From Pseudomonadota bacterium (GTDB lineage: Bacteria > Pseudomonadota > Gammaproteobacteria > Burkholderiales > Burkholderiaceae_C): 64,000 bases of DNA. The stretch spans positions 1 to 64,000 of the forward strand of contig JAJZVU010000001.1 of NCBI GenBank assembly GCA_021845505.1. The letters run 5' to 3'. A program made the position numbers and the translations under genes. The notes under the pieces are model-generated. The model was given only the letters and a program-made list of their open reading frames with translations. It did not search any database and was not told the origin of the DNA. Position 1 is the stretch's first letter. Each line of letters begins with the position of its first letter. This document shows positions 1-64,000 of the stretch, piece by piece.

Positions 1-3000
1 CCAGGTCGCCGTCGGCATTGCGGGTGCGCTTGCTCTCGTGCGTGGCCGCCAGCCAGTTCGGTGGGCTGTAGATGTAGGTGTCGGTAGCGCCGTTGCGCGT
101 CACGCTGGTGCGGTTGCCGTTGAGGTCGTAGGTGTAGGCGCGCGTGCCGTAGCCGGGCGAGGCCGTGTCGGTGGCAGCCGTCAGGCGCTGCATCGCGTCG
201 TAGCCATAGGTCTGCAGCGTGCGGTCGGCATCGGCGAGGGTGTGCAGATCGCCAGCCTGATCGTAGGTCGCCGACTTCACCCAGGGCCCGCTCTGCTGCA
301 GGATCGGCCGGCCGTCAAGATTGATGATCCGCATGTACGACGCACCGTTGCCGAATGTGTAACTAGCAGGGCTCCAGAAGGGCTTGTAGATGAACTGTGA
401 GGCCAGCACGATGGGTGCTCCGCCGTCGGCGGGTTGCACGCTGACCTCGCGCACTCGCCCTTCGCTGTCCACGGCGTAGTGCACCGTCTGTCCGCTGGGA
501 TAGCGCAGGCTGGCCAGGGCGCCGCCGGGGTGGTAACGATAGGCCGTGGTGTAGGCGGTTCCGGCCACGATGTCGGTGCGGCCGGCCAGACGCGCCTGAC
601 TGTCGTAGCTGAGGGTGATCGAGGGTGTTCCGTTGGTTTCGACCGCACACAGCCTGCCTATGCCGTCGGGGCAGTTGTCGTATACGAAGGTGTAGCCGGG
701 CGTGCCGGAGACGGAGCTGCTCTTGCTGAGCACGCGATTCAGCGCGTCGTAGGTGTAGCTGGTCACCTGGCCCATCGCGTCCGTGGAACCGAGGAGGTTT
801 CCGGCCGCGTCGAAGCTGCGCATGGTGGTGCCGGTATCCGAACTGATGGTCTGGAGGGCGTCGCCCCAGGCGTCGCGGGTGTACCGCGTGACTTGGTGAT
901 TGGCATCGGTCACCTGGGTGAGATGGTCCAGCGCGTCGTAGACCATCTGCTGCACGCCGCCGTCGGCCCGGGCGATCTGGGTGACCCGGTCGAGCGGATC
1001 GTACTGGTAGCGGGTGACGTCGCCGATGTCGGTGCGCGGCCCGCTCTGGGCGGTGACGTTGTCGTGGGCGTCGTGCGTATCGGTGATGGTCTGCTGGGCC
1101 GCGCCCACGTCCTGGATCAGCCGGCCCAGGCTGTCGTATACCCGGCTGTGGGTGTACGTGAGCTTGCCGCTGCTGTCGAGAATCTGCTCCTGGGTGACGT
1201 CGCCGTTGGCATCGAGCGTGTACGCAATGTGGCTGCCGTCGCCGAGGGCGATCCGGATCAGCCGGTGCGCCACGTCGTAGCCGTAGCGCACCGAACTGCC
1301 GTCGGGACGTGTCGTCCGGATCAGATCGCCCGCGGCGTCATACTGGTACCGGGTGGTTTCCTCCCCCACTTGCAGGCGGGTCGGGCGATTGCGGCGGTCG
1401 TACTCCAGCTGGACGATCCGCCCGTTGGGGTCGGTGATCCGCAGCGGCTGGCCTGCGGCGTTGTACGCGTCGACCGTGGTCACGTGGCCCAAGGCGTTGG
1501 TCACGCTGTGGACTTGCCCGCGACAGCCCAGGGCGGCCGCGCCGGGGCAGGTGGCGTCAGGCGGGTAAAAGGCCGTGGTGGTGGTCTGCTCGAGGTCGGT
1601 GCGGGGACCCGTCACGACCATTCGCAGCACGGCTCCCGGCACCTTGCCGGACTCGTCGTAGCGCGCGGTGATCGTGCGGCTGAGATGGTGGGCGGCGTCG
1701 GTCTGTACCCTTCGAGTGACGTGGCCGTGGTTGTCGTAGGTGTACGCGGTGGTGAGGGGGCCTTCGGTGACCGTTTCGGGCAGGCGAAAGGATGCATGCC
1801 AGGCGATGTTGATGGCCCGGGCCACGCTCGTTCCTGCCGCGTCCGTGCGCGTGCGCAGGAGGTTGCGGCTGGTGTCCCAGGTGAACGTGGTGTTATGGGG
1901 TGGGCTCGCGTCGCCAGGACTATCGGCGGTTGCGCTGACGTAGCCGTTGGCGTTGTACGCGATCGCCAGGCTGTTCGTGATGGTGCTGCACCTCGGACAT
2001 GGAGTCTGGATGAGGGTGTTGCGAAGCTGCCCCAGCAGGTCCTGGTAGCTATAGACGCTAACGCCCCCCAGCGCGCCGGTCACCGCGGTGAATCCTTCGC
2101 CAAAGCTCAACTCCAGGCGCTGCGCGCCGCCGGCCAGCGCGGACCAGGTTGCGCGCCCGTCCGCGTCGTACGTGTAGTTGGCGTAGGCGTTGCCGCTTTC
2201 ATCGACGATCCTGGTCAGCAGCGACCCGGACTGATAGACATAGCGCCTCGCACTGCCGTCAGGGTAGGTCGCCGACAGCAGGTTGCCGTCGTCGTCGTAG
2301 GCGTAGCTCGTGACGGTGCCATCGGGGGCGGTCATGGACCGGATGCGGGTCTTGGCGTTGTAGGCAAAACGCAGCTGACGGCCGAAGGCGTCGGCCACGC
2401 CGATCAACAACCCCGGAATCGGCGCCACCGCAGCCGGCGTGGTGTCGTCGCTGTAGGCCAGCTTTCGGGTCAGGCCGGAGCGGGTGCTGATCTCGAGCAG
2501 GCGGCCGTCGGCGGCGTAGTGCTCGAGGTGGTCATCGTCCAGGCGCAGACTCCAGCCGGTGGGGTTGCCCGCGCCGTCGCTGTGCTCGGTGAGGGTGGCA
2601 TTGACGTCGGCTTCGCTGCTCCACCCCGCGCTGGCGCTGCCATGGAATGTGAGGACCTGGCCGTCCGGGCGCAACGCCTGCACACTGCTGAGCGGCGTGG
2701 CGGAGTTGGGCAGAAGCCGCGCGCCGTAGCTGAAGCTCCAGTTCAAGCCGAAGGGACTGAGCAGCCCGGCGAGCCCGCGCCCGTTGCGGCTTGCGGTGCT
2801 GGAAAAAGCCGAGTTGTAGGAACGATGCAGTGCCAGCCCGTCCTGCTCCCAGTCGACCTGCACCACGTAGACGTTGCCCGTGGCGATGCCGACGGGGTCG
2901 CCGACATAGCCTCCGCCTGCGTTGGTGCAACTGTTCGCGGAAGGCTTGCCGCCATCGCTTGCCCCGCCAAGCTGTTTCTCCGCGATTCCCTGCGGAACGA

Positions 3001-3403
3001 TGCACAGTTCGCCATACTTCGGGTCGAAATAGTGCAACGTGGTGCCGGGCGGACAGCCCAGGTACCTGAACTCCATGCAGTTGGTGTTGCCGCTGACCAC
3101 GCCGAGCCCGGGACCGGCTTCGTAGATCACCGCCGGCGCGTGCTGGTACAGCCACAGCGGATACACGGCGCCGTTGCCGAAGTACAGCAAATTCCCGTAG
3201 TCGAACGCAGGGCCCTTGCAGTTCTGGAAGTAATCGGTGCCCATGGCCTTGATCGTCGCCGCATGGGCGGTGGGCGTGCGCCACAGCACCCCCACCGCCA
3301 TCAGGCCGAGGGCGATGAGCAAGACCAACCTGCAACGCGGCCGCTTCCCCGGCATCGCCAAGGCGCCCGACGTCGAGTTGTGGCATGGCCGCGAGACCAG
3401 CAT
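1..3403 (-). CDS. RHS/YD-repeat secreted protein, C-terminal part outside window
   Basis: Partial gene: no stop before the left edge. The frame reads from an N-terminal signal peptide (RLVLLIALGLMAVGVLW then AHA/A) through a DUF6531-like entry segment (DPVGIATGNVYVVQVDW) into many YD repeats (YDLNGNRT, YDAMQRLTAATD, YDQAGDLHTLAD), the sugar-binding-like repeats that form the RHS/Tc shell. RHS proteins are usually polymorphic toxins or adhesins whose variable C-terminus carries the activity; here that end is not visible. Start choice: ATG at 3403 has AGAAGAG about 6 bases upstream but gives a long n-region; ATG at 3355 gives a compact signal peptide but no ribosome site. The frame was sampled at both ends and reads in one register, so I see no frameshift, although not every codon was checked. 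No VgrG, PAAR or immunity gene lies upstream; any immunity gene would be downstream, to the left. Confidence 0.8.
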   Translation of the reverse strand, partial: MLVSRPCHNSTSGALAMPGKRPRCRLVLLIALGLMAVGVLWRTPTAHAATIKAMGTDYFQNCKGPAFDYGNLLYFGNGAVYPLWLYQHAPAVIYEAGPGLGVVSGNTNCMEFRYLGCPPGTTLHYFDPKYGELCIVPQGIAEKQLGGASDGGKPSANSCTNAGGGYVGDPVGIATGNVYVVQVDWEQDGLALHRSYNSAFSSTASRNGRGLAGLLSPFGLNWSFSYGARLLPNSATPLSSVQALRPDGQVLTFHGSASAGWSSEADVNATLTEHSDGAGNPTGWSLRLDDDHLEHYAADGRLLEISTRSGLTRKLAYSDDTTPAAVAPIPGLLIGVADAFGRQLRFAYNAKTRIRSMTAPDGTVTSYAYDDDGNLLSATYPDGSARRYVYQSGSLLTRIVDESGNAYANYTYDADGRATWSALAGGAQRLELSFGEGFTAVTGALGGVSVYSYQDLLGQLRNTLIQTPCPRCSTITNSLAIAYNANGYVSATADSPGDASPPHNTTFTWDTSRNLLRTRTDAAGTSVARAINIAWHASFRLPETVTEGPLTTAYTYDNHGHVTRRVQTDAAHHLSRTITARYDESGKVPGAVLRMVVTGPRTDLEQTTTTAFYPPDATCPGAAALGCRGQVHSVTNALGHVTTVDAYNAAGQPLRITDPNGRIVQLEYDRRNRPTRLQVGEETTRYQYDAAGDLIRTTRPDGSSVRYGYDVAHRLIRIALGDGSHIAYTLDANGDVTQEQILDSSGKLTYTHSRVYDSLGRLIQDVGAAQQTITDTHDAHDNVTAQSGPRTDIGDVTRYQYDPLDRVTQIARADGGVQQMVYDALDHLTQVTDANHQVTRYTRDAWGDALQTISSDTGTTMRSFDAAGNLLGSTDAMGQVTSYTYDALNRVLSKSSSVSGTPGYTFVYDNCPDGIGRLCAVETNGTPSITLSYDSQARLAGRTDIVAGTAYTTAYRYHPGGALASLRYPSGQTVHYAVDSEGRVREVSVQPADGGAPIVLASQFIYKPFWSPASYTFGNGASYMRIINLDGRPILQQSGPWVKSATYDQAGDLHTLADADRTLQTYGYDAMQRLTAATDTASPGYGTRAYTYDLNGNRTSVTRNGATDTYIYSPPNWLAATHESKRTRNADGDL

Positions 3404-3981
3404 GAAGGCTCTTCTGTGAGCGCCCCACCAGCAGGGCAGCCATGGGTGAAGTCACTTAGAGCAGACGTTCCGCTCGGAGTTCCCGCCGCCTGTTTCACAC
3501 AAGGGTCTTCACGGACGCCCGGTGCACCGACGGGGATCCGCAAGGCAGCCGCGTGCTGCGCTGCCCGGCCCCCCCACTCGAACACCCTGGAGACTTCAGC
3601 CGCCCTCACCTTCACCGAGCCCGGCGCATGACCGCACCCGAACGACCGGCAAGCGGCGATCCAAGCGCGCCCCCGCAACCAAAAATGAAACCATCAAGCC
3701 AAGCACTTCGCGGTGCTAGGCTTTTTTGTTGCGTGGCCCGAATCGGGCGCGGACGCCCCAGGAGGCTGCCGGCCGAGACACGGCCTGCCGCCGCGGCAAG
3801 CGCCTGCCTACGAAGCGCGCCATTCCACGATGACGAAAAGAGGCCATGCCGCTGCGCGAGCGCCTCGGGCCTTGCTCCAGGCAAGCTCGCGCCGGACTTG
3901 CCGGCGCCGACGCCATGCGGATCGCCGGGCGGGCGCGCGAGCGCATAGGATGGGAGTCTGCCTTCGCCACCCCAGCATTCC
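3404..3981. other. 578-bp intergenic region between divergent RHS and hflX genes
   Basis: No convincing gene on either strand. The short frames here lack ribosome sites and recognisable sequence. It must hold the minus-strand promoter of the RHS gene and the plus-strand promoter of hflX. The one clear structure is a plus-oriented hairpin with a T-run at 3696-3727, listed separately. I looked for tRNA, SRP RNA and tmRNA landmarks and found none. Confidence 0.5.
3696..3727 (+). terminator. Rho-independent terminator with no obvious upstream gene
   Basis: Arms AAGCC-A-AGCAC (3696-3706) and GTGCT-A-GGCTT (3713-3723) pair apart from one A/A mismatch, with loop TTCGCG, and run straight into a T-tract (TTTTTT, 3722-3727). 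The orientation fits a plus-strand transcript, but the only gene to the left is on the minus strand. It may end a small RNA starting somewhere in 3404-3690, or be a relic. Confidence 0.6.
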
Positions 3982-5352
3982 ATGCAACCCGACACCCAGG
4001 ACACCCGCGACCAACCCCTCGACGCCATCGTCGCCGCGGTGCAACTGCCCGAGGTCAGCGACGGGGACTTCGAGTCCTCGCTCGCCGAGCTGCGCGAGCT
4101 GGCCAAGACGCTGGGCTATCGGGTGGTGGAGACCTTCACCCAGAGGCGCGCCAGCTTCGACACCACGGCCTACCTCGGTGCGGGCAAGCGCGAGGAGCTG
4201 CGCGCCTATGTCGAAGGCCACGCAGGCGCGACGCACGACGCGCGACCGGGCCATGCGACCCACGAGCAGTGGGAAGGCATCCAGGCGCTGCTGATCGACC
4301 ACGAGATCTCGCCGTCGCAGGCGCGCAACCTCGAGAAGGCCGTGGGCTGCGAGGTGATGGACCGCACGATGGTGATCCTGGAGATCTTCCATCGCCATGC
4401 GCGCTCGCGCGCCGCGCGCGCCCAGGTGGAAATCGCCCGCCTGGGGTACATGGCGCCGCGGCTGCGCGAGGCGGCCAAGCTGGCGGGACCCCAGGGCCGG
4501 CAGCGCAGCGGCACCGGAGGGCGCGGCGCCGGCGAATCGCACACCGAGCTGGATCGGCGCAAGATCCGCGACCGCATCGCCGAGCTGCAACTGGAGATCG
4601 ATGCCATGGGCACCGAGCGCCAGACCCAGCGGGCGCGCCGCCAGCAGGGCCAGGGCGTGGCCAGCGTGGCGCTGGTGGGCTACACCAACGCGGGCAAGTC
4701 GACGCTGATGCGCGCCCTCACCGGCAGCGAGGTGCTGGTGGCCAACAAGCTGTTCGCGACCCTGGACACCACGGTGCGGGTGCTGCACCCGGAAAGCGTG
4801 CCCAGGGTGCTGGTCAGCGATACCGTGGGGTTCATCAAGAACCTCCCGCATGGCCTGGTGGAGTCCTTCAAGTCCACGCTGGACGAGGCCCTCGACGCGT
4901 CGTTGCTGCTGCACGTGATCGACGCCAGCGACCCCGGATTCGAGCGCCAGCGCAAGGTCACCGAGGACGTGCTGGCCGAGATCGGCGCGCAGGACATCCC
5001 GCGCATCCGGGTGTTCAACAAGATCGACCGGGTCGGCGACGCGCAGGCGCAGTCGGCATTCGAGCGCGAGGCACGCGCCGGCGACCCCTCGTGCGTCGTG
5101 ATGAGCGCGCGCCGCGCCGACGATGTGGCGAACTTGCGCTCGCTCATCGTCGCGTTCTTCCAGAAGGACCTGGTCGAGGCGGAATTGCGCCTGCCGTGGG
5201 CGGCGCAGCAGCTGCGCCGGGACATCTACGCCAACTGCCAGGTGTTGGCCGAGAGCGCCGACGAAGCGGGCGCGGTGTTCCGCGTGCGCGGCGAGGAGGC
5301 GACCATCCGCTCGCTGCGCGCGCGCTTCGCGGACATTGCGTCCGCGGGCTGA
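3982..5352 (+). CDS. hflX: GTPase HflX
   Basis: Ribosome-associated GTPase of the Obg-HflX superfamily that splits stalled or stress-hibernating 70S ribosomes. 456 residues, in the family range. The N-terminal HflX domain (about 20-160, with the conserved AYLGAGKREEL stretch) leads into a basic coiled linker (about 165-225) and the G domain: G1 GYTNAGKST at 233-241, G3 DTVGF at 280-284, G4 NKID at 346-349. The C-terminal ~60 residues close the fold. In many betaproteobacteria hflX follows hfq; here it stands alone behind a 578-bp gap and is followed 50 bp later by a purine permease on the same strand. ATG 3982 has no clear Shine-Dalgarno sequence but is the first in-frame ATG giving the standard N-terminus. 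Confidence 0.95.
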   Translation: MQPDTQDTRDQPLDAIVAAVQLPEVSDGDFESSLAELRELAKTLGYRVVETFTQRRASFDTTAYLGAGKREELRAYVEGHAGATHDARPGHATHEQWEGIQALLIDHEISPSQARNLEKAVGCEVMDRTMVILEIFHRHARSRAARAQVEIARLGYMAPRLREAAKLAGPQGRQRSGTGGRGAGESHTELDRRKIRDRIAELQLEIDAMGTERQTQRARRQQGQGVASVALVGYTNAGKSTLMRALTGSEVLVANKLFATLDTTVRVLHPESVPRVLVSDTVGFIKNLPHGLVESFKSTLDEALDASLLLHVIDASDPGFERQRKVTEDVLAEIGAQDIPRIRVFNKIDRVGDAQAQSAFEREARAGDPSCVVMSARRADDVANLRSLIVAFFQKDLVEAELRLPWAAQQLRRDIYANCQVLAESADEAGAVFRVRGEEATIRSLRARFADIASAG

Positions 5353-5402
5353 GCCGTTGCCGGGCGTGCCCGCAGAGCAGACCAAGCCAGAGGAGACCGA
5401 CG

Positions 5403-6701
5403 ATGACATGGCAGTCCCTGTTCAAGCTCGAGGAGCATGGCTCCGACGTGCGCACCGAGGTGATGGCCGGCTTCACGACCTTCCTCACCATGTCGTACAT
5501 CATCTTCGTGAACCCGGCGATCCTGTCGACCACGGGGATGAACCACGATGCGGTGTTCGTCGCCACCTGCCTGGCGGCGGCGCTGGGCACCTTCATCATG
5601 GCCTTCCTCGCCAACTGGCCGATCGGGCTGGCGCCGGGGATGGGCCTGAACGCCTTCTTCGCCTTCACGGTGGTCAAGGGCATGGGCTTCACCTGGCAGC
5701 AGGCGCTGGGGGCGGTGTTCATCTCCGGTTGCGTTTTCGTCGCCCTCACGATCACCGGTCTGCGGAGCTGGCTGGTCGCCGGGATCCCCAAGTCGCTGCG
5801 CAGCGCCATCGCCGCGGGCATCGGCATGTTCCTGGCGATCATCGCGCTGTCGGGCGCGGGCATCGTCGTCGCCAACCCGGCGACCAAGGTGGGCCTGGGG
5901 GACCTGCACAGCCTGCCCGTGCTGCTGGCCACCCTGGGCTTCGTGCTCATCGCGGTGCTGGACTACTTCCGCTGGCGCGGCGCCATCCTCATCGGCATCC
6001 TCGCGGTCACGCTGGCCAGCGTGGCGCTCGGGCTGACGCACTTCCGGGGCATCGTCTCGATGCCGCCGAGCGTCTCGCCCACGCTGTTGCAGCTGGACAT
6101 CCCGGGGGCGCTGCGCGGCGGCTTCTTCCACATCATCCTGGTGTTCGTGCTGGTGGAGATCTTCGACGCCACCGGAACCCTGACCGGGCTGGCGCGCAAG
6201 GCCGGGCTGCTCGAGGGCGGCCGCGAGGAGGGGCTGGGCCGCGCGCTGTTCGCCGACAGCCTGGCGATCTTCTCGGGGGCGCTGCTCGGCACCAGCAGCA
6301 CCACGGCCTACATCGAGAGCGCCTCCGGGGTGCAGGCGGGCGGGCGCACCGGACTGACCGCGGTGACCATCGGCGTGCTGTTCCTGGCGGCGCTGTTCTT
6401 CTCCCCGCTGGCGGCCATCGTTCCGCCCTACGCGACCGCGCCGGCGCTGCTGTACGTGGCCGGGCTGATGATGCGCGAACTGCTGCAGATCGACTGGAAC
6501 GACGTCACCGAGGCCGTTCCGTCGGCGCTGGCCGCGCTGGTCATGCCCTTCACCTACTCGATCGCCAACGGGCTGGCCTTCGGGTTCATCGTCTACGCCG
6601 CGCTCAAGCTGGCCACCGGGCGGGCGCGCGAGGTGCATCCGGCGCTGTGGGTGGTGGCCGGCCTGTTCCTGCTGCGCTTCGTGCTGTTCCCGGCGGACTG
6701 A
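5403..6701 (+). CDS. AzgA-family adenine/guanine/hypoxanthine permease (NCS2)
   Basis: Proton-coupled nucleobase permease of the inner membrane, 432 residues with about 12-14 hydrophobic helices. The AzgA signature is clear: N-terminal ..TEVMAGFTTFLTMSYIIFVNP, the substrate-site helix GLAPGMGLNAFFAF, and the later EIFDATGTLTGLA and GTSSTTAYIESASG segments. ATG 5403 is preceded by GAGGAGA at the right distance. An in-frame upstream extension exists only because hflX is open in that frame. Purine specificity (adenine or guanine/hypoxanthine) cannot be told from sequence alone. No purine riboswitch is visible in the 50-bp gap after hflX. Confidence 0.92.
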   Translation: MTWQSLFKLEEHGSDVRTEVMAGFTTFLTMSYIIFVNPAILSTTGMNHDAVFVATCLAAALGTFIMAFLANWPIGLAPGMGLNAFFAFTVVKGMGFTWQQALGAVFISGCVFVALTITGLRSWLVAGIPKSLRSAIAAGIGMFLAIIALSGAGIVVANPATKVGLGDLHSLPVLLATLGFVLIAVLDYFRWRGAILIGILAVTLASVALGLTHFRGIVSMPPSVSPTLLQLDIPGALRGGFFHIILVFVLVEIFDATGTLTGLARKAGLLEGGREEGLGRALFADSLAIFSGALLGTSSTTAYIESASGVQAGGRTGLTAVTIGVLFLAALFFSPLAAIVPPYATAPALLYVAGLMMRELLQIDWNDVTEAVPSALAALVMPFTYSIANGLAFGFIVYAALKLATGRAREVHPALWVVAGLFLLRFVLFPAD

Positions 6702-6758
6702 CGCACCGGGGCGCCCGGGCGCGGCGAGCCGACCGCGGTTCGCCCGCCGCGGTCGAAC

Positions 6759-7082
6759 TCAGCCGGTGTGGCCGACCGCCACCTCGCTGATCTGGATCTG
6801 CGGCTGGATGTCGGTGTAGTTCGGGATGTCGGCCATGATCTCCTTGACGTGCGGCGCGAAGCCGGCCTGGAAGGCCTCGACCGAGTCGCTGAAGATATGG
6901 CCCATCGCGACGTAGGTCGCGGGCTCGCCGGGCGCGCCGCCGGCCAGCCCGACGTCGACGGTGTAGAAGCGACACGCCGCCCCCATGCGCGCCTGCACCA
7001 GCGGCATGTGCCTGTCACGGTAGTACGCGTGATCGAAACGGGCCCCGCTCAGGTTGGGATACATCACGCTGACCTTGATCAT
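6759..7082 (-). CDS. EthD-family small protein
   Basis: 107 residues, a dimeric ferredoxin-like alpha/beta-barrel protein of the EthD family: MIKVSVMYPN start, the YYRDRHMPLV motif and IPNYTDIQPQIQISEV at the end. Family members are found beside ether-degradation cytochrome P450 or acyl-CoA genes, but their biochemical role is unproven. Start ATG 7082 has GAGGAGG about 9 bases upstream. It follows the acyl-CoA synthetase gene by 68 bp on the same strand and is probably co-transcribed. A long upstream in-frame extension is a shadow of that gene. Confidence 0.85.
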   Translation of the reverse strand: MIKVSVMYPNLSGARFDHAYYRDRHMPLVQARMGAACRFYTVDVGLAGGAPGEPATYVAMGHIFSDSVEAFQAGFAPHVKEIMADIPNYTDIQPQIQISEVAVGHTG

Positions 7083-7150
7083 GCCAAGCCTCCTCGTCGC
7101 CATCCCGCGGGTGCCGGCGCCCACCGCCGGCACGGCCGCGATCCCGGCCA

Positions 7151-8770
7151 CTATACCGGGCCCGAGCCGCCGCGACGCAGCAGGTAGCGCTGCACCTTGC
7201 CGCTGGGGGTCTTGGGCAGCTGGGCCACGAACTCGATCTGCCGCGGATACGCGTGGGCCGACAGCCTGTGCTTGACGAACTGCGCCAGCTCCTCGGCCAA
7301 CGCGGAGTCGGCCAGCCGACCCGCCGCGGGCACGACGAAAGCCTTGACGATCTCGGTGCGCTGCGCGTCGGGTTGACCCACCACCGCGGCCTCGACCACC
7401 GCCGGATGCTCGAGCAGCGCGCTCTCGACCTCGAAGGGGCCGATGCGATAGCCCGAGGAGGTGATCACGTCGTCGGTGCGGCCGATGAACACGACGTGCC
7501 CGTCGGCGCTCAGCTCCACGCTGTCGCCACTGCGGTAATAGCGCCCCGGCGCGGGCTGGCCCACGTAGCCGCGGAACCAGAACAGCGGCGAATGCTCGGT
7601 GTCGACCGCCAGTTCGCCGGGCTGCCCGGGCCCGAGTTCGCGTTCCTGCGCGTCGAGCACGCAGATGCGGTAGCCGGGCATCGGCAGGCCGGCCGCGCCT
7701 GCGTGCACGACGTGGTGCAGCCCGTGGTGGTTGTTGACCACCATGCCCAGCTCGGTCTGCCCGTAATGATCGCGGATCGGCGCCTGCAGGTGGGAGTCGA
7801 ACCAGCGGATGACCTCGGGGTTCAACGGCTCGCCGGCGCTGCTGACGCAGCGCAGCTGTCCGCGCAACGGGGCCGCCGCGTCGGCCCCGGCGGCGATCAG
7901 CAGGCGAAACGCGGTGGGCGCGCCGGCCAGGTTGGTGATCCCCAGCTCGCGCACCAGGCGCCAGGTGCTGTCGGCGCTGAACGGACCGTCGTGGAAGGTG
8001 GTCGCGTGCCCCAGCAGCAGCGGGCCGGTGACCGCGTAGTACAGCCCGTAGGCCCAGCCCGGGTCGGCGATGTTCCAGTAGCGGTCGCCGCTGTGCAGGT
8101 CGACCGCGTCGACCATGTAGGCACGGAAGTTCAGCAAGGCCTTCAGCGGCACCGGAACGCCCTTGGCCGCGCCGGTCGTACCCGATGTCGACATCATCAG
8201 GAACAGGTCGTCGCCGCTGCGCGGAACCGGCGCGAAGTCCTCGCGCTGCCGCGCCAGCCCGGCACGCAGGTCGAGGTCCGCCGCAGGCACCACGTCGGCC
8301 AGCAGCGCCACCCGGGGCCCGGCCAGGCCGTCGAGCTTGGCGCGGTTGGCCGCATCGGTGACCACCAGCCGCGCGCCGCTCGTGGCCAGCCGCTGCGCGA
8401 CGGCCTGCGGCCCGAAGGCCGTGAACAGCGGTTGGTAGACCGCGCCGGCGCGCCAGGTACCGAGGATCACCGCGAGCAGCTCGGGAGTGCGGGGCAGCAT
8501 CGCCGCGACCACGTCGCCGGGACCGATGCCCTGCTCGAGCAGCAGGTTGGCGAAGCGCGCGGCGGCGGCGCGCAGTTCGGCGAAACGCAGGGTCGCCGCG
8601 CGCCCGTCGGCGCTGCGCCAGTGCAGCGCGACCCGCAACGGGTCGTCGGCCCAGCGGTCGCAACACTCGACGCAGGCGTTGATCCCCCGCTGGAAGTCCC
8701 CGGTGAAGGGGGCCTGGGCACGCTCCAGGCTGAAGGCCGCGGCGGCCTGGGCATAGTCCGGTCGATCCAT
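7151..8770 (-). CDS. AMP-forming acyl-CoA synthetase (medium-chain/ACSM type)
   Basis: Activates a carboxylic acid to its CoA thioester with ATP, giving AMP and pyrophosphate. 539 residues. The ANL-family signatures are all present: P-loop STSGTTGAAKG, the acyl-pocket region LAGAPTAFRLL, the DHYGQTELG motif, YYRSGDSVE, the hinge GRTDDVITSSGYRIGPFEVE, and the catalytic lysine in LPKTPSGKVQRYLLR at the C-terminus. The sequence resembles medium-chain synthetases more than acetyl-CoA synthetase, but substrate is not decided. ATG 8770 is preferred; an in-frame ATG at 8821 would add 17 residues of low-complexity sequence. The downstream EthD gene is likely in the same transcript. Confidence 0.9.
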   Translation of the reverse strand: MDRPDYAQAAAAFSLERAQAPFTGDFQRGINACVECCDRWADDPLRVALHWRSADGRAATLRFAELRAAAARFANLLLEQGIGPGDVVAAMLPRTPELLAVILGTWRAGAVYQPLFTAFGPQAVAQRLATSGARLVVTDAANRAKLDGLAGPRVALLADVVPAADLDLRAGLARQREDFAPVPRSGDDLFLMMSTSGTTGAAKGVPVPLKALLNFRAYMVDAVDLHSGDRYWNIADPGWAYGLYYAVTGPLLLGHATTFHDGPFSADSTWRLVRELGITNLAGAPTAFRLLIAAGADAAAPLRGQLRCVSSAGEPLNPEVIRWFDSHLQAPIRDHYGQTELGMVVNNHHGLHHVVHAGAAGLPMPGYRICVLDAQERELGPGQPGELAVDTEHSPLFWFRGYVGQPAPGRYYRSGDSVELSADGHVVFIGRTDDVITSSGYRIGPFEVESALLEHPAVVEAAVVGQPDAQRTEIVKAFVVPAAGRLADSALAEELAQFVKHRLSAHAYPRQIEFVAQLPKTPSGKVQRYLLRRGGSGPV

Positions 8771-8860
8771 GGTGCTCGGCTCCCCCGCGCCGGCCGCGAC
8801 GCGCGGCCTCCCCGGCCACACTATAGGACGCCGGGACGAGGCGGCGCAGCACCGGCGCTG

Positions 8861-9871
8861 CTACGGCGCCGTCGCGCTGCGGCCACGCGCACCCAGGCCG
8901 CCGTGGACCCGGTCCAGCCACAACAGCAAGGCTTTTTGAGCGTGCTTTCGATTCTCCGCCTGGTCGAAGACGATGGAACGCGGGGAGCGCAGCACCTGCG
9001 CCGACACTTCGTGCCCGGGGTGTGCGGGCAGACAGTGCATGAACAAGGCCCCCGGCGCGGCCAAGGCCATCAAGCCGGAATCGACCTGCAACCCGGCGAA
9101 GCGGCGCTGCCGCTCGGCCATCTGCTGCTCCTGGCCCATCGAGACCCAGGTATCGGTGTAGACGACATCGACTCCGCGAACTGCGGCGCGCGGATCGGCT
9201 TCGTGGCGGACCATGGCCGCGCCACCGGGCAAGCCCGCGGCGTCGAGCCGATGGCCTTCGGGACTGCACAGCGTGCACTCGACGCCCAGTCGGGCCGCTG
9301 CCTGCACCAGCGAGCGGCAGACGTTGTTGCCGTCGCCGACCCAAGCGAGCCGAAGCCCGCGAAGGTCAGGGCCGAAATATTCCGCCAAGGTCAACAGGTC
9401 GGCCACCGCCTGGCAAGGGTGCTCGCGATCGCTCAGGCCGTTGACCACCGGAACCTCGGCGTGCTCGGCCACGACCTGCAGGGTCCGATGGCGGTCCACC
9501 CTCGCCACGATCACGTCGCAGTAGCGTGACAGCACGATCACTTCGTCGCGCACATCGGCCAGCATGAAATTGCTGCGCGACCAATCGAGATAGCTGCAAT
9601 GGGCGGCCATTTCGCGGGTCGCCGCTTCGAAGGAACAACGGGTGCGAGTCGAGGTCTTCTGAAACAGCAATGCCACGGCGACGTGCGCCAGCGCGTCGGC
9701 GTAGTCGCCGGGGCACCGCTTGATCTCCAGCCCATCCGCGAGGATGGCCGCCAGCGCGTCCGTGTCCAGATCGGCGGCCGACAGCAGGGAAGCCGGCCGA
9801 CAGGCCGCCCGCCGTGCGTGGCGGGTCTGCGCGAGTCGCCAGGCGGCTTCGCGGCATGGGATGCTCAACAT
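8861..9871 (-). CDS. argF: Ornithine carbamoyltransferase
   Basis: Transfers the carbamoyl group from carbamoyl phosphate to ornithine to give citrulline (arginine biosynthesis, or catabolic use in some species). 336 residues, about 25-30 longer than typical OTCs because of an arginine-rich N-terminal stretch (CREAAWRLAQTRHARRAAC). Carbamoyl-phosphate site STRTR at 74-78, HPCQ in the middle, ornithine-side FMHCLPAHPG near the end. The C-terminal ..KHAQKALLLWLD is typical. Start ATG 9871 is the last ATG before the conserved body; upstream in-frame sequence to 10012 is not family-like. No other arg gene is adjacent. Whether it is the anabolic enzyme or a second copy cannot be judged from this window. 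Confidence 0.85.
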   Translation of the reverse strand: MLSIPCREAAWRLAQTRHARRAACRPASLLSAADLDTDALAAILADGLEIKRCPGDYADALAHVAVALLFQKTSTRTRCSFEAATREMAAHCSYLDWSRSNFMLADVRDEVIVLSRYCDVIVARVDRHRTLQVVAEHAEVPVVNGLSDREHPCQAVADLLTLAEYFGPDLRGLRLAWVGDGNNVCRSLVQAAARLGVECTLCSPEGHRLDAAGLPGGAAMVRHEADPRAAVRGVDVVYTDTWVSMGQEQQMAERQRRFAGLQVDSGLMALAAPGALFMHCLPAHPGHEVSAQVLRSPRSIVFDQAENRKHAQKALLLWLDRVHGGLGARGRSATAP

Positions 9872-10058
9872 GGTCGGGCTCCGGCGTTGCGCGGCTTGCT
9901 GGACGGCAGCGGGAAACCACGAGACGGCCCGAAGCGCCGTGGCTTGGGAGGCAACCCCGCTGCGCCGCCCGAGACAGTCGAGCCGCATGCCCGGACAAAG
10001 GGCGGAACACAAGCTCTTCGAGTCGCGTTCCGGCCAAAAGTTCCCGCCCCTCGGCGTG

Positions 10059-12959
10059 TCAGTGAACGATGTCCTGGTTCATCCAGCCCTGGGGCAGCGC
10101 CCGCATCGCCTCCTCGATCGGCAGCGCCGGGCCTTGGTCGACGGGATCGCGCAGCGCCTGCAGCAGCCGGGCCACCGCCTGCACTTCGCCGTGCGACTCG
10201 TTGCGCAGCCGCCGCAGCGCCTGCAACGCGGAGTCGAGCTCGGCGCGCGCCGGCTCGCGCTGGCCGCGCAGCGCCAGCAGCATGCCGTGCACCCAGCGCG
10301 TGCGCGCCGCGCGCGCCGCGTCGGCCCACGCGCTGTCCGGCTCCCAGAGGCTCTGCACCTTGCGCAGCACGTCGCAGGCGCGCGCCAGCGTGGCCTCGTC
10401 GATGCGCGGCCCCCCGGAATAGATCGCGACCGCGGCCTCGGCCAGCGCGGCGTCGTGGGCGGCGCACCCGCGCTGCGCCTCGGGCGAGCGCTTGCCGTCG
10501 AGCGGGAGCTCGGCATCGAGGTCGCGCGCTTCGTAGATGGCCCTCAGCCAGCGGTAGCACTCGCGGGCCTGCTCGCGCGCATCCAGCCAGTCCGACATCT
10601 CGCCGCGCCCCGCGCTCCAGTCGGCGAACGCCGCGTCGGCCAGCGCGGCGGCAGCGCCGCAGGCGTCGAAAATCGCCACCGCGGTCTGCACGCCCCACCT
10701 CGCGCCCGCCTTGCGCTCGGCGGCCTGGATCGGCTCGATGGCCTCGCCGAACTGCTCCAGCGCCTCCTGCTGGCGGCCCTGTGCCGCCAGCACCCGGCCG
10801 CGGGTGCGCAGCAGCATGCCGTGGCGCAGGGTGTCCTCCAGGCCCTGGTCCTGCAACAGCTCGAGTCCCTGGTCGGCGTGGCGCGCGGCAGACTCGGCGT
10901 CGCCCGCGGCCAGCGCCAGCAACGCGAGTTCGTCCAGCGCGCGCGCCTGCAGCGGCGTATCGCGTCGGGCGCGCGCGAGCTCGCTCACGCGCCACCAGAC
11001 GGCGGCCAGCGGCTGGTTGTCGCAGCCGATCTCGGCCAGGTGCTCGGCCAGGCCGAGCAGCGCGGCGGGGTCGCTCCACGCGGGCAGCACCTCGACCAGC
11101 CGCGGCAGCCAGTCGACGAGCAGGCGCGCATCGCGCGCGGGCGGCGGTTCGGACACCCCGTCGCGGCGCAGCTCGAGGTGGCGCTGCCACAGCCAGGCGG
11201 CCAGTTGCGCGCGCCCGACAGCGGCGTCGACGTAATACGGGTTGTGCTGCTCGGTGCCCAGCCACTGCGCGAGGCTGGCGTGGAACAGCCGCAGTCCGTC
11301 GGCGTCGTCGACCAGATAGCTGCCCAACCGGCGGATGCGGCTCGCGAGTTCTTCGCCATGGCAGTCCAGCACGGACTTGGCCATGTCCCTGGGCAACGGG
11401 CCCGGCGCGGCCACCAGCAGGCGCAACAGCGGCGCCACGCGCTGGAATTCGGCGTCGTCCGGCAGCCGCCTGTTGAAGCCGCTGGCGTAGCGGCTGTACA
11501 GGCCCGGAACCCCGGGGGCCAGCGAGTCGAGGTCCTGCGCGCGCAGCGAGCCCTCGCGCAGGCCCTCGAACACCAGTTGCAGGTAGAGGATCATGCCCTG
11601 GCTGCGCTCGATCAGCGCCTGCTCGCGGCGCTGCAGCGCGTCGCGGGTCGCCGCGTCGAGCCCTTCGTGCTGCTCCAGCAGGCGCCGGTAGCAGGCCTGC
11701 AGGTCGGCTGCGTTGCGCGGGTCGGCGGGCTGCAGTTGCAGGCTGCCGAAGCCCTGCAAGCGCGACAGCACGGCGGCCTCGGGGCGGCTGGTGACCACGA
11801 AGCGCAACCACCGCGGCAGTTCGCCGGCGTGGCTGGCCAGCAGGGCGGCGATCGCATTGCGGCCATCGGGCGCGGTGGCCTCGTCGAGGGCGTCGATCAG
11901 CACCACCCCGCCGGCGCGCTCGGCATGCAGGTCGGCCAGCGGCTCGCGCAGCAGCACCCGGAACAGATCGACCGCCGACATGCGCCGCAGCTCGCGCCTG
12001 ACCTCGTCGAGTTGTCGCGCCCCGGAGTCGCCGGTGACGCTCAGTTCGCGCATCAGTTCCTTGCGGTAGTCCTGCAGCCGGAAGGCCAGCTGGAAGGCGA
12101 TTCCCCGCAGCAGCGCCTCGGCACGGCCGAGCTCGCTGCTTCCGGCTTCGCAGAACCAGCTCGCCAGCACGCTGTCGCGCCGGCTCGACGCCAGGTTCAC
12201 CGCCAGCGCGGTCTTGCCCATTCCGGGCCCGCCCTCGATGCGCAACAGGCGCGACTGCGGCTCGCGCCGCAGCCAGTCGTCGTAGGCTTCGAACACCCAG
12301 TCGCGGCCGACGAAGTCCGGCAGGTGCTGGGCGAACCGCGACTCGAAGCCTTCCGGCCGCAGCACCTGCAGCAGCGCCTGGAACTCGGCCACGAGCTCGC
12401 CCGCCTCCTCGCCCTCGACCTTGTCGATGGTGTCCTTCAGGCGGCGGGCGTACCAGCCGGTCCATTCGACCCCGGGGACCTTGCCGGCGCGGATGTCCTT
12501 CCAGCCGCTGAGGTCGGGCCACTGCAGGTCGCGCAGCGACGGCGGGATCGAGTCCTCGATGCCCCGCTCGAGCAGCAGCGCGTAGACCACGCCCAAGCGG
12601 TTGCTGGCGATGGCGATTTCGTTGCGGCACACCCCGCCTTCGCGCAGCGCATGGGCCGACAGGAAAGCCACCGCCATCTGGCTCTGGTGGATGCACGCGG
12701 TGATGCGTCCCCGCCAGTCGTCCCACTGCTGGATGAACATCCAGTCGGTGAGGACCTTGTGGCCGCGCCGGCTCAGTGCGTCGACGAACAGGCGCACCAG
12801 TTCCTCGTCCTCGCCGTGGGGGTAGCTGAAAAACACCACCTTCGGCCGCGCCGCCTTGTCATCCGCCGCGGACGCGGCGGCGTCCGGCTTGCCGACGGGA
12901 AACGATGGGTCGGGGCTGTCCGCCGCGGCGGGGCGGCTGTCGCTGGGGTCGTAGGGCAC
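10059..12959 (-). CDS. TIR-domain STAND NTPase with C-terminal repeat region (candidate defence/signalling protein)
   Basis: 966 residues from a GTG start at 12959, which has GAGGAG about 9 bases upstream. After a disordered, Ala/Asp/Pro-rich start (1-38) comes a TIR fold (about 40-170: [19 protein letters not shown], then GHKVLTDW, then CRNEIAIA with the putative NAD-hydrolase glutamate E114). Next is a STAND/NACHT-like NTPase: Walker A GGPGMGKT at 243-250, Walker [10 protein letters not shown] at 352-360, and a [10 protein letters not shown] sensor stretch near 390. The region from about 400 to 640 is helical (winged-helix-like), and about 640-966 is rich in Ala/Leu helices with TPR-like spacing, a likely ligand sensor. 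This order is that of bacterial TIR-NLR-like anti-phage proteins. It is a lone gene between metabolic genes, with no partner effector. No specific named defence family can be assigned from sequence alone. Confidence 0.8.
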
Positions 12960-13107
12960 TGCGCGGGGCTCCTCGGTCGTGGCTGCACCACAGCATAGAG
13001 GCGGCCGCGCCGGGGTGTCGAGGCGGAGCCGGCGGGCTTGCGCCCGTCCGGGTCGAGCCGCCATCGGCGGGCTCGCGCCGGTCCCGGTGAGGCGGCGCGG
13101 GCGCGCC

Positions 13108-13157
13108 TGCGCGCCGCTCAGGGGAGGCGGCGCGGCCGAGCTTGCGCGCCGCTCAGG
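13108..13157. repeat. 15-bp direct repeat around the 3' end of the DGC gene
   Basis: TGCGCGCCGCTCAGG occurs at 13108-13122 and again at 13143-13157, where it covers the DGC-gene stop codon. The copies are 35 bp apart in start position. The wider gap 12960-13152 also has imperfect GC-rich repeats (GCGGGCTTGCGCC / GCGGGCTCGCGCC). It may be a small 3'-end duplication; no function is evident. Confidence 0.5.
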
Positions 13158-13611
13158 CGTCGACGGCGCAGCCGGCCTGCTGTTCGCTGGCGCGAGCCAT
13201 CTCGCGCACCTGCAGGGTGCACTGCCGCAGCAACTCGGCCGCCTGCGCGGGGTCGAAGTCGGCGTGCGGGAGTTTGCGCACCCCGGCGTCGGACAGCAGC
13301 AGGTGGCGGGTGGGCTCGACGCCGACCTGCGCCAGCGCATGGCCGACGCAGCGCAAGGCGCAGCCGTCGATCGCCAGGATCGGCCGCCGCGCGGCCTGCG
13401 CGCGTTGCGCCAGCCGAACCAGCGGCTTGACTCCGCCGCCGACCCCGGCGATGCACGACATTTCGGCCTCGCCGCTGCGGTCCAGCCGCACCGCCAGATG
13501 GTTGGCGAGTTGCGCCGCGCTCGAGCAGCCCGAGCAGGAATACACCAGCGGCAGCCCACGTTGCGCGGACTCCTGCGGACCCCCTCCGTGCTGATCGCTC
13601 GATTCCGGCAT
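13153..13611 (-). CDS. DGC-domain putative zinc-binding protein
   Basis: 152 residues. Hallmarks of the DGC family are visible: N-terminal [22 protein letters not shown], then [12 protein letters not shown], the name-giving IDGCALRC, and C-terminal [13 protein letters not shown]. The repeated Cys pairs (CSGC, DGC..C) suggest zinc binding; function of the family is not established. ATG 13611 is preceded by GGGAG. It is transcribed away from ilvD from a strong sigma70-like promoter at 13672-13701 with a palindromic spacer, so expression is probably controlled. Neighbour genes give no pathway. Confidence 0.85.
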
Positions 13612-13671
13612 CGCCTGGCTCCCGGTTGCGCGGCCGGCGGGAACGCCGCTGCCCGCGAGCCGGATGAGCGC

Positions 13672-13701
13672 ATTATAGTGGTATTACTTATACCACTTCA
13701 A
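13672..13701 (-). promoter_or_regulatory. Sigma70-type promoter with palindromic operator in its spacer, driving the DGC gene
   Basis: On the minus strand TTGAAG (-35, 13696-13701) is followed after 18 bases by a perfect TATAAT (-10, 13672-13677). The spacer is almost wholly a palindrome, arms AGTGGTAT / ATACCACT (13677-13697) around TACTT. Transcription would start about 50 bp before the DGC start codon. A dyad between -35 and -10 is a classic site for a repressor or a MerR-type activator; the TGGT..ACCA ends are also seen in GntR-family sites (inference). Confidence 0.7.
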
Positions 13702-13818
13702 CCACGGCCGCGACGGCCTGCCGCCGGCTGCTTTAAGCTAGCAGGCTGCCGTGCGCGCCGACCCGAGGGTGGGCGCGGCCGCGCCCACCAGACAGCTCGC
13801 CATCCGAGAGGCTTTTCC

Positions 13819-15666
13819 ATGCCAAGCTATCGTTCCAGGACTTCGACCGCCGGCCGCAACATGGCGGGCGCTCGCGCGCTGTGGCGCGCGACGGGGATGC
13901 ACGACGCCGACTTCGACAAGCCGATCATCGCGGTCGCCAACTCCTTCACCCAGTTCGTCCCGGGCCACGTGCACCTGAAGGACCTGGGCCAGCTGGTGGC
14001 GCGGGAGATCGAGGCTGCCGGCGGGGTCGCCAAGGAATTCAACACCATCGCGGTCGACGACGGCATCGCGATGGGCCACGACGGCATGCTGTACTCGCTG
14101 CCCAGCCGCGACATCATCGCCGACTCGGTCGAATACATGGTCAACGCCCACTGCGCCGACGCGCTGGTGTGCATTTCCAATTGCGACAAGATCACCCCCG
14201 GCATGCTGATGGCGGCGATGCGACTGAACATCCCGGTGGTGTTCGTCTCGGGCGGCCCGATGGAGGCCGGCACGACGCGCCTGGCGCAGGGCGGCGGCAA
14301 GCGCAAGATCGACCTCATCGACGCGATGGTCATGGCCGCCGACCCGAAGGTCTCGGACTCCGAGGTCGCCGAGGTCGAGCGCTCGGCCTGCCCGACCTGC
14401 GGCTCGTGCTCGGGAATGTTCACCGCCAACTCGATGAACTGCCTGACCGAGGCGCTGGGGCTGGCGCTGCCCGGCAACGGCACGGTGGTCGCGACCCATG
14501 CCGACCGCAAGCAGCTGTTCCTGGGCGCCGGACGGCTGGTGGTCGAGTTGTGCCGCCGCTACTACGAGCAGGACGACGCCTCGGTGCTGCCGCGCAACAT
14601 CGCCGGCCGCGCCGCCTTCGAGAACGCGATGAGCCTGGACATCGCGATGGGCGGCTCGACCAACACCATCCTGCACCTGCTGGCCGCGGCGCAGGAGGCC
14701 AGGCTGGATTTCGGCATGACCGACATCGACAAGCTGTCGCGGCGGGTGCCCAACCTGTGCAAGGTCGCGCCGTCCAGCCACTACCACGTCGAGGACGTGC
14801 ACCGCGCAGGCGGAATCATGGCCATCCTCGGCGAGCTCGACCGCGCCGGGCTGCTCGACACCAGCGTGCCCACCGTGCACTCGCCGACGCTGGCGCAGGC
14901 GCTGGCGCGCCACGACGTGGCCGTGTGCGACGACCCGGCGGTGCGAACCTTCTACCGCGCCGGCCCGGCGGGAATCCCGACCCAGCAGGCCTTCAGCCAG
15001 GACACCCGCTGGGACGAACTCGACCTGGACCGACAGCGCGGCTGCATCCGCAGCGCCGAGCATGCCTACAACCGCGAAGGCGGCCTGGCGGTGCTGTACG
15101 GCAACATCGCCGTCGACGGCTGCGTGGTCAAGACCGCCGGAGTCGACGAGGCGCTGTTCCGCTTCGAGGGCCCGGCGCGGGTCTACGAAAGCCAGGACGC
15201 GGCGGTCAAGGGCATCCTGGGCGACGAGGTGCAGCCGGGCGACGTGGTGGTCATCCGCTACGAAGGCCCGCGCGGCGGGCCGGGGATGCAGGAAATGCTC
15301 TACCCCACCTCCTACCTCAAGTCCAAGGGCCTGGGCAAGCAGTGCGCGCTGGTCACCGACGGGCGCTTTTCCGGCGGCACGGCCGGGCTGTCGATCGGCC
15401 ACGTCTCGCCCGAGGCGGCGGCCGGCGGGGCGATCGGCCTGGTGCGCGACGGCGACCGCATCCGCATCGACATCCCGGCGCGGCGCATCGAGGTGCTGCT
15501 CGACGAGGCCGAACTCGCGCGCCGCCGCGGCGCCCAGGACGCGCAGGGCTGGAAGCCCGCCGCGCCGCGCGCTCGCGCGGTGTCGACCGCGCTGAAGGCC
15601 TACGCGCTGCTGGCCACCAGCGCCGACAAGGGCGCGGTGCGCGACCTGTCGCGCTACGAGGACTGA
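13819..15666 (+). CDS. ilvD: Dihydroxy-acid dehydratase
   Basis: Branched-chain amino acid synthesis: dehydrates 2,3-dihydroxy-isovalerate and -methylvalerate to the 2-keto acids, using an Fe-S cluster and Mg. 615 residues, matching the usual ~616. Cluster-ligand regions [10 protein letters not shown] (C122) and [12 protein letters not shown] (C191, C194, C197) are present, as are [24 protein letters not shown] and the C-terminal [23 protein letters not shown]. Start ATG 13819. The gap to the divergent DGC gene is 207 bp and carries no attenuator-like leader that I could recognise. It stands apart from other ilv genes. Confidence 0.97.
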
Positions 15667-15786
15667 AGGCCCGCGGCGCACCTGGCGGGCCGGTGGGCGG
15701 GCGGGCCGCGTCGCGCCCGCCGGGCCCCGACGCTGCGCGGCGCGCCTGCGGGCAAGTCCCGATCCCGCGAGGCGGCGACTCGTCCT

Positions 15787-16341
15787 ATGCTCGCCCCCGT
15801 ATCTCGATTCGTGCATAGGACCATGCTCGGAACCCCGACCATCGACCTCGCCAGCGGCCAGCCGCCGACGCTGCAGCAGGTGCGCAAGACATCCAGGCGA
15901 CTGCTGCTGGGCATTGCCTGCTCGTTCGCGGTCGTCGCCTACCTGGTCAGCAGCACGCTGATCGCCCTCGGCGAGGCGCATATGAGCACCCGCGCTGCCG
16001 ACCTGGGCGCCACGGGCCCGCTGGGCTACGCCGCCGATGCGCTGCAGATCGCCATCGTGCTGGCGGCCGCCTACCTGCTGTACCGCTCGCTGATGGGCTA
16101 CCTGGACCTGTGCATCTGCGAGGACTCCAAGGTCTGCAGGGTGGTCTACGCGGTGTGCCGCGCCAACCCCCAGGCCGATCGCTACCGCCAGGCCGTGGTG
16201 AGCCAGGCCAGGGGATTCCTGACCGCCGAGATCGACGCCTTCTACGAGCTGAGCTCCGCCGAGGTGTGGACCCGCAGCTGGCCCGAGGACCTGCGCGACC
16301 AGGTTCGCTCCCCCGGCCCGCTGGCCAGCGGCGCCGCCTGA
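15787..16341 (+). CDS. Two-helix membrane protein of unknown function
   Basis: 184 residues from ATG 15787; ATG 15823 (172 residues) is an equally possible start, and neither has a good ribosome site. Two hydrophobic segments are seen, LLLGIACSFAVVAYLVSSTLIAL (about 38-60) and the one around LQIAIVLAAAYLLYRSL (about 85-103). The remaining C-terminal half is soluble, with the cysteines LCICEDSKVCRVVYAVC that might bind metal. I do not recognise the family. It lies between ilvD and the octaheme cytochrome, and a hairpin at 16355-16379 directly after its stop separates it from that cytochrome, so it is probably its own unit. Confidence 0.6.
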   Translation: MLAPVSRFVHRTMLGTPTIDLASGQPPTLQQVRKTSRRLLLGIACSFAVVAYLVSSTLIALGEAHMSTRAADLGATGPLGYAADALQIAIVLAAAYLLYRSLMGYLDLCICEDSKVCRVVYAVCRANPQADRYRQAVVSQARGFLTAEIDAFYELSSAEVWTRSWPEDLRDQVRSPGPLASGAA

Positions 16342-16354
16342 GGCGCGCCGCGCC

Positions 16355-16379
16355 GCGCGGCCGCAAGCGGCCGCGCTTT
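16355..16379 (+). terminator. Probable terminator hairpin before the octaheme cytochrome gene
   Basis: Arms GCGCGGCCGC (16355-16364) and GCGGCCGCGC (16367-16376) form a perfect GC-rich stem closed by a CAAG loop and followed by TTTCCTT. The T-run is short, so strength is uncertain. It lies 14 bp after the stop of the membrane-protein gene. Confidence 0.5.
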
Positions 16380-16512
16380 CCTTGCGCTGGCTCAACTTGG
16401 CTGCCCCCGGCGGCCGTGTCGGCCGGGAAATTGCCTTTCGTCAACTCCGCGGCGCGCGGCGCGCGCAACATGGCCTTCCATTCGTCTGGCCTTCGCAGGA
16501 GACAGGACGGCC

Positions 16513-18285
16513 ATGCATCCCGACCGATTGCCGCCGCGGCAGCGCAGCGGCGCAAGCCACGCGCCGCTGGCGCTCGCCGCGCTGTTGTGGGCTCTGTGCA
16601 GCGCCGGTGGCGCGGCCGGCGCGAGCCCGGCGGCGTCGCCGCCCTCCGCCGCCAGCCGCGCCTGGCATGTCGTCGTGCCGCCGGTGCAGCAGGGCGCGGT
16701 GGGCAGGCAGATCCCCCAGGACCACAGCCGCTACGCCCAGCTGCAGGGCCCTTTCACCTCGCCCGAGCAGGTGACCAGGGCCTGCCTGGAATGCCATACC
16801 GACGCGGCGCGCCAGGTGATGGCGTCGATCCACTGGACCTGGAAGGCCTGGGACCCGAAGACCCGGCAGTGGGTCGGCAAGAACCACGTCTACAACAATT
16901 TCTGCGTCAGCCCGATCAGCAACGAACAGTTCTGCACCGTCTGCCACGCCGGCTACGGAAGCACCGACCCGAACCACTTCGTCCCCTTCGCCAGCCGATC
17001 GCAGGACCATGTCGACTGCCTGGTCTGCCATGACCAGACGGGCAAGTACCACAAGATTCCCTTCATCGGCGGCAACCCGGCGATGACCACCATCGCGGTC
17101 CGCCCGGGCTGCGGCGAGGTCTACGGCACCGACCGGCCCTATGTGCTGCCGGAGAACCTGGCGGCCATCGCGCGACACGTCGGCGCGCCGACCCGCGCCA
17201 CCTGCGGTGCCTGCCACTTCTACGGCGGCGGCGGCGACGGGGTCAAGCACGGCGACCTCGACAGCTCGATGGCGGCGCCGTCGCGCGCCGAGGACGTGCA
17301 CATGTCGCCCGGGGGCCTGGACTTCAGCTGCCAGCAGTGCCACGCGACGGCCAACCACCGGATCAGCGGATCGCGCTACCTGACCGACGTCGGGACCTTC
17401 GACCGCCGCTACCAGCGCGGCGGGCGGCACAACGGCCAGGCCGCCAGCTGCGTGTCCTGCCACGGCGGCGCGCCCCACCGGGGCGCGGGCGTGGCGGCGC
17501 GCATCGAGGCGGCGACGCTGAACATGCACTCCCGCGATGTCGCCTGCGAGAGCTGCCACATCCCGGAGTTCGCGCGCGGCGGCCTGCCGACCAAGATGCG
17601 CTGGAACTACGCCACCGCCGGCAAGCTCGCCCCCAACGGCTCGCCGCTGGTGATCAACGACAGCAGGGGCTGGAACACCTACTGGGGCGTGAAGGGCAGC
17701 TTCGAGTGGGCGACCGACGTGGTCCCGAGCTACCGCTGGTTCGACGGGACCGAACGCTGGATGACCATCGGCAGCAGGATCGCCGACTTCGAGAACGGCA
17801 AGGGGATCGTCCGGATCAACGCCATCGAAGGCCGCGCTGGCGACGGCAGGTCGAAGATCTTTCCCTTCAAGATCATGCGCACCAACCAGCCCTACGACAG
17901 CCGCACCGGAATCCTCGCGGTGTTCCATTCCTTCGGCTTCGACCGGTCCGCCTACACCATGGGCTACGACTGGCAGACGGCGATCGCCGCCGGGATGAAG
18001 GCCGCGCACCTGCCGTATTCGGGCCACTACGCCTTCGTGAACACCGAAATGTACTGGCCGATCGAGCACATGGTGGCGCCGGCCGACGCCGCGCTGAGCT
18101 GCTCGCAATGCCATGCCGCGCAAGGCCGGCTGCAGCAGGTCGACGGGGTGTACATGCCGCGGCGGGCACGCGACCACAACCGCTGGATCGAGGCCATCGG
18201 GTTGCTGGCGGCCGCGCTGGCGCTGGCCGGCGTGGCGCTGCACGGCGTGCTGCGGCTGGTCTTCTGGCTGCGCCGCCGTCACTGA
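16513..18285 (+). CDS. Octaheme c-type cytochrome, tetrathionate reductase family, with C-terminal membrane anchor
   Basis: 590 residues. A signal sequence (APLALAALLWALCSAGGAAG) leads to a periplasmic domain with exactly eight CXXCH heme sites, starting at C91, C141, C169, C231, C273, C313, C345 and C530. The count and the wide last gap match the octaheme tetrathionate reductase (OTR) family, whose Shewanella member reduces tetrathionate, nitrite and hydroxylamine in vitro; the physiological substrate is unsettled. Unlike the soluble Shewanella protein it ends in a transmembrane helix (IGLLAAALALAGVALHG) plus a basic tail, so it should be membrane-anchored. GGAGACAGGACGG lies before ATG 16513. 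The next gene, 12 bp on, is a b-type cytochrome that could pass quinol electrons to it. Confidence 0.9.
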   Translation: MHPDRLPPRQRSGASHAPLALAALLWALCSAGGAAGASPAASPPSAASRAWHVVVPPVQQGAVGRQIPQDHSRYAQLQGPFTSPEQVTRACLECHTDAARQVMASIHWTWKAWDPKTRQWVGKNHVYNNFCVSPISNEQFCTVCHAGYGSTDPNHFVPFASRSQDHVDCLVCHDQTGKYHKIPFIGGNPAMTTIAVRPGCGEVYGTDRPYVLPENLAAIARHVGAPTRATCGACHFYGGGGDGVKHGDLDSSMAAPSRAEDVHMSPGGLDFSCQQCHATANHRISGSRYLTDVGTFDRRYQRGGRHNGQAASCVSCHGGAPHRGAGVAARIEAATLNMHSRDVACESCHIPEFARGGLPTKMRWNYATAGKLAPNGSPLVINDSRGWNTYWGVKGSFEWATDVVPSYRWFDGTERWMTIGSRIADFENGKGIVRINAIEGRAGDGRSKIFPFKIMRTNQPYDSRTGILAVFHSFGFDRSAYTMGYDWQTAIAAGMKAAHLPYSGHYAFVNTEMYWPIEHMVAPADAALSCSQCHAAQGRLQQVDGVYMPRRARDHNRWIEAIGLLAAALALAGVALHGVLRLVFWLRRRH

Positions 18286-18297
18286 GAGGAGCCTGCG

Positions 18298-18930
18298 ATG
18301 TCCGCACGCCGCGTCTACCTGTACACCCGCTTCGAGCGCTTCTGGCACTGGACCCAGGCGGTGCTGGTCATCGCGCTGCTCTACAGCGGGTTCGACATCC
18401 ACGGCTACCTGCGCGGCCTGGACTTCGAGCATGCGCTGCTGCTGCATGAATACGCGGCGTGGCTGCTGATGACCCTGTGGGCCTTCGCGATCTTCTGGCA
18501 TTTCACGACCGGGGCCTGGAAGAACTACATCCCCGACCTGCGCTGGCGCAGCCTGTGGCCGATGATCCGTTACTACGCGTGGGGCCTGTTCCTGGGCGAG
18601 CAGCATCCCTATCGCAAGCAGGCATTCCGCAAGCACAACCCGCTGCAGCGACTGGCCTACCTGTGGCTGAAGCTGCTGATCAACCCGCTGCTGTGGTTCA
18701 GCGGGCTGCTGCTGCTGGGGTTCAGCTACGACTGGCTGCGCCTGTCGCCGCTGCACCTGCAGCTGGCCTGGGTGGCGCTGACCCATACCGCGGCCGCCTA
18801 CATGATGCTGGTGTTCTTCATCGCCCATGGCTATCTGGCCACGACCTCGCATCCGCCCACCGCGTACATCCGCGCGATGATCACCGGCTGGGACGAGGAG
18901 CCGCGGCCGGCGCCGGGCGAAGGCCATTGA
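18298..18930 (+). CDS. Cytochrome b561/HyaC-like membrane cytochrome b
   Basis: 210 residues with four hydrophobic helices. Helix-borne histidines in RFWHWTQAVLV, LLLHEYAAW, FAIFWHFTTG and ALTHTAAAYMMLVFFIAHGYL are placed as in Ni/Fe-hydrogenase b-type cytochromes and thiosulfate reductase cytochrome b, which hold two b hemes and carry electrons between quinones and periplasmic redox proteins. It starts 12 bp after the octaheme cytochrome with GAGGAG before ATG 18298, so the two are almost certainly one redox module. Confidence 0.9.
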   Translation: MSARRVYLYTRFERFWHWTQAVLVIALLYSGFDIHGYLRGLDFEHALLLHEYAAWLLMTLWAFAIFWHFTTGAWKNYIPDLRWRSLWPMIRYYAWGLFLGEQHPYRKQAFRKHNPLQRLAYLWLKLLINPLLWFSGLLLLGFSYDWLRLSPLHLQLAWVALTHTAAAYMMLVFFIAHGYLATTSHPPTAYIRAMITGWDEEPRPAPGEGH

Positions 18931-18964
18931 CGGGCGGCGGCGCGGCACGACGAGGGAGCATGCG

Positions 18965-19756
18965 ATGGCGAGTCGGGTGGTTGCACGCGGGCTGCGGCGC
19001 GGCCTGCAACGCGCCGCGCTGGGCGCGGCGATGCTGGCGCTGGGCTGCAGCGATCCGGCCGGCGCGGCGCAGCCCGCGGTGAACCTGCAGAGCGCGTCGG
19101 TCACCGACCTGCCGGGGCCCGCCTCGCGCACGCGCATCGACTGGCACGTCGGAGTGAACGCGATGCGCATGCGCCACGGCGCGGTGGTGCTCGACTCGGC
19201 GGTGCTGCTCAAGGTCTACGTCTACGCCTACTCGGGGCAGCCGGTGGACTACACCGCGATCCTCACCGCCAACACCCAGATGATCCGCCCACCGGCCCCG
19301 GTGATCGCCAGCCCGGGCGAGCGCCGCGGCATCGACGCGATGATCGCCTTCGCGAAGACGCACCCCAGGCTGCTGATCCGCGTGGGCGACATCGCGCTCG
19401 ACCCCTATGTGGCGGCCGCTGGCTACTACCCGATCGACAACCGGCTGTTCATCGGCCAGGCCGGCTACTACTTCGACAACTCGCCCTACCACTATGTCTA
19501 CGCGCATCCGGCGGCGTGGCGCCACCTGCGCTGCGACGACGCGGTGGTGAGGCGTTCGATCGACCGCGCCATCGCGGGCTATGTGCACTTCCGCATGGAC
19601 ATCGACGCCAGCGTGCTGGGCGCTTCCGGCGCCACCCGGGCGCTGCGCTTGCGGGTCGACAGGGTGCGGCTGCTCGACCGCGCGGGCCGGGTGCTCATCG
19701 ACCAGCGCTCGCAGGACGCTGCGCCGCCGGACGGCGGCCCGCGCCACGCCTCCTGA
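18965..19756 (+). CDS. Exported protein of unknown function in the octaheme cytochrome operon
   Basis: 263 residues. The N-terminus has a signal sequence (basic, then AALGAAMLALGC); the cysteine sits in a lipobox-like but imperfect context, so it may be a lipoprotein or be cut at AGAA/Q. The mature part has no heme motif and no recognised domain. Conspicuous segments are MIRPPAPVIASPGERRGIDAMIAFAKTHPR (about 100-130) and an aromatic stretch YYPIDNRLFIGQAGYYFDNSPYHYVY. GGGAG precedes ATG 18965, 34 bp after the cytochrome b gene on the same strand, so it probably belongs to the same transcript. Function unknown. Confidence 0.7.
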   Translation: MASRVVARGLRRGLQRAALGAAMLALGCSDPAGAAQPAVNLQSASVTDLPGPASRTRIDWHVGVNAMRMRHGAVVLDSAVLLKVYVYAYSGQPVDYTAILTANTQMIRPPAPVIASPGERRGIDAMIAFAKTHPRLLIRVGDIALDPYVAAAGYYPIDNRLFIGQAGYYFDNSPYHYVYAHPAAWRHLRCDDAVVRRSIDRAIAGYVHFRMDIDASVLGASGATRALRLRVDRVRLLDRAGRVLIDQRSQDAAPPDGGPRHAS

Positions 19757-19845
19757 AATCGCCACCGGACAGCCGATGCGAGACTAGAATCAGGAATTGC
19801 GCACATTCCGATTCCTCAGCATTCCCCAGCCCAGCACCTGCCGCG

Positions 19846-20226
19846 ATGAAGACCGCCCACGACCTAGTCACCGCCGCCAAGTCCCGCATCCGGGAAGTCC
19901 CCCTCGAACGCGCGGAGCAGGCGGTGCGCGAAGCCGACCTGGTGCTCGACGTGCGCGAGGCCGACGAATATGCGTCCGGCCACCTGCCCGGCGCGGTGCT
20001 GGTGCCGCGTGGCCTGCTGGAGTTCAAGCTCAGCAGCACACCGGAGCTCGGAGCTCGCGACCGCAAGGTGGTGGTGTACTGCAAGAGCGGCGGCCGCTCG
20101 GCGCTGGCCGCGCTGGCGATGCAGGAAATGGGCTACCTCGACGTGTGGTCGCTGGCGGTCGGCTTCGACGGCTGGGCGGCAGCCGGGCTGCCGGTGAACA
20201 AGCCTGAGCAGCCGACCTACGACTGA
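19846..20226 (+). CDS. Single-domain rhodanese
   Basis: 126 residues, one rhodanese domain. Entry motif LVLDVREADEYASGHLPGA and active-site loop YCKSGGRSA with the sulfur-accepting cysteine; GYLDVWSLAVGFDGWAAAGLPV closes the fold. Such proteins carry persulfide sulfur between donors and acceptors such as thiosulfate, glutathione or cyanide. It follows the cytochrome module by 89 bp, which supports a sulfur role for that cluster but does not prove it. A possible -10 element TAGAAT lies in the gap. Its last 10 bp overlap the 3' end of the convergent GGDEF/EAL gene. Confidence 0.9.
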   Translation: MKTAHDLVTAAKSRIREVPLERAEQAVREADLVLDVREADEYASGHLPGAVLVPRGLLEFKLSSTPELGARDRKVVVYCKSGGRSALAALAMQEMGYLDVWSLAVGFDGWAAAGLPVNKPEQPTYD

Positions 20227-23200
20227 CGGGCCGTTGAAGCAGCGGCGGGGGCCGCCACGCGCGGCGCCCCCGGCGCGCGCTGGTAGTCCTCGCGCACCCG
20301 CTCGGCCAGCCAATGGGTGAGCTGGCGCATCGCCTGCAGGCGGACATGCTCGTAGGGCGAGTGGTGGATCCGCTCGTGCCAGTCCAGCACCTCGGCCTCG
20401 CCGACCCGGCGCTCGCGCAGGAAGCGGGTCATCGGGCAGCGCTCGAGCATCCCGGGATGGCGCAGGTGCATGTTGTCGTGCAGCAGCAGCCACTGGTAGG
20501 CCAGCGCCCCGACCCAGCTGTGCAGTTCGGCACCGTCGAAGCCGCGGAAGCGCTCGCCGCCTACCCACGCCGACAAGGCCTCGGCGGGCATCGGCCGCGC
20601 CAGCCCGTAGCCCTGGCCGAGCTGGCAACCGAGCAGGCAGACCGCCTCGATCAGCCCCGCGTCCTCCAGCCCCTCGGCCACCACCTCGCGCTCGAAGTCC
20701 TGGCCGATCTGCACCGTCGAGCGCATCAGGCTCAGCGCCTTGAGCGGGTTGGCGCTCAGCTCCTTGACGATGCCCTGGTCGATCTTGATGACATTGAAGG
20801 GCAGCTCGGCCAGGCGCTGCAGGCTGCTGAAGCCCGAGCCCAGGTCGTCCATCGCGATGCGCACTCCCAGCGCGGCCAGGCGGCCGATCGCGGCGTCGGC
20901 CAGCGCGGTCTGCAGCGGCTGGCATTCCAGCAGTTCCAGCGTCAGGTGCCCAGGCGCGACCCCGGTGTCGCGCAGCGCCGCTTCGATCCATAGCGGGCAA
21001 TCGGGGTGGATCAGCGACGCCGGCGCCAGGTTGACCGTCACCCCGATGTCCAGGCCGTCGCGCTGCCATGGCCGCAGCTGCGCCAGCGCCTGGGCCAGTC
21101 CCTTGCGCAGCAGCAGATGCAGGTCGGTGTTTCCCAGCGCCGGCAGGAATTCCGCCGGCTGCAGGTAGGTCCCGTCGTCGCGCAGCAGCCGCGCCAGCGC
21201 CTCGACCTTGCGCAACTCGCCGCTGCGCAGATCGACGATCGGCTGCACGAACATGCGCAGCGCCCCGGCGTGCAGCAGTTCGCGCACCCGCAGCTTGTGC
21301 TCGACGCCGATCACCGGGGCCTGGGCGGTCATCGAGCGCAGCATCTGGTCCCAGCGATTCTGCAGCGAGGTCTGCCACAGTTGCATCCAGCTCGAGGCGA
21401 ACTGGTGGGGATAGCCGCCGAACACCATCAGCACCGCGTGGATCTCGTCGTCGCGATGCACAGGCACCGCCAGCGCGCTGCACACCTGGAAGTCGGCCAT
21501 CATCTGCTGCCACGGGCGAGTGCGGGGATCGAGCGCGTAGGCGGTGCTGTGCTGGGCCTGCTCGCTCATCCAGGTCATCGCCACCAGCCCCTGGCCGCGA
21601 GCGTGGCCGGGGTCGACCATGGGGTGCAGTTCGCGCGCGGCGAAGGCCTGGATCAGCTCGCAGGCGATCGCTCCCGAAGCCTGTTCGATGAGGAAGCGGC
21701 TGCCGGCATCCGGGCGGAACAGCACGGCGGCGCGCACCCCGGGAAGCGCCGCCAGCGAATCCAGCTCGGCCTGGATGGCGTCGCCCGACAGCAGTTTTTC
21801 GGCGAAAGGCTGGGTCAGGTAGGCCTGGTAGCTGTCGGCCACCCCCCGCATGGCCTGCAGCATCGCCTGCAGCACCAGTTGCAGCCTGGACTCGACCGCG
21901 CGCAGCGTGCGGTAGCGGGTGCGGGCGGTCACCACCGCGGCGTCCAGGTGTTCGTGCAGCACCTCGCGCAGCAGCCCGAGGGCCTGGGTCATCCAGGCGC
22001 CCGAGACGCCGACCAGCGCGTGGACCGTGCCCAGGCGCGCGCACTCGCTCTGCGCGGCCTGCGCGGTGGTGCGGGGGTCGAGCAGGAAGCGCAGCTGAGC
22101 GGCCTCGGAGCACCGCAGCTCGCGCAACTGCTGCTCGCCCAGGCTGGCCAGGATCGATGCCATTTCGGGCGAGGCCTGCAGATGCGCGCGAAAGCGCAGC
22201 GCGAAGCGCTCGGCCACGCTGTCCAGGCTGTCCCACAGGCCTTCGAGCAGTTCCCGGGACTCCGGCCCGAAGGGGTCGGGAGCCGCCTCGGAATGGGGCT
22301 CCTCGACCGCCGCCGAGCTCATGCGCCACCACTGCGGCCGCTGGTCCTTGTGCTGCTTGGCCTGATACATGGTGACGTCGGCCTTGCGCAGCAAGGCGTC
22401 GGCGTCGACTCCGTCGGACGGGTAGATGGCCACGCCCAGGGTCATGTCGATGCGGGCGCTGGCCTCGCCGCCCAGCGCGAAGGGCCGGTCCACCGCCTGG
22501 TGCAGCCGCATGAAGGCGGCCCCGAGCTGCTGCAGCACCTGGCCGGCGTCGAGGTCCTCGAGCACCACGGCGAATTCGTCGCCGCCCAGGCGCGCCAGGA
22601 AGTCGGCTCCGCGCAGTCGCTCGCGCAAGCGCGCGGCCACCGCGCGCAGCAGTTCGTCGCCGGCCTCGTGGCCGAAGCGATCGTTGACCGGCTTGAAGTC
22701 GTCCAGGTCGATCATGCCCACCGCCAGCGCCCGACCCCGACGCTGCGAACGCAGGATCGCCGCCGGCAGGTATTCCTCGAAGGCGAAGCGATTGGGCAGC
22801 TGGGTCAGGGAGTCGGTGCGCGCCATGCGCGCCTCCTGCGCCTGCAGGCTCTGGATGCGGCTCTTGAGGTCGAACTCGTCGAGGCCGAAGCCCAGCAGCG
22901 CGGCGATGCGCCCGCAGACCTCCACGGTGCGCTCGTCGAACACCTGGCGACGCGCCGCGACAAAGGTCAGCACCGCCCAGACCCTGCCTTCGCGCACGAT
23001 GGGCACCGCCAGGATGGCCAGCCAGCGGTTGCTGCGAAAGCCCTCGTGCCACGGCTGCAACGACGCGTCGGCCAGGGTGTCGTTGCAGACCACGGGCTGG
23101 CGCGAATTCCACGCCTTGACCACGACCGGCGCCGCCTGCTCGTCGGACAGCCGGGGAATGGTCTGGCGCACCTGCGCGGCGCCATCGCCGGCGACGGCCA

Positions 23201-23918
23201 GCACCTCGAACAGCTGCGAGGCGCCGGGACGCCCGACCCAGGCCACGTGGAAGAGGGTCTCCTGGGTCAGCTTGGCGCACAGGCTGGCGAGCATCTCATG
23301 CTCGCTGCGGCTCTGGATCAGCACCTCGCCGGAGTGCAGCAGGGCGCGGTACAAGCCCTGCAGGTCGAGCAGCCGCTGGCGCTGCGCCAGCAGGTCGAAG
23401 GTGCGCTGCCCCAGCGTGTCGGTCAACTGGCTGACCGCCTCCACCAGCTGCTCGAGTTGCGCGTCGTCGCTCGCGCCGGGCTCGCGCGGCCGCGCCGCCC
23501 CCTGCGCGGCGCCGATCTCCCGCGCCATGCGCGCGTCGACCCCCGCGATATGGTGCAGCAGCCATTGCGCCAGGAAGGCCAGCACGTCGACCGTCACGTC
23601 GGCCGGCTGTCGTTCGGCCAGTGCCTGGGCGCGGTGCAGGAAACGGGTGAAACTCCGATGCGCGCGCAGGTGCATCGCACGATGCGACTCGGCGACCGAC
23701 CAGCGCTGCATCAGCCGGGCTTCCTCGCGGAAGTGGTAGCGGGTGTATTCGATCAGCGACTCGAGCAACCGACGCGCCTGCTGCGACCCCGTTCCCTGCG
23801 CCTGGGCCAGCGCGGCACGGTTGAAAATGTCCAGCAGCTCGCGGTGCTGCTCGTCGACCTCCGGTATCCCGGTGGCCAGCGCCTGGCTCCACTGCAGCCC
23901 TTGCAGTTGCGCATTCAT
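20217..23918 (-). CDS. Multi-sensor diguanylate cyclase/phosphodiesterase (hemerythrin-GAF-GGDEF-globin-GAF-EAL)
   Basis: 1233 residues, cytoplasmic. In order: bacteriohemerythrin (about 8-135; EQHRELLD, YHFREE, HRAMHLRAH, HHIAGVD supply the di-iron ligands); GAF (about 195-350); GGDEF (about 365-530) with intact GGDEF near 445 and an I-site RGAD five residues before it; a globin-sensor-like helical domain (about 565-700) with likely proximal His in LGTVHALVGVSGAW; a second GAF-like domain (about 715-860); EAL (about 880-1110) with VEALARL, NLAPASL, LELLE, MDDLGSGFS, IKID and AEGLED; and a C-terminal segment (CPMTRFL..HERIH) that resembles a CZB zinc domain. Both c-di-GMP synthesis and hydrolysis look possible, tuned by oxygen or redox ligands. 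No partner gene. Confidence 0.88.
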   Translation of the reverse strand: MNAQLQGLQWSQALATGIPEVDEQHRELLDIFNRAALAQAQGTGSQQARRLLESLIEYTRYHFREEARLMQRWSVAESHRAMHLRAHRSFTRFLHRAQALAERQPADVTVDVLAFLAQWLLHHIAGVDARMAREIGAAQGAARPREPGASDDAQLEQLVEAVSQLTDTLGQRTFDLLAQRQRLLDLQGLYRALLHSGEVLIQSRSEHEMLASLCAKLTQETLFHVAWVGRPGASQLFEVLAVAGDGAAQVRQTIPRLSDEQAAPVVVKAWNSRQPVVCNDTLADASLQPWHEGFRSNRWLAILAVPIVREGRVWAVLTFVAARRQVFDERTVEVCGRIAALLGFGLDEFDLKSRIQSLQAQEARMARTDSLTQLPNRFAFEEYLPAAILRSQRRGRALAVGMIDLDDFKPVNDRFGHEAGDELLRAVAARLRERLRGADFLARLGGDEFAVVLEDLDAGQVLQQLGAAFMRLHQAVDRPFALGGEASARIDMTLGVAIYPSDGVDADALLRKADVTMYQAKQHKDQRPQWWRMSSAAVEEPHSEAAPDPFGPESRELLEGLWDSLDSVAERFALRFRAHLQASPEMASILASLGEQQLRELRCSEAAQLRFLLDPRTTAQAAQSECARLGTVHALVGVSGAWMTQALGLLREVLHEHLDAAVVTARTRYRTLRAVESRLQLVLQAMLQAMRGVADSYQAYLTQPFAEKLLSGDAIQAELDSLAALPGVRAAVLFRPDAGSRFLIEQASGAIACELIQAFAARELHPMVDPGHARGQGLVAMTWMSEQAQHSTAYALDPRTRPWQQMMADFQVCSALAVPVHRDDEIHAVLMVFGGYPHQFASSWMQLWQTSLQNRWDQMLRSMTAQAPVIGVEHKLRVRELLHAGALRMFVQPIVDLRSGELRKVEALARLLRDDGTYLQPAEFLPALGNTDLHLLLRKGLAQALAQLRPWQRDGLDIGVTVNLAPASLIHPDCPLWIEAALRDTGVAPGHLTLELLECQPLQTALADAAIGRLAALGVRIAMDDLGSGFSSLQRLAELPFNVIKIDQGIVKELSANPLKALSLMRSTVQIGQDFEREVVAEGLEDAGLIEAVCLLGCQLGQGYGLARPMPAEALSAWVGGERFRGFDGAELHSWVGALAYQWLLLHDNMHLRHPGMLERCPMTRFLRERRVGEAEVLDWHERIHHSPYEHVRLQAMRQLTHWLAERVREDYQRAPGAPRVAAPAAASTARQS

Positions 23919-24162
23919 GGAATGGATCGGATGGTCGCGCCGCCGGCGGCGCTGCGGGCTGCGGCGGGCCCTCCCGCGCGTCGCCGGGGCTCCATTCTGG
24001 CGACAGTTGGCACCGCAAGCTTGATCCCGGACAACAAAAACCCACGCTGATTGCCGAGCCGCCCGCAGCGCTCATGCGCGCATGGGTCGGCATCGGCCCC
24101 GATGTTGCACCCGATGCTGCGATCGGCGCAAGCCCGGAGCGGCGCCGCCTGCGCCGGCCGGC

Positions 24163-25455
24163 TCAGCGGGCGAAAGCGGGCAGCCAGGTGGCGATCGCCG
24201 GGAAGAGGATGATCAGCGCCAGCGCGGTGAAGTTGGCCACCAGGAACGGGATGGTGCCGGCGAAGATGGTGCGGATGCTCAACTCGGGCATCATGGTCTT
24301 GACCATGAACACGTTCATGCCGATCGGCGGGTGGATCATCCCGATCTCGATCATCATCGCCACGAAGATGCCGAACCAGATCATGCTCACCCCGAGCGGG
24401 GCCAGCACCGCGGCGAACACCGGCACCGTCAGCAGCATCATCGAGATGGCCTCCATCATCGAGCCCAGCACGACGTAGATGGCCATGATCACCAGGATGA
24501 TCCCGGTCACCGGCAGGTGCAGCCCGCCGATCAGCGACACCAGGCCCCCGGTCAGCCCCGACATGGTGACAAAGTTGGCGAACACCATGCCGCCGAAGGC
24601 CACGGCGAAGATCATCGCCGTCGTGCGCCCGGCCTCCACCAGCGATTCGATGAGCACCGACCACGTCAGCTTGCGCCGCAGCGCGGTGAACAGCATCGCG
24701 CCGGCCGCGCCGATGCCCCCGGCCTCGTTGGCGGTGAAGATCCCGCTGTACAGGCCGCCCATGACGATCGCGAACAAGAGCACGATCGGCCACACCTTGG
24801 CGATGCGCCGCAGCCGCTGGCCCCAGGGCAGCGCCGGCCCGGCCGGGCCCAGCGCCGGGTTGCGCAGCACCGTCCACCAGATGGCCGCCATGAACAGCGA
24901 GCCCAGCAGGATGCCCGGCAGCACCCCGGCGACGAACAGCTTGGCGATGTCCTGCTGGGTGATGATGCCGTAGATCAGCAGCGGCACGCTGGGGGGCACC
25001 AGCGCGCCCAGCGTGCCGGCCGAGCTCACGCAGCCGCTGGCCAGGCTGTCGTCGTAGCGCAGCCGGCGCATCGAGGGCATCGCCACCTTGGTCATGGTCG
25101 CCGCGGTGGCGATCGAGCTGCCCGAGATCGACGCGAAGCCGGCGCTGGCCAGCACCGTCGCGTAGGCCAGCCCGCCGCGCTTGTGCCCCACCAGCGCATA
25201 GGCCGCGTCGTACAGCTCCTCGGCCAGCTCGGACTTGTAGATCAGCGCGCCCATCAGGATGAACATCGGCAGCACCGACAGCCCCTCGTTCATCGCCAGG
25301 TCGGAAATCGTCTGCCCGGCCATCATCAACGCCGGATGCATCCCGCGCACCAGGCTGAACAGCCCCACGCCCACCGTGAGCATCGAAAAACACAGCGGCA
25401 CGCCCAGGAAGGCCAGCGCCAGCACGACCGCGAAACCCAGCAACGGCAGGATCAT
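24163..25455 (-). CDS. dctM: TRAP transporter large permease (DctM type)
   Basis: 430 residues, about 12 transmembrane helices, the ion-coupled translocation subunit of a TRAP transporter. Family sequences: PMFILMGALIYKSELAEELYDAA, FASISGSSIATAATM, SSAGTLGALVPPSVPLLIYG, FTANEAGGIGAAGA and MIHPPIGMNVFMVK. The start codon overlaps the stop of dctQ by four bases (ATGA, 25452-25455), so translation is coupled. Third gene of a dctP-dctQ-dctM set that closes the long minus-strand catabolic series; the substrate is probably the acid handled by those enzymes. Confidence 0.95.
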   Translation of the reverse strand: MILPLLGFAVVLALAFLGVPLCFSMLTVGVGLFSLVRGMHPALMMAGQTISDLAMNEGLSVLPMFILMGALIYKSELAEELYDAAYALVGHKRGGLAYATVLASAGFASISGSSIATAATMTKVAMPSMRRLRYDDSLASGCVSSAGTLGALVPPSVPLLIYGIITQQDIAKLFVAGVLPGILLGSLFMAAIWWTVLRNPALGPAGPALPWGQRLRRIAKVWPIVLLFAIVMGGLYSGIFTANEAGGIGAAGAMLFTALRRKLTWSVLIESLVEAGRTTAMIFAVAFGGMVFANFVTMSGLTGGLVSLIGGLHLPVTGIILVIMAIYVVLGSMMEAISMMLLTVPVFAAVLAPLGVSMIWFGIFVAMMIEIGMIHPPIGMNVFMVKTMMPELSIRTIFAGTIPFLVANFTALALIILFPAIATWLPAFAR

Positions 25456-25985
25456 TGCCCACTCTCCCCGCGACCCGCGCCCAGCACATGCTCGAGCAGC
25501 AGCACCACGATCCCCACGAACGCCAGCGAGGACAACGCGCTCATCGCATAGTTCAGCGGCGCCAGCGGCAGCTGCAGCACCATGGTGGTCATCTGCTCGG
25601 AGCCCAGCATCGCCGCCTGGCTGTACAGCTGCGTGGTGACGATCGCGCAGCCCAGCGCGCTGAGCGCGAGCTCCAGCGCGACGCCGGCGAACTTCAGCCA
25701 GCCGCGCGCGCCGCGCGCCAGCACCGAGACCGAAAAGTGCCGCCTCTCCACCGTCACCAGCGGAAACGCCGAGAACACCAGCAGCGCCAGCATGAACTGC
25801 ACCATCTCGTCGCTGCCGCTGATCGGCCGCACGAACACATAGCGCATGAACACGTTGACCACGGTCAGCCCCATGATCCCCAGCATGCTGCACGCCACCC
25901 CGGCGCGCAGCACCCAGCGCGCCACCGCCACCGCCTGGGCGCGCAGCCGCCCCCCCGGCCCCCACATGGCCTGCATCGTGCTCAT
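25452..25985 (-). CDS. dctQ: TRAP transporter small permease (DctQ type)
   Basis: 177 residues with four membrane helices (GVACSMLGIMGLTVVNVFMRYVF; FMLALLVFSAFPLVTV; ALELALSALGCAIVTTQLY; SALSSLAFVGIVVLLLEHVL). The NVFMRYVFVRPISGSDE and VTVERRHFSV stretches are typical of DctQ. It starts 13 bp after dctP with a GGGGG ribosome site and overlaps dctM by four bases. It pairs with DctM to form the membrane part of the transporter. Confidence 0.93.
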   Translation of the reverse strand: MSTMQAMWGPGGRLRAQAVAVARWVLRAGVACSMLGIMGLTVVNVFMRYVFVRPISGSDEMVQFMLALLVFSAFPLVTVERRHFSVSVLARGARGWLKFAGVALELALSALGCAIVTTQLYSQAAMLGSEQMTTMVLQLPLAPLNYAMSALSSLAFVGIVVLLLEHVLGAGRGESGQ

Positions 25986-25998
25986 CGCAGCCCCCGGC

Positions 25999-27036
25999 TC
26001 AGTGCGCCTGCGCCTGCGCTTCGAAATACTTCAGCGCCGCCGGCCCGTCCACATGCATCGCCCGCGCCGATGCCAGCCACTGGGTGAACAGCGGCTTGGC
26101 GTAGCCCTTGAACTCGGCCATCAGCGCCGGCGAGGCCTGCAGGATCTGCAGCCCCTGCTTGCGCGCCTGCTCGCGCGCCTGCTGGTTGATGCGGGTGATC
26201 AGGGTCATGCGCCTGGCGAAGGCCAGCCCGGAGATGGCCTCGATCGCCTTGCGGTCGGCCGGGGCGATCGAGTCCCACTTGCCGCGGTTGAGGATCAGCG
26301 AGAAGCTGGGCACCGTCAGCCCGCCGGGGATGACGGTTTCCGACTTCATGTAGCCCAGGATCTTGAAGGCCCGGGCGTTGTAGTCGCCGATGCCGGCCAC
26401 CGCGTCGACGGTGCCGCCGGCGACGAGTTCGCTGACCTGCACCGCCGGGCTGGAAATCACCCCGGCATGGCTGTGCACCAGCACGCGCTGAGGCACCCCG
26501 GGCAGCGCCCAGATGCGCCGGCCGCGCAGGTCGCCCGGATGGACGATCGGCTTGGCCATGCTGAACACCTCACCCGGGGGCAGGGAGAACAGCGCCAGCA
26601 ACTTGACGCCGCGATACTCGGGCGCCCGGGCGAAGAACTTCTCGTGGGTCTTCCACAACGCCACCGAGGTCGCCGCCGCGGTGCCCGAGATGAAGGGCAG
26701 CGCAGCGACCTGCTCGAGCGGCAGCTGCCGCGGGAACAGTCCGTTGAACACATAGGCGCCGTCGACAATGTCCCCGGACACGGCATTCCACAGCTGCGCC
26801 GGGCCGGCCATCGGCGCGTTGGGCAGGGAAATGCGCACCCGACCGTCGGTGACCCGCTCGACGTCCTTCGCCCATGGGCGCAGCACCTGCTGGTTGAAGG
26901 GGTCGCCCGGAGGCAGCAACTGGTTGATCACCAGGGTGGTCGCCGCCTGTGCCGGCAGGCTCGCCGCGGCGCTGAGCACGCCGCCCGCCGCCAGCAACAC
27001 CGGCCGCAGCCAGTGGAAGCCTCGCTGCTTGCGCAT
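25999..27036 (-). CDS. dctP: TRAP transporter periplasmic substrate-binding protein (DctP type)
   Basis: 345 residues with a clean signal peptide (MRKQRGFHWLRPVLLAAGGVLSAAASLPAQA/A). The mature protein has DctP landmarks: the PGDPFNQQVLRPWAKDVERVTDGRV opening, GDIVDGAYVFNGLFPRQLPLEQVAALPF, PGDLRGRRIWALPGV with the carboxylate-binding arginine region, SELVAGGTVDAVAG, and the long C-terminal helix. A carboxylate ligand is likely for the family; the exact acid is unknown. ATG 27036 is preceded by GGAG. A 372-bp gap before the GntR gene suggests it may also have its own promoter. Confidence 0.93.
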   Translation of the reverse strand: MRKQRGFHWLRPVLLAAGGVLSAAASLPAQAATTLVINQLLPPGDPFNQQVLRPWAKDVERVTDGRVRISLPNAPMAGPAQLWNAVSGDIVDGAYVFNGLFPRQLPLEQVAALPFISGTAAATSVALWKTHEKFFARAPEYRGVKLLALFSLPPGEVFSMAKPIVHPGDLRGRRIWALPGVPQRVLVHSHAGVISSPAVQVSELVAGGTVDAVAGIGDYNARAFKILGYMKSETVIPGGLTVPSFSLILNRGKWDSIAPADRKAIEAISGLAFARRMTLITRINQQAREQARKQGLQILQASPALMAEFKGYAKPLFTQWLASARAMHVDGPAALKYFEAQAQAH

Positions 27037-27408
27037 CCTTGTCTCCTCGTTTGTGGTCGCCGGCTGGCGTGCGCCCGGATCTCGCCCTGGCCGCGCAGAC
27101 CGCCGGCTTTCATTCTTTCATTGACCTATGTGGATGCTACGTGGGCCAGCCGGCCAGCTGTTAATCGTTTTTCCCTGCATTGATCGACGCCTGCGATCAC
27201 CCAACGCGGCCGAGGCGCGCGCCGAATGCTCGGAGGGTCGCTGTCGGATCTCCGATTGGCGCAGCGCAGCAAGCGATCTTGCCCTCGTGCATCCGGCTTT
27301 TCCTGCTGCGTTGCCGCAGAATCCGGCGAAACCGCCGCGGCGGCGCCGGGCGGGCGCGGGCGCGGGGTAATCCCTATCCGGCCGTGGGAAGACCGCCGGC
27401 AGCCGTGC
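27037..27408. other. 372-bp gap between gntR and dctP
   Basis: No gene is supported here. The dctP-proximal half is AT-richer (around 27110-27180, with TTCATTCTTTCATTGACC and TGTTAATCG) and is where a dctP promoter would lie. The gntR-proximal part is very GC-rich and contains a self-complementary CCGCCGCGGCGG without a T-run, so no clear terminator. The GAATGCATTG motif found upstream in the cluster is not present here. Confidence 0.5.
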
Positions 27409-28125
27409 TCAGCCGGGGACGGACTGCCTGAGCACGGCCCATCCCGATTCGATATGCCTGCGCATCGCCAGCGTGGCCGCGGCCACGTCGCCCGCGGTCA
27501 GCGCCTGCAGGATGTCCTCGTGCTCGCGCACCGCGTCGCCGCCGCGCCCCTGCACGGCGTTGATCAGGTCGAACGGGTACCTGGCCCACAGGATCTGCAC
27601 GAAATGCAAGGTCTGCGGCAGGTGCGCGATGTCGTACAGCCGACGGTGGAAGCGGTAGTTGATGCCGCGGGCGCCGGCCCGGTCGCCACTGGCGAAGGCG
27701 TCGCGGAACTCTCCCGCCAGCGCGCGCAGATCCTCGATGTCCTGGGCGGTCGCGTTGCCGACCGCCTCGCGCACCAGCTGCGCCTCCAGCAGCAGGCGCA
27801 ACTGCAGGATCTCGGCCGAGGCCGCGGGATCGAAGGGCATCACCCGCGCGCCGCGGTAGGAATTGCCGCTGACATACCCCTCGGCCTCGAGCAGCTTGAG
27901 CGCCTCGCGCACCGGGGTGATGCTCAGGCGCAATTGCTCGGCGATCTGCGCCTGCTTCAGGCGCGAGCCGCGCGGGTAGACCCCCGAGAGGATGCGCTCG
28001 CGCAGGAAATCGGCGACCTGTTCTTCCTTGGTGCGATAGTCCATGGGGGATTCGCGGGCGAGCGCCTGCGCCAGCCTGCTCTCGCCAGCCGCGCGCCGCG
28101 CCAGGGGAAGGCGAGCATTGCCCAT
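27409..28125 (-). CDS. GntR-family regulator, FCD subfamily
   Basis: 238 residues from ATG 28125, which has AAGGG at a good distance; ATG 28044 would give 211 residues but has no ribosome site. N-terminal winged helix (QVADFLRERILSGVYPRGSRLKQAQIAEQLRLSITPVREALKLLEAEGYV) and an all-helical FCD ligand domain with metal/acid-binding histidines in INYRFHRRLYD, AVREHEDIL and MRRHIESGW. FCD regulators usually sense an organic acid or its CoA ester and repress neighbouring genes. Lying within the catabolic series, 24 bp after the lyase gene, it is the likely local repressor; the repeated GAATGCATTG sites are its best candidate operators (inference). Confidence 0.92.
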   Translation of the reverse strand: MGNARLPLARRAAGESRLAQALARESPMDYRTKEEQVADFLRERILSGVYPRGSRLKQAQIAEQLRLSITPVREALKLLEAEGYVSGNSYRGARVMPFDPAASAEILQLRLLLEAQLVREAVGNATAQDIEDLRALAGEFRDAFASGDRAGARGINYRFHRRLYDIAHLPQTLHFVQILWARYPFDLINAVQGRGGDAVREHEDILQALTAGDVAAATLAMRRHIESGWAVLRQSVPG

Positions 28126-28149
28126 CGCAAGGCCCTTGCCGGCGCGATT

Positions 28150-28986
28150 CTAGCGACCGGCCCAGGCCAGCAGGCGTCGCGCCCTGTCGACCACCGGCTT
28201 GTCGACCATGCGTCCGTCGACCGCGATCGCCGCCCCGCCGCCGGCCTCGAAGGCCTCGACCACCCGGTGCGCCCACTGCAGTTCCTGCGCACTGGGCGTG
28301 AAGGCCTGGTGCACCGCGGCGACCTGCCGCGGGTGTATGCACAACTTGCCGCCGAAACCCAGGCTGCGCGAACGCAGCGCATCACCCCGCATGCGCTGCT
28401 CGTCGCCGAGTTCCAGGCTGACACCGTCGAGCGGCGCCGGCAGCGCCGCCGCGCGGCACGCCAGCACCAGCGAGGTGCGCACCGAAGTCAGGGCCTCGCC
28501 CTCGTCGGCGATCCCGGTCTCGGCGGCGAAGTCCACGCTGCCGAAGGCGATCCGGGCCACGCCGGCAGCCGCGGCGAGTCGCCGCAGATCGAAGTAACCG
28601 GACACCGTCTCCAGCAGCGCGACCAGTCCGCGCCGCGGCAGCGCGGTGACTGTGCGCTCCACGGCGGCCGCGTCGGCCTTGGGCAGCATCAGCGCCGCGG
28701 CGGGTGCTCCGCGCAGCATCGCCAGGTCGTCCTCGTACCACGGCGTGTCGGCGGCGTTGACCCGCACGATGGCCACGCCGCCGCCGGCCAGCCACTGCGC
28801 GGCGTGCGCGCGGGCCGCCGCCTTGGACTGCGGCGCCACCGCGTCCTCCAGGTCGAGGACGATGCAGTCGGCGCCGCTGGCCGCGGCCTTGGCAAAGCGC
28901 TCGGGCCGGTCGGCGGGAACGAACAACAGGCTGCGCGCGCCGGCCAGCGCGGCGGTCGCGGGCGCGCAGTCGCGCGCAGGGCTCAT
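28150..28986 (-). CDS. CitE-like CoA-ester lyase (HpcH/HpaI aldolase family)
   Basis: 278 residues, TIM barrel of the CitE/malyl-CoA lyase group. RSLLFVPADRPERFAKAAASGADCIVLDLEDAV is the signature opening with the Mg-binding acidic cluster; VRVNAADTPWYEDDL, LLPKAD, ALLETVSGYFDL (second metal-ligand Glu) and GGKLCIHPRQVAAVHQAF follow. Members cleave citryl-, malyl- or citramalyl-CoA. Next to CoA-transferases and hotdog hydratases a citramalyl-CoA lyase role, giving acetyl-CoA and pyruvate, is the best guess, not proven. CGGAGG precedes ATG 28986; the gntR gene follows after 24 bp. Confidence 0.88.
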   Translation of the reverse strand: MSPARDCAPATAALAGARSLLFVPADRPERFAKAAASGADCIVLDLEDAVAPQSKAAARAHAAQWLAGGGVAIVRVNAADTPWYEDDLAMLRGAPAAALMLPKADAAAVERTVTALPRRGLVALLETVSGYFDLRRLAAAAGVARIAFGSVDFAAETGIADEGEALTSVRTSLVLACRAAALPAPLDGVSLELGDEQRMRGDALRSRSLGFGGKLCIHPRQVAAVHQAFTPSAQELQWAHRVVEAFEAGGGAAIAVDGRMVDKPVVDRARRLLAWAGR

Positions 28987-29038
28987 CGGGCCTCCGCAGG
29001 TCGTCGCGCGCGGCGGGGGGTGACGCGCCGCATGGATG

Positions 29039-30235
29039 TCAAAAGATCACCTCCCGTTGCTCGAGGTCTCGACGCTGCTCGGCGGACAGCCCGAGGAGTT
29101 CGCCGAACACATAGTCCTCATCCTGGCCCAGGGCCGGCGTCAGGCGCCGTATGCCCATGCCCTCGGTCTGGGCCAATCGTACCGGCGCGCCGACCACCGG
29201 GCGCGACTCGATGTCGGGCGAGACGACCTCGACCACTGCGCCGCGCGCGCGCAGGTGGGGATCGTCGGCGATGTCGCGCATGGTCCACGACACATGGGCG
29301 CACACGCCCTGCTGCTGCAGCGCACGCGCGGTGGCGTCGGCGTCGCGCTCGCGCAGCCAGCGTCCCACCAGTTGGTCGACCTGGTCGCGCCGGCGCAGCC
29401 GCTCGTCGGCCCGCTCCAGCTCCGGGTGTTCGCGGCCATCGCCGACGACCCGCGACAGCGCCTGCCATTGCGCATCGTCGCGCACCGCCAGGCTCAGCCA
29501 GCGGTCGGGCTGCGCGGTGGCGTAGACCCCCGACGGCGCGAATCCGGGGTCGGAGTTGCCGGGGCGCTCGGCGACCTGGCCCAGCGAGGCCAGCACCAGC
29601 GCGTCGCCGATCATCGCCGAGGCGACCTCGCGCGCGGCCACGTCGACATGCTGGGGCTGTCCGGTGCGGCGCCGCTGGTGCAGCGCGGCGACCGCGGCCA
29701 GTGCGGCGTGCAGCCCGGCCGAGTGGTCCATCACATGGCGCATTTCCACCGGCGGGCCATCGCTGTAGCCGCTCATCCAGCCCAGCCCGCCCCAGGCGCC
29801 GAACAGCGGGGCATAGCCGGCGAAATGGGAATCGGGGCCGTATTGCCCGCTCGCCGACAGCGACAGCATCACCAGGTCGGGCTTGACCTCGCACAGCGAC
29901 TCGAAGCCCAGGCCCAGACGCTGCATCACTCCGGGGCGGAAACTCTCGGCGGCGATGTCCGACAGCGCCACCAGGCGGCGCGCCAGCACGACCGCGTCGG
30001 CTTGCTTGAGGTTCAGGCGCACCGAGAGCTTGTTGGCCGACACCTGGTCGAAGGTGGCCGCGGTCATGCGCCCGTAGACAGCGTGGGGCTTGCGGAAGGC
30101 ATCGGGCCGCGAACGACTCTCGATCTTGATGCACTGGGCGCCGAGCTGCGACAGCAGGTGGGTGCAGAACGGCCCGGCCGCGTGGATGGTGAAATCGGCG
30201 ATCCGCACGCCCTGCAGCGCGGGCGGGTGGCTCAT
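29039..30235 (-). CDS. CaiB/BaiF family CoA-transferase, catalytic-Asp subunit
   Basis: 398 residues, class III CoA-transferase. ADFTIHAAGPFCTHLLSQLGAQCIKIE is the N-terminal Rossmann-like CoA site; the acyl-accepting aspartate is D170 in MRHVMDHSAGLHAALAAVAAL, and the C-terminal ..HLRARGAVVEV..APVRL stretch is typical. Its start overlaps the preceding gene by four bases (ATGA, 30232-30235) with AAGGAGGG upstream, so the two are translationally coupled. The preceding paralogue has Gly where this Asp should be, so the pair may form a heteromer in which only this subunit is catalytic, as known for benzylsuccinate CoA-transferase BbsEF. Confidence 0.88.
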   Translation of the reverse strand: MSHPPALQGVRIADFTIHAAGPFCTHLLSQLGAQCIKIESRSRPDAFRKPHAVYGRMTAATFDQVSANKLSVRLNLKQADAVVLARRLVALSDIAAESFRPGVMQRLGLGFESLCEVKPDLVMLSLSASGQYGPDSHFAGYAPLFGAWGGLGWMSGYSDGPPVEMRHVMDHSAGLHAALAAVAALHQRRRTGQPQHVDVAAREVASAMIGDALVLASLGQVAERPGNSDPGFAPSGVYATAQPDRWLSLAVRDDAQWQALSRVVGDGREHPELERADERLRRRDQVDQLVGRWLRERDADATARALQQQGVCAHVSWTMRDIADDPHLRARGAVVEVVSPDIESRPVVGAPVRLAQTEGMGIRRLTPALGQDEDYVFGELLGLSAEQRRDLEQREVIF

Positions 30236-31413
30236 GGCTGCCCTCCTTCACCGAGCCGCGGCACCCGGCCGCCACCCGGCAGCGGGGTGCGCAGGAACTG
30301 GTAGGGCGCCCGCGGCGCCCGCGCCGCGCCGGCTGCCGGCAGATCGATGTCGGCGAACAGCCCGCGCGCGGCCTCGTGCTCGCCGCCCAGCACCTCCTCG
30401 GGGGCGCGGTAGCGGGCCGCCGGCACGCCCAGCTGCTGTGCCCGCCGCACCACCTGGTCGACGTCCTGCCCGGCCATCCATTCGCGGATATGCCGGTTGA
30501 TCTGGTCGCCGCGCCGGCTGCGTTCCAGCGGGTCGCGCAACGCCGGGTCGGCGCTCCACGCGGGGCGCTGCAACAAGTCGAGCAGCGCTTCCCACTGGCG
30601 GTCCTCGAGGGTGAGGATTTCGACAAAGCCGTCGCGCGCCTGGAACACTCCGCCATAGCGAAACTTGCGGGTCGCGCGGTGCTCGAGCGAACCGTCGCCC
30701 AGGCGCTGCAGCGCGAAGGCCCCCACCGCCAGCACCGCGTCCTGCACCGACACGTCGACCAGGCGCCCGCCTTCGGTGTCGACCTTCCACCACGCCGACA
30801 GCGCGCCCAGCGCGGCCAGGCAGCCGCCCTGGTAGCCGGCGAAGGGGCCGTAGATCTTCAGCGGCGGCCGCTCGGGAAACAGCTCCTGCGCGTAGCCGTT
30901 GGGCAGCAGGTAGCCTTCGCCGCCGGCGTGCAGCAGGTTGACTTCCTCGGCGTCCCAGGCGGCCTTCGGGCCGCTGGCGCCGAAGGGCAGCACGCTGACA
31001 TGGATGAGCCGGGGCGCGCACTCGGCCACCTGCTGCGGCTGCAGGCCGTGGGCGGCGCGCTCGGCCAGCGGGGTGTCGTCGAGCAGCACGTCGGCAGCCT
31101 GCAACTCCTGGCGCAACCTCTGGCGACCGGCGTCCGACAGGGTGTCGCACTCCAGGCTGCGCTTGCCGGCAGCCAGGTAGGCGAACAGCGCGCTTTCGCC
31201 TGCGGGCTCGATCCGCGGCGCCGCGCGGCGCAGCGGCGAGCCGCCGGGCGGCTCGAGCATCAGCACGCTGGCTCCCAGCGTGGCCAGCAGGCGCCCGGCG
31301 TAGGCGGCCGCCACGCCGCGCGAGCGCTCCAGCACCCGGCAGCCGGCCAGCGGCAGCGCGGCGGGCGGCGCCGACTCCGGCTCGGCAGCCGCCCGGCTGG
31401 CGAACGCGGTCAC
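30232..31413 (-). CDS. CaiB/BaiF family CoA-transferase subunit lacking the catalytic Asp
   Basis: 393 residues from GTG 31413, which overlaps the stop of the upstream hydratase gene by four bases (GTGA, 31410-31413). The fold is clearly class III CoA-transferase (RVLERSRGVAAAYAGRLLATLGASVLMLEPP, then LIHVSVLPFGASGP, then GGRLVDVSVQDAVL). At the place of the conserved acyl-carrying aspartate it reads LKIYGPFAGYQGG, with Gly at 189. It is therefore probably the non-catalytic partner of the next gene. Upstream in-frame sequence up to 31701 lies inside the hydratase gene and is not part of this protein. Confidence 0.82.
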   Translation of the reverse strand: MTAFASRAAAEPESAPPAALPLAGCRVLERSRGVAAAYAGRLLATLGASVLMLEPPGGSPLRRAAPRIEPAGESALFAYLAAGKRSLECDTLSDAGRQRLRQELQAADVLLDDTPLAERAAHGLQPQQVAECAPRLIHVSVLPFGASGPKAAWDAEEVNLLHAGGEGYLLPNGYAQELFPERPPLKIYGPFAGYQGGCLAALGALSAWWKVDTEGGRLVDVSVQDAVLAVGAFALQRLGDGSLEHRATRKFRYGGVFQARDGFVEILTLEDRQWEALLDLLQRPAWSADPALRDPLERSRRGDQINRHIREWMAGQDVDQVVRRAQQLGVPAARYRAPEEVLGGEHEAARGLFADIDLPAAGAARAPRAPYQFLRTPLPGGGRVPRLGEGGQP

Positions 31414-32624
31414 CGCACCACCGGCAGTTCGAGGTCGCAGCCGGCGCCGTCGATGAACGCCGGCAGCCGGATGTCGCGCGACGGCAGCGCCACGGTGGCC
31501 AGGCCTGGCGTGGTGACCTCGCCGCGCTGGTTCTCGGCGGCGATCTCGATGTCCACCAGGGCGGTCCGGTCCTTCACGTACTTGCGCACCACCCGGCCCT
31601 TGCAGAAGGTGGTGTCGCCCATGATGTTGAAGCGGCGCATTTCGGTGCGCACCCGCTTGAGGAAACCGGCGTCGCCCATCCAGTTGGTCACCAGGCTGCA
31701 CATCCAGGCCGAGCGTTGCGGGCCGTAGTCGTAGGTGCCGGGTACCCCCACTTCCTTGGCCACCGATTCCCGGTGGTGGCCGATGCCGGTGTATTCCACC
31801 CCGCCGCCGGCTTCCGGGTTGCGGAAGTAGTGGCCGGGATGACGCACCGCCGCCTGCAGCAGCACGCCGTGGGTATGGCCGCGGCCGCAGCCCACCAGGA
31901 AGCCCATGGTGTCCATCAGGGACAGCGGACCGCGGGCGATGGTCGGCAGTTGCTCGCCGACCTCGACATCGTCCCAGTAGCGCACGTCGGCGCCCCGGAT
32001 GTTCTTCGGCTCGTCGAGGACCATCTGGTCGATGCGATCGCGCTCCTCGTCGCTGTACTGGTGCTGGGTGATTTCCTTGTACTTGCCGGTTTCGCGCGCC
32101 GCCTTGCGCTCGTGGCGGGTGCAGGTGCCCAGCGCGCGCGCGACGAGTTCGCCACGCTGGTTGTAGTAGCAGGCCTCGACGTACTGCAGCACCAGCCGGC
32201 CGGAGAACTTGCTCTGCTTTTCCTCCACCCCGACGACCCGCTCGATGGCCGACAGGCGGTCTCCCGGGCGCACGTGGCGGAACAGTTCCCAGTCGTTGCC
32301 GGCGTAGAAGCCGTGGACTCCCGGCAATCCCCAGCGCGTGCGTCCCAGCCAGCCGAAGGCCATGGGGAACATCGGATGACCGACCTGGGTGCCGTAGCGC
32401 GTGCCCGGCCCGTATCCGGGGTCACGGTACAGGGGGTTGAGGTCGCCGATGCCATTGCACCAATTGCGCAAGGTATCGGCGGTTGCGTCCTGCAGATAGG
32501 GGCCTTCGGGCCGCAGGTGCAGGCCGATCATCGCACGCGCCGCGGCCACCGCCTCGTCGGTGATCAGGCCTTGCGCCGGGGCGTCGCCGACGCCGGATTC
32601 GGAGGGGTTGGTGAGGTGGTTCAA
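31410..32624 (-). CDS. MaoC/FAS1-like hotdog-fold hydratase, long form
   Basis: 404 residues with two hotdog-like halves. The first half carries TLRNWCNGIGDLNPLYRDPGYG..GHPMFPMAFG and RPGDRLSAIERVVGVEEKQSKFSGRLV, the FAS1-like dehydratase pattern; the second half repeats the layout (RDxxxW-like YWDDVEVGEQLP, GDTTFCKGRVVRKYV). Likely hydrates or dehydrates a 2-enoyl-CoA dicarboxylate. I prefer TTG 32624, with AGGAG nine bases upstream; a GTG at 32678 would add 18 residues but has no ribosome site and would place the AATGCATT operator inside the coding region. It is translationally coupled to the CoA-transferase gene downstream. Confidence 0.8.
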   Translation of the reverse strand: MNHLTNPSESGVGDAPAQGLITDEAVAAARAMIGLHLRPEGPYLQDATADTLRNWCNGIGDLNPLYRDPGYGPGTRYGTQVGHPMFPMAFGWLGRTRWGLPGVHGFYAGNDWELFRHVRPGDRLSAIERVVGVEEKQSKFSGRLVLQYVEACYYNQRGELVARALGTCTRHERKAARETGKYKEITQHQYSDEERDRIDQMVLDEPKNIRGADVRYWDDVEVGEQLPTIARGPLSLMDTMGFLVGCGRGHTHGVLLQAAVRHPGHYFRNPEAGGGVEYTGIGHHRESVAKEVGVPGTYDYGPQRSAWMCSLVTNWMGDAGFLKRVRTEMRRFNIMGDTTFCKGRVVRKYVKDRTALVDIEIAAENQRGEVTTPGLATVALPSRDIRLPAFIDGAGCDLELPVVR

Positions 32625-32660
32625 CTTGGATGCTCCTGTAGTGCGGTAGTTCTGATGCCC

Positions 32661-32668
32661 AATGCATT
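32661..32668. promoter_or_regulatory. AATGCATT operator candidate, copy 1
   Basis: AATGCATT palindrome; on the minus strand its context is GAATGCATTG, identical over ten bases to the two other copies in this cluster. It lies 37 bp upstream of the TTG start of the long hydratase, overlapping a weak -10-like AAGAAT, so an internal repressible promoter is possible. Confidence 0.5.
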
Positions 32669-32721
32669 CTTTGTTCACGCGGACTCCCGCCGCGACCGCG
32701 CACGCCAGCCGGAACGCCGGC

Positions 32722-33561
32722 TCAGCCCAGCGTGGCGCTGGCCGACATCAACAGTTCTCCCGCGGGGCCGCGCGCCCACAGTTCGAGTTCGTCCTCCCGC
32801 TCCTGCCTGCCTTCGAGGCGGAACGCCCGGTCGACAAACACCGGGTTGACACCCCTGAACGCGAAACGCTGCAGCCTGCGGCCGCCCGCGTGGCGCAAGG
32901 CCAGTTGCTGCAGCAAGGTGGCGAGCAACGGGCCGTGCACCACCAGCCCGGGATAGCCTTCCTCGGCCTGCGCATACGCCTGGTCGTAGTGGATGCGGTG
33001 CCCGTTGAAGGTCAGCGCCGAGTAGCGAAACAGCAAGGTCGCATCGGCGACGAAATCGTGGCCGAACTCGGCGACGCCGTCGAAGGGCTGTGGCGCGGCG
33101 GCCGGCGCCGCGCCCGCAGCCGCTTCGCGATACACCAGATCCTGCTCCTCGACCAGGCCGTCGCGTCCGTCGCACGACACGGTGTGCTCGACGGTGACAA
33201 AGCACAACGCGCCACGCTTGCCGACCTTGTGCTCGATGCTGCGGATGACACTGCGGCGCGTCGCCAGCGCGTCGACCGGCAGGTCCTGCAGATAGCGGAT
33301 GCGCCCGCCCGCCCACATGCGCCTGGGCAGTTCGATGGGCGGCAGGAAACCCCCGCGCCTGGGGTGGCCGTCGGCACCCAGGCCGCTGCGACGCACCACC
33401 GGATTGAAGTACAGCCAGTGCCAGCCCGCCGGCAACGGCTCGCCCGGCTGCGGCGCGGCCTGCAGGTCCAGCGTCGCGGCCAGCGCGCGCACCGCGCCGA
33501 CGTCCAGACGTTCGGTGCGCTCTTCGCTGCGCCCCAGCCACTCGGCATAGGGATGGGTCAT
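32722..33561 (-). CDS. HTD2/MaoC-type hydratase, similar to mesaconyl-C4-CoA hydratase
   Basis: 279 residues with an N-terminal FAS1-like half (MWAGGRIRYLQDLPVDALATRRSVIRSIEHKVGKRGALCFVTVEH) and a C-terminal catalytic hotdog (DATLLFRYSALTFNGHRIHYDQAYAQAEEGYPGLVVHGPLLATLL). The FNGHRIHYD stretch is the catalytic signature of the HTD2/mesaconyl-C4-CoA hydratase group, which makes (S)-citramalyl-CoA from mesaconyl-C4-CoA in the 3-hydroxypropionate cycle. Substrate here is inferred from context. GAGGAA before ATG 33561. It is the first gene of the minus-strand series and diverges from a CoA-transferase gene across 146 bp holding two GAATGCATTG sites. Confidence 0.85.
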   Translation of the reverse strand: MTHPYAEWLGRSEERTERLDVGAVRALAATLDLQAAPQPGEPLPAGWHWLYFNPVVRRSGLGADGHPRRGGFLPPIELPRRMWAGGRIRYLQDLPVDALATRRSVIRSIEHKVGKRGALCFVTVEHTVSCDGRDGLVEEQDLVYREAAAGAAPAAAPQPFDGVAEFGHDFVADATLLFRYSALTFNGHRIHYDQAYAQAEEGYPGLVVHGPLLATLLQQLALRHAGGRRLQRFAFRGVNPVFVDRAFRLEGRQEREDELELWARGPAGELLMSASATLG

Positions 33562-33587
33562 CGACGATTCCTCGTTCACTGCATCTG

Positions 33588-33595
33588 AATGCATT
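33588..33595. promoter_or_regulatory. AATGCATT operator candidate, copy 2
   Basis: Plus-strand context GAATGCATTGTATATTC. On the minus strand it overlaps a likely -10 (TACAAT, 33593-33598) for the HTD2-type hydratase gene starting at 33561; no good -35 is visible. Binding here would block that promoter. Confidence 0.55.
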
Positions 33596-33669
33596 GTATA
33601 TTCTTTTGGCCGGTCCAGCTGGCGGCACGCAGTGCGCCGGCCTCCATTTTGCCTGCTCGGCGCGGCGAA

Positions 33670-33703
33670 TTGCCACTGCGACCCCTCCCACCTAGAATGC
33701 ATT
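33670..33703 (+). promoter_or_regulatory. Promoter with overlapping AATGCATT site (copy 3), giving a near-leaderless CoA-transferase mRNA
   Basis: TTGCCA (33670-33675), a 17-base spacer, and TAGAAT (33693-33698), with the palindrome AATGCATT at 33696-33703 overlapping the -10. The ATG of the CoA-transferase is at 33708, so a start site 7-9 bases after the -10 would leave almost no leader. Confidence 0.6.
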
Positions 33704-33707
33704 GTCC

Positions 33708-34940
33708 ATGGACGCACCGACCCTTCCGCTCGCCGGCCGCCGCATCATCGAAGTCGGCACCATGCTGGCCGCGCCCTTCGCCGCCCACCTGCTCGGCCAG
33801 CTCGGCGCCGAGGTCATCAAGGTCGAGCCGCCGCACGGGGACCCCACCCGCGCGCTGGTGCGCGGCGGCCCCAGCGGCACTTTCATCGCCTACAGCCACG
33901 GCAAGAAAAGCGTATGCCTGGACCTGGCGCAGCCCGCGGGCCACGCGGCGTTCTGCCGGCTGCTGCAAAGCGCCGATGCACTGGTGCACAACCTCGCGCC
34001 CAGGGCCGCGCGCAAGCTGCGGCTGACCGAGGCGGATTGCCTGGCCGTCAAGCCCTCGCTGATCTACTGCCACATCCGCGGCTATGCGGCCGGACCGCTG
34101 CAGGACGACCTGGCGTCCAACCCGGTCGCCGAGGCGGCCACCGGGGTGATGGAGCAGAACCGCGTCGACGGCCGCCCGAGCCGACTCGGCCCGAGCTACC
34201 ACGACCAGTTCGCGGGTGCCTACGCGGTGATCGGCATACTGGCCGGCCTTGTGCAGCAGGCCGCCGGCAAGCCCGCCTCCGCGGTCGAGGTCGGGCTGTA
34301 CGAGACCGGCTTGCACGTGGCCTCGCGCGACCTCGTCGGCGTGCAGCTCAAGACCCGGCTGCTGGGGCGGCCCGAGCGCGAACCCCACGGCGAGTTCAGC
34401 ATGCCCGGCTACGGCGCCTACCAGACCAGCGACCAGCGCTGGTTGTACCTGCTGATGCTGACCGACTCGCACTGGCACAGGTTCTGCCGGGCGATGCAGC
34501 TCGCCGAGGCCGACGACCCCGAGCTGGCCAGCCTGCGCAACCGCCGCAGGCAACGCGATCGCTGCGAGGCGCTGGTGCGCCAGGCGCTGGCGCGCCTGGC
34601 CTTCGACGAGGCCGCGGCGCGGCTGCAGGCGGCCGGAATCGGCTGCACCGAGGTGCTGCCGCTGGAGCGCGTGCTCGAGTCGCCGCAGGCTCGCCAGCCC
34701 GGCAAGCTGCGCGACATCCGCTACCGCGGCCTGGACTTCGAGGTGCCGGAATTCCCGCGCCCGCCGGGAGCCGCGGCGGCGCCGACGCTGCCGCCGCCCG
34801 AACTCGGCGAACACACCCGCCAGGTGCTGCAGGCGGTCGGCCTGCAGGCCGCCGACCTCGACGAACTGGTCCGCTGCGCGGCCACGCTGCCCGACGGGGC
34901 CAACCGTTTCGCCTGGGCGCCGGTACGCCGCAGCGACTGA
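33708..34940 (+). CDS. CaiB/BaiF family CoA-transferase
   Basis: 410 residues. N-terminal RIIEVGTMLAAPFAAHLLGQLGAEVIKVEPPHGDPTRAL, FIAYSHGKKSVCLDL, and the catalytic aspartate D166 in SYHDQFAGAYAVIGILAGL mark a class III CoA-transferase. Unlike the minus-strand pair it is a single catalytic gene. It probably activates a di- or tricarboxylate with succinyl-CoA or acetyl-CoA as donor. No ribosome site precedes ATG 33708, and the -10 TAGAAT ends nine bases before it, so the mRNA may be leaderless; a TTG two codons upstream (33702) is an unlikely start. The MHS transporter gene follows after 59 bp and is likely in the same transcript. Confidence 0.88.
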   Translation: MDAPTLPLAGRRIIEVGTMLAAPFAAHLLGQLGAEVIKVEPPHGDPTRALVRGGPSGTFIAYSHGKKSVCLDLAQPAGHAAFCRLLQSADALVHNLAPRAARKLRLTEADCLAVKPSLIYCHIRGYAAGPLQDDLASNPVAEAATGVMEQNRVDGRPSRLGPSYHDQFAGAYAVIGILAGLVQQAAGKPASAVEVGLYETGLHVASRDLVGVQLKTRLLGRPEREPHGEFSMPGYGAYQTSDQRWLYLLMLTDSHWHRFCRAMQLAEADDPELASLRNRRRQRDRCEALVRQALARLAFDEAAARLQAAGIGCTEVLPLERVLESPQARQPGKLRDIRYRGLDFEVPEFPRPPGAAAAPTLPPPELGEHTRQVLQAVGLQAADLDELVRCAATLPDGANRFAWAPVRRSD

Positions 34941-34999
34941 AGCACCACCCACCCCCACGACAACACCCCCAAAGGGACTTCCTCGACAAGGAGACAGAC

Positions 35000-36310
35000 A
35001 TGGCAAGCCAAGTCGGCAGTCCGTCGGCGCAACAGGTCTACAAGGTCGCGCTGGCGAGCATCATCGGGTCGATCATCGAGCAATACGACTTCCTGGTCAC
35101 CGGGGTCATCGCCGCGACCGTGTGGGGCAAGGTGTTCTTCAAGCTGCCGGCGCTGGCTGCGGTGGCCGCGGCGATCGCCATCTACGGCATCGGCATCATC
35201 GTGCGCCCGATCGGCGCCTACCTGTTCGGCAACATCGCCGACCGCAAGGGGCGGCGCGACGCCATGGTGTACGCGCTGCTGCTGATGGGCGTGGGCACCC
35301 TGCTGATCGGCCTCACCCCCTCCTACGACAGCATCGGCGTGGCGGCGCCGGTGCTGCTGATCGTCTTCCGGCTGGCCCAGGGGATCAGCTTCGGCGCCGA
35401 ATTCGGCACCGCGTCGACCTGGGTGGTCGAGCAGGCGGCCAAGTCGCGGCACCGGGCGTTCTGGGGTGCGTGGGTCGGCTTCGCGGTGCCGATCGGGCTG
35501 CTGCTGGGCTTCGGCTCGGTGCTGTTCGTCAAGTCGCTGATGACCCCTGAGAGCTTCATCGCCTGGGGCTGGCGCATCTTCTTTTTCATCGGCTTCCTGG
35601 TCGCCATCGTCGGCATCGTGATCCGCATGCGGACCGAGGACAGCTTCGTGTTCGAGAACTACAAGTCGCAGCAGGAACTGCTGAAGGTTCCGGCGCTGCA
35701 GGTGTGGAAGGACATGCCGTGGCGGCTGCTGCGCGCTTCGCTAGTCAACGCGATGTTCGGCGGAGCGTTCTTCCTCAGCTTCATCTTCGGCACCAGCTAC
35801 ATGAAGACCGTGGGCTTCACCGGCAGCCAGGCCGAGGAGATCGGCCTGATCGCCGCCGCCTCGATGCTGGTGTTCATGATCATCGGCTCGCTGCTCGCCG
35901 ACCGCATCAGCCGGCGCAGCGTGCTGCTGACCTCGGCGGTGGTGTTCTTCGTGTTCGCCATCCCCTACTTCTACCTGATCAACAGCCACGACTTCGCTCT
36001 GGCCGCGCTGGCCGAGATCATCGGCTTCGGTTTCGTGTTCGGCTTCGGCTACGGAGCGGTGCCGAGCTTCTATACCGAGAACTTCCCGACCCGTTATCGC
36101 GCGTCGGCGGCCAGCGCCTCCTACCAGATCTCCCAGGTCTACGGCGGCGGGCTGATCCCCATCGTGGCCGGGCAGATCCTGCGCGCGTACGGCATCGCCC
36201 ACGCGTACCTGTACATCGGGCTGCTGGTCATGGGCTATGCCGCGGCGGCCATCCTGGCCATCCTCGCCAGCCCGGAGACCAAGTCGGTCGACCTGCAGCG
36301 CGAAAGCTGA
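35000..36310 (+). CDS. MHS-family MFS transporter, probable tricarboxylate/dicarboxylate:H+ symporter (TcuC-like)
   Basis: 436 residues, 12 membrane helices. MHS signature: IIGSIIEQYDFLVTGVIAA at helix 1, RPIGAYLFGNIADRKGRRDAMVYALLLMGVGTLLIGLTPSYDSIG, then RLAQGISFGAEFGTASTWVVEQA, and ENFPTRYRASAASASYQISQVYGG in the C-terminal half. Relatives carry citrate, tricarballylate, ketoglutarate or shikimate. AAGGAGAC lies before ATG 35000. It ends 30 bp from the convergent tcuB. Because tcuA-tcuB lie next door it may be the TcuC equivalent, but it is transcribed with a CoA-transferase instead. Confidence 0.88.
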   Translation: MASQVGSPSAQQVYKVALASIIGSIIEQYDFLVTGVIAATVWGKVFFKLPALAAVAAAIAIYGIGIIVRPIGAYLFGNIADRKGRRDAMVYALLLMGVGTLLIGLTPSYDSIGVAAPVLLIVFRLAQGISFGAEFGTASTWVVEQAAKSRHRAFWGAWVGFAVPIGLLLGFGSVLFVKSLMTPESFIAWGWRIFFFIGFLVAIVGIVIRMRTEDSFVFENYKSQQELLKVPALQVWKDMPWRLLRASLVNAMFGGAFFLSFIFGTSYMKTVGFTGSQAEEIGLIAAASMLVFMIIGSLLADRISRRSVLLTSAVVFFVFAIPYFYLINSHDFALAALAEIIGFGFVFGFGYGAVPSFYTENFPTRYRASAASASYQISQVYGGGLIPIVAGQILRAYGIAHAYLYIGLLVMGYAAAAILAILASPETKSVDLQRES

Positions 36311-36340
36311 CGCGAGGCCGGCGCGAAGCCGCCGACGGAC

Positions 36341-37516
36341 TCAGTCCCCGGCGGCCGCCGCGCCGGCGGGGCGCCTGCGCTCGATGGCCCACTTGAGCAG
36401 CGCGATCGCGCGCAGCGGGGCGTGCACGAACCTGCCGTAGGGCAAGGTGGCGAACAGCGCGAACACCGCCCCCAGGTGCAGCGCCAGCAGCGTGGGCATC
36501 GCCGCGCTTGCGCGCAGCGCCGCCAGCACCAGCCCGGTGAGCGCGACCAGCAGCAGCAACGCGGTGAAGGCCAGGTCCATCGCCGCCTGCTCCGGGTCGC
36601 CCTGCCGCGGGTCGCGGCGCAGGCGCAGCGCCAGCAGCGCGGCGCCGCCGACCACGATGCCCGCTCCGCCGACCATGCCCAGCACCACCGGCAGGCTGGT
36701 GTAGGGGTAGGGAGCGGGCAGCCGCAGAAAGTAGTGGTACAGCGTGGCCACGCAGGTGGCGAGCAGGCACAGCCCGAAACCGTAGAACAACGCGTGGTGG
36801 GCGTTCCGGCGAGCCAGCGAAAAGCGGTCGTCCTCGTTGTTGCAGCCCTGGCCGTGCCCGCCGCCGAGGTAGCGCAGGCTGGCCACCGCGCCGGCGGCAT
36901 CGGCCAGGCTGGCAGCGCCGGGGCCGCCGGGGTCGATTTCGCGCCAGTAGCCGGCGCAGCCGACCCCCAGCGCGAGCAGCACCCCCAGCGACAGCAAGCC
37001 GAACACTCCGGCCATCAGGTCGTGCGGGAACACCGCGTAGAAGTCGCCGCCGGGCTGCGCGTGCCACAACGTGCCGTGCAGCAGCAGCGCCAGCACCAGG
37101 AACAGCGCGCTGCCGGCCGCCAGCAGCCCCCCCAGCAGCAGCGCGTTGCGGGTGTACAGCCGACCCAGCGCGCGCGGCCAGGCGTGGCGTCGCCAGCCGA
37201 GCAGGCGCACCCGCGCCATGGTCTGCGGCACGTTGACCGCGAATTCGTGCGGAGGCGCGTACTGGCAGGCGTGCAGGCAGGCGCCGCAGTTGTGGCACAG
37301 GTTCGCCAGGTAGCGCACGTCGACGGTGTCGAAGCTCAGTCGCCGGGTCATCGATTGGAACACCGCGCAATAGCCCTCGCAGTAGCGGCAGGCATTGCAG
37401 ATCTGCAGGATGCGCAGCGCCTCCTGCTCGGCATCGGCAGCCTGCCGCGGCGCCGCCGGCGCGCCGGGATCGGCGCATGCGGCCGCCTGGCCGATCAAGT
37501 CGTCAAGCGCCGACAT
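36341..37516 (-). CDS. tcuB: Tricarballylate utilisation electron-transfer protein TcuB
   Basis: 391 residues. N-terminal ferredoxin-like domain with two cysteine clusters (ICNACRYCEGYCAVF, about 40-53; LCHNCGACLHACQYAPPHEFAVNVP) for two [4Fe-4S] centres, then a membrane domain of about six helices with several histidines. In Salmonella TcuB reoxidises the FADH2 of TcuA and passes electrons to the quinone pool. It overlaps the end of tcuA by 14 bp and is co-transcribed after it. The name CitB is also used for this family. Confidence 0.92.
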   Translation of the reverse strand: MSALDDLIGQAAACADPGAPAAPRQAADAEQEALRILQICNACRYCEGYCAVFQSMTRRLSFDTVDVRYLANLCHNCGACLHACQYAPPHEFAVNVPQTMARVRLLGWRRHAWPRALGRLYTRNALLLGGLLAAGSALFLVLALLLHGTLWHAQPGGDFYAVFPHDLMAGVFGLLSLGVLLALGVGCAGYWREIDPGGPGAASLADAAGAVASLRYLGGGHGQGCNNEDDRFSLARRNAHHALFYGFGLCLLATCVATLYHYFLRLPAPYPYTSLPVVLGMVGGAGIVVGGAALLALRLRRDPRQGDPEQAAMDLAFTALLLLVALTGLVLAALRASAAMPTLLALHLGAVFALFATLPYGRFVHAPLRAIALLKWAIERRRPAGAAAAGD

Positions 37517-38918
37517 GGCGTGCTCGTCGTGCCGCGTCGGCGGCCTGTCGCCCCGCGATGCGCCCGAAGGCGGTTCCTATGCTCATTCCCACTCCCGCGG
37601 TGTAGCCCTGCCCGAGCACATTGCCGGCCATCATTTCCCCGGCCACGAACAGGTTCGGGCTCGCTCGCCCGCCGAAGCGCACTGCGGCGCTGCGGTCGGT
37701 GCGCAAGCCCAGGTAGGTGAAGGTGACTCCCGGGCGCAACGGGTAGGCCAGGAAGGGCGGCGTGTCCAGCGGACGCGCCCAGTGCGACTTCGCCGGCCGC
37801 AACCCTTCGGTGTGGCAGTCGTCGAGACGGGTGTGGTCGAACGCGCCGCCGCGGCAGGCGCGGTTGTAGTCCCGCAACGTGGCCACCAGGCGCTCCTCGG
37901 GCAGGCCCAGCGCGCGCGCCAGTTGCGCAGGGCTGTCGGCCCGCGTGCCGGGGAAAACCGGGGGCATGAAGCGGCCCAGCGCCTTGGCATCGATGATCGA
38001 ATAGGCGATCTGCCCCGGCTGGCGGGCCACCAGTCGGCCCCAGATGGCATAGCGCTTGGGCCAGAAGTCCTCTCCCTCGTCGTAGAAGCGCTCGGCGTCG
38101 CGGTTGACCACCACGCCCAGGCTGACGCAGTCGATGCGGGTGCAGATGCCGCCGTCGTACAGCGGCGCGCGGGCATCGATGGCCACCATGTGCGCCTGGG
38201 TCGGGTCACCGACCGAATCGGCGCCGCAGTCGAGCAGGTGGCGCAGCAACACCCCGGTGTTGAAACGCGTGCCGCGGATCAGGAACTGCTCGGCGGGGTA
38301 CTCGCCGCGCGCGTCGCGGCCCCAGGCCTGGCGCAACCAGTCGCGGTTGGACTCGAAACCTCCGGAGGCGACCACGCAACTGCGCGCGGCGATGCGCCGC
38401 TCGCCGGCAAAGGCCGCGACAAAGCGTCCTTCGTCGAGTTCCAGGCGATCGACCGCGGTGTCGTAGCGGATGGCCACCCCCAGCCTTTCGGCGCTGCGGT
38501 AGTAGGCGTTGACCAGCGCCTTGCCCCCGCCCATGAAAAAGGCGTTGGTGCGCGCGGTGTGCAGCGCTCCCGACAGCGAAGGCTGGAAATGCACGCCATG
38601 GCTGCGCATCCAGGGACGGCAGGTGGCCGACTCGCGGATCACCAGCCGCGCCAGTTCCTCGTCGGTATGGCCCGCGGTGACCTTGCGCAGATCCTGCCAG
38701 AACTCCTCCTCCGGATACGCATCGACCAGCACGTCCTGGGGCGCATCGTGCATGCACCGCAGGTTGCGGGTGTGCTGGGTGTTGCCGCCGCGCCAGGCAC
38801 GCGGCGAGGCCTCGAGCAGCAGCACCGAGGCGCCCTGCTCGCGCGCGGTCAGCGCGGCGCACAGCGCGGCGTTGCCGCCGCCGATCACCAGCACGTCGGG
38901 AATGGGCTCGGCCATCAT
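37503..38918 (-). CDS. tcuA: FAD-dependent tricarballylate dehydrogenase TcuA
   Basis: 471 residues of the succinate dehydrogenase/fumarate reductase flavoprotein superfamily. FAD Rossmann motif DVLVIGGGNAALCAALTAREQGASVLLLE at the N-terminus, RGGNTQHTRNLRCMH next to it, ATRTNAFFMGGGKALVNAYY-like middle, and the C-terminal FAD/substrate contact GEMMAGNVLGQGYTAGVGMSIGTAFGRIAG. It oxidises tricarballylate to cis-aconitate; the length equals that of the Salmonella enzyme. ATG 38918 or 38915 could be the start; neither has a ribosome site. Divergent from the LysR gene at 39046, with a palindrome between them. Confidence 0.92.
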   Translation of the reverse strand: MMAEPIPDVLVIGGGNAALCAALTAREQGASVLLLEASPRAWRGGNTQHTRNLRCMHDAPQDVLVDAYPEEEFWQDLRKVTAGHTDEELARLVIRESATCRPWMRSHGVHFQPSLSGALHTARTNAFFMGGGKALVNAYYRSAERLGVAIRYDTAVDRLELDEGRFVAAFAGERRIAARSCVVASGGFESNRDWLRQAWGRDARGEYPAEQFLIRGTRFNTGVLLRHLLDCGADSVGDPTQAHMVAIDARAPLYDGGICTRIDCVSLGVVVNRDAERFYDEGEDFWPKRYAIWGRLVARQPGQIAYSIIDAKALGRFMPPVFPGTRADSPAQLARALGLPEERLVATLRDYNRACRGGAFDHTRLDDCHTEGLRPAKSHWARPLDTPPFLAYPLRPGVTFTYLGLRTDRSAAVRFGGRASPNLFVAGEMMAGNVLGQGYTAGVGMSIGTAFGRIAGRQAADAARRARHVGA

Positions 38919-38998
38919 CGCAGGCAACACGGTGGGCGGTCTGGAAAGGGATCAGCCCGAAGTCTCGATCACGCCGTATCCTTCGTCAATTGCAATGA

Positions 38999-39016
38999 TT
39001 CGATCGATTGATCGAA
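38999..39016. promoter_or_regulatory. 18-bp palindrome between tcuA and the LysR gene
   Basis: TTCGATC-GATT-GATCGAA, perfect 7-bp arms, in the 127-bp divergent gap. It contains the T-N11-A spacing liked by LysR-type regulators, and lies about 30 bp before the regulator's own start, a usual autoregulation position. Binding is inferred, not shown. Confidence 0.55.
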
Positions 39017-39045
39017 ATTCGACATCAATACGGCGGACACGCGCG

Positions 39046-39936
39046 ATGAGCCTGCAATTCGACCTCAACGACCTGGTGGCCTTGCGCGCGCTGGCCGACC
39101 TCGGCAGCTTCGGCAAGGCGGCGCGGGCGGTGCATCTGTCGCAACCCGCGTACAGCCGGCGCATCGACAAGCTCGAGCGCGCGCTGGGAGTGCGCCTGGT
39201 CGAGCGCACGACCCGGCGGGTCACGCTGAGCGCGGCCGGTCGCGAGTTCGAACGCAAGATGCGGGTGCTGCTCGACGACCTCGACAACGCGCTGCTGGCC
39301 ATCCGCGGCGACCCGGCCACGCGCGGCGAGCGCGTCAGCCTGGCCTGCGTGCCCTCGACGGTCGGGCAACTGGTCTGTCGGGTGCTGGACCAGTACCGCC
39401 GGACCCATCCACGGGTGCAACTGCTGGTGTTCGATGCCAAGGCCAACGAGGTGCGCAACGCGGTGGCGCAAGGCGAAGCCGACTTCGGGCTGAGCTTTGT
39501 CGATGGCGGCGAAGGCGATATCGAGTTCGAGCCGCTGGTCGACGAGCGCTTCGTGCTGGCGTGCCGGCGCGACCATCCGCTGGCCCGGCACGCGCGCTTG
39601 CGCTGGGACGAACTCGGCGGCCATCCGTTCATCGCGCTGGCGCGCACCTCGGGCAACCGGCTGGCGGTCGACCGCGCGCTGGCCGGCGCCGCCGCGCGCC
39701 CGCGCGTGGCCTACGAGGTGCAGACCGGCGCCAGCGCGCTGAGCCTGGTGCTGGGCGGACTGGGGGTGGCGGCGATGCCGGCGATGGCGCTCGACGCAGT
39801 CGCCCACCCCGAGTTGGTCGGCGTGCCGCTGGTCGAGCCGGAGGTCCGGCGCAGCCTGGGTCTGATCCGGCGCCGCGGCCACGCGCTGTCGGCCAGCGCG
39901 GCCCGTCTGTACGAATTGTTCCGGGCGGCCGCCTGA
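39046..39936 (+). CDS. LysR-family regulator, probable TcuR
   Basis: 296 residues. N-terminal winged helix-turn-helix (LVALRALADLGSFGKAARAVHLSQPAYSRRIDKLERALGVRLVERTTRRVTLSAAG) and C-terminal effector domain (VSLACVPSTVGQLV.. to LIRRRGHALSASAARLYE). Divergent orientation beside tcuA, as for Salmonella tcuR, makes it the likely tricarballylate-responsive activator. The palindrome at 38999-39016 is the probable binding site. Symbol left empty because LysR paralogues cannot be separated by context alone. Confidence 0.88.
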   Translation: MSLQFDLNDLVALRALADLGSFGKAARAVHLSQPAYSRRIDKLERALGVRLVERTTRRVTLSAAGREFERKMRVLLDDLDNALLAIRGDPATRGERVSLACVPSTVGQLVCRVLDQYRRTHPRVQLLVFDAKANEVRNAVAQGEADFGLSFVDGGEGDIEFEPLVDERFVLACRRDHPLARHARLRWDELGGHPFIALARTSGNRLAVDRALAGAAARPRVAYEVQTGASALSLVLGGLGVAAMPAMALDAVAHPELVGVPLVEPEVRRSLGLIRRRGHALSASAARLYELFRAAA

Positions 39937-39955
39937 GGCGCCCGCCCGCGGGGGC

Positions 39956-40750
39956 TCAGCGAAAGCGCTCGCGCAGGCCCACGTAGAAGCCGCCGGGCAA
40001 CAGCCCCAGAAGGAACGGGCTGTGCATGCGATGGGCGAAATAGCCGCTGGCCACACCCACCGCCGCACCGGCGACGGTGTCGGTGAACCAATGGCCGTGG
40101 GCCTTCATGCGCGCGGCCATGTCGAACACCGGCAGCGCGGCCAGTGCGTCCACCGCCGGCTCGCTGCGGTGGTATTGCAGGATCAGCGGGGTCACCAGCG
40201 CGGTGATCGACGACACGTCTCCGCTGGGGAAGCTCTGGTTGTGCACCCCCTGGAACCAGCGGTCGGGGTTGCTGGTGGTCGACGGCCGCATGCGCTGGAA
40301 GGTCCACTTCAGCCCCTGCGTCGAGATGCCGGCCATCGCCGCGGCGTCCAGGCTCTGCCACAGCGTGCGACCCAGGGTCGAGCGACCGCCTTCCCAGACG
40401 GCGGCGGCCAGGGTCAAGCCGATCAGCTCCTCCGGGAATTGCGGGGACTTGCCCACCGACCAGATTCCCGAGTACTGGGGATGCACCGGGTGGTCCAGGC
40501 GGTGCAGTGCGGCCACGTCGAGCAGCCCCAGCCCGGCGCCGAGCAGGTAGGCGTCGAGGGTGCCCGACGCGAAGGAGCCGAGCTCCGAGGGCTGCGACCC
40601 GGCCTGCGTGCCCCCATCGCCGGCCGCCGCCTGCTGGGTCGCGGCGGGCCCGGGCAGGCCGCAGCCGGCGCAGGAGGCGGCCCGCGCGGCGCTGCCGCAG
40701 CTCAGCGCCAGCACGAGGGTCAGGCAGCACCAGATCTTGGGCTCGGGCAT
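39956..40750 (-). CDS. PAP2-family phosphatase-like exported protein
   Basis: 264 residues; signal sequence LTLVLALSCGSAARA/A with cysteines CAGCG just after it. PAP2 motifs: KWTFQRMRP (motif 1), FPSGDVSS (motif 2; the usual PSGH has Asp instead of His) and GHWFTDTVAG (motif 3, HxxxD). Family members remove phosphate from lipid pyrophosphates, phosphatidate or undecaprenyl-PP in the periplasm. The H-to-D change at the acid/base residue makes activity uncertain. GGAGG precedes ATG 40750. It ends 20 bp from the convergent LysR gene and lies 94 bp after the Spy-like gene, on the same strand. Confidence 0.85.
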   Translation of the reverse strand: MPEPKIWCCLTLVLALSCGSAARAASCAGCGLPGPAATQQAAAGDGGTQAGSQPSELGSFASGTLDAYLLGAGLGLLDVAALHRLDHPVHPQYSGIWSVGKSPQFPEELIGLTLAAAVWEGGRSTLGRTLWQSLDAAAMAGISTQGLKWTFQRMRPSTTSNPDRWFQGVHNQSFPSGDVSSITALVTPLILQYHRSEPAVDALAALPVFDMAARMKAHGHWFTDTVAGAAVGVASGYFAHRMHSPFLLGLLPGGFYVGLRERFR

Positions 40751-40844
40751 CGCAAGGCCTCCAGTCGGCTGCTGCGCAGGCACGCCGGGCGCGGGGTCGT
40801 GCCCATCCCCGCCGCAGCGCGCAGGGGCGGGCCCGCGCTGGCCG

Positions 40845-41318
40845 TCAACGCTTGCGACGCGGGCGGGCGCTGCGGAACAGCACGTCGGCCTGGTGTTTCT
40901 GGGCCGGCGACAACACCGCGTAGAGCTTGCGGAAGGCATCCGACAGCTTGTCCATGTTGCTCGCATGCAGCCGCGCCAGTTCGGTGTAGGACTGCATGGC
41001 CTGCTCGGCGTTCATGGTCGGCAACTTGCGCGCCCGCTGGTCGAAGGCCCGCTCCATCCTTTCGGCATTGGCGCGGATGGTTTGCGCGAAGGCATGCCAC
41101 GGGCCGGCTTGCGCGGCCGTGATCTGCAGTTCCTGGTGCAGCTTGCGGATGCGCTGCTCGACCCTGTCGAAGCGATTGCGCGCCGCGGCGGCCGCCGGCG
41201 GCTGGGCCTTGGGGGCGGGCGCGGACGAGGCGGCACCTTCGGCGCGGGCCGGCGACGCGGAAAACGCCAGGGTCAGCAGCGCCGGCAGCGCGATGGCGCG
41301 AAAGGTCGTGTGGTTCAT
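40845..41318 (-). CDS. Spy/CpxP-like LTXXQ periplasmic protein
   Basis: 157 residues, signal peptide ending SPARA/E, then a mature helical protein with basic and acidic helices (RFDRVEQRIRKLHQELQITAAQAGPWHAFAQTIRANAERMERAF) and an LSPAQKHQADVLF segment standing for the LTPEQ repeat of Spy/CpxP chaperones. Likely binds unfolded or metal-stressed envelope proteins. It is in line with the ECF sigma/anti-sigma genes upstream and may be part of their regulon. The start at 41318 is weakly supported by ribosome signals; longer in-frame extension to 41936 overlaps another gene. Confidence 0.75.
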   Translation of the reverse strand: MNHTTFRAIALPALLTLAFSASPARAEGAASSAPAPKAQPPAAAAARNRFDRVEQRIRKLHQELQITAAQAGPWHAFAQTIRANAERMERAFDQRARKLPTMNAEQAMQSYTELARLHASNMDKLSDAFRKLYAVLSPAQKHQADVLFRSARPRRKR

Positions 41319-41407
41319 GGCGGGCTCGTGGCGGGTTCGTGGCGAGAAGACCGACGGGTTGGAAGAGGCAGGCACGCAACCGGCGCAACGCCGCCGCGCG
41401 CCCGCGT

Positions 41408-41866
41408 TCAGTGCGCCGGCCGGTAGGCCGGCGCGTAGTAGCCTGGCGGCGGCCCAGGCTGGTAGTAGCCGCCCGGCGGCGGAGGCGGCGGAGGCGGCGC
41501 GGGCGGAGGCGGCGCGTAGTACACCCCGGGCGGCGGAGGCGGAGGCGCAGCGCCATAGAACACCCCCGGCGGCGGCTGCACGGCGCTGGAGGTCACCGCG
41601 CCGAGCACGGCACCGAGGATCGCGCCGAACACCAGGCCGCCGCCCCCTCCTCCGCCCCCACCCTGGTAGCCGCCGTTCCACGCGGGCGCGGGTTGGTAGC
41701 CACGCTGGAAATCGCGACGCCGGAAGTCGCGATGTCGGAAGCCGCGGTGGCCGTAGCCGGGATGGTCGTACTGGGCCTGCGCTGGCGACGTCGCCAGCGC
41801 CGCCAGCGCGCCGGCGGCGGCGAGCGCCGCGGCGCATTGCCGAAGGCGAACCGGGCTGGATGTCAT
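41408..41866 (-). CDS. Exported Gly/Pro/Tyr-rich protein
   Basis: 152 residues with signal peptide (AAALAAAGALAALATSPAQA/Q). Mature part has an HRG/HRD/RRD basic stretch, a nine-glycine run (G-rich about 75-83) before FGAILGAVLGAVTSS, a glycine-zipper-like hydrophobic helix, and proline runs alternating with GVFYGA, GVYYAP, GGYYQP and GYYAPAY. Low-complexity sequence, so no family assignment; it may be a surface or outer-membrane associated protein. ATG 41866 gives the compact signal peptide; 41902 is possible. It lies between the Spy-like gene and the anti-sigma gene, same strand. Confidence 0.65.
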   Translation of the reverse strand: MTSSPVRLRQCAAALAAAGALAALATSPAQAQYDHPGYGHRGFRHRDFRRRDFQRGYQPAPAWNGGYQGGGGGGGGGLVFGAILGAVLGAVTSSAVQPPPGVFYGAAPPPPPPGVYYAPPPPAPPPPPPPPGGYYQPGPPPGYYAPAYRPAH

Positions 41867-42068
41867 GCGAGCGTGTCCGACCTGGAATGGGGTGTCGCGC
41901 ACCCTGGCTGGGGCGCTGGTCCATCATAGGCCGCAAGCCGGGCGCCCACGGGCCCTTGGAGGGGCCCGGAATGTCAGCAATCGCTACCGCTGCCGACTCC
42001 TCGAAACGCCCTGTTGCGCAATCGCCTCGGCCCGCGGTCGCAGGCCCGTCGCACCGCCGCGCGCAGCC

Positions 42069-42284
42069 TCAGGACCCGCCGTCCTCGCCGTCGTCCCGAT
42101 AGCTGCGCCAGAGCGCAAGGCCCTCGTGCAGGGTCCGCACCTGGCGCTGGAAGCGCGGACACGCCTGGCAGATCAGGAAATGCACGCGGATGGCCACCCG
42201 CTCGTACCAATCCAGCGCGCGATCCTCGCGCGCCAGCACCAGCGCCGAAATATCCCGGCAGGACCGCAGCGATGGCCGTTTCAC
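42069..42284 (-). CDS. Short zinc-finger anti-sigma factor
   Basis: 71 residues with H-x3-C-x2-C (HFLICQACPRFQRQVR), the zinc anti-sigma (ZAS/zf-HC2) signature, and no membrane segment, so it would be a soluble anti-sigma. It overlaps the ECF sigma gene by four bases (ATGA, 42281-42284), which fits co-translation of a sigma/anti-sigma pair. The CQAC thiols could make it redox-responsive, as RsrA-type proteins are. Confidence 0.8.
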   Translation of the reverse strand: MKRPSLRSCRDISALVLAREDRALDWYERVAIRVHFLICQACPRFQRQVRTLHEGLALWRSYRDDGEDGGS

Positions 42285-42853
42285 GATGTCTGCTCACCGA
42301 ACCACTGCAATTGCAGGCACTGCCGCAAGCGCAGCCTCGCGCGCGACAGCATCTTCCACGCATTGGTCGGAGTGATGCTCAATTCCTGACAGATGGCCTC
42401 GGTGTCGAGTTCCAGCCACTCGCGCATCAGGAACACCCGCCCCAGTTGCCCCGGCAGCGCGTCCATGCAGGCCTCCAGCACCTTGAAGAACTGCATCCTC
42501 TGCAACGACTCGACGGGTGTCTGCCAGTGCTGCGGAGGCTCGCGAAAATGGCCGTCGGGTGCATAGACCAGATCCTCCAGCCCATCGTCTTCGAACTCGG
42601 ATGGGTATGCGAATTCGCGATGCCGCAGTCGGAGCTGATCCAGCACCTTGTGCTTGAGGATGCCGACGACCCAGGTCTGCAGGTTCGACTGGCGGGCGAA
42701 GCGACCCAGACCTTCCAGCGCGGCGAGCAAGGCCTCGGAGACCGCATCCTCCGCCCACGCGGTGTTGCGCAACTGCATCTGCGCCAGTCGCAGCAAGGTC
42801 GGCCGCATGGCTTCGATCTGGCGCAGCAGGTCGTGGTCCGCCGGGTCGTTCAT
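42281..42853 (-). CDS. ECF RNA polymerase sigma factor
   Basis: 190 residues. Region 2 (LLRLAQMQLRNTAWAEDAVSEALLAALEGLGRFARQSNLQTWVVGILKHKVLDQLR) and region 4 (EACMDALPGQLGRVFLMREWLELDTEAICQELSITPTNAWKMLSRARLRLRQCL) are intact. It is followed by its small zinc anti-sigma, with two exported proteins further downstream. GAGAA precedes ATG 42853. The likely inducer is an envelope or oxidative stress; not established. Confidence 0.92.
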   Translation of the reverse strand: MNDPADHDLLRQIEAMRPTLLRLAQMQLRNTAWAEDAVSEALLAALEGLGRFARQSNLQTWVVGILKHKVLDQLRLRHREFAYPSEFEDDGLEDLVYAPDGHFREPPQHWQTPVESLQRMQFFKVLEACMDALPGQLGRVFLMREWLELDTEAICQELSITPTNAWKMLSRARLRLRQCLQLQWFGEQTS

Positions 42854-43027
42854 CGCTTGGTTCTCAGGCTGTAGTCGCTGCCGGCAGCACGTCCTCATGG
42901 CGCCACCAGCATTGCGCCGAATTCTTGCATGCCGTGGCCAGTTTCCGCACGCAGCTGCCGGGATGCGGACGCAGGCTGCCGCCGGCTCGCCGGCGGCGCG
43001 CCCTTGCCCGCAGCGGCCAGCCGGGGC

Positions 43028-43049
43028 ACAATTGTGTACCGTTTGGTAC
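43028..43049. promoter_or_regulatory. Overlapping palindromes upstream of the GST gene
   Basis: CACAATTGTG (43028-43037, perfect) overlaps GTACC-GTTT-GGTAC (43036-43049, perfect arms), 25-45 bp before the GST start codon. This is where an operator would sit. No regulator gene adjoins, so any TetR- or MarR-like partner is elsewhere. Confidence 0.45.
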
Positions 43050-43073
43050 CGAATTCCTCCGCTGGAAGACACC

Positions 43074-43790
43074 ATGACCGCCTCGCAAGCCGGCCCCCTG
43101 CAACTGTTCGAACTCGCGGCTGCCGACCCCCAGGTGCGCTTCAGCCCGAACTGCTGGCGCATCCGCCTGGCGCTGATCCACAAGGGACTGGAATGCGAGC
43201 GCCTGGACTGGCGCTTCACCGAAAAGCAGCGCATTGCCGCGAGCGGCCAGGGCAAGGTGCCGGTGCTGGTGGACGGCGGGCGGATGCTGCACGAAAGCTG
43301 GGACATCGCCCGCCACCTGGAGCGCAGCCACGCCGACCGCCCGAGCCTGTTCGGCCCGGCGCCGGGCGAGGCGCTGGCGCGCTTTGTCAACCAGTGGGCC
43401 GCCGAATCGCTGCATCCGGCGCTGGCGCGGGTGATCGTGCCGGCGATCGCCGACATGGTCGCCGACTGCGACCGCGCCTACTTCGTGCAAACGCGCGAGG
43501 CGACCCTGGGTGCCAGCATGGACGAGCTGCGCCGCCTGCGCGGCGAGTCGCTGGCCGCGCTGAACAAGGTGCTGCAGCCGCTTCGCAGCACCCTGGGCAC
43601 CCAGGACTTCCTGTGCGGCGCGCAACCCCTGTACGCCGACATGGTGGCGTATTCGGCCTTCCAATGGGCCCGCATCTGCGACCCGCAACCGGTGCTGGCG
43701 GCCGACGACGGCCTGCGCCCCTGGCTGCGCCGGATGGATGAGCGCTTCCCCGAGGCGGCGCGAGCCCCCGGGGTGCGCTACCCGTTCTGA
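43074..43790 (+). CDS. Glutathione S-transferase-like protein
   Basis: 238 residues: thioredoxin-like N-terminal domain (RFSPNCWRIRLALIHKGLECERLDWRF, then QGKVPVLVDGGRMLHESWDIARHLERSH with the cis-Pro VPV and the glutathione-binding E-S pair) and an all-helical C-terminal domain. A detoxification or disulfide-reductase role is typical. Start ATG 43074 has GGAAG upstream. Monocistronic: the next gene begins 113 bp later after a hairpin, and palindromes precede it. Confidence 0.9.
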   Translation: MTASQAGPLQLFELAAADPQVRFSPNCWRIRLALIHKGLECERLDWRFTEKQRIAASGQGKVPVLVDGGRMLHESWDIARHLERSHADRPSLFGPAPGEALARFVNQWAAESLHPALARVIVPAIADMVADCDRAYFVQTREATLGASMDELRRLRGESLAALNKVLQPLRSTLGTQDFLCGAQPLYADMVAYSAFQWARICDPQPVLAADDGLRPWLRRMDERFPEAARAPGVRYPF

Positions 43791-43809
43791 CTCGACGCCT
43801 CATGGCGCG

Positions 43810-43827
43810 CCGGCGCGGCAGCGCCGG
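43810..43827 (+). terminator. Hairpin after the GST gene
   Basis: CCGGCGC-GGCA-GCGCCGG, a perfect 7-bp stem with a 4-base loop 20 bp after the GST stop. TTTT follows only at 43837-43840, so it is a weak terminator candidate at best. Confidence 0.35.
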
Positions 43828-43903
43828 TGCATGCGCTTTTCGCTATCCTTGCTGCAAGGCCGGGGCGCTGGCATGACCCGGGCCGCTTCCAGGGGGTCTG
43901 GCC

Positions 43904-45997
43904 ATGGACGCTCCCACCGCAGCATGCGCCTGCCTGTTCGAGGCGATCGTTCTGTCGCACGACGATGCGATGTTCAGCATCACCCCGCAGGGGCTGGTCA
44001 GCAGCTGGAACCCGGCCGCCGCGCGACTGTTCGGCGTGCCCCAGGCGCAGGCGCTGGGGCAGCCGCTGCAGCGCCTGCTGCCGCAGTACTGCGGCACGCT
44101 GGCCGGCGATGCGCCGCACGGCGGCGGACTGAGCGCCCAGAGTTTTGTGCGCGACCCCGACGGCCGCCTGCTGCCGGTGCTGGTCACCCGCTCGTCGATC
44201 CGCGACCCCGCGCTGGGCGCGCTGGGCTGGTTGCTCACGGTGCATCCGCTGCAGCGCACGCTGGTCGCCGGGAGCGGCTCGGCGACACGTGCGCACCAGA
44301 TGATGAATGTCTACGAATCGCTGGTCGAATGCTCCGACGACGCGATCATCACCAAGACCCTGAACGGGGTGGTGACCAGCTGGAACCCGGGGGCGCAGCG
44401 GGTTTTCGGCTATAGCGCCGCAGAAATGATCGGAGAGTCGATCACCAAGCTGATTCCCGAAGAGCGTCTGCACGAGGAGGAGATGATCCTCCAGCGCATT
44501 TCGATGGGTCAGCGGGTCGAGCATTTCGAGACCGTGCGCTTGCACAAGGACGGTGGCCGGGTCGACGTGTCGGTGACCATTTCGCCGCTGCGGGACGCCG
44601 GCGGGCGCGTCGTCGGCGCGTCGAAGATCGCCCGCGACATCGGCGAGCGCATCCACGCCGCCCAGGCGATCTGGCGCCAGGCCCACCATGACGCGCTGAC
44701 CGGGCTGCCCAACCGCAAGGCCTTCGGCGACCACCTGCAGCGCGCCATCGACGCGGCCGAGCAGGCCGCGGCGCAGTTGGCGGTGCTGTATGTCGACCTC
44801 GACCACTTCAAGGCGGTCAACGACTCCCTCGGCCACGCCGCAGGCGACGAACTGCTGGTCGCGGTGGCACAGCGCATGCGCTCGGCGCTGCGCGCCTCGG
44901 ACCTGCTGGCGCGCCTGGGCGGCGACGAATTCACGGTCCTGCTGCCGGGCCTGGAGCAGCCGGCCGACGCGCTGACCGTGGCCGCCAAGCTGCACCGCGC
45001 GCTGCAGCCTCCGTTCGAGCACGCCGAACACCCGATCCACGCGTCGGCCAGCATCGGCATCGCGCACTACCCCCGCGACGGCCGCGACGGCATGCTGCTG
45101 CTGCGCCACGCCGACCTGGCGATGTACGAGGCCAAGCGCAACGGCCGCAACCGCAGCGTCGGCTACGAGGCGGCGATGGACCAGCGCGCCCGCGGCCGGC
45201 TGCTGCTGGCCGGCGATCTGCGCCGCGCGCTGCACCAGGGCGAACTGTTCCTGCTGTACCAACCGGTGGTGCGCAACGGCGACCGCGCTCCGGTCAAGTT
45301 CGAGGCGCTGGTGCGCTGGCGCCACCCGCGCCTGGGCATCGTCGGCCCCGATCGCTTCATCCCGCTGGCCGAGGAGAGCGGACTGATCCTGGACCTCGGG
45401 GACTGGGTGTTCCGCCGCGCCGCGGCGCAGGCGCGGCGCTGGCGCGAGCAATGCGCCGAGCCGCCGCAGGTCAGCTTCAACGTGTCGCCGCTGCAGCTGA
45501 GTTCGGACGTCGACTCGACGGCCCAATGGCCGGCCCACCTGCAGGCCATCGGATTGCCGCCGGGCTGCATGGTGGTCGAGGTCACCGAAACGGTGATCCT
45601 CGACGACTCCCCGCGCATTGCCGCGCGCCTGAGCGAGTTGCGACGCCAGGGCCTGCAGGTCGCGGTCGACGATTTCGGTACCGGACAATCCAACCTGGCC
45701 TCGCTCAGCCGCATCGACGTCGATTACCTGAAGATCGACCAGTCGCTGATCCGCAAGCTGCCGGCCGACGAACGCAAGCTGGCGATCTGCGAGGCGGTCG
45801 TGGCCATGGCCCACCGGCTGGGAATCCAGGTCATCGCCGAAGGCATCGAAACCGACGAGGAACAGCGCAAGGTGCAGGACATCGACTGCGATTTCGCCCA
45901 GGGCTACCTGTACGCCCAGCCGCTGTCCGAGGCCGACGCCACGCGCTGGCTGCTCGACGCCACGGCGCGCTGGCGCGCCGAGCCGCCGGCCCGATGA
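43904..45997 (+). CDS. PAS-PAS-GGDEF-EAL c-di-GMP enzyme
   Basis: 697 residues, no membrane segment. First PAS (about 10-120), second PAS with LVECSDDAIITKTLNGVVTSWNPGAQRVFGYSAAEMIG and its PAC (about 135-255), GGDEF (about 265-430; RLGGDEF near 342 intact, with I-site RASD five residues before), EAL (about 440-690; FEALVRW, SFNVSPLQLS, VEVTE, VDDFGTG, LKIDQ, AEGIE all present). Both activities look possible. GGGGG lies before ATG 43904. Its stop overlaps the start of the next MFS gene by four bases (ATGA), an unusual coupling of a c-di-GMP enzyme with a transporter. Confidence 0.93.
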   Translation: MDAPTAACACLFEAIVLSHDDAMFSITPQGLVSSWNPAAARLFGVPQAQALGQPLQRLLPQYCGTLAGDAPHGGGLSAQSFVRDPDGRLLPVLVTRSSIRDPALGALGWLLTVHPLQRTLVAGSGSATRAHQMMNVYESLVECSDDAIITKTLNGVVTSWNPGAQRVFGYSAAEMIGESITKLIPEERLHEEEMILQRISMGQRVEHFETVRLHKDGGRVDVSVTISPLRDAGGRVVGASKIARDIGERIHAAQAIWRQAHHDALTGLPNRKAFGDHLQRAIDAAEQAAAQLAVLYVDLDHFKAVNDSLGHAAGDELLVAVAQRMRSALRASDLLARLGGDEFTVLLPGLEQPADALTVAAKLHRALQPPFEHAEHPIHASASIGIAHYPRDGRDGMLLLRHADLAMYEAKRNGRNRSVGYEAAMDQRARGRLLLAGDLRRALHQGELFLLYQPVVRNGDRAPVKFEALVRWRHPRLGIVGPDRFIPLAEESGLILDLGDWVFRRAAAQARRWREQCAEPPQVSFNVSPLQLSSDVDSTAQWPAHLQAIGLPPGCMVVEVTETVILDDSPRIAARLSELRRQGLQVAVDDFGTGQSNLASLSRIDVDYLKIDQSLIRKLPADERKLAICEAVVAMAHRLGIQVIAEGIETDEEQRKVQDIDCDFAQGYLYAQPLSEADATRWLLDATARWRAEPPAR

Positions 45998-47211
45998 CAC
46001 CGGCGCAGGCGCCGTCGGTCTGGCGCTGCCCGGGGTTCACCCGCTTCTGGCTGGTGCGGGTCGGGCTGTCCGGCGGATACCAGGTGCTGGGCGTGGCCAT
46101 CGGCTGGCAGATGTACGCCATCACCGGCAGCGCCTTCGATCTCGGCCTGGTCGGCCTGCTGCAGTTCGTGCCGCGCGCGGTGCTGGTGCTGGTGGCCGGC
46201 AGCGTGGTCGACCGCTACGAGCGTCGCCACGTGGTGGCCGCGAGCCTGGCCTGCCAGGCCCTGCTGGCCGCGCTGCTGATGGCCGCGTCGCTGCACTGGT
46301 GGCTGCAACCGGGGCGCGGCCTCATCCTGGCGACCTCGCTGGCAGTCGGCGCCTGCCGTGCCTTCGACATGCCGGGCATGCAGGCGATGCTGCCTTCGCT
46401 GGTTCCGGCCGGGCTGCTGGCGCGGGCGGTCGCCGCCGTCGCCTCGGCCACCCAGACCGCCACGGTGATCGCGCCGGCGCTGGGCGGGCTGCTCTACGCG
46501 CTGGGCGCCGCCGCCAGCTACGGCCTGACCTGCGGCGTGGAGCTGTGCGCCGCCGCGCTGCTGCTGAGCCTGCCGCGCGGCGGCCGCGCCTCGGCCACGC
46601 GCATCACCTGGCAGTCGATGCTCGAGGGAGTCCACCACATCCGCGCGCAGCGGGTGCTGCTGGGAGCGATTTCCCTCGACCTGTTCGCCGTGCTGCTGGG
46701 CGGCGCCACGGCGCTGCTGCCGATCTACGCCCGCGACATCCTGCACACCGGGCCCTGGGGGCTGGGGCTGCTGCGCGCGGCTCCCGCCGGCGGCGCGCTG
46801 CTGACGGCGGCCTGGCTGGCCCGCCACCCGATCGAACGGCATGCCGGGCGCCTGATGTTCGGCGCCGTCGCGGTGTTCGGCGCCGCCACCCTGGTGTTCG
46901 GGGCCTCGCGCTCGATGCCCCTGTCGCTGTCGGCGCTGGTGGTGCTGGGCGGTGCCGACGTGATCAGCGTGGTCATCCGCGGCACCCTGGTGCAACTGCA
47001 GACTCCGGAGGCGCTGCGCGGCCGGGTCAACGCCGTCAACTCGCTGTTCATCGGCGCATCCAACCAGCTCGGCGAGTTCGAATCGGGACTGACCGCCGCC
47101 TGGTTCGGCACGGTGCCCGCGGTGCTGCTGGGCGGCGTCGGCACGCTGGCGATCGTCTGGCTGTGGCGCCGCAGGTTTCCCGAACTGGCGGCGCAGGACG
47201 GCCTGGCCTGA
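45994..47211 (+). CDS. MFS exporter, DHA3/EntS-like
   Basis: 405 residues, 12 helices. The LVRVGLSGGYQVLGVAIGWQMYAITGSAFDLGLVGLLQFVPRAVLVLVAGSVVDRYERRHVV opening, RAFDMPGMQAMLPSLVP and RGRVNAVNSLFIGASNQLGEFESG are typical of enterobactin-exporter-like or macrolide-exporter MFS proteins. Start overlaps the preceding gene by four bases (ATGA, 45994-45997), so it is translationally coupled to the GGDEF/EAL protein. Substrate unknown. The ABC efflux genes begin 88 bp later. Confidence 0.9.
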   Translation: MTPAQAPSVWRCPGFTRFWLVRVGLSGGYQVLGVAIGWQMYAITGSAFDLGLVGLLQFVPRAVLVLVAGSVVDRYERRHVVAASLACQALLAALLMAASLHWWLQPGRGLILATSLAVGACRAFDMPGMQAMLPSLVPAGLLARAVAAVASATQTATVIAPALGGLLYALGAAASYGLTCGVELCAAALLLSLPRGGRASATRITWQSMLEGVHHIRAQRVLLGAISLDLFAVLLGGATALLPIYARDILHTGPWGLGLLRAAPAGGALLTAAWLARHPIERHAGRLMFGAVAVFGAATLVFGASRSMPLSLSALVVLGGADVISVVIRGTLVQLQTPEALRGRVNAVNSLFIGASNQLGEFESGLTAAWFGTVPAVLLGGVGTLAIVWLWRRRFPELAAQDGLA

Positions 47212-47299
47212 GGGCGCGAGCCCATCGGGCATGCCCCGCGGACGATGGCGGCGCGCGCCGATCAAGCACAATGACCGCATTGCGTCTCCCGTTCCCGCG

Positions 47300-48496
47300 A
47301 TGACCCGCCGCCTGCTCTGGTCCCTGACCGCCGCCTGCCTGCTGCTGCTTCTCGGCTGGTGGGGGGTGCAGCGATGGCTGGGGCCGCGCGTGGCGGCCTA
47401 CCGGGTGCGCGAACAGCCGCTGGTGCAGGACGTGGTCGCCACCGGGCGCGTGATCACCCCGTCGCGGGTCAGCGTGGCCAGCGAGATCACCGGCACCGTG
47501 GTGCGCCGCCTGGTCGAGCGCGGCGACCGGGTGCGCCCCGGCCAGGTGCTGCTGCGGCTGCGCGACGACCAGGCCCGGGCCCAGTTGCGGCAAGCCCTCG
47601 CGGCGCTGGCGCAGTGGCGCCAGCAGACCCTGCCGCAGGCGCGCGCCGCGCTGCGCAACGCCGACTCGGCGCTGAACCTGGCCGTCTCGCTGGCGCGCCG
47701 CGCGCGCGCGCAGGCGGACAGCGGGGCGATGTCCAGGCAGGCGCTGGAACAGGCCGAACAGGCCGAGCAGGCGGCGCGCCAGCAGCAGCTCGCGGCGCGT
47801 GCGGCCTGGCTGGCGGCGCGCCCGTCGGGCTCGCTGCCGACCCAGCTGCAGGCCGCCGTGAGTTCGGCGCAGGCCGTGCTGCGGCGCGCGGACATCCGCT
47901 CCCAGGTCGCGGGCGAGGTACTGACCCGCAACGTCGAGGTGGGCGACACCGTCACCCCGGGGCAGGTGCTGTTCACGCTGGCGCGAGCCGGGGACACCGA
48001 GGTGTCGCTGCCGGTGGACGAGCAGAACCTGCAGAACCTGGCGCTCGGGCAGGACGCCACCTGCATCACCGACGCCTACCCCCGGCGCAGTTTCGGCGCC
48101 CGCCTGGTGTTCATCGCGCCGGCGGTCGATACCACCAGCGGCACCATCGAGTTGCGGCTGCGCGTGCCCTCGCCCCCCGCCTGGCTGCGCCAGGACATGA
48201 CCACTTCGTGCGACGTGATCACGGCTCGCCGGGCGCACGCGCTGGTCGTTCCCGACGATGCGCTGCGCGCGCTCAGCGGCGAGAGCGCCCAGGTGCTGGT
48301 GCTGCGCGACGGCAAGGCGCGACCGCAGGCCGTCCGCCTGGGGCTGCGCGGGCTGGTCGCCAGCCAGGTGGTGCAGGGGCTGCGCGCCGGCGACGTGGTG
48401 CTGGCCGCGGGCTCGGTGCAGCCCGGCGAGCGCGTGCGCGCCCGACTGCAGACCCTGGCGGCGGCCGACGGCGCGTCGGCCAGCCCGGCGCAGTAG
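47300..48496 (+). CDS. HlyD-family membrane fusion protein
   Basis: 398 residues with one N-terminal membrane helix (LLWSLTAACLLLLLGWWGV) and the periplasmic adaptor layout: lipoyl half (VVATGRVITPSRVSVASEITGTVVRRLVERGDRVRPGQVLLRL), coiled-coil hairpin (about 105-195, rich in RQALEQAEQAEQAARQQ), second lipoyl half (RSQVAGEVLTRNVEVGDTVTPGQVLFTL) and beta-barrel. It is followed 27 bp later by an FtsX-type permease and then a LolD-type ATPase, so it forms a MacA-like tripartite export system. No outer-membrane factor gene is in the window. Confidence 0.92.
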   Translation: MTRRLLWSLTAACLLLLLGWWGVQRWLGPRVAAYRVREQPLVQDVVATGRVITPSRVSVASEITGTVVRRLVERGDRVRPGQVLLRLRDDQARAQLRQALAALAQWRQQTLPQARAALRNADSALNLAVSLARRARAQADSGAMSRQALEQAEQAEQAARQQQLAARAAWLAARPSGSLPTQLQAAVSSAQAVLRRADIRSQVAGEVLTRNVEVGDTVTPGQVLFTLARAGDTEVSLPVDEQNLQNLALGQDATCITDAYPRRSFGARLVFIAPAVDTTSGTIELRLRVPSPPAWLRQDMTTSCDVITARRAHALVVPDDALRALSGESAQVLVLRDGKARPQAVRLGLRGLVASQVVQGLRAGDVVLAAGSVQPGERVRARLQTLAAADGASASPAQ

Positions 48497-48523
48497 ACCG
48501 CGCCACCGGGCACGCGAGGCGTC

Positions 48524-49726
48524 ATGGCCCTGTCGTGGAACATCGCGCTGCGCTTCCTGCGAGACGGCCGGTCGCAGACCCTGCTGATCATCGGGGGCGT
48601 CGCGGTGGGGGCCGCGGTGATCGTGTTCATCACCGCGCTGGTCGACGGGCTGCAGGGCAACATCGTGCAGCGCACCCTCGGCACCCAGCCGCATATCGTC
48701 GTGTCGGCCCCGGACCTGCTGCCGCTGGCTCCGCCGGTGCCGCCGGGCACCGTCGACCTGCGCGCCACCGACGCACGGCCGCAGCGCCTGCGCTCGATCA
48801 ACAACTGGCCGGGCCTGCTGCGGGTGCTGCAGCACCTGCCGGGAGTGCGCGCCGCGTCGCCGATGGTCAGCGGCCCGGCCTTCGCCCAGCGAGGCACCGC
48901 GGTACGCGCGATCGCGGTGCTGGGAATCATTCCCCGGCGCTACGTCCAGGTGATCCCGCTGCAGCAGGACATGGTGCGCGGGAGCTTCACGGTGGGCGCC
49001 AGCCAGGTGCTGGTGGGAACCCGCCTGGCGCAGGACCTGGGGCTGCGCGTGGGCGACAAGCTGCGCGTGCAGGGAGCGTCCGGGGGCTCGCAGGTGTTCG
49101 ACGTGGCGGGCATCTTCAGCCTGGGGGTGCGCGACCTCGACGAACGCTATGTCTACATGGGCCTCAAGCCGGCTCAGTCGCTGCTCGCACTGCCCGGCGG
49201 CGCCACCGAGATCGACCTCACGGTGGCGCGGATCTTCGACGCGCAGGCGATCGCGCAGCGCATCGCCGCGCTCACCGGGCTGAAGTCGGAGAGCTGGATG
49301 AGCACCAACTCGCAATTGCTCAACGCGCTGCGTTCGCAATCGCTGTCGAGCGCGCTGATCCGCTTTTTCGTCGGGCTTTCGGTGGCCTTCGGCATCGCCA
49401 GCGTGCTGGCGGTCAGCGTGGTGCAGCGCACGCGGGAGATCGGCATCCTGCGCGCCATGGGCGCCACCCGAGGGCGCGTGCTGGCGGTGTTCCTGTACGA
49501 GGGCGCCGCGGTCGGCTTCGCCGGCTCGGCGCTGGGCGCGGTGGCCGGCACGGCGATGGTCTGGGTGTTCAACCACTACGGGCCGGGATTGTTCTACGTA
49601 CCGGTGCCGCCGGCGCTGGTGCTGGAGGCGGTGGCGCTGGCCACGCTGGCGGGAATCGCCGCGGCTGCGCTGCCGGCGCTGCGCGCGGCGCGCCTGGACC
49701 CGGTGGTGGCCATCCGTTATGTCTGA
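48524..49726 (+). CDS. ABC transporter permease, FtsX/MacB type
   Basis: 400 residues with four helices in the MacB/FtsX/LolC pattern: one N-terminal ([26 protein letters not shown]), a large periplasmic domain (about 50-270), and three C-terminal helices beginning [50 protein letters not shown], the FtsX signature. GAGG before ATG 48524. Its 3' end overlaps the ATPase gene by 8 bp. Confidence 0.92.
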
Positions 49727-50444
49727 GCCGGCAACGAGCAGCCCGCCGGTGCTGCGGCTGCAGCAACTGCGCAAGTCCTACCAGGTCGGCACGGCGCTGC
49801 AGGTCGAGGTGCTGCACGGCATCGACTTCGAACTGCGGCGAGGCGAATTCACCGCTCTGGTCGGCCCCAGCGGCTCGGGCAAGACCACGCTGCTCAACCT
49901 GATCGGCCTGCTCGATACCCCGACCGGCGGCGAGTTGTTCCTGCTCGAGCGCCCGACCCGCGAGCTCGACGACGCCGCGCGCACCGCGCTGCGCGGCAGT
50001 TCCATCGGCTTTGTGTTCCAGTTCCATCACCTGATCCAGGCCTTCCCGGTGCTCGACAACGTGCTGATGCCGGCGCTGGTGCAAGGCGCCCGGCGCAGCG
50101 GCGAACTCGAGCGGCGCGGCCTGGAACTGCTGCAGGCCGTGGGGCTGGCCGCGCATGCCCGCAAGCGCCCGAACGAACTCTCCGGCGGCCAGCAGCAGCG
50201 CGTGGCCATCGCGCGCGCGTTGCTGACCCGGCCAGCGCTGGTGCTGGCCGACGAACCCACCGGCAATCTGGATACGCACAGCGCCGACGAGGTGTTCGAA
50301 CTGCTGCGCAGCTTCAACCGCGAGTTCGGCTGCGCGGTGCTGGTGGTCACCCACGATCCGCGGCTGGCGCAACGCTGCGACCGTATCGTCGACCTGGTCG
50401 ACGGCCGCCTGGTCGGCGATCGCAAGGTGGCCGCCGGCGGCTGA
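49719..50444 (+). CDS. ABC transporter ATP-binding protein, LolD/MacB type
   Basis: 241 residues. Walker [13 protein letters not shown]-loop region [26 protein letters not shown] signature [15 protein letters not shown], Walker [12 protein letters not shown] and switch His in VVTHDPRLA are all present. It powers the HlyD-FtsX assembly encoded directly upstream. Overlap with the permease gene indicates co-translation. Confidence 0.95.
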
Positions 50445-50565
50445 GGCCACGCCGTGCAGACAGGAGCCTGGGCGCTGTATGCTTGGCGGCTGATCAGGCA
50501 TGGCCAGCCTGCCGGCGAAGAAGCCGCCAGGAAATGCCGGTTTTGCCCCATTTCCCGGACATTCC

Positions 50566-51216
50566 ATGGAAGTTCGAATCGACAAACGCTATCCACTGCC
50601 GGTCAGCGCGCAGGCCGCCTGGTGCGTGCTGCGGGATATCCACGCGGTGGCCGGCTGCATGCCGGGTGCGCAGATCACCGAGCAGCTCTCGGACCACTCG
50701 TACAAGGGCCTGATGAAGGTCAAGGTCGGCCCCGCGCAGGCGCAGTTCGGCGGCACGCTGGAGGTGCTCGAGACCGACCCCGAGGCCCGCCGCATGGCGC
50801 TGCGCGGCAAGGGCGCGGACAAGGGCGGATCGTCGGCTTCGCTGGACCTGCACGCGGTGATCGAGGCCGACGCATCGGATCCGGCACGCTCGACCCTGCA
50901 CGGCGACGCCAGGCTGGAGGTCAACGGCAAGTTCGCCCAGTTCGGCGCGCGCATGATGGGGCAGGTCTCGGAACTGCTGCTGACCCAGTTCGTGCAGAAT
51001 TTCGGCGCCGCTGCGCAGGCCGCGCAAGCGCCGGCGGTGCCGGGGGCGTCGGCGCAGGCGGCCGCGCAGGACCAGGCGCCGCCGGCCGGGCCCGCGCAGC
51101 CGGGAGCGGCGGCCCGCCCGCCGCAGCGCCACGCGGCCAGCGAGCTCAACGGCCTGGCGCTGGCCTGGGCACTATTCAAGGGGTGGCTGGCTTCGCTCTT
51201 TGGCAGGCGCCGCTGA
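50566..51216 (+). CDS. CoxG-like SRPBCC-family protein
   Basis: 216 residues. The N-terminal 150 match the carbon-monoxide-dehydrogenase-subunit-G (CoxG) family: helix-grip START-like fold with [43 protein letters not shown] and [24 protein letters not shown]. CoxG in CO oxidisers helps anchor or recruit CO dehydrogenase to the membrane. The C-terminal part is an Ala/Pro-rich linker plus a short amphipathic/hydrophobic tail ([20 protein letters not shown]). No xanthine/CO dehydrogenase genes are adjacent. The next gene, XdhC, is 32 bp away on the same strand, so a shared molybdoenzyme target elsewhere is likely. Confidence 0.87.
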
Positions 51217-51248
51217 CAGCCGGGCGGATCGGATCGGAGTGCGCAACC

Positions 51249-52250
51249 ATGAACAGTCTGGACATCGAAGTCATGCGCAGCGCGCTGCAGTGGCTGCAGC
51301 GCGGTCGCCGGGTGGTGCTGGGCACCGTGGTGCGCACCTGGGGCTCTGCGCCCCGCCCTCCGGGCTCGCTGATGGTCATCCGCGATGACGGCCAGGTCGC
51401 CGGCTCGTTGTCGGGTGGATGCATCGAAGACGACCTGATCCGGCGCGTGGCCGCCGGCGAACTCGCGCTGCACCGCCCTGAGGCGACCATCTACGGCCGC
51501 ACCGCGGAGGAAGTGCGGCGCTTCGGATTGCCCTGCGGCGGCAGCGTGCAGGTGGTGCTGGAGCCGCTGAGCGAGGCCAGCGGGCTGGCCGAGCTGCTGC
51601 GCCGCATCGAGGGCTCCGAGCGGGTGCTGCGCACCCTGGACATGGCCAGCGGCGAGGTCAGGCTGGATCGCGCGCGCGGCGGCGAACAGCTGGCCTTCGA
51701 CGAACGGGTGCTGCGCACCGTGCACGGCCCGCAGCTGCGGCTGCTGGTCATCGGCGGAGGCCAGCTCTCGCGCTACCTGGCGTCGATGGCGGTGATGCTC
51801 GACTACCGGGTCACGGTCTGCGAACCGCGCATCGAGTACCACGAAGGCTGGGACGGCCTGGACGGCATCGTGCTGTCGACCCGCATGCCCGACGACGAGG
51901 TGCTGGCGATGCAACCCGACGCCGCCACCGCGGTGGTCGCGCTGACCCACGATCCCAAGCTCGACGACCTGGCGCTGATGGAAGCGCTGCGCACGCCGGC
52001 GTTCTACGTCGGAGCCCTCGGCTCGCGGCAGAACAACGCGCGTCGCCGCGAGCGCCTGCTGCAGTTCGACGTCAGCGAGCAGCAGGCGCAGCGCCTGCAC
52101 GGGCCTGTCGGGCTGCGCCTGGGCGGGCTGACGCCTCCGGAAATCGCCATCAGCATCCTGGCCGAGATGACCGCGGTGCGACGCGGCACCGATCTGTCGG
52201 GGCCGCTGACCGACTGGAGCCAGTCGTCGTCGGTGTGCGCGCTGGCCTGA
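51249..52250 (+). CDS. XdhC/CoxI-family molybdenum cofactor maturation protein
   Basis: 333 residues. N-terminal XdhC-CoxI domain (VVLGTVVRTWGSAPRPPGSLMVIRDDGQVAGSLSGGCIEDDLI, FGLPCGGSVQVVLEPL) and C-terminal Rossmann domain (LLVIGGGQLSRYLASMAVMLDYRVTVCEP..GALGSRQNNARRRERL). XdhC proteins bind the molybdenum cofactor and help sulfurate and insert it into xanthine-dehydrogenase-family enzymes. GGAG precedes ATG 51249. Its partner enzyme is not in the window; the CoxG-like protein is its only linked neighbour. Confidence 0.92.
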   Translation: MNSLDIEVMRSALQWLQRGRRVVLGTVVRTWGSAPRPPGSLMVIRDDGQVAGSLSGGCIEDDLIRRVAAGELALHRPEATIYGRTAEEVRRFGLPCGGSVQVVLEPLSEASGLAELLRRIEGSERVLRTLDMASGEVRLDRARGGEQLAFDERVLRTVHGPQLRLLVIGGGQLSRYLASMAVMLDYRVTVCEPRIEYHEGWDGLDGIVLSTRMPDDEVLAMQPDAATAVVALTHDPKLDDLALMEALRTPAFYVGALGSRQNNARRRERLLQFDVSEQQAQRLHGPVGLRLGGLTPPEIAISILAEMTAVRRGTDLSGPLTDWSQSSSVCALA

Positions 52251-52254
52251 GCCT

Positions 52255-52992
52255 TCACTTGCGCCCGCTGAGCAGGTCGCGGTCGCGCTGTTGCACATAG
52301 CGCACCACGGCCTGGTCGAAGGCGAAGGACTTGTCGACGAACTCCAGCCCCAGCGGCAACAGCGACTTGCCGTCGGGCAGCGCCAGCGGCTCGCCGACAT
52401 GGCGGATGCGCGCCTCGGTCTGCAGCACGACCCCGCGCAGCTCGAAGCGCAACTCGGGCAGCAACTCCCCGGCGCGCAGCGCAAAGCGCCCCTGATCGGC
52501 GGGCACCAGCACGCGCATGCCGCCGGCGCTCAGGTCGTGGCAGCGCCCGCTGAGCGCCGGCGCACCCTGGCGCACCAGCACCACCGAGTGCACGTCGCCG
52601 CCGCCCACGGGAACGCGGAAGTACTGCCGGCGCTGCAGGTAGTACACCTGCTGCGCCAGCCCGGCGCGCAGTGCCCTGGCGCCGTTCCATTCGAGCGGAG
52701 CGATGTCCTCGAGCACGAAGCCCACGTGCACGCCCTGATGGCGAGCCAGCGCGAGCACGGGTTCGCGCTGGTCCCAGGCCACCCCTTCGACAGGCGGGGG
52801 AATGTCGAACACCAGGCGCTGCTCCTGCTCGTCGACCTCGAGCAGGATCGACGGAAGTTCGCGCAGCGCCCCGTCGACATACAGTCCCAGCCGCTCATGG
52901 CGTTTGCACAGGTCGTGCAGCACACCCAGGGCGCGCCGGCGCGCCGTCAGCCGGTGCTGGTCGGAGAACAGGGTTTCGATCAGTGGTTTCAT
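52255..52992 (-). CDS. YcgR-like flagellar brake protein with PilZ domain
   Basis: 245 residues. N-terminal YcgR-type domain (about 10-110) followed by PilZ (about 115-245) with the c-di-GMP motif QRRQYFRVPV (RxxxR) and DLSAGGMRV (D/NxSxxG). Such proteins slow the flagellar motor or modify surface behaviour when c-di-GMP is high, which fits the two c-di-GMP enzymes in this window. Start ATG 52992 is preferred over GTG 53019; neither has a clear ribosome site. It ends five bases from the convergent XdhC gene. Confidence 0.85.
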   Translation of the reverse strand: MKPLIETLFSDQHRLTARRRALGVLHDLCKRHERLGLYVDGALRELPSILLEVDEQEQRLVFDIPPPVEGVAWDQREPVLALARHQGVHVGFVLEDIAPLEWNGARALRAGLAQQVYYLQRRQYFRVPVGGGDVHSVVLVRQGAPALSGRCHDLSAGGMRVLVPADQGRFALRAGELLPELRFELRGVVLQTEARIRHVGEPLALPDGKSLLPLGLEFVDKSFAFDQAVVRYVQQRDRDLLSGRK

Positions 52993-53085
52993 CGCGGCGC
53001 GGCTGACGACGACACCCACAGTGTACGTATCAACCGGTTACCGCCCGCATTCGGCCCGCGCTGCACGCCCCGCCTCGGCAGCCGC

Positions 53086-55200
53086 TCAGGCGCGCCGTCG
53101 CCACAGCGTGACCTCCGACAGGGTGTGCTGGAACTTGCGCCGCGTCTCGCGGATCACGAACGGCAGCTGCTGCGGCGCACCGACGCGCTCGAAGTGCTCG
53201 CCGAGGACCTGCTGCAGGCCGTCCAGCGTGGTGAAGTTCTCGCCATCCTTCTTGAAGCCGCCGATCCACTCCTCGCGCCGCGTGTGCTCGGCCAGCCAGG
53301 TGTAGGGGGATGTGATCACCAGCAGACCGCCCGGGACGATGCGCCTGTGCACCTCGCGCAGGAACAGCGCCGGGCTGTACAGCCGGTCGATCAGGTTGGC
53401 CGCCACCACCAGGTCGAAGCCGCTGAACATCGGCTTGAGGTTGCACGCGTCGCCCTGCACGAATTCGACCTTCGACGCCGCATCCTGCAGGCCGTACTCC
53501 TGCAGCGAGTGCTCGTGGTAGGACAGCAGATCGCCCTCGTCGGGCAGCTGGTAGCGTACCCGCCCCTGCTCGGCCAGCCGCGTGCCCACGCCGATGAAGC
53601 GGGCGGAGAAATCGATGCCGACGACGCGCTCGAAACTGCGCGCGAGCTCGAAGGTGGTGCGTCCGGTCGCGCATCCGAGGTCGAGGGCGCGACGCATCGG
53701 CTGCGCTCCCATGGCCTGCAGCGCAAGCTGCGCCACGGCCCGCGGGAAGTTGGGCACGTCGAAGTAGCTGGCTCCCCAGTGGAACTCGCAGTACTGGGCG
53801 ACCAGCGCATCGCTTTCGTACTGCGACGCCGCGGGCGCGGCGGGCTTTTCTCCGCAGACATAGCGCAAGCCGGCGTGCTGGAAGAAATGCCTGCGGAAGG
53901 CATAGCGCGACGCGGGCAGCGCCTCGTTGCCGCAGGAGATCCACGAACCTCCCTGGATCAGGTTGTGCCGGTCGTCGAAGGTCGGGGTCGTGAAGTCGTC
54001 GTAGATGGGGTGCACCTCGAAGCCCGCATAGGGGTAGGTCGGGGTGTCCAGCCACTGCCAGACATTGCCGAGGACGTCATAGAACTCTCCGTGCCGGAAG
54101 CGGTCGACCGGGCACGACGAGGCCCAGTGGTCGAGCTCCAGGTTGGCCGGCGCCGGACGAGGCTGCGGGTCGTCGCCGATGCCCGCCGCGTGGCGCAGCG
54201 CGTGCCATTCGGCCTCGCTGGGCAGGCGTACCGGCAGGCCGTCGCGGCGGGCCTTCCAGTTGCAAAACGCCTGCGCCTCGTGGAAGTTGGTCTCCACCGG
54301 CCAGTTCCACGGCATGTCCACGACTTCGCACATCAGCCGCAGCTGCCATCGCCCCGAGTCGTGCAGCCAGAAGCTCGGGTGCCGCGCCTGCGCGAAGCGG
54401 CGCCAGGCCGCGCCTTCTTCGCTCCACAGCGAATCGTCGGCATAGCCGCCGGCTTCGACGAATTCGAGGAACTCCTGGTTGCTCACCAGGTGGCGCGCAG
54501 CGCGAAAGGGAGCCGTCTGCACGACTTGCTCGCCGAATTCGTTGTCCCAGCCGTAATAGCGGGGGCGCGCGCGGTCGCGCCCGAGGCGCACGCTGGCAGC
54601 GGCCACGTCCACCCATTCGTTGCGCGGCGCCGGGCCGGCGTCGGGGCAGCGCGGCCACGCGGGATGCGGCCGCACGAACTCCAGCTTGTGCTGGCGGATG
54701 AGCACCGAGGACGTCTCCAGATGGATGCGCTCGTGCTCGATGCCCATCAGCACCACCCACCAGGGGCTGTCCCAGCCGATGGGCGTGTCGAGCGGCATGC
54801 GGCACATCAGTTCGTCGACCACCGCGCGCACGCGATCGCGGTACGCGCGCACCTCGGCCGACGAAGGCCAGTCGTAGTGGGTGTCGTCGAGGTCGTCCCA
54901 GCTCATCTCGTCGACCCCGACCGCGAACATCGACTCCAGGCGCGGGTCGATGCGCTGCTCGAGCAGCCCGGCCAGCACCAGCTTGTTGATGAAAAAGGTC
55001 GCGGTATGGCCGAGATAAAAGATCAGCGGGTGTCGCAAAGCGATGGGCTTGACGACATAGGCCCGCTCGCCCTGCAGGACCTCGAACAACTGTTCGTAGC
55101 GGTCGAAGGTGGCGTGGAAATCGGCGCGCACGCGCTGGCGCAGGCGCTCGGGGTCGGCATCGTCGAGCGCCGGGCTGCGCAGCGCAACGGGAAGATTCAT
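53086..55200 (-). CDS. ovoA: OvoA: 5-histidylcysteine sulfoxide synthase with 4-mercaptohistidine N-methyltransferase domain
   Basis: 704 residues, the full length of bacterial OvoA. N-terminal DinB-like region with the iron-binding HxxxHxE at H156/H160/E162 (IEHERIHLE) plus a further His at 65, then a formylglycine-generating-type domain (about 180-450: FEVHPIYDDFTTPTF, NLIQGGSWISCGNEALPASRYAFRRHFFQHAGLRYV). The C-terminal SAM methyltransferase (about 470-704) carries ALDLGCATGRTTFELA. Together they make ovothiol A from histidine, cysteine and oxygen after a separate C-S lyase step (OvoB, not found here). Ovothiol is a redox-active thiol antioxidant. Divergent from the pirin gene across a 149-bp gap. 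Confidence 0.93.
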   Translation of the reverse strand: MNLPVALRSPALDDADPERLRQRVRADFHATFDRYEQLFEVLQGERAYVVKPIALRHPLIFYLGHTATFFINKLVLAGLLEQRIDPRLESMFAVGVDEMSWDDLDDTHYDWPSSAEVRAYRDRVRAVVDELMCRMPLDTPIGWDSPWWVVLMGIEHERIHLETSSVLIRQHKLEFVRPHPAWPRCPDAGPAPRNEWVDVAAASVRLGRDRARPRYYGWDNEFGEQVVQTAPFRAARHLVSNQEFLEFVEAGGYADDSLWSEEGAAWRRFAQARHPSFWLHDSGRWQLRLMCEVVDMPWNWPVETNFHEAQAFCNWKARRDGLPVRLPSEAEWHALRHAAGIGDDPQPRPAPANLELDHWASSCPVDRFRHGEFYDVLGNVWQWLDTPTYPYAGFEVHPIYDDFTTPTFDDRHNLIQGGSWISCGNEALPASRYAFRRHFFQHAGLRYVCGEKPAAPAASQYESDALVAQYCEFHWGASYFDVPNFPRAVAQLALQAMGAQPMRRALDLGCATGRTTFELARSFERVVGIDFSARFIGVGTRLAEQGRVRYQLPDEGDLLSYHEHSLQEYGLQDAASKVEFVQGDACNLKPMFSGFDLVVAANLIDRLYSPALFLREVHRRIVPGGLLVITSPYTWLAEHTRREEWIGGFKKDGENFTTLDGLQQVLGEHFERVGAPQQLPFVIRETRRKFQHTLSEVTLWRRRA

Positions 55201-55349
55201 GGCAGACTGGTCTCCGGTTCAGCCTGAAAGGCCGAAGGGCATTGCGTGTTATCCGGGAATTATGGTTCAGTTGGCCGATCTCGGTTCGCAGACGAGGCCG
55301 CCCGACCCGACCGACACCTCGCCAACCATCTCACAGGGAGAGCGACATC

Positions 55350-56057
55350 GTGCAGCAGGAAATTCGGCGATCAGTCGAGCGAGGCCATGCCAGCCATGGA
55401 TGGCTGGAGTCCTACCACAGCTTCAGCTTCGCGTCGTACTACGACCCGCGCCACATCGAATTCGGGCCGCTGCGGGTGATCAACGAGGACCGCGTGCAGC
55501 CGGGAACCGGCTTTGGCGAGCATGGCCACCGCGACATGGAAATCATCAGCTACGTGCTCAGCGGCGAACTGGCCCACAAGGACTCGCTGGGCAACGGGTC
55601 GACGTTGCGCGCAGGCGACGTGCAGCGCATGAGCGCCGGCAGCGGGGTGCTGCATAGCGAGTTCAACCCGTCCAGCGAGCACCCGGTGCACTTCCTGCAG
55701 ATCTGGATCAAGCCCCGCAGCCCCGGCGGGGCGCCGGGCTACGAGCAGCGGCATTTCACGCCGCAGCAGCGGCGTGCCAGGCTGTGCCGGATCGTCGACG
55801 GCCAGGGACAGGACGGGGCGCTGACCATGCAACAGGACGCCAGGGTGTACGCCGGGCTGTTCGAGGCCGGCGAGGACTGCGAGCTTGCGCTGGCGCCGGG
55901 CCGGCTGGCCTACGTGCACGTGGTGCGCGGCAGCCTGCATGCCAATGGAGTCGAGCTGCGAGGAGGCGATGCGCTGAAACTGCGCAACGCGCCCGCGCTG
56001 CGACTGGACCACGCGGCGGACGCCGAGGTGCTGGTGTTCGACCTGCCCTCGCAGTAG
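55350..56057 (+). CDS. Pirin-family protein (YhhW type)
   Basis: 235 residues from GTG 55350, with GGGAG before it. Bicupin: the metal-site motif GEHGHRDMEIISYVLSGELAHKDSLGN and the MSAGSGVLHSEFNPS motif are both present; the C-terminal cupin (LAPGRLAYVHVVRGSLHANG) ends the protein. Pirins act as iron-dependent redox sensors or quercetin dioxygenases. It is divergent from ovoA and ahead of a ferritin-like gene, so an oxidative-stress grouping is possible. The longer frame from 55242 does not add family sequence. Confidence 0.92.
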   Translation: MQQEIRRSVERGHASHGWLESYHSFSFASYYDPRHIEFGPLRVINEDRVQPGTGFGEHGHRDMEIISYVLSGELAHKDSLGNGSTLRAGDVQRMSAGSGVLHSEFNPSSEHPVHFLQIWIKPRSPGGAPGYEQRHFTPQQRRARLCRIVDGQGQDGALTMQQDARVYAGLFEAGEDCELALAPGRLAYVHVVRGSLHANGVELRGGDALKLRNAPALRLDHAADAEVLVFDLPSQ

Positions 56058-56079
56058 CGCGTCGCGGCACGCTCGACGT

Positions 56080-56209
56080 GGGGTGCATCCGCGGGGTGCA
56101 TCCGCGGGGTGCATCCGCGGGGTGCATCCGCGGGGTGCAAGCGCGGGGTGCAAGCGCGGGGTGCAAGCGCGGGGTGCAAGCGCGGATCGAATCCGCGGGG
56201 TGAATCCAT
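56080..56209. repeat. 13-bp tandem repeat, ten units
   Basis: Four copies of GGGGTGCATCCGC (56080-56131), four of GGGGTGCAAGCGC (56132-56183), then two degenerate units GGATCGAATCCGC (56184-56196) and GGGGTGAATCCAT (56197-56209). The unit is 13 bp, not a multiple of three, so copy-number changes would shift a reading frame or spacer, but the array is in the 249-bp gap between pirin and the ferritin-like gene. Each GCGG..CCGC edge can also form short hairpins. A promoter-spacing or mRNA-leader role is possible. Confidence 0.9.
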
Positions 56210-56306
56210 TTCGCCGGCTGCGACGTATGGAAGGGCAGGCAGGGCTCGGCGCGCCGACGCGCCGCCCTGCCGCTTCCATCCATCCACGCGAACCATGGAG
56301 ATGACC

Positions 56307-56885
56307 ATGCAAGGCATGCAACAAGATCAGGCTTGCGTTCCCGCCCGACGCGAGTGGTGCAAGCGCAGCGGACTTTTCGTCGCCGGCCTCGGCGCCGCGT
56401 CGTCGCTGGCGCTGCCCGGCCGCGCGCTGGCCGCACCGGCCGCGGCTGCCGGCGACCTGCAGATGCTCAACACCGCGCTCGGGCTGGAGTACCAGGCGAT
56501 CGCCGCCTACCAGGTCGGCGCGGAGTCGGGGCTGCTGCAAAAGCCGGTGCTGGCGCTGGCCGTGTCGTTCCAGGGCCAGCACAAGGCCCATGCCGGAGTG
56601 CTGGAGACGACCATCCGGCGCCTCGGGGGCACTCCGGTGGCGCCGCGCAAACCCGCCGACTACGGCTTTCCCACCGATCGGCTGAAGAACCAGGCCGACG
56701 TGCTGGAATTCGCCGCGGGGCTGGAGAAGGGCGCCGCCAGCGCCTACCTGGGCACCGTCGGTCGCTTCGCGATGCCGCAACTGGCCAAGGCCGCCGCCAG
56801 CATCCTGGGCGATGAGACCATGCACTGGGCGATCCTGCTGCAGGCGCTCGGCAAGGATCCGGTGCCGGCGGCGTTCATCGCCTGA
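56307..56885 (+). CDS. Exported ferritin-like domain protein
   Basis: 192 residues. The N-terminus (PARREWCKRSGLFVAGLGAASSLALPGRALA) is a twin-arginine-like or Sec signal. The mature part is a four-helix ferritin-like fold (DLQMLNTALGLEYQAIAAYQVGAES; FQGQHKAHAGVLETTIRRLGG; LGDETMHWAILLQALG) with the Glu/His set for a di-iron or related site, as in DUF4439-type proteins. ATG 56307 is preferred because ATGGAG gives it a ribosome site 7 bases upstream; ATG 56295 and 56301 are in frame. The array 56080-56209 lies in its leader. The sigma gene follows 53 bp later. Confidence 0.85.
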   Translation: MQGMQQDQACVPARREWCKRSGLFVAGLGAASSLALPGRALAAPAAAAGDLQMLNTALGLEYQAIAAYQVGAESGLLQKPVLALAVSFQGQHKAHAGVLETTIRRLGGTPVAPRKPADYGFPTDRLKNQADVLEFAAGLEKGAASAYLGTVGRFAMPQLAKAAASILGDETMHWAILLQALGKDPVPAAFIA

Positions 56886-56938
56886 AGGACGCCGCATCCT
56901 CGGGCACAATGCGGGGGCCGCAGTGCACCGACCCTCGC

Positions 56939-57490
56939 ATGCCCGACCTGCAACGACTGCTGGCCTTCAGCGCCCTCGGCGACCGCGACGCCTTCGCCCA
57001 GCTGTACGAGGCGACACGTCGCCGTGCCTGGGCGATCTGCCTGCGCCTGTTGCGCGACCCCGCGCAAGCCGAGGACGCGATGCAGGACGCCTACGTGAAA
57101 GTCTGGCACCAGGCGCGGCGCTACCGTCCGGCGCTGGGCGCGGCCGAGGCCTGGCTGGCCGCGGTGGTGCGCAACACCTGCCTGGACCGCATGCGGGCCA
57201 GCCGGCGCGACCCCGCCGAGAGCCTCGATCAGTTGCCCGAGCAGGCGCAGCCGCAGGACTCGGCGGCCGACCCGCAACAGCGGTTGCAGGCCAGCCTGTC
57301 GCAACGCCGGCTGCAACACTGCTTCGAGCAACTGCAGCCGCGCCAGCGTGAGCTGCTGAGCGACTCCTACATCCTGGGCCTGAGCCATGCGGAACTGTCG
57401 GCGCGGCGCGGACTGGCACTCGGCACGGTCAAGACCCTCATCCGCCGCTCGGTGCTGGCCTTGCGCGAATGCCTCGGGGGGACTGCGTGA
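56939..57490 (+). CDS. ECF RNA polymerase sigma factor
   Basis: 183 residues. Region 2 (FAQLYEATRRRAWAICLRLLRDPAQAEDAMQDAYVKVWHQARRYRP) and region 4 (FEQLQPRQRELLSDSYILGLSHAELSARRGLALGTVKTLIRRSVLALRECL) are complete; it resembles the SigK-like class whose partner is a membrane anti-sigma. Its stop codon TGA overlaps the start of the anti-sigma gene by one base (TGATG at 57488-57492). ATG 56939 begins the conserved sequence. Confidence 0.92.
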   Translation: MPDLQRLLAFSALGDRDAFAQLYEATRRRAWAICLRLLRDPAQAEDAMQDAYVKVWHQARRYRPALGAAEAWLAAVVRNTCLDRMRASRRDPAESLDQLPEQAQPQDSAADPQQRLQASLSQRRLQHCFEQLQPRQRELLSDSYILGLSHAELSARRGLALGTVKTLIRRSVLALRECLGGTA

Positions 57491-58197
57491 TGAACTGGCG
57501 CGACCGCCCCGATCTGCTCGAGCGGCTGGCCGCCGACTACCTCAGCGGCGGCATGGGCGGCGCTGCGCGCCGCCGCTTCGAGGCGCTGGCGCAAGGCGAG
57601 CCGCTGGCCGCGCAGGCGCTGCAACGCTGGCGCGAGCGCCTGGACGGCGCGTTGCTCCCCGAGCGCACGCCCGAGTCGGTGTGGCCCGCCGTGCAGCGAC
57701 GGCTTGGACCGCAGTCGCAGCCGGACGGCGCCAACGCCGCTTCCGGCTGGGTGCCGCGCATCTGGCGGCGGCTGGCGCTGGCGCTGGGCGGGCTGTCGGC
57801 GCTGGCGCTGGCCGCGATGGTGGCGTTGCTGCTGCAGCGCCCGGCGCAGCCGACGATCAGGGTCGCGGTGCTCGCCGGCCCGCCGGGGCACGCCGCGGTG
57901 CTGCAGTTGCGCGGGCCGCAGGCCGTGCTGACCGCGGTCGGCGACCAGCCGACGCCGGCCGGCAAGTCCTTCGAACTGTGGGTGCTGCCGCGCCGGGGCA
58001 AACCGCTGGCCGCGGGGCTGGTTCGCCTGCGCGGCAGCCAGCGCGTGGCGATGCCGCCGGCGCTGCTCGCCGCGGCGCGGAGCGCGCGCGGCTTCGCGAT
58101 CAGCATCGAGCCGGCTGGTGGCTCGCCGAGCGGCCAGCCCACCGGCCCGGTGACCTACCTGGGCCACCCGCTGCCCGAGCCCGCGGCCGCGGGCTGA
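57490..58197 (+). CDS. RskA-type transmembrane anti-sigma factor
   Basis: 235 residues. Cytoplasmic N-terminal part (LLERLAADYLSGGMGGAARRRFEAL), one membrane helix (LALALGGLSALALAAMVALLL, about 97-117) and an extracytoplasmic RskA domain (IRVAVLAGPPGHAAVLQLRGPQ..FELWVLPRRGKP..AISIEPAGGSP). It should hold the preceding sigma factor at the membrane until released. A GTG at 57487 is possible but ATG 57490 with one-base stop overlap is simpler. Confidence 0.88.
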   Translation: MNWRDRPDLLERLAADYLSGGMGGAARRRFEALAQGEPLAAQALQRWRERLDGALLPERTPESVWPAVQRRLGPQSQPDGANAASGWVPRIWRRLALALGGLSALALAAMVALLLQRPAQPTIRVAVLAGPPGHAAVLQLRGPQAVLTAVGDQPTPAGKSFELWVLPRRGKPLAAGLVRLRGSQRVAMPPALLAAARSARGFAISIEPAGGSPSGQPTGPVTYLGHPLPEPAAAG

Positions 58198-58225
58198 CAC
58201 GGCGCAAGCCGCCGAGTGCCGCGCC

Positions 58226-59080
58226 TCAGGCTGCCGCGCGGGTCAGCACGACGATCGCCAGCCCGGCCAGCACCACCCCGGCGCGGTTGACGCGGCTGGT
58301 CGGCTCGCGCAACCAGGCCATGCCGAGCAGGGTGCTGAGGGCGACGACCCCCAGGTTCATGCCGGCGAACACCACCGCGGGGTTGTGGCTCAGGCTCTGG
58401 TGGGCGCGGATGTACAGATCGATGTTGGCGAAGTTCAGCAGGCCCAGCACGACTCCGCCGCCGAGGCTGCGCAGGTCGGGGCGCCGGCCGCGCGCGGCGC
58501 GCACCAGCAGCGCCGCCAGCATGCAGCCGAAGGCCAGCACGAAACTGCTTTGCAGCACCGCGCCGAAGTCGGCGCCGCGCAAGGCCAGCAGCTTGAGCAG
58601 GATGTCCACCAGCGCGTAGCCCGCCCACACCGCGAGCAGCCACAGCGCGGCGCCGGGTTCGCGGGCCCGCGCCGTGGGCCGCGCCAGCATGCCCAGCATC
58701 GCCAGCAGCCCGAGCGCCAGCGCCGCCAGTTGCCAGCGGTCGACCGCCTGGCCGAACAGCGTGAAGGCGGCGACCAGCGAGAGCATCAGCGACAGGCGCT
58801 GCGCGATGTCGGCGCGCACGATGCCGGCGGTCTGCACGGCGCGCCCCATGATCACGAACAGCCCCGGCAGCACCAGCCCCAGCGCGAGCACCAGCGGCCA
58901 GGGCAGCGAGGCCAGCGTGCGGCGGTCGATATGCGGATGCAGCAGCACCAGGCACAGCACGCTGGCGGTGGCGTAGTTCCACAGCACCATCTGCGCCAGG
59001 TCGAGGCGCCAGGCGGGTGCCTGCTTGAGCCACAGCGACACCGCGACGCTGAACAACACCGCAAGGGCGAGGAAGTGCAT
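58226..59080 (-). CDS. EamA-family (DMT) transporter
   Basis: 284 residues, ten hydrophobic helices in two EamA repeats; the N-terminal repeat (ALAVLFSVAVSLWLKQ..) and the conserved C-terminal end (NPAVVFAGMNLGVVALSTLLGMAWLREPTSRVNRAGVVLAGLAIVVL) are clear. Likely exports a metabolite or amino acid; substrate unknown. ATG 59080 is chosen; the in-frame upstream extension to 59179 is a basic arginine-rich stretch that is not family-like. Confidence 0.85.
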   Translation of the reverse strand: MHFLALAVLFSVAVSLWLKQAPAWRLDLAQMVLWNYATASVLCLVLLHPHIDRRTLASLPWPLVLALGLVLPGLFVIMGRAVQTAGIVRADIAQRLSLMLSLVAAFTLFGQAVDRWQLAALALGLLAMLGMLARPTARAREPGAALWLLAVWAGYALVDILLKLLALRGADFGAVLQSSFVLAFGCMLAALLVRAARGRRPDLRSLGGGVVLGLLNFANIDLYIRAHQSLSHNPAVVFAGMNLGVVALSTLLGMAWLREPTSRVNRAGVVLAGLAIVVLTRAAA

Positions 59081-59185
59081 GGGCAGGGCGACGGCAGTGC
59101 GATCGAAAGCCTCGAGCCGACGCGCGCGGGGCCGGCGGCTCGGGCGCCGGCTGCTCAGGCGCCGGCGGCGGGTGGCCATTCAGCC

Positions 59186-59276
59186 TGGCGGAGAGAGGGG
59201 GATTCGAACCCCCGAAGGGTTATTCACCCTTACACGCTTTCCAGGCGTGCGACTTCAACCGCTCATCCATCTCTCC
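59186..59276 (-). tRNA. tRNA-Ser (anticodon GGA)
   Basis: Minus strand. Acceptor GGAGAGA pairs with TCTCTCC, the discriminator is G, and CCA is encoded (59186-59188). The anticodon stem-loop CACGC-CTGGAAA-GCGTG gives GGA, which reads UCC/UCU serine codons. The long variable arm (AAGGGTGAATAACCCTT) and T-loop GGGGGTTCGAATCCCCC are typical of serine tRNAs. Confidence 0.97.
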
Positions 59277-59355
59277 GGGTAGCCCGACATCGTAGCAGCA
59301 GCGCCGCCCGCGCGAGAAGACGCCGGACGCAGCGCAGGCGCACGGCCGCGCGCGT

Positions 59356-60192
59356 TCAGCCGCCGCAGTCGCGCTCGAGCTCGTCGGCCAGCTCGGCCGC
59401 GCGGCGCGCCGCGGCCTGCAGGGCGGCGTCGAAGGCTCCGGCCACGTCGCGCTCGCCCAGGACCTGCAGCGCGGCGGCCGTGGTGCCGCCCTTGCTCGTG
59501 ACCTGCTCGCGCAGCTGCGCGGGGCTGAACGGCGAAGCCTCGGCCAGCGCGGCCGCGCCGCCCACCGTGCCCAGTGCCAGCTGCCTGGCGGTGGCCTCGG
59601 GCAGCCCCAGGCGCACGCCGGCCGCGGCCAGCGCCTCCAGCAGGTAGAACACGTAGGCCGGGCCTGAACCCGACAGCGCGGTCACCGCATCGAGCGCGGC
59701 CTCCTGGTCGACCCACACCAGGCTGCCGGTGGCACCCAGCACCCGCTCGGCGCGCTCGCGCTCGGCCTGCCCGCACGCCGGGTTGGCGTACAGCCCCGCG
59801 ACGCCGCGCCCGATCAGCGCAGGGGTGTTGGGCATCGCCCGCACCACGCGGGTGGCGCCGCTCAGGCGAGCGATGCTGGCGCAGCGCACCCCCGCCATGA
59901 TGCTCAGGTGCAGCGCGCCGCCGGCCCCGCCGGCCTGCTCGCGCAGCGCCCGCGCGGCCGCGGCGAAATGCTGCGGCTTGACGGCCCAGACCACCACGGC
60001 GGCGCGCGCGAGATCGCCGTCGGGCGCTTCCTGGGCCAGCACGTCGTACTGCTGGCGCAGGCGCTCGCGCTGCGCCGCCATCGGCTCGACCACCCGCAGT
60101 TGGTCCGCGCCGAGTCCGGCCTTGCGCAAACCCCCGATGATTGCGGTGGCCATATTGCCGCCGCCGATGAACGCGATGTCTGGGTCTTTCAT
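59356..60192 (-). CDS. proC: Pyrroline-5-carboxylate reductase
   Basis: 278 residues, last step of proline synthesis (NAD(P)H reduction of P5C). N-terminal Rossmann IAFIGGGNMATAIIGGLRKAG, VVWAVKPQ, VVRAMPNTPALIG, and the dimer/active-site helix AVTALSGSGPAYVFYLLEALAAAGVRLGLP with TSKGGTTAAAL are all present. ATG 60192 directly abuts a palindrome (60193-60209) that replaces a ribosome site. It diverges from the Lrp gene. Confidence 0.96.
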   Translation of the reverse strand: MKDPDIAFIGGGNMATAIIGGLRKAGLGADQLRVVEPMAAQRERLRQQYDVLAQEAPDGDLARAAVVVWAVKPQHFAAAARALREQAGGAGGALHLSIMAGVRCASIARLSGATRVVRAMPNTPALIGRGVAGLYANPACGQAERERAERVLGATGSLVWVDQEAALDAVTALSGSGPAYVFYLLEALAAAGVRLGLPEATARQLALGTVGGAAALAEASPFSPAQLREQVTSKGGTTAAALQVLGERDVAGAFDAALQAAARRAAELADELERDCGG

Positions 60193-60209
60193 GCGGCGAT
60201 TATCGCCGC
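60193..60209. promoter_or_regulatory. Palindrome abutting the proC start codon
   Basis: GCGGCGAT-T-ATCGCCGC, perfect 8-bp arms around one base, ends one base before the proC ATG (minus strand). No Shine-Dalgarno sequence is visible there. It could be an operator or an RNA hairpin shielding the start, or reflect a near-leaderless mRNA. Confidence 0.4.
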
Positions 60210-60389
60210 GACCGCGGTCGCGTGCGCGCCGAAACTGCATCGGCAGGAAAGTCGGCGCCGCGACGATTCCGCTACATTCAGCATGACAATCGGTGTCCGG
60301 CGAATCAGGGTTTCTACTGATCCTGTTGCGCCGAAGCAAGGTTCCCCGGGGGAAGGGCCCACATCATGCAGGACTAATGTGTCATCACC

Positions 60390-60406
60390 TGTCGCAATCA
60401 GCGACA
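60390..60406. promoter_or_regulatory. Palindrome in the lrp-proC divergent gap
   Basis: TGTCGC-AATCA-GCGACA, perfect 6-bp arms, 73 bp before the Lrp start codon. A candidate autoregulatory site. Confidence 0.35.
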
Positions 60407-60478
60407 ATGACTGCTTGGCCGCGCAGGCGCCCCGTGCCACCCTGAGCTGCTCAACCCGACTTCCGGAGGTTGCAAACC

Positions 60479-60955
60479 ATGAAAGATGCCGCCAGCGCCC
60501 TCGATCGTGTCGATCGGCGCATTCTCGCCTTGCTGCAAGGCGATGGCCGCATGTCCAACCTGGCGCTGGCCCAGGCGGTGCATCTGTCGCCCACCGCGGT
60601 ACTCGAACGCGTGCGGCGGCTGGTTCGCGAACAATTCATCCTCGGCTACGAGGCGCGCCTGAACCCGCACAAACTCGGCGCCTCGCTGCTGGTATGCATC
60701 GAAGTGATGCTCGAACGCAGCAGCGCGGACATATTCGAGCGCTTCAAGGAAGCGGCCCGCGAGCGCCCGGAAATCCTCGAGTGTTACCTGATCGCCGGGG
60801 ATTTCGATTATCTGCTGAAGACCCGCGTCAGCGACATGGATGCCTACCGGGAATTCCTGCACAAGGTGCTGCTGGGGCTTCCCGGAGTGCGCGAGACCCG
60901 CAGCTACGTGGTTATGGAAGAGGTCAAGAGCACGCAGGCGCTGCAAGTGGAATGA
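60479..60955 (+). CDS. Lrp/AsnC-family regulator
   Basis: 158 residues: winged HTH (LDRVDRRILALLQGDGRMSNLALAQAVHLSPTAVLERVRRLVREQFILGYEARL) and RAM ligand-binding domain (GASLLVCIEVMLERSSADIFERFKEA..RPEILECYLIAGDFDYLLKTRVSDMDAYREFLHKVLLGLPGVRETRSYVVMEEVK). GGAGG precedes ATG 60479. It is divergent from proC across a 286-bp gap that holds the palindromes at 60193 and 60390, so it may control proC and itself. It resembles leucine-responsive or proline-utilisation regulators. Confidence 0.93.
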   Translation: MKDAASALDRVDRRILALLQGDGRMSNLALAQAVHLSPTAVLERVRRLVREQFILGYEARLNPHKLGASLLVCIEVMLERSSADIFERFKEAARERPEILECYLIAGDFDYLLKTRVSDMDAYREFLHKVLLGLPGVRETRSYVVMEEVKSTQALQVE

Positions 60956-60994
60956 GCCGGGCGCGGCCGGCGACGCGCCGGTGACCGCGCGCGC

Positions 60995-61987
60995 TCAGGC
61001 CGCCTCGGAGGCCTTGTCGCGCAGCGCCTGTTGCAGCGCGGCACGCGCCGGAGCGAGGTCCTGCTTGACCACCCCGGGCAACTCGCATTCCAGCACCGCG
61101 CGCCGCAGCGCCTGCACGGCCGCGGTGCGGGTGAAGGTCTTGCGCCAGGCCAGCACCACCCTGCGCGACGGCACCGGATCGCTGAACGGCACGTAGCAGA
61201 TCGGCCCCCCGCCGGCGGCGGCCGGGCCGAGCTGCGCCGACATGGTCGGCAGGATCGTGATGCCCATCCCCGAGGCGACCATGTGCTTGATGGTCTCGAG
61301 CGACGAACCCTCGAAGCTCTTGCGGATGCCCTCGGAGCCCGGGGAGAACCTGGCGAACTCGGGGCAGACCTCGAGCACATGGTCGCGAAAGCAGTGGCCC
61401 GTGCCGAGCAGCAGCATGGTCTCGTCGCGAATCTGCTCGGTATGCACGGGCTCGCCTTGCGCGAGGCGATGGCCCCTGGGCACCGCGACCACGAAGGGCT
61501 CGTCGTACAGCGCCGCGGTGGCCAGGCCGTGCTCGGGAAAGGGTTCGGCCAGCACCGCGACGTCGAGTTCGCCGTTGCGCAGCATCTCGAGCAGCTTGAC
61601 GGTGAGCTGCTCCTGCAGCAGCAGCGGCATCTGCGGGGTCAGTTCGATGACCTTGTGCACCAGCGGGGGCAGCAGGTACGGGGCGATGGTGTAGATCACC
61701 CCCAGGCGCAGCGGCCCGGCCAGCGGATCCTTGCCGCGCCGGGCGATCTCACGGATCGCCGAAGACTGCTCCAGCACGCGCTGCGCCTGTTCGATGATCT
61801 CGGCCCCGATCGGGGTGATGGTGATTTCGCTGCCCCCACGCTCGAAGATCTTCAGGTCGAGTTCTTCCTCGAGCTTCTTGATCGCCACCGACAGCGTCGG
61901 CTGGCTGACGAAGCAGGCCTCGGCCGCGCGGCCGAAATGACGCTCGCGGGCGACGGCGACGATGTATCGCAGTTCGGTCAATGTCAT
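60995..61987 (-). CDS. oxyR: Hydrogen peroxide-sensing regulator OxyR
   Basis: 330 residues from ATG 61987. N-terminal LysR winged helix (TLTELRYIVAVARERHFGRAAEACFVSQPTLSVAIKKLEEELDLKIFERGG). The redox cysteines are at C199 and C208 (LGTGHCFRDHVLEVCPEF), the same numbering as E. coli OxyR. Activates peroxide defence genes on disulfide formation. An alternative ATG at 61996 would add three residues. recG lies 61 bp upstream on the same strand, the usual recG-oxyR arrangement. Confidence 0.95.
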   Translation of the reverse strand: MTLTELRYIVAVARERHFGRAAEACFVSQPTLSVAIKKLEEELDLKIFERGGSEITITPIGAEIIEQAQRVLEQSSAIREIARRGKDPLAGPLRLGVIYTIAPYLLPPLVHKVIELTPQMPLLLQEQLTVKLLEMLRNGELDVAVLAEPFPEHGLATAALYDEPFVVAVPRGHRLAQGEPVHTEQIRDETMLLLGTGHCFRDHVLEVCPEFARFSPGSEGIRKSFEGSSLETIKHMVASGMGITILPTMSAQLGPAAAGGGPICYVPFSDPVPSRRVVLAWRKTFTRTAAVQALRRAVLECELPGVVKQDLAPARAALQQALRDKASEAA

Positions 61988-62048
61988 AGCCAACATTAAA
62001 GCACATCGCAGACAGAATTCGCAAAAACTATGGCGCGGACGGATCGAA

Positions 62049-64000
62049 TCAAGCCGACAACCAGTCGCTGCCGCCGCCCAGCCAGCGCTGCAGATGCTCG
62101 CGCGCGGCCTGCGGATGCTCGCGCAGCAGCACCTGCGCGGCCTCGCGCGCCGCCTCGAGCAGGTCCTGGTCCTCGCGCAGGTCGGCATGGCGCAGGCCCT
62201 GCAGGCCCGATTGGCGCTGCCCCAGCAGTTCCCCCGGGCCGCGCAGCTCCAGGTCCTTCTGCGCCAGCACGAAACCGTCGCTGCTCTGGTGCAGCGCCTG
62301 CAGCCGCGCGCTGGCGGTCGCCGACAGCGGCTCGGAGAACAGCAGCAGGCATTGCGCGGCCTGGCTGCCGCGGCCGACGCGGCCGCGCAACTGATGCAAC
62401 TGCGACAGGCCGAAGCGCTCGGCGTGCTCGATGACCATCAGGCTGGCCGCCGGCACGTCGACCCCGACCTCGATGACCGTGGTGGCCACCAGCAGCCGCA
62501 AGCGCGCGGCGGCGAAGTCGGCCATCACCTGCGCCTTGCTCGCCGCCGGCATGCGCCCGTGCAACAGCCCCACCAGATCGGCGCGTTCGCCCAGCAGCGA
62601 CTGCAACTCGGCGTGCGTGGCCAGCGCGTCGCGCAACTCCTGCGCACCGCCTGCCGGCGCGTCCGCGGCGGGCTCGATCAGCGGACACACCCAGTACGCC
62701 TGTCGACCCGCGAGCACCAGTTCGCGCACCCGGCGCATGACCTGGTCGCGCCGCTGCTCCGAGAACACCCGGGTGCGCACCGGCTGGCGGCCCGGCGGGG
62801 CATGGGCGATGGTCGAAATGTCCAGGTCGCCGAACACGGCCATCGCCAGCGTGCGGGGAATCGGCGTCGCGGTCATCATCAGCAGATGCGGCTGGCGCTG
62901 CTCGCCGGCGCCCTTGGCGCGCAAGCTCAGCCTCTGGGCGACGCCGAAGCGGTGCTGTTCGTCGACCACGGCCAGCGCCAGGCGGGCGAACCGCACCTTG
63001 TCCTGGATCACCGCATGGGTGCCGACGACCAGCGAGGCCTCGCCGCTGGCGGCGCGCGCCAGCGCCGCCTCGCGCTCGCCGCGCGGCTGCCCGCCGCGCA
63101 GCCAGGCCACCTCGACCCCCAGCGGCTGCAGCCAGCCGGCCAGCCGCTGCAGGTGCTGCGCGGCCAGGATGTCGGTCGGGGCCATCAGCGCGCATTGCAT
63201 GCCGCTGTCGATGGCCTGCGCGGCAGCCAGCGCCGCCACCACGGTCTTGCCGCTGCCGACGTCGCCCTGCAGCAGGCGATGCATCGGCTGCTCGCGCTGC
63301 AGGTCGGCAGCGATCTCGCCGACGCAACCGAGCTGGTCCGCGGTGAGGGCGAAGGGCAGCGCCTGCAGCAGCCGTTGCACCAGCCCGGCGTCGCGCCGGG
63401 GCAGCGGCCAGGCCCGCTGCTGCGCGCGACGCGATCGCGCCAGTTGCTGCGCCAGCTGCTGCGCCAGCAATTCGTCGAACTTCAGGCGCCGCCAGGCCGG
63501 GTGGTCGCGGCGCTCGAGCTGCGCGATGGCCAGCGTGGGCGGCGGCGCGTGCAGGGTGCGCAGCGCCTGCGCGATGGGCGGCAGGCCGAGCCCGTCGAGC
63601 ACCTCGGCAGGGAGCCATTCGCGCAGATCCAGCCGCGCCAGCGCGGCCGCCACGGCCTTGCGCAGCCAGGCCTGGCTGACGCCGGCGGCGGCCGGATAGA
63701 TCGGGGTCAGGCTTCGCGGAAGCGGCGCGTCGGCATCGCCGGCATGGCATACCGGATGCACCATTTCCGGACCGAACAAGCCGCGCCTGGCCTCGCCGCG
63801 GATGCGCAACAGCCGCCCCGCTGCGTACTGCCTGCTCCACCCGGGATAGAAGTGGAAGAAACGCAGTTCCAGGCGACCGCTGGCGTCTTCGACCTGCACC
63901 CGCAGCACCCGGCGCCGCCCGGCGACCACCTCGGCATGCACCACCCGTGCCAGCACCACGGCTACGCGCGCCTCGGGAAGTTCGGCGATCGGGGTGATGC
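62049..64000 (-). CDS. recG: ATP-dependent DNA helicase RecG, N-terminal part outside window
   Basis: About 650 residues of the C-terminal and central part; the 5' end runs off the right edge. The visible N-terminal piece is the wedge/OB domain (GITPIAEL.. LRVQVEDASGRLELRFFHFYPGWSRQYAAGRLLRIRGEARRG). The helicase core follows: PFALTADQLGCVGEI, Walker A LLQGDVGSGKTVVA, DEQHRFGV (DExH), TATPIPRTLAM, and GVDVPAASLMVIEHAERFGLSQLHQLRGRVGRG. RecG reverses stalled replication forks and processes Holliday junctions. The gene leads into oxyR, 61 bp downstream. Confidence 0.96.
   Translation of the reverse strand, partial: ITPIAELPEARVAVVLARVVHAEVVAGRRRVLRVQVEDASGRLELRFFHFYPGWSRQYAAGRLLRIRGEARRGLFGPEMVHPVCHAGDADAPLPRSLTPIYPAAAGVSQAWLRKAVAAALARLDLREWLPAEVLDGLGLPPIAQALRTLHAPPPTLAIAQLERRDHPAWRRLKFDELLAQQLAQQLARSRRAQQRAWPLPRRDAGLVQRLLQALPFALTADQLGCVGEIAADLQREQPMHRLLQGDVGSGKTVVAALAAAQAIDSGMQCALMAPTDILAAQHLQRLAGWLQPLGVEVAWLRGGQPRGEREAALARAASGEASLVVGTHAVIQDKVRFARLALAVVDEQHRFGVAQRLSLRAKGAGEQRQPHLLMMTATPIPRTLAMAVFGDLDISTIAHAPPGRQPVRTRVFSEQRRDQVMRRVRELVLAGRQAYWVCPLIEPAADAPAGGAQELRDALATHAELQSLLGERADLVGLLHGRMPAASKAQVMADFAAARLRLLVATTVIEVGVDVPAASLMVIEHAERFGLSQLHQLRGRVGRGSQAAQCLLLFSEPLSATASARLQALHQSSDGFVLAQKDLELRGPGELLGQRQSGLQGLRHADLREDQDLLEAAREAAQVLLREHPQAAREHLQRWLGGGSDWLSA

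Follow-up and report, generated by a model that had tools for sequence, protein, structure and literature searches.

A TIR-NLR of P4-like satellites protected E. coli against phage (PMC9122126), and conflict proteins of the TIR-AP-ATPase-TPR kind are already in print (PMC7159879). A preprint (PMC13174449) describes DUF4062 as resembling TIR and acting as an NADase in defence against phage, and includes tests of bacterial Swarozyc proteins, which combine a DUF4062 head with an auxiliary domain. It also assigns human NPHP3, NWD1/2 and TEP1 a DUF4062 TIR-like head adjoining a NACHT-type switch, and reports that human NPHP3, similar in layout, does not cleave NAD+, which we count against reading the gene studied here as an NADase. 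In the literature searched, which left most subscription papers outside, we found no bacterial TIR-NPHP3 family described, nor any paper linking PGDYG with TIR, or TPR-S with STAND, TIR and conflict systems.

Here we analysed one gene in a window of 64,000 nucleotides, the term denoting the whole stretch of DNA under study. The minus-strand frame at 10059-12959 is open throughout its 966 codons (966-residue product) and begins with a GTG at 12959, just ahead of which lies a ribosome-binding-like GAGGAG; residues are numbered with this GTG as residue 1. We favour, with reasonable though not high confidence, the reading that the gene encodes a cytoplasmic NLR-like TIR-nephrocystin-3 receptor that cleaves NAD+ on recognition of a foreign molecule, and the predicted cleavage probably serves abortive infection. 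The helical C-terminus would recognise a foreign, probably phage-made, molecule; by analogy with STAND proteins in general, recognition would then cause the switch, made up of the NPHP3-type NTPase and the winged helix, to oligomerise, and the oligomer would pair the TIR domains, whereupon NAD+ would be cleaved via E114 and the infected cell stopped or killed. The features of the gene are as follows.

10059..12959, minus strand: candidate TIR-NPHP3 receptor gene (open frame, GAGGAG, Pfam domains)
12846..12959, minus strand: N-terminal 38 residues, of low confidence in the model, in place of the CxxC...CxxC segment of 14 of 19 members
12501..12836, minus strand: TIR domain (residues 42-153; TIR_2 above cut-off)
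12618..12620, minus strand: E114, predicted catalytic Glu (invariant in 19/19; aligned with the Roq1 and Cat1 Glu)
11784..12299, minus strand: NPHP3_N P-loop NTPase (residues 221-392; Pfam)
12210..12233, minus strand: Walker A, GGPGMGKT (residues 243-250; from the sequence, K249 invariant in 19/19)
11880..11906, minus strand: Walker B, VVLIDALDE (residues 352-360; from the sequence, D356, D359 and E360 invariant in 19/19)
11160..11468, minus strand: winged-helix domain (residues 498-600; HTH_TANC1, invariant H560 in FHxS)
10062..11159, minus strand: all-helical TPR-like C-terminus, predicted sensor (residues 601-966; weak TPR_12, model, TPR fold matches, sensor exchange in relatives)

The initial annotation had placed a TIR domain, both Walker motifs and a helical C-terminus in this one gene. 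Pfam and the structure model bear this out, and in the sequence Walker A, Walker B and E114 lie at the positions it had given. TIR_2 matched with E 2e-13 (51.2 bits, cut-off 28), NPHP3_N with E 2e-18 (67.6 bits, cut-off 24.8) and HTH_TANC1 with E 3e-10, above its cut-off. The profile search that the annotation had called for was thus borne out for TIR and yielded the NPHP3_N class for the NTPase, but NACHT and TPR_12 (671-742) stayed below the Pfam cut-off. The window protein has a STAND or NLR-like layout, in which a P-loop NTPase carrying both Walker motifs precedes a winged helix and then repeats; the repeats are drawn from the model, their TPR profile being below cut-off. TPR_NPHP3 was not matched in the window protein at E 0.001 (Pfam scan of 19 members), no DUF4062 match appeared up to E 1, so that the protein lacks the Swarozyc type of head, and no NCBIfam profile scored above its cut-off. 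PADLOC profiles gave five weak matches, four of them within the TIR region. We take a plus-strand frame at 9720-12998 to be an antisense shadow; the simple codon-usage gene caller favours antisense frames in this GC-rich DNA and was not relied on for the window and for C32, the contig of the paralogue described below. The GC content of the gene is 0.73 (0.94 at third positions) and its neighbours are similar, which leaves no compositional hint of recent import.

When solved structures were aligned by profile, the putative NADase glutamate proposed earlier, E114 within VCRNEI, came to lie on the CxxE-motif Glu of Roq1 and Cat1. All 19 aligned members keep C111, E114, K249, D356, D359, E360 and H560 without change, which is consistent with a catalytic role for E114. 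At position 77 of the BB loop the window protein has Q, whereas its sister has K and L009, L010 and L011 have G; the G of the nearest relatives against the Q of the window protein was counted against the NADase receptor. A first AlphaFold2 model built from 4 sequences was poor (pLDDT 46.7) and was dropped. The second, from 19 sequences (pLDDT 77.3, pTM 0.62), shows an alpha/beta head at 41-157, a NOD-like middle at about 210-600 and an all-helical tail from 601. Searching the PDB with the window protein alone returned nothing meaningful, unlike the family profile, which matched plant TIR-NLRs. Fold comparison aligned the model with RPP1 over residues 39-590 at an rmsd of 14 A, a value indicating either that the domain arrangement may differ from that of RPP1 or that it may be badly modelled, and with the switch modules of CED-4 and NRC4; its TPR fold matches include MalT, Rap and NprR. 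Profiles, the invariant Glu and fold comparison together support the suggested likeness to NLR-type immunity proteins.

Scanning of the family showed TIR_2 and NPHP3_N in 19/19 members, TPR_12 in 17/19, TPR_NPHP3 in 12/19 (best E-value 1.6e-99) and HTH_TANC1 in 6/19 (Pfam); the 19-row alignment leaves out L115, which is split over two frames, and L124. By eye, 14 of the 19 open with a CxxC...CxxC segment; the five that lack it are the window gene and its G024 sister, the paralogue, L012b and L013. Across the 19, PADLOC matches fell in the TIR, SAVED-TIR, bSEFIR, TPR and PDC families, with one match each to Avs1b and PDC-M71B near E 0.0007; judged by such profile matches, PADLOC models cover the TIR-NPHP3 branch in parts only. 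Two further proteins combine the parts differently: L116 joins NPHP3_N to a WD40 tail and has neither a TIR_2 nor a DUF4062 match, while L125, found by the TIR-NPHP3 family profile, has a DUF4062 head and a WD40 tail.

The family is rare and patchily spread. Protein searches found the window gene in 2 of 28 genomes of its genus (its own and the sister genome G024) and in 2 of 60 genomes of a wider sample. The family profile was found in 1 of 399 genomes at the order level, the window's own (E at most 1e-60), in 5 of 186 genomes of the Polynucleobacter rarus genus and in 3 of 144 of the Paraburkholderia lycopersici genus, where one of the three lacks TIR. Across 84,980 species genomes, a pattern-limited scan yielded 13 loci: two belong to G024, and the others to Paraburkholderia, Verrucomicrobia, Hydrogenophaga, Polynucleobacter, a Burkholderiales bin, a bacterium and a spirochaete. 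Searches of viral contigs turned up no relative, those of phage records no match, and plasmids gave two partial matches to the NTPase region at 25-28% identity; a plasmid search with L009 was set aside, its matches lying mainly in the TPR part of that protein. Both carrier genomes of the genus also have a paralogue (L003 5462-8302 on G000:C32 in the window genome), a TIR-NPHP3 protein with 39% identity over residues 47-706 and a different TPR tail, whose G024 copy is 98% identical. In the tree, the window and G024 genes cluster with Paraburkholderia (98/96) and then with two Verrucomicrobia (99/96), and the paralogue with Hydrogenophaga (96/100), which suggests, on thin sampling, transfer between phyla. 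The initial annotation had not included the nephrocystin-3 class of the NTPase, the paralogue elsewhere in the genome or the partner genes that accompany relatives.

Neighbours were surveyed at 15 TIR-NPHP3 loci in 13 genomes outside G000, the window genome, and G024. L010 and L115 come from one genome, as do L016 and L114; the three genes of G441 were counted as one locus, as were the two of L012; and L008 and L014 (G024 copies of the window gene and paralogue), L116 (no TIR_2) and L125 (DUF4062 head) were excluded. The earlier proposal of an immune role would have been refuted by homologues lying always in non-defence contexts; immune-type genes adjoin 11 of the 15 loci, namely DUF4062 genes at 5, cassettes of PGDYG, TPR-S and membrane-protein genes at 3, and other TIR, caspase or methylase genes at 3. 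At L010, L011, L016 and L117 no immune-type neighbour was recognised among those scanned, the L010 and L117 stretches being truncated. The five DUF4062 genes lie within 10 kb: 29 bases upstream at L017, where the gene also matches TPR_NPHP3; 92 bases away in the G441 island; at L114 in a run of four genes that overlap by 4 bases or stand 65 and 7 bases apart; 7 bases downstream with a WD40 tail at L115; and 2.8 kb away, also with a WD40 tail, at L015. Defence genes cluster in any case. Under uniform placement, at least five DUF4062 neighbours among 11 genomes would arise with a chance of about 6e-8 (the census took in 12 genomes, without those of L011 and L124, and the estimate also left out G024), but because of that clustering the proximity shows shared surroundings and not a shared pathway. 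DUF4062 proteins with WD40 tails at L115 12814-15891, L015 15643-20793 and L125 8774-12661 match TEP1 propeller models. The Polynucleobacter rarus island (G441:C1, about 1.52-1.58 Mb; L119, L120, L121, L018, L019) holds three TIR-NPHP3 genes with DUF4062, TIR and SIR2 genes. In addition, L017 and L118 lie beside phage-type integrases, the latter also beside a type I restriction system; near L013 lie genes for a TIR protein and a caspase, together with a PGDYG stretch; and L020 overlaps a TIR-LRR-TPR gene, with a Type ISP methylase nearby.

The cassettes raise the question whether the TIR domain makes a signal, on the model of Thoeris, with a separate effector reading an ADP-ribose-type messenger and no depletion of NAD. 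Candidate readers are the TPR-S and membrane proteins of the cassettes, in which PGDYG, TPR-S and membrane-protein genes recur together in two genera (L009 6780-9780, L124 11518-14524 and L118 6131-8655); the membrane protein of L118 shares only 21% identity over 131 residues with that of L009. A further candidate, at L012, is a protein whose DUF4231 match is below cut-off; this locus also has a second TIR-NPHP3 gene. Against this, ten partner queries had no match in the window, in the C32 paralogue contig or in two G024 contigs, and no messenger-reading effector was found among the window neighbours at 3982-18282; we regard a messenger as rather unlikely. A TIR_2 search of the window genome gave two matches. 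One DUF4062-STAND gene (L111 7476-10631, G000:C20) also occurs in that genome, apart from both TIR genes, and the DUF4062 head is absent from G024.

With respect to the NAD+-cleaving receptor, the C-terminus appears exchangeable in relatives. L016 and L018 are 93% identical in the TIR domain, 94% in the NTPase and 30% in the C-terminus, and L017 and L019b 91, 95 and 27%, respectively; in both pairs DNA identity of about 0.8-0.9 drops to about 0.4 around nucleotides 1710-1890, at the end of the winged helix. The C-terminus is therefore predicted to be a swappable sensor on a conserved TIR-NTPase chassis, and the swaps in these two pairs, together with the combinations in L116 and L125, make heads and tails look exchangeable. 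Patchiness, immune-type neighbours and this exchange strengthen the case for the window gene as a candidate immune gene. The window protein shares 88% identity with its G024 counterpart, against 95-99% for five flanking products and 90% for the DGC product. Between the sisters the TIR domain is conserved and the last 166 residues change fast: the ratio of non-synonymous to synonymous change is 0.13 for TIR, 0.53 for the NTPase, 0.45 for the winged-helix part, 0.47 for TPR and 1.03 for residues 801-966, the TIR ratio differing from that of the last part with p 0.0017, the NTPase with 0.039, TPR with 0.068 and the winged helix with 0.13 (uncorrected values from one sister pair). Synonymous change is uneven between the two genes (0.06-0.17), so recombination may contribute to these ratios, and a value near 1 in residues 801-966 can also reflect relaxed constraint.

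That value bears on whether the gene is a remnant, a lone copy that lost the partners kept by Paraburkholderia relatives and no longer works. The window gene is solitary, as is its copy in G024, and has no CxxC segment, while its nearest relatives outside the sister pair, two Paraburkholderia loci, have three partner genes each. Yet the frame is intact in both sister genomes, the TIR ratio is low, the catalytic and switch residues are all kept, and L016 looks solitary too, with haem and phenylalanyl-tRNA synthetase genes apparently around it (by eye). Decay of this kind seems to us improbable.

The gene had been described as sitting among housekeeping genes without a partner, which would make it a possible one-gene system, and its eight neighbours at 3982-18282 are indeed metabolic, DGC or unmatched. 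A DGC-domain gene lies 193 bases away on the same side as ilvD, and a carbamoyltransferase, an AMP-binding enzyme, a permease and an HflX-like GTPase lie on the opposite side; no integrase was found among the eight, and the sole tRNA of the window is at 59186. Most of the gap separating the TIR and DGC genes is taken up by a 35-base tandem array (13017-13176, 4.5 copies, 73% matches); the G024 copy of this gap looks longer and repetitive. A multihaem cytochrome gene (Cytochrome_cB, Cytochrome_C554) is found at 16513-18282. The gene order recurs in G024 and is absent from the other eight congener stretches around ilvD; since ilvD has other surroundings there, an empty-site comparison was unusable. 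The carbamoyltransferase has a close relative only in G024 (95%), other congeners reaching at most 44% among the matches listed. These metabolic neighbours, and the MalT, Rap and NprR folds, would suit a STAND regulator of metabolism or development and not of immunity, which patchiness, C-terminus exchange, the phage-type integrases beside L017 and L118 and the restriction system beside L118 make very unlikely. For the NAD+-cleaving receptor we counted the domains, invariant residues, fold matches, patchiness, immune-type neighbours, sensor exchange and TIR conservation, and against it the metabolic neighbours and the four of 15 loci without a recognised immune-type neighbour.

More broadly, TIR-NPHP3 proteins could form a distinct class of bacterial NLRs, occurring together with, or in alternation with, DUF4062-NPHP3 and DUF4062-WD40 receptors. 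A single nephrocystin-type switch would then accept either TIR or DUF4062 as its NADase head and either TPR or WD40 as its sensor tail; human NPHP3 and related proteins would be domesticated versions of this immune chassis, and the window gene would be a solitary form able to work by itself. We put this forward tentatively, as an idea that may well prove wrong. The DUF4062 genes near 5 of the 15 loci carry the head type of human NPHP3, NWD and TEP1 proteins, as described in the preprint. In the natural pairs, effector and switch are almost the same while the tails differ, which makes tail recognition by bacterial NLRs directly testable.

Among known proteins, plant Roq1, RPP1 and WRR4A have a TIR domain, a NOD switch and a winged helix in the same order as the window protein (profile and fold matches). 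Plant TIR-NLRs end in an LRR tail, whereas the window protein has a TPR-like tail and an NPHP3-type NTPase. Its likeness to the P4-satellite TIR-NLR is one of name; PADLOC 2.0.0 gave no match named TIR-NLR for the window protein or the 19 members, and its database may not hold that system. The TIR-AP-ATPase-TPR proteins likewise combine TIR, a STAND-type NTPase and TPRs, but their NTPases are named AP-ATPases, whereas the window NTPase is NPHP3_N with HTH_TANC1 by Pfam. In the human NPHP3-type proteins of the preprint a TIR-like head adjoins a NACHT-type switch; the relatives of the window protein have NPHP3_N and TPR_NPHP3, and some lie beside DUF4062 genes. From the Swarozyc and DUF4062 proteins of the preprint the window protein differs in its head, a canonical TIR_2. 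TIR-STAND-repeat immune proteins are a known kind, and the window protein belongs to a nephrocystin-type branch of them.
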